Virus record (IMG/VR): IMGVR_UViG_3300047319_000386 | Span: 1-23,150 of that record | Length of the DNA stretch: 23,150 nucleotides | Source: a virus | Reading direction: 5' to 3' (one strand) | In this document: piece by piece, positions 1-23,150 of the stretch | Layout of the letters: every line of letters starts with the position of its first letter | Position numbering within the stretch: position 1 is the first letter of the stretch | Notes under the pieces: generated by a model | What the model saw: the letters and a program-made list of their open reading frames with translations, nothing else | Database searches by the model: none | Told to the model about the DNA's origin: nothing | Translations under genes and position numbers: made by a program

Positions 1-48
1 GGGTTCGCGACGGGCAGGTCACCCGCCATGACTGCCGCAGCCATCTAG
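1..48 (+). CDS. Possible C-terminal end of an upstream gene (partial)
   Basis: Frame 1 is open from the first base to a TAG at 46-48, giving 15 residues ending in PAMTAAAI. This could be the tail of a gene that starts before the window, but 15 codons are far too few to identify it or to show it is coding. An HNH endonuclease or small regulatory gene is common just before terminase genes in actinophages, but nothing here shows one. Confidence 0.2.
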   Translation, partial: GFATGRSPAMTAAAI

Positions 49-100
49 ATTTACTTACTGAGCCAACTTTTCGCGTTTGTGCAGGTCAGGGGGCTTCGGC
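49..100 (+). promoter_or_regulatory. AT-rich leader before the packaging genes
   Basis: This short non-coding stretch is clearly richer in A and T than its surroundings (ATTTACTTACTG, then AACTTTTCGCG). TAGATT at 46-51 fits the loose TANNNT form of an actinobacterial -10 box, but no convincing -35 box lies upstream. AGGGGG at 88-93 is a ribosome binding site seven bases before the GTG at 101. A promoter for the packaging and head operon is plausible here, but the call rests on composition and position only. Confidence 0.25.
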
Positions 101-361
101 GTGCGGACCACGAACCGGGGCCAGCTCGAGCAGACGCTGAAGGAGCTGCGCCGCCTCGGCCGCATCGAGAAGATCGACGCCGCCGCTGTGCAGGCGCTCC
201 GCTCGATGTCCGCCGCGCTGGACGGCAACCCGGAGAACGCGGCGCTGTGGCGGCAGTACCGGGAGGCGCTGAGGGAGCTGACGGCGGATGACGATAACGG
301 CTCCGTCGACGCGGCTCTTGCCGACCTGTTCGCCGAAGTGGGCGACCAGGCGCCGTCCTGA
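101..361 (+). CDS. Putative terminase small subunit
   Basis: A small acidic, helical protein of 86 residues. It begins RTTNRGQLEQTLKEL, followed by RLGRIEKIDAAAVQALRSM and ALWRQYREALREL. Short proteins with a Leu/Arg-rich helix, a GRIE..DAA segment and an ALWR.YR.AL segment lie directly before large terminase genes in many actinophages and are read as the DNA-recognising small subunit. The GTG at 101 is preferred because AGGGGG lies seven bases before it; a TTG at 77 in the same frame has no such site. The 3' end overlaps the long form of terL. No canonical helix-turn-helix can be shown by eye, so the assignment depends on size, composition and position. It could instead be a small DNA-binding accessory protein. 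Confidence 0.55.
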   Translation: MRTTNRGQLEQTLKELRRLGRIEKIDAAAVQALRSMSAALDGNPENAALWRQYREALRELTADDDNGSVDAALADLFAEVGDQAPS

Positions 362-1838
362 GCGGGATTCGTTCGGCGGCGAGCTGGCGTCGGTCGCGGC
401 CAAGCTGGGGCAGCCGTTCATGCCGTGGCAGCGTGACGCGGCCCTGGTCGGCTGCGAGATCGACCCGGACACGGGCCTCCCGGCTTACCGCAAGGTGCTG
501 ATCACGGTGCCGCGGCAGCAGGGCAAGACGACGCTGTACCTGTCCTGGCAGATCAGCCGGTGCCTGTCGCCGCGGTGGGTGCAGCCGCAGCGGTCGGCGT
601 TCACCGCGCAGTCGGGGAAGGACGCGCGGGATAAGTGGATGGATGAGCTGTTCCCGCTGATCCGCCGGTCACGGGCGCTGAAGCCGCTGGTGTCCCGGAT
701 TTACGAGGGCATGGGGAACGAGTACGTCAAGTTCACGAACGGGTCGCTGATCCGGCTGCTGTCCACCTCGTCGTCGTCGGGGCATTCCAAGACGCTGCAC
801 CAGGCGGTGCTGGATGAGATCTGGCATGACGCGGACTCCCGCCGGGAGCAGGGCCTGGGCCCGTCGATGCTGACGATCGCGGATGCGCAGGTGCTGATGT
901 GCTCGACGGCGGGGACGGCCGCGTCGGTGGTCCTGAACCGGTACATGGAGCTGGGCCGCGCGGCCGTGCAGGCGGATTCAGGGCACGGCATCGCGTACAT
1001 CGAGTATTCGGCGCCGGACGGGTGGGACCCGGAGGATGAGGCGTCGTATTACGGGTTCATGCCGGCGTTGTGCCCGGATCCGCCGTGCCGGTGCGGCGGC
1101 GGGCGGTGGCGGCACACGGTGACGCTGGACGCGATCCGCAGCGAGCGTGCGTCGATGGAGCCGCCGGAGTTTGCCCGGGCGTACGGCAATGTCTCGAATA
1201 CGACCGGGCAGCGGGCGAGCATGCTGGCTGGCGGGTGGGGTGACCGCGCTGACCCGGGGTCGCAGATCAGCGGCCCGGTGGCGCTGGCGTTCGCGGTGGC
1301 GTCCGACGAGTCCCCGTGGCCGGGCGCGACGTCGATCGCGGTGGCGGGCCGCCGCGCTGACGGCCTGGGTCACGGCGAGCTGACGGAACCCGTCCGGCCG
1401 GGGACGGCGGGGCTGGTGGACCGGCTCGTGGAGCTCGCGGAGCGGCATGATCCGTGCGTGCTGGTGCTGAACGGCGCCGGCGGCGCCGAGGTGTTCGTCA
1501 AGGAACTGGTCGAGCGCGGGTTCGTGGTGACGGCGCCGGGCAAGGATCCGCCGCCGGGGAAACGGCGGCTGCAGGTGACGGGCGCGCGGGAGTACGCGCA
1601 GGCGTGCGGGGCGCTCGCCGATGACGTGAAGAACGACCGGTGGCGCCACCTGGGCCAGGGCCCGCTCGACGACGCGGTCAAGGGCACGCGGACCCGGACG
1701 CTGAAAGACGCGTGGGCGTGGTCATGGCACGGCGCCACGGCCTGCAACGCCCCGCTGGAGGCGATCACCCTAGCGAGGCACGGGTTCATGACCCACGGGA
1801 CGGCCCCGCCGACACCGTTTTTCGGATCCTGGCGCTGA
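288..1838 (+). CDS. terL: Terminase large subunit (ATPase and nuclease)
   Basis: This is the packaging motor that cuts concatemeric DNA and pumps it through the portal into the prohead. The N-terminal ATPase carries a Walker A motif VPRQQGKT at residues 74-81, a Walker B VLDEIW at about 174-179, and a coupling motif STAGT at about 206-210. The C-terminal half looks like the RNase H-fold nuclease: a strand containing ASDES, then VLVLNGAGGAEVFVKEL, then LADDVKNDRW and DDAVKGT near the end. The length of 516 residues is usual. The start is uncertain. ATG 288 has GAGGGAG at 271-277 and overlaps the small-subunit gene by 74 bases. Homology would place conserved sequence from about SFGGELASVAAKLG, so the first 25 or so residues may not belong. 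No ATG or GTG lies in frame between 288 and 420. Confidence 0.95.
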   Translation: MTITAPSTRLLPTCSPKWATRRRPERDSFGGELASVAAKLGQPFMPWQRDAALVGCEIDPDTGLPAYRKVLITVPRQQGKTTLYLSWQISRCLSPRWVQPQRSAFTAQSGKDARDKWMDELFPLIRRSRALKPLVSRIYEGMGNEYVKFTNGSLIRLLSTSSSSGHSKTLHQAVLDEIWHDADSRREQGLGPSMLTIADAQVLMCSTAGTAASVVLNRYMELGRAAVQADSGHGIAYIEYSAPDGWDPEDEASYYGFMPALCPDPPCRCGGGRWRHTVTLDAIRSERASMEPPEFARAYGNVSNTTGQRASMLAGGWGDRADPGSQISGPVALAFAVASDESPWPGATSIAVAGRRADGLGHGELTEPVRPGTAGLVDRLVELAERHDPCVLVLNGAGGAEVFVKELVERGFVVTAPGKDPPPGKRRLQVTGAREYAQACGALADDVKNDRWRHLGQGPLDDAVKGTRTRTLKDAWAWSWHGATACNAPLEAITLARHGFMTHGTAPPTPFFGSWR

Positions 1839-1850
1839 GGAGCCCAAACG

Positions 1851-2072
1851 TTGACATCCGTCGCTGAGCGCATACCTCTGGACCGCATCGAGCACCGCGC
1901 CCGGCATGCCCGCCCAGGCCGGGCCGTCCTGGTCGTCGTCGCGTCGCTGCTGTTCGGCCTCGGCTGGCTGGCATGCAAGGCGTGCGCGCTGTCATGGCTG
2001 GCGCTGGCTTGGTGCGGTTCCGCGGTCATCGAAGGCTGGCAGTCGGCCAAGGCCGGGCAGCGAGCACCCTAA
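1851..2072 (+). CDS. Small membrane protein, unknown function
   Basis: A 73-residue protein with a charged N-terminus (about residues 1-24, including RIEHRARHARPGR) and a hydrophobic stretch from about 25 to 62 that could form one long or two short membrane helices, with cysteines at 42, 45 and 55. It ends in a short polar tail. The TTG start at 1851 follows GAGGAG at 1837-1842 by eight bases and lies 12 bases after terL. Small membrane proteins at this spot between terminase and portal genes occur in actinophages without known function. The position makes a holin unlikely, though a two-helix holin-like topology cannot be excluded. Confidence 0.7.
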   Translation: MTSVAERIPLDRIEHRARHARPGRAVLVVVASLLFGLGWLACKACALSWLALAWCGSAVIEGWQSAKAGQRAP

Positions 2073-2091
2073 CCAGGTCGGGAGGCCATGA

Positions 2092-3522
2092 GTGGGCGTC
2101 CTTGACCGGGTCAATGCCCGCGCGGCCCGCCGCGGCGGCCGTGACGAGCAGCGGTACAGCATCGACTCGTGGATCAGCGACTACCTGATCCCGTCGGGCG
2201 GCCAGTTCTCCTACGGCAGCACGTCGTACCCGTTCGGCCTGGGCCAGCAGTCCCTGGCCGGGAACCGGGCCGCGGAGATCGCGAACAGCCTGCCGGGATA
2301 CCGGGCGGCGCTCCAGGCGTGCCCGCCGGCGTTCGCCGCGCAGATGGTCCGCGCCCTGGTGCTGTCCCAGGCCAGGTTTACCTTCAGGAACCCGCCGTGG
2401 CACCGGGCGACGCCCCGGCGGACGTTCGGGAACCCCGACCTGGGGCTGATCGAGCGGCCGTGGCCGAACGGCACGACGGGCGAGCTGGTGTCCCGGATGG
2501 AGTGGCACGCCGGGCTGGCCGGGAACGCGTTCGTGTACCGGCAGCCGGGGCGGCTGCGGGTGCTGCGCCCCGACTGGACCGGGATCATCTACGGGTCGCA
2601 GGCCGAGCCGGACTGGCCGTCGGGCGCCCTGGACGCGGACCTGATCGGCTACGTCTACGCGAACCGGGGTGTCGGGGTCGGGGAGCCGCACTTGCTGGAC
2701 CCGCGGGACGTGGCGCACTGGTCGCCGCTGCCGGACCCGGAGATGACGGGCCTGGGCATGTCGTGGCTGACGCCGGCGATCCGGGAGATGCAGGGTGACC
2801 GGCTCGCGTCGGAGCACAAGATCCGGTTCTTCGAGCAGGGCGCCACGCCGAACCTGGTGGTGAAGGGGATCCCGGCGGTGTCGCGGGAGGCGTTCACTGA
2901 CCTGGTGAATGACATGGAGGAGCGGCACGCGGGCGTCGCGAACGCTTACCGCACGCTGTACCTGACTCAGGGCGCCGACGCGACGGTGATCGGCAGCAAC
3001 TTGCAGGAGCTGGACCTGGCCGCGGTGCAGGGCCGGAACGAGACGCGGCTGTCGGTGCTGTCGCGGGTCCCGGCGGCGGTGCTGGGCATCTCGGAGGGCC
3101 TGGCCGGGTCGAGCCTGAACGCGGGGAACTTCGGGATGGCCCGGCGGATCATGGCGGATACGTGGGTGTACCCGACGCTGCAGGACCTGGCGAACTCGCT
3201 GGCGTCGGTGGTGAAGGTCCCGGCGGACGCGGAGCTGTGGTTCGACACGGCGGACATGCCGATCCTGCGGGAGGACGCCCGCGACGCCGCTGACATCGAG
3301 GCGGTGAAGGCCGTGACGATCACCTCCTACGTGAAGGAGGGATTCACGCCGGAGTCGGCGGTGGCGGCGGTCCGGGGGCAGGACGTATCGCTCCTCAAGC
3401 ACGGCGGCCTTCTGTCGGTCCAGCTCCAGCCGCCGGGGTCGGCCCTGCCGGGAACTCCGGCGGCACCTGTCCCTGCGGTACTGCCGGCGGACAGCGGCAC
3501 GGGAGGAGCAGGCAATGGCTGA
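2092..3522 (+). CDS. Portal protein (HK97 family)
   Basis: The portal forms the dodecameric ring at the capsid vertex through which DNA enters and to which the tail is joined. The 476-residue length and the gene order (terL before, protease overlapping after) are those of HK97-type portals. Family features include a middle region where the Trp/Pro-rich RMEWHAGLAGNAFVYR is followed by RVLRPDWTGI, then FFEQGATPNLVV near residue 246. After these come LSRVPAAVLGISEGL and the NAGNFGMARR helix near residue 345. The C-terminal tail from about 440 is Pro/Ala/Gly-rich and probably disordered. The GTG at 2092 has GGGAGG at 2080-2085. An ATG at 2088 is in another frame and is not the start. The stop overlaps the protease start by eight bases, which suggests translational coupling. 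Confidence 0.93.
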   Translation: MGVLDRVNARAARRGGRDEQRYSIDSWISDYLIPSGGQFSYGSTSYPFGLGQQSLAGNRAAEIANSLPGYRAALQACPPAFAAQMVRALVLSQARFTFRNPPWHRATPRRTFGNPDLGLIERPWPNGTTGELVSRMEWHAGLAGNAFVYRQPGRLRVLRPDWTGIIYGSQAEPDWPSGALDADLIGYVYANRGVGVGEPHLLDPRDVAHWSPLPDPEMTGLGMSWLTPAIREMQGDRLASEHKIRFFEQGATPNLVVKGIPAVSREAFTDLVNDMEERHAGVANAYRTLYLTQGADATVIGSNLQELDLAAVQGRNETRLSVLSRVPAAVLGISEGLAGSSLNAGNFGMARRIMADTWVYPTLQDLANSLASVVKVPADAELWFDTADMPILREDARDAADIEAVKAVTITSYVKEGFTPESAVAAVRGQDVSLLKHGGLLSVQLQPPGSALPGTPAAPVPAVLPADSGTGGAGNG

Positions 3523-4579
3523 CAGGGGATCTGACCTGAAGTACGGCCACGGGTCGGCGCTGTGGAAGTACTGGACCGCCGGCGAGGGTTTCGCGAAGTG
3601 GTCCGGGGCCGTCCACAAGTGGACGACCCTGCGGGACCTGCTGCTGAAGGCCGGCGTCCCGCCGCTCGACGCCGACGGGCTGACCACCAACATCATCACC
3701 GCGACAATGCCGGGCTACATGAAGCAGGCTCACGCGAAGGAGAGCAAGCACATGACGCACTTCGCCCCGGCCCTGGATGTGGTCCGCTCCGGCGGCGGCA
3801 TGGAGCTGCAGCCCGCCGAGGACGGCTCGCTGGGCACGCTGACCGGCCGGTTCTCCGAGTTCGGCCGCTGGTACCGGGTGTCGTCCAAGATGGAGGGTGA
3901 TTTCCTCGAGCGAGTCGCCCCGGGCGCGACCGCGGACACGATCCGCGACAACAGGGACTCGATGCGGGTCCTGTTCGACCACGGGATGGACGCCCAGATC
4001 GGCAACAAGGTCCTCGGCCCGATCGCGTCGCTGACTGAGCGCAGCGACGGCCCCCACTATGAGGTGCCGCTGTTCGACACCAGCTATAACCGGGACCTGC
4101 TGCCGGGCCTGAAGGCGGGCGTGTACGGGGCGTCGATGCGGATGCGGGTCACCGGCGACGAGTGGGATGACAAGCCGGCCCGGTCCGACGCGAACCCGGA
4201 CGGCCTGCCGGAGCGGACGATCACGGCGATGAAGGTGCTGGAGTTCGGCCCGGTGACGTTCCCGGCGAACCCCGGCGCGTCGGCCGGGATCCGGTCCGGC
4301 ACCGACGACTTCTATCACCGGCTGCGGCAGGTGGACGCCCCCGCGTTCGAGGACGCGCTGCGGGCGTGCGGCCTGTCCGCGGAACTCATCGAAGCCGGGG
4401 TCCGCTCCGGCTTGCCGCTAGAAGACTTCACCGGGCGGGACGGCGCGCGGAGCGCCCCCGGCGGTGACGAACCAGAAGATGACGTGCAGCCAGGAAACGG
4501 CGAGCCGTCGCCAGCCAACGGAAACCGGGCGGCCCTGCGGGGCCGCGCCTGGCGCATGAGGAGACAACCGTATGCCTGA
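3515..4579 (+). CDS. Prohead (capsid maturation) protease with N-terminal extension
   Basis: A serine protease of the HK97 prohead protease type, expected to cleave the scaffold-like N-terminal part of the capsid protein during head maturation. Its catalytic domain spans about residues 80-270, with His156 in LFDHGMDAQIGN and Ser207 in VYGASMRMRV, followed by VLEFGPVTFPANPGA. Residues 1-79 form a separate block beginning KYGHGSALWKYWTAGEGFAKW, a type seen in actinophages next to or fused to the protease. Residues 270-354 are a variable, charged, Pro-rich tail. The ATG at 3515 follows GGGAGGAG within the portal gene. A second in-frame ATG at 3752 has its own strong site and would give the protease alone. 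The 3' end overlaps the capsid gene by eight bases. Confidence 0.9.
   Translation: MADRGSDLKYGHGSALWKYWTAGEGFAKWSGAVHKWTTLRDLLLKAGVPPLDADGLTTNIITATMPGYMKQAHAKESKHMTHFAPALDVVRSGGGMELQPAEDGSLGTLTGRFSEFGRWYRVSSKMEGDFLERVAPGATADTIRDNRDSMRVLFDHGMDAQIGNKVLGPIASLTERSDGPHYEVPLFDTSYNRDLLPGLKAGVYGASMRMRVTGDEWDDKPARSDANPDGLPERTITAMKVLEFGPVTFPANPGASAGIRSGTDDFYHRLRQVDAPAFEDALRACGLSAELIEAGVRSGLPLEDFTGRDGARSAPGGDEPEDDVQPGNGEPSPANGNRAALRGRAWRMRRQPYA
3737..3754 (+). promoter_or_regulatory. Internal ribosome binding site and ATG inside the protease gene
   Basis: AAGGAG at 3737-3742 lies nine bases before an in-frame ATG at 3752-3754. The ATG falls at the junction between the N-terminal block and the protease domain (residue 80). 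Translation from here would give a protease of about 275 residues without the extension. The site is seen directly; its use is inferred. Confidence 0.4.
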
Positions 4580-6053
4580 GAAGAAGACCGAGGTGCAGGA
4601 GCCGTTCATGCCGGAGAGCATGGACGACCTCCGCGGCCGCACCCCCGACGAGCTCCGCAAGATGCTCGAGGTACTCGACGCGCACCTGAAGTCGCTGCAC
4701 CAGTCCGACGAGGGCGAGCTCCGCGACCTGTCCGACGAGGAGGAGTCCGCGTTCAACGTCGGGATGGACCTCCGCACCGAGATCGTGGAGCGGCTCGACA
4801 AGCACACGAAGATCGCCGAGGTGTTCCGCCGTCGCCCGGCCGTGGTGCAGCAGGCCATGGCCAACATCCGGTACGGCCTCGACGATCCCGCCGGGGACAC
4901 CCGCCGGCTCACCAACCCCGAGGCCCGCGACAAGGCGCTGCGGGTCCTGGACTCCCGCGACGCGTCCGACCTGTCCGACGCGCAGAAGACCCAGGTGGAG
5001 AAGATGCTCCGCCGGGACACGATCACCGCACGCCGCATCCTCGTCACCGAGAACGAGGACTACCGGACGGCGTGGATGAAGATGGTCACCGACGTCCACC
5101 CGGTCCTGACGCCGGAGGAGAACCGGGCCGTCCAGGCGTGGTACGAGTTCCGTGCTCTGGGTGACTGGACGACTACAGCGGGTGGTTTTGGCATCCCTGT
5201 TTTCATTGATCCTTCAATCATTTTGACCGCCCAGGAATCAGGCAATCCGTTCCTGTCGATCGCCAAGCAGGTCACCGTCAACACGAACCAGTGGAAAGGC
5301 GTCTCGTCTGCTGGTGTCACGTGGGCGTTCCAGACTGAAGCCGCGGCGGCCACGGACAACTCCCCGACCCTGGCGCAGCCCACCGTGCTCGTGCACATGG
5401 CCCGCGGGTTCATCCCCTACTCCATCGAGGTCGGGATGGACTACCCGGGGTTCGCCTCGGAGATGTCCACCCTGCTGGCGCAGGGGTACGACGAGCTACT
5501 GGTGAACAAGTTCACCATCGGGTCCGGCACCAACGAGCCGAAGGGCATCCTGACCGCGATCAGCGCGGTGTCCGGTGACCGGGTGAAGGTCACCACCGGC
5601 GGCAGCATCGGCGCCCCGGATCCGTACGCGGTGTGGAAGGCGCTGCCGCAGAAGTACCGGCGGAACGCGTCGTGGCTCATGTCCGTGGGCGTGAACAACG
5701 CGATCCGGCAGATCGGCGCGGCCAACGTGTTCCACGGCTACACGGTCAACCTGCCCGAGGGCTGGGCGGACCAGCTGTTCAACCGGCCCGTCTACGAGTC
5801 GGCGTACATGCCCGACACCACCACGTGGACCACCACCGCCGAGGGTCAGGCCATCGTCGGGGACTTCCAGAACTTCGTGGTGGCCCGGAACGGCGGCATG
5901 TCCGTCGAGCTGGTCCCGCAGCTGTTCCAGCAGGTCACGGCCGGCACCGGGCCGGCTGTCCCGACGGGACAGCGGGGCTGGTTTGCCTACGCACGTATCG
6001 GGTCCGATTCAAGCAACACCGCCGGGTTCCGCCTCCTCGTCGCGAACTCGTAA
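4572..6053 (+). CDS. Major capsid protein (HK97 fold) with N-terminal scaffold domain
   Basis: The main shell protein. Residues 1 to about 185 are highly charged and helical (TPDELRKMLEVLDAHL, later ARDKALRVLD) and look like the delta/scaffold domain that the upstream protease removes. The shell domain begins around AWYEFRALGDWTTTAGGFG (near residue 189). It continues with IPVFIDPSI, an MARGFIPYSIEVG segment, DELLVNKFTIGSGTNEPKGIL and ends FRLLVANS, all typical of HK97-fold capsids. The length of 493 residues suits a capsid with a fused scaffold. The ATG at 4572 lies within the protease gene. Codons at about 5159-5250 are unusually A/T-ending compared with the rest of the gene. The protein is expected to be among the most abundant products of the phage. 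Confidence 0.93.
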   Translation: MPEKKTEVQEPFMPESMDDLRGRTPDELRKMLEVLDAHLKSLHQSDEGELRDLSDEEESAFNVGMDLRTEIVERLDKHTKIAEVFRRRPAVVQQAMANIRYGLDDPAGDTRRLTNPEARDKALRVLDSRDASDLSDAQKTQVEKMLRRDTITARRILVTENEDYRTAWMKMVTDVHPVLTPEENRAVQAWYEFRALGDWTTTAGGFGIPVFIDPSIILTAQESGNPFLSIAKQVTVNTNQWKGVSSAGVTWAFQTEAAAATDNSPTLAQPTVLVHMARGFIPYSIEVGMDYPGFASEMSTLLAQGYDELLVNKFTIGSGTNEPKGILTAISAVSGDRVKVTTGGSIGAPDPYAVWKALPQKYRRNASWLMSVGVNNAIRQIGAANVFHGYTVNLPEGWADQLFNRPVYESAYMPDTTTWTTTAEGQAIVGDFQNFVVARNGGMSVELVPQLFQQVTAGTGPAVPTGQRGWFAYARIGSDSSNTAGFRLLVANS

Positions 6054-6062
6054 GGAGCCCCG

Positions 6063-6263
6063 ATGGCTGACCAGAAGCCCGCTGAGCAGCAGAAGCCCGC
6101 GCCGAAGGCGGCGCTGGGCAGCGCGGGCGCGTCCAGTAACCCGCTGGTGCACCAGCTGCTCGCCGAGCGGGCCATCGCGGCCAGCGATGGCGTGGACGAC
6201 AAGGACGCCATGAAGGCCCTGGACGGGAAACTGGCGGACCTCGGCGTCTCCGTCGACGCCTGA
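6063..6263 (+). CDS. Small hypothetical protein after the capsid gene
   Basis: A 66-residue protein with a Lys/Pro/Ala/Gln-rich, probably disordered first 30 residues (ADQKPAEQQKPAPKAAL), followed by a short helical part containing PLVHQLLAERAIAASDGVDD and ALDGKLADLGV. AAGGAG directly after the capsid stop (6052-6057) is a strong ribosome binding site seven bases before the ATG. Position directly after the capsid gene is shared by decoration, cement and head-assembly proteins, but no such family can be recognised. Function unknown. Confidence 0.7.
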   Translation: MADQKPAEQQKPAPKAALGSAGASSNPLVHQLLAERAIAASDGVDDKDAMKALDGKLADLGVSVDA

Positions 6264-6282
6264 CACCGGGAGGGGCCTGACG

Positions 6283-6438
6283 GTGGTTACCTACCAGCCC
6301 GCGGGCGATTCGTGTTACGCCCCGGTCCAGATCCTGATGGCGCAGTGGCTGATCTTCACCGAGAACGGGCAGTCGTCTGCGGCTGCCGCGGTGGAGACGC
6401 AGCTGAACGCGCTGGGCGCGTCGATGACCGGCGCCTGA
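6283..6438 (+). CDS. 51-residue hypothetical protein
   Basis: A GTG at 6283 opens 51 codons ending in TGA at 6436-6438. The product starts VVTYQPAGDSCYAPVQILMA and continues with QWLIFTENGQ and VETQLNALGASMTGA. GGGAGGGG at 6268-6275 is a strong ribosome binding site seven bases before the start. Third codon positions are almost all G or C as in the neighbours. It lies between the 66-residue gene and the hairpin and is easily missed for its size. No family is recognised. It could be a small head-associated or assembly factor. Confidence 0.55.
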   Translation: MVTYQPAGDSCYAPVQILMAQWLIFTENGQSSAAAAVETQLNALGASMTGA

Positions 6439-6445
6439 GCAGACT

Positions 6446-6480
6446 GGCGGCCCGGGGTCTTCCAGGTGCCCCGGGCCGCC
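6446..6480 (+). terminator. Perfect 12-bp inverted repeat, probable terminator
   Basis: GGCGGCCCGGGG at 6446-6457 and CCCCGGGCCGCC at 6469-6480 are exact reverse complements around an 11-base loop, in a 64-base non-coding gap. The stem would be very stable in RNA. No run of T follows. Actinobacterial terminators often lack one, so intrinsic termination or attenuation after the head genes is likely. It might also act as an RNA-stability element protecting the capsid transcript. Confidence 0.65.
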
Positions 6481-6502
6481 ACCGAAACCTGGGAGAAGAA
6501 CC

Positions 6503-6739
6503 GTGGATGTCGTCTACGTGAAGTACAACGCTTTCGTGGCACCCCTGCACCGCGCCATCCACCAGGGTGAGCACTGGCCCGCCGATGACCCGGTGGTGAA
6601 GGCCATGCCGGACGCGTTCTCGCCGGACCCCCGCTACGGCGTGCAGTTCTCCGGCTCGCCGCCGCCGGAGCTGGCCGACCCGCCGGTGGAGCAGGCGACC
6701 GCCGGGCCGGGCGAGAAGCGGAACACGCGGCGTGGCTGA
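6503..6739 (+). CDS. Small hypothetical protein, head/neck region type
   Basis: A 78-residue protein. The first half (DVVYVKYNAFVAPLHRAIHQ) suggests short beta strands, followed by GEHWPADDPVVKAMPDAF. The last third is Pro/Gly-rich and charged. Proteins with a WxADDPVVxAxPxxF pattern lie after capsid genes in a number of actinophages and have no assigned function. The GTG at 6503 has GGGAGAAG at 6491-6498. It is the first gene after the hairpin, and its stop overlaps the glycosyltransferase start by eight bases, so it leads the sugar cassette transcriptionally although it resembles a head-module gene. Confidence 0.65.
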   Translation: MDVVYVKYNAFVAPLHRAIHQGEHWPADDPVVKAMPDAFSPDPRYGVQFSGSPPPELADPPVEQATAGPGEKRNTRRG

Positions 6740-8162
6740 CCCGGCAGCGGAGGGCCGTGACGGCGCGGTCGCCGTCGCCTACGTCTACAACGGCCACCAG
6801 GTCGCCTACTCCTGGCACCACTCGATGATCGAGCTGATCGGCTACGACCTGTGCCATGAGGGGCGGATCATCCGCGGCGGGTACGTCGCGATGAAATGCG
6901 GCACCGACGGCCTGGTCGACGCCCGGAACAAGGCCGTCCGGCTGTTCCTGAAGGAGAACCTGGCGGACTGGCTGTTCTGGATCGACACCGACATGGGGTT
7001 CGCCGCGGACACGGTGGAGCGGCTGCTGGCCGCCGCTGACCCCGTGGAGCGGCCCGTGGTCGGGGGGCTGGCGTTCACGCAGAAGGAAGAGGAATCCGAC
7101 GGGATGGGCGGGTGGCGGTGCCGCGCCGCCCCGACGGTGTTCGACTGGACCGTCCTGGACGACGGGCAGATGGGCTTCAGCGTGCGGTGGAAGTACCCGC
7201 CGGATCAGCTGGTGCAGGTCGCGGGGACCGGTGCGGCGTGCCTGCTGGTCCACCGCGGCGTATTCGAGCGGATCGAGGCCGAGTATGGCACCTGGTATGA
7301 CCGGGTGCCGAACACCACCACGAAACAGGTCGTGTCGGAAGACCTGTCCATGTGCCTGCGGGCCGGGGCGCTGGGCATCCCCGTCCACGTCCACACCGGG
7401 GTGCGGACGACGCACCAGAAGATCCTGTGGCTCGCGCAGGACGACTACTACGGGCAGGTCGCGCTGTCGCAGATCGCCCCGCCGGTCCCGCCGGCGACGG
7501 AGGAGACGGCGGTGATCGTCCCGGTGCTGCGCCGCCCGGGGAACGCGGCGCCGTTCATGGAGTCGCTCGCCGCGTCCGGTGCGCCGCTCGCCCGCGTCTA
7601 TGCGGTCGCCGACGCGGACGACACCGAAACCGCCGCCGCGTGGAAGGAAGCCGGGGCGCAGGTCCTGACCTGGCACGGGCCCAGCCCGGGGACGTTCGCG
7701 CAGAAGGTCAACGTCGGCTACCGGGCCACCGCCGAGCCGTGGCTGCTGCTCGCCGGCGACGACGTGAAGTTCCACCCCGGGTGGCTCGACCAGGCGCAGC
7801 ACGCCGCCCGCGACGGCGCCGACGTGATCGGCACCAACGACCTGCACAACCCGCGTGTCACCGCCGGAGAGCACTCGCCGCACCCGCTGGTCCGCCGCGC
7901 CTACATCGACGAGCAGGGCGCGTCCTGGGATGGCCCGGGCGTCGTGGCGCATGAGTCGTACCGCCATTGGTTTGTTGACGACGAGCTCGTGACGGCCGCG
8001 AAGCAGCGCGACACGTGGGCGGCGGCACCGCACTCCAAGGTCGAGCACCTGCACCCGCTGTGGGGCCTGGCCGCCGACGACGAGACGTACGCGCTGGGCC
8101 GTGAGCACATCGAGGCGGACAAGGCGCTGTTCGGGAAGCGGCTGGCCGAGCACAGTGCATGA
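6732..8162 (+). CDS. Two-domain glycosyltransferase (tandem GT-A folds)
   Basis: This protein is predicted to transfer sugars from nucleotide-sugar donors. It appears to hold two GT-A-type domains. The first (about residues 12-245) has DGLVDARNKAV, then WLFWIDTDMGF with the metal-binding DTD at 85-87, VAGTGAACLLVHRGVFERI, and a SED at 202-204. The second (about 258-470) starts VIVPVLRRPGNAAPF and has VYAVADADDTET, KVNVGYRATAEPWLLLAGDD with GDD at 342-344, and VEHLHPLWG near 437-445. There is no signal peptide or membrane segment, so it should act in the host cytoplasm. The GTG at 6732 overlaps the preceding gene by eight bases. Donor and acceptor cannot be read from sequence. Virion protein glycosylation is the favoured role because it lies between capsid and tail genes; DNA or cell-wall glycosylation are alternatives. 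Confidence 0.8.
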   Translation: MADPAAEGRDGAVAVAYVYNGHQVAYSWHHSMIELIGYDLCHEGRIIRGGYVAMKCGTDGLVDARNKAVRLFLKENLADWLFWIDTDMGFAADTVERLLAAADPVERPVVGGLAFTQKEEESDGMGGWRCRAAPTVFDWTVLDDGQMGFSVRWKYPPDQLVQVAGTGAACLLVHRGVFERIEAEYGTWYDRVPNTTTKQVVSEDLSMCLRAGALGIPVHVHTGVRTTHQKILWLAQDDYYGQVALSQIAPPVPPATEETAVIVPVLRRPGNAAPFMESLAASGAPLARVYAVADADDTETAAAWKEAGAQVLTWHGPSPGTFAQKVNVGYRATAEPWLLLAGDDVKFHPGWLDQAQHAARDGADVIGTNDLHNPRVTAGEHSPHPLVRRAYIDEQGASWDGPGVVAHESYRHWFVDDELVTAAKQRDTWAAAPHSKVEHLHPLWGLAADDETYALGREHIEADKALFGKRLAEHSA

Positions 8163-8658
8163 GCAGGCAATGGCGTGGATCGCCAAGTACGCCACCAGCG
8201 AGCCGGTGACGGTGCTGGACATCGGCGGGCGGGACGTGAACGGCTCCCCGCAGCAGCTGTTCCCCGCCGCCGCCGTCTACACGGTCCTGGACATCCGCCC
8301 CGGTGACGACGTGGATATCGTCGCGAACGCCGCGACATGGGACCCGGACGGGCAGCAGTGGGATCTGATCATCGCGGCCGAGACGTTCGAGCACACCGCG
8401 AGCTGGCGGGCGATCTGCCGCACCGCCTACGCGGCGTGCGCCCCCGGCGGCCGGCTCATCATCACCACGGCGGCGCCGGGACGCCCGCCGCATTCCGCGG
8501 TGGACGGGGAGTTCCGGCTGCTGCCCGGCGAGCATTACGCGAACATCCGCCCGGCCGAGCTCGAGCGGGTCCTGATAGAGGCGGGCTGGGCGGATGTGGT
8601 GGTGGACGTGCAGCCGTCCCCTGCGGATGTCCGCGCCGTCGCAGTGAGGCATAGCTGA
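8155..8658 (+). CDS. Class I SAM-dependent methyltransferase
   Basis: A compact Rossmann-fold methyltransferase of 167 residues. Motif I is VLDIGGRDVNG at about 20-30 and the acidic residue of motif II is in YTVLDIRPGDD. WDLIIAAETFEH at about 69-80 resembles the methyltransferase-11 type, followed by CAPGGRLIITTAAPG. Small enzymes like this often methylate sugars or small molecules. Given its place directly after the glycosyltransferase, modification of a transferred sugar or of a virion protein is likely. The GTG at 8155 is chosen because it overlaps the upstream stop by eight bases and keeps motif I near the N-terminus. Earlier in-frame codons from 8101 lie inside the glycosyltransferase gene and give an arginine-rich, unlikely extension. 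ATG 8170 is an alternative start. Confidence 0.8.
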   Translation: MHEQAMAWIAKYATSEPVTVLDIGGRDVNGSPQQLFPAAAVYTVLDIRPGDDVDIVANAATWDPDGQQWDLIIAAETFEHTASWRAICRTAYAACAPGGRLIITTAAPGRPPHSAVDGEFRLLPGEHYANIRPAELERVLIEAGWADVVVDVQPSPADVRAVAVRHS

Positions 8659-9188
8659 TGCACCTGCCCTGGCGTGACATGCCGCCCGCGGCGGGCACCC
8701 CGGCAATCTCCACGTCGCTTACCGGGGCAGAGGCGGCGGCCCTGGCCCGGCTCGCGGCCGGCCGGGACGTGCTCGAGGTCGGGTCGGCGTTCGGGTTCTC
8801 CGCGTGCGTGATGGCGCTGGCCGGGGCCCGGCACGTGACCGCGGTCGACCCGCACACCTGGCTGGACTCCCACGAGGCGATGGTGTCGAACCTGGCCGTG
8901 ACCGGGGTGGCCGGCCAGGTGACGATCATCCGCGACTGGTCCCCGGCCGCCCTGGACGGGCTCGGCCCGTTCGGGCTGGCGTTCATCGACGGCGACCACG
9001 GCGCGGCCGCTGTCATGGCGGACGTGGAAGCGGCCCGGAAGGTGCTGGCCACGGGCGGGGTGCTGGCCTGCCATGACCTCGGGGAGGACTGCTGCTGTCC
9101 GGGTGTGCGGCAGGCGCTCGAGGCGCTGTTCCCCGCCGGCCCGTCAGAGCTGGTCGACACGCTGGCCATCTACCGGGAGGTCGCGTGA
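8658..9188 (+). CDS. Class I SAM-dependent methyltransferase (methyltransferase-24 type)
   Basis: A second Rossmann methyltransferase of 176 residues, not closely similar to its neighbour. SAM-binding motif I is VLEVGSAFGFSACVMAL at 38-54. The ribose-binding acid is Asp64 in TAVDPHTWLD. A metal or substrate site is suggested by AFIDGDHGAAAVMADVE (109-123) and CHDLGEDCCCPGV (138-150). IDGDH plus HD is the pattern of methyltransferase-24 and cephalosporin hydroxylase-like O-methyltransferases, several of which act on sugars. The ATG at 8658 shares one base with the previous stop (TGATG), showing translational coupling. The run of three cysteines is unusual. Substrate unknown; a sugar hydroxyl is the best guess. 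Confidence 0.82.
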   Translation: MHLPWRDMPPAAGTPAISTSLTGAEAAALARLAAGRDVLEVGSAFGFSACVMALAGARHVTAVDPHTWLDSHEAMVSNLAVTGVAGQVTIIRDWSPAALDGLGPFGLAFIDGDHGAAAVMADVEAARKVLATGGVLACHDLGEDCCCPGVRQALEALFPAGPSELVDTLAIYREVA

Positions 9189-10054
9189 AAGTCCTGGTCA
9201 CCGGGTCGTCCGGGTTCATCGGTCAGCACCTGTGCGCGGAGCTGGAGGCGCGCGGCCATGCGGTCGTCGCGTTCGACCGGCCGCAGGGGGACGTCCGCAT
9301 CCCCGCCCGGCTCGATCTCGCGTGCCGCACATCCGGGGCTGAGGCGGTCATCAACCTGGCCGGGGTCCTGGGCACCCCGGAACTGCTCGGGTCCGAACGT
9401 GCCGCCGCGGAGGTCAACATCCTCGGCGCGGTCGGCGTGTACGACGTCGCGGCGAAGCTCGGCATCCCGGTGGTGCAGATCGGCACCGGGCACAAAGGGC
9501 AGCCGAACCCCTACGCGATCACGAAGGCCTGCGCGGAGGACCTGGGGCTGGCCCGGGCGCGGTGGCTCGGCGAGAAGGTCACCGTCGTGCGGGCGTACCA
9601 CGTGTACGGCCCGGGCCAGCTCCCAGGCCCTCCGCACGGCCCGGCGAGCGTGCACAAGTTCTTCCCGACGTTCGCGTGCCGCGCGCTGAACGGGCTGCCG
9701 CTGGAACTGTGCGGCGGCGGCGGGCAGCTCATCGACCCCGTGCACGTCTCAGACGTGGCCGCAGTCCTCGCCGACGCGATCGGCGGCCCCTACGGGCAGG
9801 TCACGGAGGCGGGGTGCGGGAAGCCCGTCAGCGTGGCGCAGGCAGCCGGGGACATTGCGCTGGCGGCCCCGGACCTGACGCTCGAGGCGGCAGCGAGGCA
9901 CCCGTGGAAGGAACGCATCATCGACGCACCGGGCCGGCCGGGTGAGCCACATGACGCCGAGGTGGTCGCCGCGGCACCCGCGTGCCGGAACCCGTGGCCC
10001 TATCTCGTCCCCGAGACAGTGGAGTGGTACCGGCAGTGGCTGACCCGCTCGTAA
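9185..10054 (+). CDS. NAD-dependent sugar epimerase/dehydratase (extended SDR)
   Basis: A nucleotide-sugar-modifying enzyme of the extended short-chain dehydrogenase family, 289 residues. The cofactor-binding GSSGFIG lies at 7-13 within KVLVTGSSGFIG, with Asp31 ending the second strand, which suggests NAD. NLAG is at 57-60. The catalytic pair is Tyr110 and Lys114 in NPYAITKACAEDLG, and VVRAYHVYGPGQ marks the substrate-facing loop. LIDPVHVSDVAAVLADAI is the typical C-terminal element. It probably epimerises or dehydrates an NDP-sugar that feeds the neighbouring glycosyltransferases; the exact sugar cannot be told. The GTG at 9185 overlaps the upstream TGA and follows GGGAGG at 9175-9180. The stop overlaps the next gene. 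Phages rarely carry this enzyme inside the structural module. Confidence 0.88.
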   Translation: MKVLVTGSSGFIGQHLCAELEARGHAVVAFDRPQGDVRIPARLDLACRTSGAEAVINLAGVLGTPELLGSERAAAEVNILGAVGVYDVAAKLGIPVVQIGTGHKGQPNPYAITKACAEDLGLARARWLGEKVTVVRAYHVYGPGQLPGPPHGPASVHKFFPTFACRALNGLPLELCGGGGQLIDPVHVSDVAAVLADAIGGPYGQVTEAGCGKPVSVAQAAGDIALAAPDLTLEAAARHPWKERIIDAPGRPGEPHDAEVVAAAPACRNPWPYLVPETVEWYRQWLTRS

Positions 10055-10629
10055 CCGTCATCACGCCGACGTGGCAGCGGCACGAACTACTGCTGCACCG
10101 GGCTATTCCGTCGGTCGCCGCCCAGGACTACCCGGCCCTGGAGCATGTGGTCGTGTCCGACGGGCCGGACGAGGCGCTGCGGGAAGAGTTCGCCGCGCGG
10201 CCGGGAGTGCGGTTCGCTGAGCTCCCGGAGCATGACCCGGAGGCGCAGTGGGGGCATCACGCCCGGCTGCACGCCCTCGACCTGGCCAAAGGCGACTACA
10301 TCGCCTACCACGACGATGACAACTCCTGGCACTCCTACCACGTGCGGCTCCTGGTCAGGGCGCTGGAGGAGACCGGCGCGGACTTCGCCTACCCGCTGAT
10401 GGCGGTCCACGGCCGCGGCGAGTACGTCATCGGCTCGGACCCGCCGGCGGAAGGCCAGATCGACACATCCATGATCGTCCACCGCCGCGGCCTCCTCGAC
10501 GTGGCCACCTGGCGGTGGTACCCGGGCATCCCGACGATCGACTGGGACCTGGTGTCACGGTGGATCGCCGCCGGGGCCACCTGGACACGCGTCAACGCGG
10601 TGACCTGCGACTACTACTTTCACGGCTGA
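10036..10629 (+). CDS. GT2-family glycosyltransferase
   Basis: A single-domain GT-A glycosyltransferase of 197 residues. The N-terminus, PLVTVITPTWQRHELLLHRA, is the nucleotide-binding start of family 2. SVAAQDYPALEHVVVSDGPD follows, and the metal-binding DXD lies in AYHDDDNSWH at 91-99. It is shorter than many GT2 enzymes and ends shortly after DWDLVSRWIAAGATW. The GTG at 10036 is chosen because it puts the first strand at the N-terminus and overlaps the epimerase stop by 19 bases. An ATG at 9982 in the same frame would add 18 residues encoded inside the epimerase gene. It is the last gene of the coupled sugar cassette. There is no membrane segment, so a soluble cytoplasmic enzyme is expected. 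Confidence 0.85.
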   Translation: MADPLVTVITPTWQRHELLLHRAIPSVAAQDYPALEHVVVSDGPDEALREEFAARPGVRFAELPEHDPEAQWGHHARLHALDLAKGDYIAYHDDDNSWHSYHVRLLVRALEETGADFAYPLMAVHGRGEYVIGSDPPAEGQIDTSMIVHRRGLLDVATWRWYPGIPTIDWDLVSRWIAAGATWTRVNAVTCDYYFHG

Positions 10630-10642
10630 GAGGGGTGACCGG

Positions 10643-10963
10643 ATGCTGGTGCCGCTGCTGACCGCGATGACGGACTGGTACTGCCCCAACTGCGGCATCA
10701 CCCTGACCGCCCCCGAGCCGCCGCCGGGGCAGTCCAAGTTCCACGTGTGCGGGTCGCTGCACGGGCTGACCGCCCCCCTGATCCGGGCGGGGGTCCGGTG
10801 CAAGGTCGAGGCCGAGGAACGGCAGGACTACCTCGGCCGCGAGATCCAGGCGGCGGGCGACGACGGCAAGCCGTACATGGCGGTCCGGACCACCCGCGAT
10901 GACGGGTGCGACCTGGCGGTCAACGCCGGGCTCGCGCAGGCGAGATTGGGAGATTACCGGTGA
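10643..10963 (+). CDS. Small zinc-ribbon-like conserved phage protein
   Basis: A 106-residue protein with a probable zinc site near the N-terminus: Cys14 and Cys17 in WYCPNCGITL, then Cys36 and His40 in FHVCGSLHGLTAPL. The rest contains RCKVEAEERQDYLG and GKPYMAVRTTRDDGCDLAV. Proteins of this pattern recur in the head-to-tail region of actinophages and have no established role. A zinc ribbon could bind nucleic acid or simply stabilise a structural protein. The ATG at 10643 follows GAGGGGTGA at 10630-10638. Its last bases overlap the start of the 33-codon ORF downstream. Confidence 0.72.
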   Translation: MLVPLLTAMTDWYCPNCGITLTAPEPPPGQSKFHVCGSLHGLTAPLIRAGVRCKVEAEERQDYLGREIQAAGDDGKPYMAVRTTRDDGCDLAVNAGLAQARLGDYR

Positions 10964-11061
10964 GCGAGCAGCAGGAGCAGGACGAGACCCCGGCGGTCAC
11001 CGTGCAAGCGGGACTCGCCACCGCGGCAGGCTCGGTCACCGGGCCGGAAGACGAGGACTGA
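10960..11061 (+). CDS. Possible 33-residue acidic protein
   Basis: A GTG at 10960 overlaps the previous TGA (GTGA) and opens 33 codons to TGA at 11059-11061, three bases before the next ATG. The product is very acidic at both ends (SEQQEQDETPAVTV and TGPEDED). GGGAG at 10948-10952 is suitably placed at seven bases. The exact packing between two genes and the GC-ending codons support it, but its shortness leaves it doubtful. No family recognised. Confidence 0.4.
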   Translation: MSEQQEQDETPAVTVQAGLATAAGSVTGPEDED

Positions 11062-11064
11062 CCC

Positions 11065-11589
11065 ATGGCATTCGGCGCTACCTCCGCGATCTTCCAGCAG
11101 GCGATGCTGAACCCGATCATGGGCAGGCTGTGGACGACGGCCGCGCCCACCACGTTCGCGAACCTGAGCGCGGACACGGTGAACGCGGCGCTGTTCAACA
11201 ACACCACCACCCCGGACAAGACCGCCGCGGTCGGGTCGACCGGGTTCAACACGGGCGTGTGGATCACCGCCAACGAGGTCACCGACGCCACCAACTGGGT
11301 CAGCGGCGGGCGGCCGCTGGCATCCAAGGCGTTCAGCATCGACACCGGCTCCTCGTCCGTCTGCTTCCAGGCCGCGGCGACCGCCGGGGCGGGGAACGTC
11401 ACCATCGCCAACGCCTACGGCTGCCTCGTCTACGATTCCACGATCACCGCCGGGACGGTCGCCAAGCAGGCCATGTGCTACAACTCGTTCGGCGGCGCCG
11501 CCCAGGGGGTCACTGCCGGGACCTTCACGATCCTTTGGGCGACCGTGGGGGCGCTGACCAACGTCGTCGTGTTCAACGTCACCGTCTGA
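11065..11589 (+). CDS. Putative virion structural protein (174 residues)
   Basis: A Thr/Ala/Ser/Val-rich protein without charged clusters, looking like an all-beta virion protein. Features are FNTGVWITANEVTDATNW, KAFSIDTGSSSVCFQAAA, ANAYGCLVYDSTI and a final TFTILWATVGALTNVVVFNVTV-type strand pair. Similar proteins sit among minor tail or surface proteins of actinophages, to my recollection, but no enzyme signature is present. The ATG at 11065 is three bases after the short acidic ORF. It opens a run of five putative surface genes ending at 16268. Whether these attach to the capsid or the tail is not shown; their place upstream of the head-tail adaptor leaves both open. Confidence 0.65.
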   Translation: MAFGATSAIFQQAMLNPIMGRLWTTAAPTTFANLSADTVNAALFNNTTTPDKTAAVGSTGFNTGVWITANEVTDATNWVSGGRPLASKAFSIDTGSSSVCFQAAATAGAGNVTIANAYGCLVYDSTITAGTVAKQAMCYNSFGGAAQGVTAGTFTILWATVGALTNVVVFNVTV

Positions 11590-11595
11590 CCTGCG

Positions 11596-12930
11596 ATGCC
11601 GTTCCTCACCGGGAAGGCCGGGTCCGGCACCGGGTCCTACCTGACGGATGAGAACGGCAACCCGTACCTGCTCCGCGGGGACACCATCTGGGCGCTGCCG
11701 GTCATGGCGGGGTCGGCGGGCGGGGCGGTGACCTGGCAGTCCGACATCGACGCGTACACCTCGACCCGCGCGGCGCAGGGGTTCAACGCCCTGTACATCG
11801 CGGCTGTCAGCACCAGCAACTACAGCGTCGGCGCGACCAACGTCAACGGGAACACGTGGGACGGCGTGTCACCGTTTACCGGCGGGGACCCGGGCAGCCT
11901 GAATAATACGTACTGGCAGCGGGTCGACTACATCATGGCGTCGGCGGCGGCGCAGGGCATGACGGTGCTGTTCAACCTGATCCCGTCCTATGCCGTGGAG
12001 AACGCCGGCGGGCCGCTGAACGGGAAGGTGGCCGCCGATTTCACCAACCTCGGCACCGCGCTGGGCAACCGGTACAAGACCGCGCCGAACCTGGCGTGGT
12101 TCATCGGCGACGACTATTTCGATGATAAGCAGAGCCTGTACGGCGCGGCGGTCGCGGCGATCAAGGCGACCGGCGACACGCACCTGTTCTCGCAGGAGAA
12201 CTACTCGGAGTCCACCAGCCGCACGGACATGCACAGCCACGCCGCGCTGCCCACCAACGGCGCGAATGTGGATTTCAACTTCGGCTACAGCTACAACGTG
12301 GGATATCTCGCTATCGAGGATGGCTGGCTGGAGTCGACCCCGATCCCGGTGATCCACGGCGACGGGATCTATGACACCGACTCGGCGCCGGACCTGCACC
12401 GGAACCTGCTGTGGTGGTACCTGTCGTCGGGGGCGCGGGGGGTCATCTACGGGCGGGAGGCGATCTGGTCGTGGCCGGCGACCGCGCTGGCGGCGCTGAC
12501 GACCAACTTCGTTGACAACACCCTGTGCGGCGCCGTGTTCAACGCGTTCGCCGGGCTGAACAACTGGCACAAGCTGGTCCCGGACACCACCAGCGCGCTG
12601 GTCACCGCCGGGCGCGGCACGCACGCCGCGGAGTTCACGTCCGGCGGCGGCGGCGGGCAGTACACCAGCGGCAACACGTACGTGTCCGCGTCGGTCACGG
12701 CGGATAAGACCCTGGCCGTGATCTACATCCCGTCGAACGTGACGATCACGGTGAACGGCGGGGCGATGCTGGCCGGGTTCGGCGCGAAGTGGATGGACCC
12801 GTTCACCGGGGCGACGTCGGTGGCGACGATCGCGTCGACGTTCAGCAATGCGGCCGCCAACTCCGGCGGCACCCACGACTGGGTGCTGGTGCTCGCCACC
12901 CCGCCGTACGCCACCTGGACCGTCCCGTGA
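11596..12930 (+). CDS. Apiosidase-like glycoside hydrolase (DUF4038) with C-terminal beta domain
   Basis: A 444-residue enzyme resembling the DUF4038/GH140 group: a TIM-barrel glycosidase followed by a collagen-binding-type beta domain. The barrel (about 12-330) begins SYLTDENGNPYLLRGDTIWAL and has AAQGFNALYIAAV, WQRVDYIMASAAAQGMTVLF, LGNRYKTAPNLAWFIGDDYF, then IPVIHGDGIYDTD, and LLWWYLSSGARGVIYG. The C-terminal domain (about 330-440) contains LVTAGRGTHAAEF, LAVIYIPSNVTITV, KWMDPFTGAT and HDWVLVLATP. The family usually shows a Glu in the strand equivalent to VIHGDGIYD; here Asp stands there, so the catalytic acid may differ. No secretion signal is present, so delivery as part of the virion is likely. 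It probably cleaves a cell-surface or host-produced glycan. Confidence 0.8.
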   Translation: MPFLTGKAGSGTGSYLTDENGNPYLLRGDTIWALPVMAGSAGGAVTWQSDIDAYTSTRAAQGFNALYIAAVSTSNYSVGATNVNGNTWDGVSPFTGGDPGSLNNTYWQRVDYIMASAAAQGMTVLFNLIPSYAVENAGGPLNGKVAADFTNLGTALGNRYKTAPNLAWFIGDDYFDDKQSLYGAAVAAIKATGDTHLFSQENYSESTSRTDMHSHAALPTNGANVDFNFGYSYNVGYLAIEDGWLESTPIPVIHGDGIYDTDSAPDLHRNLLWWYLSSGARGVIYGREAIWSWPATALAALTTNFVDNTLCGAVFNAFAGLNNWHKLVPDTTSALVTAGRGTHAAEFTSGGGGGQYTSGNTYVSASVTADKTLAVIYIPSNVTITVNGGAMLAGFGAKWMDPFTGATSVATIASTFSNAAANSGGTHDWVLVLATPPYATWTVP

Positions 12931-12939
12931 GGTGCCGCC

Positions 12940-13761
12940 GTGGCCGTCGGGTTTGACGCGGTAGGCCCGTCCTCATCCGGCGGCAGCAGCACCAGCGCCA
13001 CGACGGTGACGTGGGCGCACACGATCACCGGGTCCAGCACCGTCCTGATTGCCGGGTGCGCGCTGGACGCCGGCTCCGACGCCGGGTTCTCCATGACGGC
13101 GACGTACAACAGCGTGGCGATGACGGCGCTCGGCAGCGCCGTCCACTCCGGCGGCATCACGGCCGGGTTCCTGCAGGTGTGGGGCATCATCGCCGCCGCC
13201 GGGGCAGCCCATAACGTGGTGGTCACCGCGGCCGGGGGCACGCCGGCGGGGCTGTCCGGCGGGTCGCTGTCGTTCACCGGCGCCGGGCAGACCATCGGGG
13301 CCGCGTTCGGCACCCCGGCGACCGCGAACACCCCGGCGCCCACCACCACCCCGTCCGCGGCGCTGGCGGCGAACACCAGCGGCAACATCATCGCCGGGTT
13401 CTGCTGCTCCGGGTCCGGGTTCACCTCGGCCACGGCCCCGTCGACGTCGCGGTTCATCGGCGGGTCGGGTTTCACCGGCGCGGCCGGGCAGAGCGCGGGA
13501 GCGACCAGCCCGTCCACCGGGTCCTCGGTGACGATGGCGTGGCTGACCGGCTCCGACGACTTCGCCGAGATCCTGGTTGAGATCCTGGCCGCCGCGTCGG
13601 GCATCCCGACCGGGCTGGCGTCCGGGACCGGCGCGGCCCTGAACCCGGCGATCGTGACCAGCACCGTGACAGTCGGCCCCCGGTACGCGGGCACCGGCAC
13701 CGACCTGGGCGGCGTGTACGGATCGTGGGGAACCCCGCAGCTCGCGTCCGGCGGGCCCTGA
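12940..13761 (+). CDS. Putative virion surface protein with one copy of the downstream repeat
   Basis: A 273-residue Gly/Ser/Thr/Ala-rich protein. Residues 1 to about 218 look like one all-beta domain (TTVTWAHTITGSSTVLIAGC near the start, TMAWLTGSDDFAEILVEILA near the end), a pattern seen in phage fibre and surface proteins. Residues 225-247 read GLASGTGAALNPAIVTSTVT, which is one unit of the repeat that fills the 614-residue protein further on. A Gly-rich end (AGTGTDLGGVYGSWG) follows. The GTG at 12940 has GAGGTG at 12929-12934. No enzyme motif is seen. Confidence 0.62.
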   Translation: MAVGFDAVGPSSSGGSSTSATTVTWAHTITGSSTVLIAGCALDAGSDAGFSMTATYNSVAMTALGSAVHSGGITAGFLQVWGIIAAAGAAHNVVVTAAGGTPAGLSGGSLSFTGAGQTIGAAFGTPATANTPAPTTTPSAALAANTSGNIIAGFCCSGSGFTSATAPSTSRFIGGSGFTGAAGQSAGATSPSTGSSVTMAWLTGSDDFAEILVEILAAASGIPTGLASGTGAALNPAIVTSTVTVGPRYAGTGTDLGGVYGSWGTPQLASGGP

Positions 13762-13776
13762 CAACAAGGAGAGGCG

Positions 13777-14403
13777 TTGGCTAACCAGAACTGGGGCAAC
13801 ATCCTGATCCCCGCCCAGACCGTGTGGTCCGGGGCGGGCACGGCCCTGAGCACGGCCACCACCGCGACGATCAGCCCCCGGCCGACCCCGAACACCGCCG
13901 ACTACAACGCGTTCGTCCCGGCCGGCGGGTTCTACCCGGGCATGCTGATCGCGGTCGTAGCACGCGGGTTCGTCACCACCACCACCACCTCGACGACGCT
14001 GACGTTCTTCCTGGCGTCCAACATCGGGAACACCGGTACCACCTACGTGACGCTCGCGACCACCGGCGGGATCAGCACCGGCACCACCGCGATGACCGGC
14101 ATCCAGTGGAAGCTGGAAGCGCTGATCCGGTGCACGGCGGTCGCCACGTCCGGGACGCTCGCCACCCAGGGCGAGTTCGGGTTCTACGGCCTGCTGGCCT
14201 CCGGCGCCGCGCTGGCCGCGAACCCGCAGGCCCTGACCACCGGCACCAGCATCGGCAACGCGTTCCCGCTGCCCGCCATATCCGGTGAGACCACGGCGAC
14301 CGTCGACACGACCCAGACGCAGGGGATCGCGCTGCGGGCCACCCTCGCCGGGGCGAACGCCACCGTCCAGTGCACCCAGTGGCTGCCCACGCAGCTCAAC
14401 TAG
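13777..14403 (+). CDS. Putative virion structural protein (208 residues)
   Basis: A Thr-rich (over a short stretch TTTTTSTTLTFF), probably all-beta protein. The N-terminus ANQNWGNILIPAQTVWSG is followed by AFVPAGGFYPGMLIAVVARG, GIQWKLEALIRC and a C-terminal GIALRATLAGANATVQCTQW. Even strand spacing and lack of charge suggest a jelly-roll or fibre-head-like domain, but no family can be named. The TTG at 13777 has an excellent AAGGAGAGG at 13766-13774. It lies 15 bases after the preceding gene and 20 before the repeat protein gene. A surface or fibre role is inferred from neighbours only. Confidence 0.62.
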   Translation: MANQNWGNILIPAQTVWSGAGTALSTATTATISPRPTPNTADYNAFVPAGGFYPGMLIAVVARGFVTTTTTSTTLTFFLASNIGNTGTTYVTLATTGGISTGTTAMTGIQWKLEALIRCTAVATSGTLATQGEFGFYGLLASGAALAANPQALTTGTSIGNAFPLPAISGETTATVDTTQTQGIALRATLAGANATVQCTQWLPTQLN

Positions 14404-14423
14404 CCAGCAGGGACGGTTAGCCC

Positions 14424-16268
14424 ATGCCGGTGCCCGTCTGGTTTCCCCGGCGGCCCGCACCGGTACCCCCGGGGCGGACAGGCCCTAACGAGTTCAGGTG
14501 GCGCGGCGGCACCCCGCCCGGCCCGTCCCGCATCGCCGAATACTCCACCGCGCTGGAACTGTCCGCCTTCGGGTCATGGACGGGCGTCAGTCCCGGCGAC
14601 ACGATCAACTCGGTTACCGTCACCGTCAGCCAGTTCCAGTCCAGCCCGCTGATGGGCGCCCCGACGATCGAGTTGTGGGACTTCAGCGGGTCCGGGTCCC
14701 TGATCGGCTCCGGACTCGGCGCGAAAACCACGGCCTCCGCCAACATCGACTCGCTGACCTTCACGAACGTCACGTACGCCCAGCTGGCCACGCTGCGCGT
14801 ACGCATCTACGCCAACCAGGGCACCGCCGCCTCCGGCGCGGTCCAGAACGTCAACTGGGCCGGCCTGTACGTCAGCCTGACCCCGGCGGCCGGCGCGGCC
14901 GGGCTGGCGCACGGCACCGGCGCGGCGCAGAACGCGACGGTCACCACCAACACGAACGTCTCCGCCGTCCTCGCCGCCGGGACCGGCACCGCGCAGTCCC
15001 CGGCCGTCACGACCGCCGCCGCGGTCACCGCGGCCCTGCCGTCCGGGACCGGGGCAGCGCTCAACGCCACCGCCCAGACGGCCGCCGGCACCACCGCTAG
15101 TGCCGTCCTGGCCACGGGGACCGGGGCGGCACCGAACCCGGCCGCAACGGCGGTGTCCGCACCCGCCGCCACCCTGGCCGCAGGGACCGGCGCCGCGCTC
15201 AACCCGGCCGTCACCGCCACGGCATCACCCGCCGCGGCCCTGGCCAGCGGGACCGGCGCCGCCAGTTCTCCCGCCGTCACCGCCGCAGCGTCCGTCATCG
15301 CAGTGGCCGCGGCCGGAACCGGCGCGGCCTGGTCCCCCGCGGCCACCTCAGCGGCCAGCGCCGGGGCGGTCCTCCCGTCCGGCGCGGGCGCGGCGCTCAA
15401 CGCCGCCGCCAGCACCACGTCATCGGGGAGCGCCGCCGCCACCCTGGCCAGCGGGACCGGCGCCGCGCTCAACCCGGCCGTCACCGCCACGGCACAGGTC
15501 ACCGCCGTCCTGGCCGCCGGAACCGGGACAGCGCAGAACCCGGCGGCCGCCCCCGGCGTCACTGCCGCCCTGGCCGCCGGGACCGGCGCGGCGCAGAACC
15601 CCGCCGTCACCACGGCCGCGTCCGTCACGGCGGTCCTCGCGTCCGGGACCGGCGCCGCGCTGAACGCCACGGTCAGCACCTCCTCGTCCGGCACCGCCGC
15701 CGCCACCCTGGCCGCCGCCGCGGGAACCGCCCAGAGCCCCGCTGCGGCCATCGGGGCGGCAGCGGGCACCGCTGCCGGCACAGGCACCGCGCTGAACGCC
15801 ACGGTCAGCACGGCCGCGTTCACCAATGCTTCCGCCGGGCTCGCCACCGGGACAGGCGCCGCGCTCAACGCGGGCCTGACCCTCGCCGCGATCATCCCCG
15901 CCGCGGCCGCCACCGGAACCGGCGCCGCGGGGCAGGCCACCCCGGGGACCGGCGTCCGCGCCGCGGCAGCCACCGCCGCAGGCACCGCGCAAGGCGCCTC
16001 ACGCGCAGCCGCCGCCGGGCTCGCCACCGGAGCCGGCGCAGCCCAGAACGCGGCCGCGGCCCTCGCGGTCACCGCCCATGCCGCCGCGGCGCAGGCCCTC
16101 GGCGCGGCGCTGGGTGTCACCATCCCGCCACCGCCGCCCGTCTACGGCACCGCCCGGCAGGCCGCCATGGCCATCCCCGCCGCGGCCGCCGCCGGAACGC
16201 CCGCTCTCGCGTACGCCGCGGCCGGGCAGATGTCCCTACCGCACGCCGAGGGAGGCCAGTACCCATGA
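14424..16268 (+). CDS. Large repeat protein, putative fibre or surface glycoprotein
   Basis: A 614-residue protein in three parts. Residues 1-33 are Pro/Arg-rich. Residues 34-153 form a beta-sandwich-like domain (TINSVTVTVSQFQ, APTIELWDFSGSG, LATLRVRIYANQ, WAGLYVSLTP). Residues from about 160 to 560 are some eighteen degenerate repeats of about 22 residues with the core LAaGTGAALNPAVTtaAsvtA. The C-terminus has PPPPPVYGTARQAAMAIP. The array is almost entirely Ala, Thr, Gly, Ser, Val, Asn and Pro with no charge, like a mucin-type or fibre shaft. Regular length and Gly-Thr-Gly turns would suit a beta-solenoid or trimeric shaft. The many Thr/Ser make it a candidate target for the phage glycosyltransferases. 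The stop overlaps the adaptor ATG (ATGA). Confidence 0.75.
   Translation: MPVPVWFPRRPAPVPPGRTGPNEFRWRGGTPPGPSRIAEYSTALELSAFGSWTGVSPGDTINSVTVTVSQFQSSPLMGAPTIELWDFSGSGSLIGSGLGAKTTASANIDSLTFTNVTYAQLATLRVRIYANQGTAASGAVQNVNWAGLYVSLTPAAGAAGLAHGTGAAQNATVTTNTNVSAVLAAGTGTAQSPAVTTAAAVTAALPSGTGAALNATAQTAAGTTASAVLATGTGAAPNPAATAVSAPAATLAAGTGAALNPAVTATASPAAALASGTGAASSPAVTAAASVIAVAAAGTGAAWSPAATSAASAGAVLPSGAGAALNAAASTTSSGSAAATLASGTGAALNPAVTATAQVTAVLAAGTGTAQNPAAAPGVTAALAAGTGAAQNPAVTTAASVTAVLASGTGAALNATVSTSSSGTAAATLAAAAGTAQSPAAAIGAAAGTAAGTGTALNATVSTAAFTNASAGLATGTGAALNAGLTLAAIIPAAAATGTGAAGQATPGTGVRAAAATAAGTAQGASRAAAAGLATGAGAAQNAAAALAVTAHAAAAQALGAALGVTIPPPPPVYGTARQAAMAIPAAAAAGTPALAYAAAGQMSLPHAEGGQYP
14904..16100 (+). 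repeat. Array of about eighteen degenerate ~66-bp coding repeats
   Basis: Each unit encodes about 22 residues around GTGAA(L/Q)NPAV. Most copies have diverged, but some are near-identical at DNA level: the 42 bases at 15183-15224 recur exactly at 15453-15494. This shows recent duplication or gene conversion within the array. Unit length varies from about 16 to 24 residues, by whole codons. Arrays like this change copy number easily and can be mis-assembled from short reads. Confidence 0.85.
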
Positions 16269-17113
16269 TCAGCGCAGGCGGCATGTACCCCATCGCGTTC
16301 GACGTCCTCGACGCCACCGGGGCCCTCACCCACGCCGCGTCCGTCACCCTCACGATCACGCTGCCCGACGGGACCACCGCAACCCCCGCCATCACCGACG
16401 CGACGGTTACCGGGCAGTACCGGCTCGCCTACCAGACGACCATCGCGGGCCGGTACACCGCCCACGCCGTCACCACCGGGCCCGTCACGTCCTGGGACGA
16501 CGAGTTTGACGCCGCCCCCACGCCCTGGCCCGCCATGGTGTCCCTCAACGACGCCAAGGGCCAGCTCAACATGGACGTCGCCGACCACCGGTTCGACGAC
16601 GAGCTGCGGGACTTCATCGCCTCCGCCACCGGCGCCGCCGAGCTGTACAAGCACGAGGTCATCGTCCGCCGCACCGTGACCGACGAGCTCGACCTGTGGT
16701 CCCAGGGCGGCTACGGCTACGGGTGGGGATACGGGCGGCGGCAGCAGAAATTCTGGCTCCGGTCCGCCCCCGTCATCTCCCTGACCTCCGTCGTCGCGTG
16801 GGACGGCTCGGTCACCTGGGACGTCACCCAGATGCGGGCCAGCCCGTCCGGGCTCGTCAAGGTCATGGGCGGCCTCCCAGTCTCCGGCCTCGCCGACATC
16901 ACCTACATCGCCGGGTACCAGGTAATCCCCGCCCACTACAAGCGGGGTGCGCTGGTCATACTGGCTCATCTCTGGGAGACGCAAAGAGGTCCGGGCACGG
17001 CCGCGTCCGGCGTGATCGGCTCCGAGGAGCACTGGCGTCAGCCCGGCGAGTTTTTCTCGGTTCCGGACAAAGCCAAAGAGCTTTTGGGACCGCCCCGCCC
17101 GGTGATGGCCTGA
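16265..17113 (+). CDS. Head-tail adaptor (gp6-like connector) with N-terminal Ig-like domain
   Basis: The adaptor that docks under the portal to form the neck. Residues from about 88 to 282 fit the HK97 gp6/phage connector type: VSLNDAKGQLNM, DDELRDFIASATGAAELY, an aromatic-rich loop (GYGYGWGYGRRQ), TDITYIAGY-like ADITYIAGYQVIPAHYKRG, LVILAHLWETQRG, and a tail with FFSVPDKAKELLG. Residues 1-85 form an extra beta-rich Ig-like domain (VTLTITLPDGTTATPAITD, GQYRLAYQTTIAGRYTAHA), which the family usually lacks and which is probably exposed. The ATG at 16265 overlaps the repeat gene stop. The adaptor normally lies soon after the capsid gene; here about 10 kb separates them. Codons near 16919-17100 are less GC-ending than upstream. 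Confidence 0.82.
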   Translation: MISAGGMYPIAFDVLDATGALTHAASVTLTITLPDGTTATPAITDATVTGQYRLAYQTTIAGRYTAHAVTTGPVTSWDDEFDAAPTPWPAMVSLNDAKGQLNMDVADHRFDDELRDFIASATGAAELYKHEVIVRRTVTDELDLWSQGGYGYGWGYGRRQQKFWLRSAPVISLTSVVAWDGSVTWDVTQMRASPSGLVKVMGGLPVSGLADITYIAGYQVIPAHYKRGALVILAHLWETQRGPGTAASGVIGSEEHWRQPGEFFSVPDKAKELLGPPRPVMA

Positions 17114-17580
17114 TGGCCGCCTGGTCGTCGCAGGTCCCCGACGCCATCACCGCGCTGCTGGCCGCATTCACCGCCGCCCCCGCCCTCGCCGGGGTGGATG
17201 TCCGCGACGGCCCCCAGGTCGCCGCCTCCGCCGCGCTGGAAGCCGTCCTCGTCGGCTGGAACGGCCGGGCCGACGACCAGCTCGCCGCCGACGCCTCCGT
17301 CAACCCTGAAGTCTTCGGCGACGCCGACGACCGGGAGCTGTTCACGATCCGGTGCGCCGCCATGGTCCTGAACGGGCAGAACGACCTGGCCGCCGCCCGC
17401 ACCCGCGCCTACGCCCTGCACGCCGCGTGCGGCGCCGCCGTCCGGGCGGACCGCAGGCTCGGCGGGACGGTGGGCGATTCCCACATGGGCCCGCACTCGC
17501 TGCGGCAGACGCAGACCCCGGACGGGACCGTGGCCACCGTCGCGTTCAGCGTGGCCTGCGACGCGTTCACCGGGACCTAG
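17113..17580 (+). CDS. Tail terminator-like protein
   Basis: A 155-residue protein beginning AAWSSQVPDAITALLAAF, then APALAGVDVRDGPQV and LEAVLVGWNGRADDQ, and ending with VATVAFSVACDAFTG. A V.DAI..L...F...P.L.GV.V.DGP opening, followed by VGW.G, is the pattern of actinophage tail terminator/neck proteins that cap the tail tube and join it to the head. The ATG at 17113 shares one base with the adaptor stop. The frame is open further upstream to 16696, but that part overlaps the adaptor gene and is arginine-rich, so it is not used. No separate head-closure (stopper) gene is evident between adaptor and this gene. Confidence 0.68.
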   Translation: MAAWSSQVPDAITALLAAFTAAPALAGVDVRDGPQVAASAALEAVLVGWNGRADDQLAADASVNPEVFGDADDRELFTIRCAAMVLNGQNDLAAARTRAYALHAACGAAVRADRRLGGTVGDSHMGPHSLRQTQTPDGTVATVAFSVACDAFTGT

Positions 17581-17593
17581 CGGTCTGTGCGCC

Positions 17594-17611
17594 TACCGGC
17601 TCAGCCCGGTA
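17594..17611 (+). other. Short inverted repeat in the gap before the second glycosyltransferase locus
   Basis: TACCGG at 17594-17599 and CCGGTA at 17606-17611 pair perfectly around a 6-base loop in the 74-base non-coding gap 17581-17654. This is one of the few real gaps in the window. It might be a weak terminator or part of a regulatory region that lets the glycosyltransferase be expressed separately. No clear promoter boxes are seen. Confidence 0.3.
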
Positions 17612-17654
17612 ACAGGGTCCACGTAAGCCGTCACCTTCCATGCCCTGGAGTGTA

Positions 17655-18716
17655 ATGCGCTGGCTGCTCATCCACCCCGGGCCGTCCTGGTCCGTGGCTG
17701 ACGTTTTCAACGGCTGGTCAGAGGCCCTGACCGGGCTCGGCGAGACGGTCGAGGAATACCCGCTCGACGCGGCCCTGCGGTTCTATAACAACGCGCTCGC
17801 CGAAACCGGGCAGGTCCGGCCGTGCGGCTGCCGTGAGGTGCGGAAATACCTCGACCGCGACCAGGCCAGCCGCCTCGCCCTCGACCCGATCCTCGCCGCC
17901 GCGAACCGGTTCTGGCCCGACGTGATCCTGTGCACCTCCGCGTTCTTCCTGCAGCCGTGGCTCCTGGAGATCCTCCGCGACCGCGGCCACAAGATCATCG
18001 TGATCTTCACGGAAAGCCCGTACCAGGACGACTACCAGCTGAAAGTCGCGGAGTACGCGGACCTGAGCCTCCTTAACGACCCGGTCAACATCGACGCCTA
18101 CCGGCAGGTCGGCCCCGCCGAGTACATGCCCCAGGCGTACCGGGAGACGGTCCACTACCCGCCGCCGTTCGGCGCCGAGCCGGAATACGACTTCGCGTTC
18201 GTCGGGACCGGGTTCCCCAGCCGCGTCCGGTTCTTCGACCAGATGGACCTGGCCGGGCTGAACGTCCGGCTGGGCGGCCTGTGGATGGACCTCCCCGAGG
18301 ACTCCCCGCTGCGCGACTGGACGGCCATCACCGACGACACCGGTGACTGCGTCGACAACCCCGAGGTCGCCGGGATCTACCGGCGGGCCCGGACCGGGAT
18401 CAACTTCTACCGGCGCGAAGCCGAAGACGGCCACGAAGGCGAAGGGTGGGCCGTCGGACCCCGGGAGATCGAGATGGCCGCGTCCGGGCTGTGGTTCGCG
18501 CGGGACCCGCGGCCGGAATCCGACGAGCTGTTCCCGATGCTGCCCGCCTTCAGCAGCCCGGACGAAGCCGGGGACCTCATCCGGTGGGCGCTCGCCCACC
18601 CCGCCGAACGCGCCGAGGCGGCGCTGAAAGCCCGCGCTGCGATCGCGGGCCGCACGTTCACCGAGCACGCCAAGCAGCTGCTCCGGTTGCTCGACCGGCA
18701 GCCCGTCAACATGTAG
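17655..18716 (+). CDS. CgeB-like glycosyltransferase (GT-B type)
   Basis: A 353-residue protein of the CgeB/glycosyltransferase-1 type, unlike the GT-A enzymes upstream. The first half has MRWLLIHPGPSWSVADV, WPDVILCTSAFFLQPWLLEIL, and KIIVIFTESPYQDDYQL. The second half has YDFAFVGTGFPSRVRFFD, IYRRARTGINFYRREAEDG, and GPREIEMAASGLWFARDPRP. The last of these is the donor-binding region of glycosyltransferase-1 domains, where Glu grips the ribose. It ends with a helical FTEHAKQLLRLLD. The ATG at 17655 is preferred because GGAG sits at 17647-17650 and the protein then starts with its first strand; ATG 17640 would add five residues and has no site. It stands alone, 12 bases before the tail tube gene, which makes tail-protein glycosylation its likeliest role. 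Confidence 0.82.
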   Translation: MRWLLIHPGPSWSVADVFNGWSEALTGLGETVEEYPLDAALRFYNNALAETGQVRPCGCREVRKYLDRDQASRLALDPILAAANRFWPDVILCTSAFFLQPWLLEILRDRGHKIIVIFTESPYQDDYQLKVAEYADLSLLNDPVNIDAYRQVGPAEYMPQAYRETVHYPPPFGAEPEYDFAFVGTGFPSRVRFFDQMDLAGLNVRLGGLWMDLPEDSPLRDWTAITDDTGDCVDNPEVAGIYRRARTGINFYRREAEDGHEGEGWAVGPREIEMAASGLWFARDPRPESDELFPMLPAFSSPDEAGDLIRWALAHPAERAEAALKARAAIAGRTFTEHAKQLLRLLDRQPVNM

Positions 18717-18728
18717 GGGAGACAACAG

Positions 18729-19157
18729 ATGCCATCCAGCAGGCGGCACGGCCGGAACGGGCAGATCTACCTGGGCCTGACCAGCGGCAGCGTCGCGATC
18801 CCGATACCGTTCCAGGCCAACTGGTCTATTAATAAGGCTTCGGACCGTGACGAAGTGACTGCGTTCGGTGACGCTAACAAGACATATGTCGGAGGGCTAA
18901 GCGATGCCTCCGGGGACTTCAGCGGATTTCTAGATGCCGGCACCAGCCAGACCTACGTCGCCGCCTCAGACGGACTGAGCCGGAACATGTACCTCTACTG
19001 GGACGCAACCAACGACCCTTCGTCCTACTTCTACGGCACCGTGCTTGTCGACTTCAGCGCGGACGGTTCCGTCTCGGGTCCGGTGAACTTCAAAGCCACC
19101 TGGGCCGCGGCCGGCCCCGTGGTCCGGTACACCCAGTGGGGCGGCATCAACACCTGA
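18729..19157 (+). CDS. Major tail tube protein
   Basis: A 142-residue protein with the composition and position of a siphovirus tail tube subunit. It contains NGQIYLGLTSGSVAIPIPFQ, then KASDRDEVTAFGDANKTYVGGLSDASGDFSG-like sequence (a D..VTAFGD..K.YV.GL.D..G.F.G pattern), YLYWDATNDPSSYFYGTV, and VNFKATWAAAGPVVRY. That D-V-T-aromatic-D ... L.D..G.F.G pattern is characteristic of actinophage tail tube proteins. The ATG at 18729 has GGGGAGA at 18717-18723. The stop overlaps the next start (TGATG). The stretch at about 18825-18950 uses far more A/T-ending codons than the rest of the gene, including CTA and ATA-like rare choices. Expected to be highly expressed. Confidence 0.85.
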   Translation: MPSSRRHGRNGQIYLGLTSGSVAIPIPFQANWSINKASDRDEVTAFGDANKTYVGGLSDASGDFSGFLDAGTSQTYVAASDGLSRNMYLYWDATNDPSSYFYGTVLVDFSADGSVSGPVNFKATWAAAGPVVRYTQWGGINT

Positions 19158-19615
19158 TGGCCGGGCTGGCGGACGCGGCGGCGGAGCTGGAGGCGCTCGC
19201 GTTCCGGCTGCGCCGCGCCGGCGACACGGAACTGCTCCGGGAAGTCACCCGGGCGATGCGCGACGCTGTCGTCCCGGTGCAGGGCGAGATCGTCGAGGGC
19301 CTCAAACCGCACCTGCCCGACCCGTACGCGGCGGCCCTCGACGCGGACCTGCGGCTCGGCGTCAACGTCCGCACCAACGAACGCGACCCGGGCGTGGCCA
19401 TCACCGGGCAGGCCAGGAGCAAGGCCCGGAAGCTGCGCAGCCTGGACGCCGGCGAGCTTCACCATCCCCTCTGGGGTGACCGTGAGCACTGGTACCGGCA
19501 GGAGGTCCAGCCCGGCTGGTTCTCCGGCCCCGCCGAGGCCGCGGGTCCGCGGGTCCGCGAGGCGATCGGGAAGGCGCTGGAAGGCGTCGCCGACAGAGCA
19601 GTCAAGGGAGCCTAG
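19157..19615 (+). CDS. HK97 gp10-like tail completion protein
   Basis: A 152-residue protein with a helical N-terminal half (AAAELEALAFRLRRAG, LLREVTRAMRDAVVPVQGEI) and a C-terminal part with LHHPLWGDREHWYRQEVQPG followed by WFSGP. The H-P-L-W/F-G-.-R-..-W/Y-......-PGWF pattern is typical of the HK97 gp10-like family, involved in joining or completing the tail. Such genes usually lie before the tail tube gene; here it comes after. The ATG at 19157 overlaps the tail tube stop; an in-frame GTG at 19136 would start inside that gene and is not favoured. It ends TAG directly overlapping the next GTG. Confidence 0.78.
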   Translation: MAGLADAAAELEALAFRLRRAGDTELLREVTRAMRDAVVPVQGEIVEGLKPHLPDPYAAALDADLRLGVNVRTNERDPGVAITGQARSKARKLRSLDAGELHHPLWGDREHWYRQEVQPGWFSGPAEAAGPRVREAIGKALEGVADRAVKGA

Positions 19616-20007
19616 TGGCCAAGATAGTCATCGACGGCGAGACGTTCGATTACGACGCGCAGAAGCAGCCCATGTCGGAGGCGCTCGCGATCGAGGAGGT
19701 CTACGGGGCGCGGTACGCCCAGTGGCAGCAGGACCTGGCGGCAGTGTCGGCTAAGGCGTACAGCGTGCTCGCGTGGGTCATCTGGCGGCGGGAGGGCCGC
19801 GATATCCCGTACGCCGACATCGCCAGCGGGAAGGTCGATTTCGACCTGGGCGAGATGCTGCAGTCCGTCTTCGACGTGCCCGAGGCGGCGGCCGAGGCGG
19901 ACCCTACGGTGCCCCCGGACCCGGCTGGCACACCTGGGACCGGGACCGCTACATCGGGGTCTTCGCGGAGAGGCTCGGGATCAGGCCGTGGGAGATCGGC
20001 AGACTGA
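19615..20007 (+). CDS. Tail assembly chaperone, short form
   Basis: A 130-residue protein, the unshifted form of the tail assembly chaperone that coats the tape measure protein during tail building. It starts AKIVIDGETFDYDAQKQPMS, then EALAIEEVYGARYAQWQQDL and VLAWVIWRREGRDIPYADI, matching the Ala/Trp-rich helical N-terminal domain of these chaperones. Residues from about 100 on are low-complexity (TPGTGTATSGSSRRGSGSG), as is usual for the unshifted end. The GTG at 19615 shares its G with the previous TAG. Its place between tail tube and tape measure genes is diagnostic. Confidence 0.85.
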   Translation: MAKIVIDGETFDYDAQKQPMSEALAIEEVYGARYAQWQQDLAAVSAKAYSVLAWVIWRREGRDIPYADIASGKVDFDLGEMLQSVFDVPEAAAEADPTVPPDPAGTPGTGTATSGSSRRGSGSGRGRSAD

Positions 20008-20261
20008 GCGTGGCCGACTTCGAGGCACTGCTGGACTATCTCGAGGCCCCCGGCGGGGAGTTACCAGGACGGCCACAGCCCGGCCAGGGCAAGCATGTCC
20101 ACCGCGACCAGCGACAGGACCCCCGCCGCGACTACGGCAACGGCCAGTGCCGCGATGCGGACGATGACGATGATCCTGGTTCTGTTCATGGCTTCTCCTT
20201 CGGTTCCTCATCGAACCTGCACCTCTTTCGTACAAGAAAGCAAACGGCGGGAGGCGGGTGA
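19615..20261 (+). CDS. Tail assembly chaperone, long form by probable -1 frameshift
   Basis: The -1 frame beyond about 19917 encodes GPGWHTWDRDRYIGVFAERL, then GIRPWEIGRLSVADFEALLDYLE. This is a well-formed chaperone C-terminal domain that has no start of its own. A slip at GCCCCCG (19911-19917) would join it to Pro101 and give about 215 residues. This matches the established siphovirus pattern (lambda G/GT and actinophage homologues). The -1 frame stays open to TGA at 20259-20261, three bases before the tape measure start. Its last 65 residues or so are low-complexity and acidic/basic (ADDDDDPGS) and overlap an antisense ORF, so the functional domain may really end near 20060. The slip site is inferred, not proven. 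Confidence 0.7.
19911..19917 (+). other. Candidate -1 ribosomal slippery site
   Basis: G CCC CCG in the zero frame (codons GTG CCC CCG) allows both tRNAs to re-pair one base back, on GCC and CCC, with a mismatch only at the first P-site base. It lies exactly where the zero frame turns low-complexity and the -1 frame becomes protein-like. A downstream structure may assist but was not resolved by eye. Confidence 0.5.
20061..20189 (-). CDS. Antisense small membrane protein (42 residues)
   Basis: On the minus strand an ATG at 20189 opens 42 codons to TAA at 20061. The product has a basic start (NRTRIIVIVRI), a hydrophobic segment (AALAVAVVAAGVLSLVAVDM) and ends LALAGLWPSW. AAGGAG (plus-strand 20195-20200) lies five bases before the ATG, as strong as any site in the window. 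About nine in ten of its codons end in G or C, while the overlapping plus-strand frame loses that bias at 20150-20190. This supports real coding on the minus strand, which would be the only such gene here. No promoter was identified. It resembles a small phage membrane protein (moron or holin-like), with function unknown. Coincidence within a GC-rich region remains possible. Confidence 0.42.
   Translation of the reverse strand: MNRTRIIVIVRIAALAVAVVAAGVLSLVAVDMLALAGLWPSW
20195..20200 (-). promoter_or_regulatory. Ribosome binding site of the antisense ORF
   Basis: CTCCTT on the plus strand reads AAGGAG on the minus strand, five bases upstream of the ATG at 20189-20187. Spacing and match are near ideal, and this site is the main reason for calling the antisense gene. 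Confidence 0.45.
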
Positions 20262-20264
20262 GAC

Positions 20265-23150
20265 GTGGCCGGGCAAAATATCACGTTTGATTTCCTGACC
20301 CGGGGCGCCGACAGTACCGCCGCCGGATTCAGGAAAGTCGGGGACAATACCGTCCTGGCCGCCAAGGGTGCCAGGGTCCTTGCCGACGCCATCGAGAAGC
20401 TCGGCAGCAAGGAAGACCGCACCGCTGCCGAGTCGAAGCTCCTGGCCAGCGCCCTGCGGCAGACCGGCGACGCCGAAGACCGGGTCGCGGCCCGGGCCGT
20501 CCTCGCCGACGCTGCCATCCGCCGCCTCGACGACTCGATGCAGGATTCGTCCAAGACCGCGGCGAAGGCCGGGGCCGGGTTCGGCAGCCTCGCCGGCGCG
20601 GGCGGGATCCCCGGCGGCGGGATGGGCGCGGCCATCGCGGCCGGGGTCGTCCTGTCCCCCGTCATCGCGACGCTCGGCACCGGGCTGGCCGGGTTCGGCC
20701 TCGCCGCCGCGGGGGCCGCCAAGCCGATCGCGGACGCCGCGGGCAAGACCGGCGGCCTGGCCGCGAACATGTCCAAGCTCAACCCGGAGCAGCGGGCCCT
20801 GGCCACCTCCATCCTCGGCCTCGGCAAGCAGTACCACCAGTTCGAGCAGCAGATGCAGCCCGAAGTGCTGTCCGTCTTCAACGCCGGCATCAAGCTCGCC
20901 GGGGGGCTGCTGAAGGACGTCCAGCCCGTCGCCGCCGCCACCGGGAAGGCGCTCGGCGGGTTCCTCGGCCAGGTCGACACCGAGTTCAGGTCGCGGACGT
21001 GGCAGCAGTTCTTCGGGTTCATGGCGGACACCGCCGGGCCCGACATGAAGCTGCTGACGGCTAATTTCGTCGACCTGATGCACGTGCTGCCGCCGCTGCT
21101 GGAGGACCTGCAGCCGCTGGCCACCGGGTTCCTGCAAGCCTCGGACAACGCCCTGAAGCTGGCCGGGTCGATCGCCTCGTTCGGCAAGAGCACCGACAAG
21201 ACCAGCAACTCCGTCGGCACGAACGTCGGCCTGCTGGGGTTCCTGTCCAAGGCCGTCGCGAACGTCACCAATTTCATGCACCCGGGCGGCGTGGCGACCG
21301 GGGCGCTCAACTCGGCGCTGGCCGGCATCCCCGGCAATGCGGGCAAGGCCGGGACGGGCCTGGCCGCCACGGCGGTGAAAGCGCAGTCCTACGCCCAGTG
21401 GGTGCAGGCGTCCGCGAAGGCCACCACGGCCCTGGCGACCGCGCAGAGCGCCGCCGTGTCGACGCAGCTGGCCTACGGCAACGACATCCTGACCTCCGCG
21501 AACGACGCGCAGACGTTCCACGACAAACTCAGGGCGTCCGCGGGCCAGATCGGGCTGCACACCCAGGCGCAGAGGGATTCCTTCGGCGCCGCCAACACCT
21601 ACATCGGGGACCTGAGCAGGCAGGCGACGTCGGCGATAGCCAGCGGCCACGGCACCAACGCGGCCATCGCCGCGATCCGCGGCGGGCTGCCCGTGCTCGA
21701 CTCCGCCAAGACGAAGAATCAGCAGTACTGGCAGGAAGTCCGGACGCTGGTCGGCTACCTGAACAAGCTGTCGCTGATCAAGTTCATCAACACGCCCATC
21801 CACGTCACCGGCTCCGGGAAATGGTCGGTGACGGGGACGTCGATCACGCCGGGTGTCGCGCACGGCCCGCAGAACATCGGGGCCGCGCCCGGCGCCGCGA
21901 CCGGGCTGTACATCAACCGGGGCACCGGGCCCACCGCCGATGACGTGATGATCCGGGCGTCCAAGGGCGAGCTGGTCGTCCCGACGCATATGGTCCGGGC
22001 CGGAGCGGTGGATCACCTGCGCGGGCAGATCCCCGGGTTCGCCGCGGGCGGCGTGGCCGGGTCCTACGGCCCGGGAAAGGTGGCCGGGCTGCCGCCCTGG
22101 ATCGGCGGGCGGATCAACGCGACGGACACCGCGATCGCGCAGAACACCGCGCAGGCGATCCTGAACGCGATGGCGGCCGCGCAGAAGGCCGGGAAGGCCA
22201 TCACCGCAGGCGGCATCGGGAACTACAAGCCGGGCGCGGGCGTGCAGCAGTGGCGCGGCGTCGTGCAGCAGGCCCTCGGCCTGGCCGGGGCGAACGTCGC
22301 TCAGCTCACCGATGCCGTGCTCTACCAGATGCAGACCGAGTCCGGCGGCAACCCGACCATCGTGAATCGTACCGATTCGAACTGGATCGCCGGCCATCCG
22401 TCGGTCGGGCTCATGCAGGTCATCCGGGGGACGTTCGCCGCGTACGCCGGCCGGTACCGGAACGTGGGCCCGTTCGAGTACGGCGTCTCGGTTAACCCGC
22501 TGGCCAACGTGTACTCGGCGATCAAGTACGCCCAGTCGAATTATGGCCCTGGCCTGCGGAACGCCTACGGCGGCATCGGCTCCGGTCACGGTTACGCGCT
22601 GGGCGGCCTGGTCCCCGGGTTCGCGTCCGGCGGGGTCGCCGGGCAGGGCGCGGCGTACCTGAAGGCGTGGCAGACCCGCCACGGCGGCCCGTACGCCCTC
22701 GCGGTAGGGCCGAAGGTCCTGAACGAGCAGATACCCGAGATGGCCGCCGCGATCGGCCGGGCGAAGACCCTCGCCGGGGCGCCGGGACTGTCCGCCGGGC
22801 AGCACAAGTTCTGGGCGGGCGCCGCGGCCGGGGAGACCCGGCTCCTGGCCACCCTGCTCAAGGAGCGGACCACCGAGCGGGCGTGGCGGACCATGCTCGG
22901 CGTCAACGAGCTCGGCCTCGACAAGGAGATCCGGGCCGCGGGCAGCCTCCCGTCGCTGGCGAAGAACGTGCGCGGCTGGAAAGCGCAGATGGGCCGGGAC
23001 AAGGCCACCGTCGCCGCGATCTCCGGGATGCTCGGGTACTCCGACGCGTACATCAAGGCGCACCCCGCCGCGGTACCCGGGCCCGTGCTGCCGGGTGTTA
23101 CTCATTCATACGGCGGCGATATCGTCAACTCGATCGCTCCGGTGCTGGCG
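20265..23150 (+). CDS. Tape measure protein with lytic transglycosylase domain (partial, runs off the end)
   Basis: At least 962 residues with no stop before the window ends. It sets tail length and threads through the tail tube. The N-terminus AGQNITFDFLTRGADSTAAG is followed by coiled-coil-like Ala/Lys/Glu-rich helices (ALRQTGDAEDRVAARAVLAD) and a hydrophobic segment near residues 118-155. A long helical middle comes next, then the GTGPTADDVMIRASKGELVVP segment near 550 typical of actinophage tape measures. A soluble lytic transglycosylase domain lies at about 665-775, with Glu692 in QMQTESGGNP and SVGLMQVIRGTFAAYA. This would locally cut peptidoglycan at DNA injection. The GTG at 20265 has GGGAGG at 20249-20254 and comes three bases after the chaperone long-form stop. 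Confidence 0.93.
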   Translation, partial: MAGQNITFDFLTRGADSTAAGFRKVGDNTVLAAKGARVLADAIEKLGSKEDRTAAESKLLASALRQTGDAEDRVAARAVLADAAIRRLDDSMQDSSKTAAKAGAGFGSLAGAGGIPGGGMGAAIAAGVVLSPVIATLGTGLAGFGLAAAGAAKPIADAAGKTGGLAANMSKLNPEQRALATSILGLGKQYHQFEQQMQPEVLSVFNAGIKLAGGLLKDVQPVAAATGKALGGFLGQVDTEFRSRTWQQFFGFMADTAGPDMKLLTANFVDLMHVLPPLLEDLQPLATGFLQASDNALKLAGSIASFGKSTDKTSNSVGTNVGLLGFLSKAVANVTNFMHPGGVATGALNSALAGIPGNAGKAGTGLAATAVKAQSYAQWVQASAKATTALATAQSAAVSTQLAYGNDILTSANDAQTFHDKLRASAGQIGLHTQAQRDSFGAANTYIGDLSRQATSAIASGHGTNAAIAAIRGGLPVLDSAKTKNQQYWQEVRTLVGYLNKLSLIKFINTPIHVTGSGKWSVTGTSITPGVAHGPQNIGAAPGAATGLYINRGTGPTADDVMIRASKGELVVPTHMVRAGAVDHLRGQIPGFAAGGVAGSYGPGKVAGLPPWIGGRINATDTAIAQNTAQAILNAMAAAQKAGKAITAGGIGNYKPGAGVQQWRGVVQQALGLAGANVAQLTDAVLYQMQTESGGNPTIVNRTDSNWIAGHPSVGLMQVIRGTFAAYAGRYRNVGPFEYGVSVNPLANVYSAIKYAQSNYGPGLRNAYGGIGSGHGYALGGLVPGFASGGVAGQGAAYLKAWQTRHGGPYALAVGPKVLNEQIPEMAAAIGRAKTLAGAPGLSAGQHKFWAGAAAGETRLLATLLKERTTERAWRTMLGVNELGLDKEIRAAGSLPSLAKNVRGWKAQMGRDKATVAAISGMLGYSDAYIKAHPAAVPGPVLPGVTHSYGGDIVNSIAPVLA
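22258..22590 (+). other. Lytic transglycosylase (SLT/lysozyme-like) domain within the tape measure
   Basis: The domain reads VQQALGLAGANVAQLTDAVL, QMQTESGGNPTIVN (catalytic Glu encoded at 22338-22340), HPSVGLMQVIRGTF and ANVYSAIKYAQSNYGPGLR. This order (catalytic ESGG, then S-x-GLMQ, then a Tyr/Asn-rich closing helix) is that of SLT domains embedded in phage tape measures. It is flanked on both sides by Gly-rich VPGFASGGV/IPGFAAGGV linkers. Confidence 0.85.

Follow-up and report, generated by a model that had tools for sequence, protein, structure and literature searches.

The locus studied here raises the question of what a long, highly repetitive protein encoded among the virion genes of a phage might be for. 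The initial annotation of this DNA proposed a mucin-like repeat protein serving either as a fibre shaft or as the acceptor for glycans made by nearby enzymes, which would together form a self-contained glycoprotein system. The window, that is, the whole stretch of 23,150 bases from IMG/VR that was analysed, carries a siphovirus structural operon comprising terminase, portal, protease, capsid, head-tail adaptor, major tail protein and tape measure. Between the major capsid protein (4572..6053, +), whose nearest named proteins come from Gordonia phages with ~39% identity, and the head-tail adaptor (16265..17113, +; phrog_442) lies an inserted module of which these two genes form the left and right edges, and in which sugar genes are followed by fibre genes including that of the repeat protein. 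We argue below that the repeat protein is probably a component of a virion surface fibre, in which a long uncharged β-shaft stands behind a jelly-roll-like domain.

The repeat protein gene (14424..16268, +; stop codon counted), which starts with an ATG at 14424, encodes a 614-aa protein that is 100% identical across contigs L002-L004. A Pro/Arg-rich N-terminal lead (residues 1-35; 14424..14528, +), resembling the linkers found ahead of domains in fused relatives, is followed by a β-sandwich domain (residues ~36-155; 14529..14888, +), an array of tandem repeats (residues 159-550; 14898..16073, +) and an Ala/Pro-rich C-terminal end (16074..16265, +). For the N-terminal domain, AlphaFold2 (AF2) agrees with the sandwich that had been annotated ahead of the repeats, drawing seven strands in a jelly-roll-like arrangement, at modest confidence (block pLDDT 35-76). 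The same domain (alignment A1) is found in L007, L008 and L009 with 59-77% identity to the window sequence. Several relatives' repeat proteins (L007, L008, L028 and L043) share an FTxGxLTA...TGGPx motif at their end, after otherwise differing arrays, and this motif is possibly an attachment end.

The array consists of 18 units with a modal length of 22 residues (range 18-24), in line with the initial annotation, and is not a product of chance since its chain-EM score is 215 when shuffles reach at most 117, and since TRF detects a 66-nt period across 15160-15611. In the typical unit, AVLAAGTGTAQSPAVTTAAAVT, Ala at position 1, Gly at position 8 and Ala at position 10 never vary, and Ala at position 4 and Gly at position 6 hardly do. 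Residues 158-560 are composed of 39.7% Ala, 15.6% Thr, 12.4% Gly and 7.2% Ser, and merely 2 of these 403 residues are charged. The reported absence of charge is thus borne out, but not the supposed richness in Asn, which amounts to only 3.7%.

The length of the units bears on the structure of the array. The inter-unit spacings are, in order, 22, 22, 24, 22, 22, 22, 22, 24, 22, 20, 22, 24, 20, 24, 22, 20 and 18, all 17 of which are even. Across 18 arrays, most of them gathered via linked glycosidase genes, with limits set by eye and with related arrays not counting as independent, 253 of 281 spacings are even. Among the non-modal spacings, 100 are even and 28 odd, versus 163:142 in synthetic repeats with free indels of 1-2 residues, and the ratio for all spacings of shuffled arrays is 850:767. 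This even-length rule is common to arrays with unrelated consensus sequences. Moreover, residues in the window array occupy alternate positions over ~390 residues (Leu 24:0, Asn 15:0 and Gly 46:3), which is the in/out alternation that characterizes a β-structured fibre shaft; in four other arrays (L008, L059, L063 and L067), residue parity is within the range of their own shuffles. The even spacings and the alternation of Leu, Gly and Asn therefore point to a continuous β-structure with two alternating faces and argue against a disordered mucin. A flexible, disordered Ala/Gly/Thr/Pro linker tethering domains would suit the low-complexity composition, the mean pLDDT of 47 obtained by AF2 with a shallow alignment and the complete change of sequence between phages, but it would need neither even units nor strict alternation over such a length, and we consider it unlikely. 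A collagen-like fibre of the SPP1 gp12 type was rejected, as Gly does not recur at every third residue and the autocorrelation of the array peaks at 22 and 24, with no peak at 3; Pfam collagen also gave no match for the repeat protein. On sequence grounds, the even-length rule and the alternation fit neither collagen nor a disordered chain.

The number of units is labile. In the near-identical L006 (3219-4793), the DNA of which is otherwise 96-99% identical, the protein has 524 aa as compared with 614 aa in the window, exactly four units (270 nt) having been lost in frame via an exchange inside a 42-nt exact repeat. While this difference may be an assembly collapse, an in-frame loss of four units implies that shaft length can vary. 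The same lability is what one would expect if the repeats were a neutral expansion via slippage in GC-rich DNA, with no selected structure, but since arrays of unrelated consensus obey the even-length rule, this explanation is extremely unlikely.

Structure prediction adds comparatively little to the case for a β-shaft. The first AF2 model, made with the shallow alignment, was too weak for a fold search to have meaning. With a deeper alignment, AF2 produced a monomer model with ~3 short strands per unit, recurring in each unit, in which most of the array has a pLDDT of ~60-80. Foldseek with this better model returned four weak viral matches and no PDB match below E 0.01, and a PDB sequence search with the repeat protein found no homolog of solved structure. 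When the model is superposed on phage tailspikes and GH87 β-helices, Z is ~9-10, values that are uninformative for repeats according to the tool (Z < ~13). Were this superposition taken at face value, the repeat protein could itself be a β-helical tailspike-type depolymerase; this is very unlikely, however, because the model is possibly an artefact and because repeats with so few charged residues would hold no acidic catalytic set. As AF2 is known to over-predict β-solenoids for repeats, generating models that are confident yet unrealistic (PMC11795689), we gave the solenoid model little weight. The parity result does not depend on it.

The genes upstream of the repeat protein outline the rest of the fibre module. 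They encode a conserved 174-aa companion protein (11065..11589, +), an apiosidase/DUF4038-like glycoside hydrolase (11596..12930, +), a jelly-roll-like virion protein (12940..13761, +) with one copy of the repeat unit (PTGLASGTGAALNPAIVTS) near its C terminus, and a 208-aa companion protein rich in Ser/Thr (13777..14403, +). The glycosidase matches PDB entries 8t9w, 3kzs and 4qfu in profile searches over ~280 residues, with E values from 5e-17 to 8e-23. In alignment A4, the phage proteins have an Asp (Asn in L029) where the canonical 'pviDGEpiY' ('GE') motif has its Glu, so that glycosidase activity may be altered. Between the sugar and fibre genes, many loci (including L009, L021, L023, L039, L043 and L058) encode a 106-aa protein (10643-10963 in the window) with a zinc-ribbon-like CxxC...C pattern.

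Relatives of this module provide the main argument that its products act together. A profile of the glycosidase retrieved ~50 viral loci, and in many of these soil-phage relatives (L021, L023, L027, L028 and others) the jelly-roll domain, apiosidase-like glycosidase and repeat array, encoded by separate genes in the window, are fused in one polypeptide of 800-1400 aa. L043 has a homologous operon order, with the sandwich domain and the array encoded by separate genes that follow each other as their counterparts do in the window. Array sequences differ among phages, as exemplified by AGLAAGTGTAQPPGAQVTAS, VTQIAPAAAAGAGAVTAV and AAGSVAFTGTAVGVDRAVGQ. In fused fibre proteins (L021, L023, L060 and L075), each domain or array is preceded by a Trp/Arg-rich linker of the form PGxxxWRRxFRR or WRKxFQHPQQ. 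Beyond this soil-phage group, hardly any cultured-phage relatives of the fibre proteins were found. INPHARED, searched by tblastn, yielded no match for the repeat protein, its N-terminal domain or the 12940 protein, nor for the proteins of L058 and L023; the glycosidase gave one weak match, to an unannotated gut phage, and L067 three weak matches. Pfam and PHROGs contain no family for the repeat protein, and a search of genome contigs with the N-terminal domain gave no match. A host assignment from the closest genome matches, Streptosporangiaceae MAGs L078 and L080, was rejected because these matches lie outside phage structural operons.

Gene position bears on where such a fibre would sit. 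The repeat gene lies within the capsid-to-connector interval, where a head fibre or decoration protein would be encoded. In relatives, minor-tail proteins, including one weak Dit match, are encoded downstream of the tape measure, and the fibre block is therefore not the usual tail-tip cluster. Judged by gene position, the assembled fibre may be located at or close to the capsid and not at the tail tip.

As for the sugar enzymes, the initial annotation was right that they are close by. The window encodes two GT2-type glycosyltransferases (6732..8162, + and 9982..10629, +), an NAD-dependent sugar epimerase/dehydratase (9185..10054, +), two methyltransferases (8101-8658 and at 8658) and, past the adaptor, a CgeB-like glycosyltransferase (Glyco_trans_1_2; 17640..18716, +). 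With the GTG at 8101 as its start codon, the methyltransferase gene 8101-8658 would share 62 bases with the first GT2 gene. In most loci covering the interval, glycosyltransferases are linked between the capsid and fibre genes, and GT2, GT4-like and Glyco_trans_1_2 types swap at the equivalent operon position (6732-10629 in the window) among related phages. We dropped the idea that a glycosyltransferase is not obligatory, as L043 has a divergent GT_6732-like gene at the usual place and the remaining cases (L063 and L067) are only incomplete contigs. The linkage of sugar machinery is real and conserved, yet it is a property of the virion operon as a whole and is not specific to the repeat protein. 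Since glycosyltransferases accompany the module in most loci, and since capsid and tail-tube proteins of mycobacteriophages reportedly receive sugars from phage-encoded enzymes (PMC12363180, citing Freeman 2023), some virion glycosylation is plausible.

Whether the array is the dedicated acceptor, with phage glycosyltransferases decorating its Ser/Thr residues to make a self-contained mucin-like glycoprotein, is a different matter. Such a role could draw on the GT2, GT4 or CgeB-like genes that share the operon in most loci, on the mycobacteriophage precedent just mentioned and on unit position 7, the best Ser/Thr position, which is Thr in 14 of the 18 units and Ala otherwise. However, Ser and Thr make up ~23% (22.8%) of the array, no more than in its neighbours (26.7% in the 12940 protein and 25.5% in the 13777 protein); neither face of the alternation is enriched, both containing 23.5%; and Ala dominates, the invariant positions being Ala or Gly. 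Nor is Ser/Thr content kept in related arrays, where it falls to 14-18% in some, and others gain charge, turning Pro-, Arg- or acid-rich. Finally, the glycosyltransferases adjoin the capsid gene too, so the capsid or tail tube would be an equally good acceptor. We therefore judge a dedicated acceptor to be rather unlikely. In short, of the two functions first proposed for this protein, that of acceptor finds no support in the sequence, whereas that of fibre shaft is supported indirectly by operon position, fused relatives, the even-length rule with its alternation and, weakly, AF2.

How might the fibre shaft work? After the N-terminal jelly-roll-like domain, the 18 repeats would fold as a continuous β-structure, one face of which would be lined by the near-invariant small residues Ala4, Gly6, Gly8 and Ala10, and the other by Leu3 and variable residues. 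Because each unit has an even residue count, the two alternating faces would never slip. The shaft would act as a length-adjustable spacer and, together with the separate jelly-roll protein and the apiosidase-like glycosidase, would hold carbohydrate-active domains off the particle. A broader generalization, which is possible although we would put it forward only tentatively, is that modular β-shafts of a class unseen in cultured phages are common to uncultivated soil phages. In such shafts any repeat sequence would be tolerated provided that units are even, shafts differing in sequence and length could be exchanged behind jelly-roll and glycosidase heads, and glycosyltransferases may modify the fibre. 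If true, the even-length rule would be a mark of β-fibre shafts readable from sequence alone, testable across phage genomes where alignment fails, and would distinguish shafts with a defined structure from repeats that are disordered or mucin-like. The module also brings a glycosidase of the virion operon together with jelly-roll domains and sugar-transfer genes in one soil-phage group.

Among known fibres, the triple β-spiral shafts of adenovirus and reovirus are likewise repeat-built β-shafts joined to globular domains. They show no sequence match to the window array, the units of which are 18-24 residues long and strictly even. The likeness to tailspikes and depolymerases (P22, LKA1, AP22 and Klebsiella phages) is confined to the AF2 superposition, the Z of ~9-10 being uninformative; there is no sequence relation, and the window repeats are almost uncharged. 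In the mycobacteriophages Che8, Corndog and Myrna, phage-encoded glycosyltransferases act on virion proteins, the reported acceptors being the capsid and tail-tube proteins. A further comparison is with the head fibres and capsid spikes of SPP1 (gp12) and phi29 (gp8.5) and the capsid fibres of phage 7-7-1, surface fibres that are thought to aid cell attachment (PMC7602432; PMC12796354). For SPP1 gp12 a collagen-like fold is predicted, and gp8.5 of phi29 forms a helical coiled coil; by sequence, the window array is neither. Like these head fibres, however, the window repeat gene adjoins capsid genes and, with capsid binding putative here, its position suggests that the repeat protein is possibly a head fibre like those of SPP1 and phi29.
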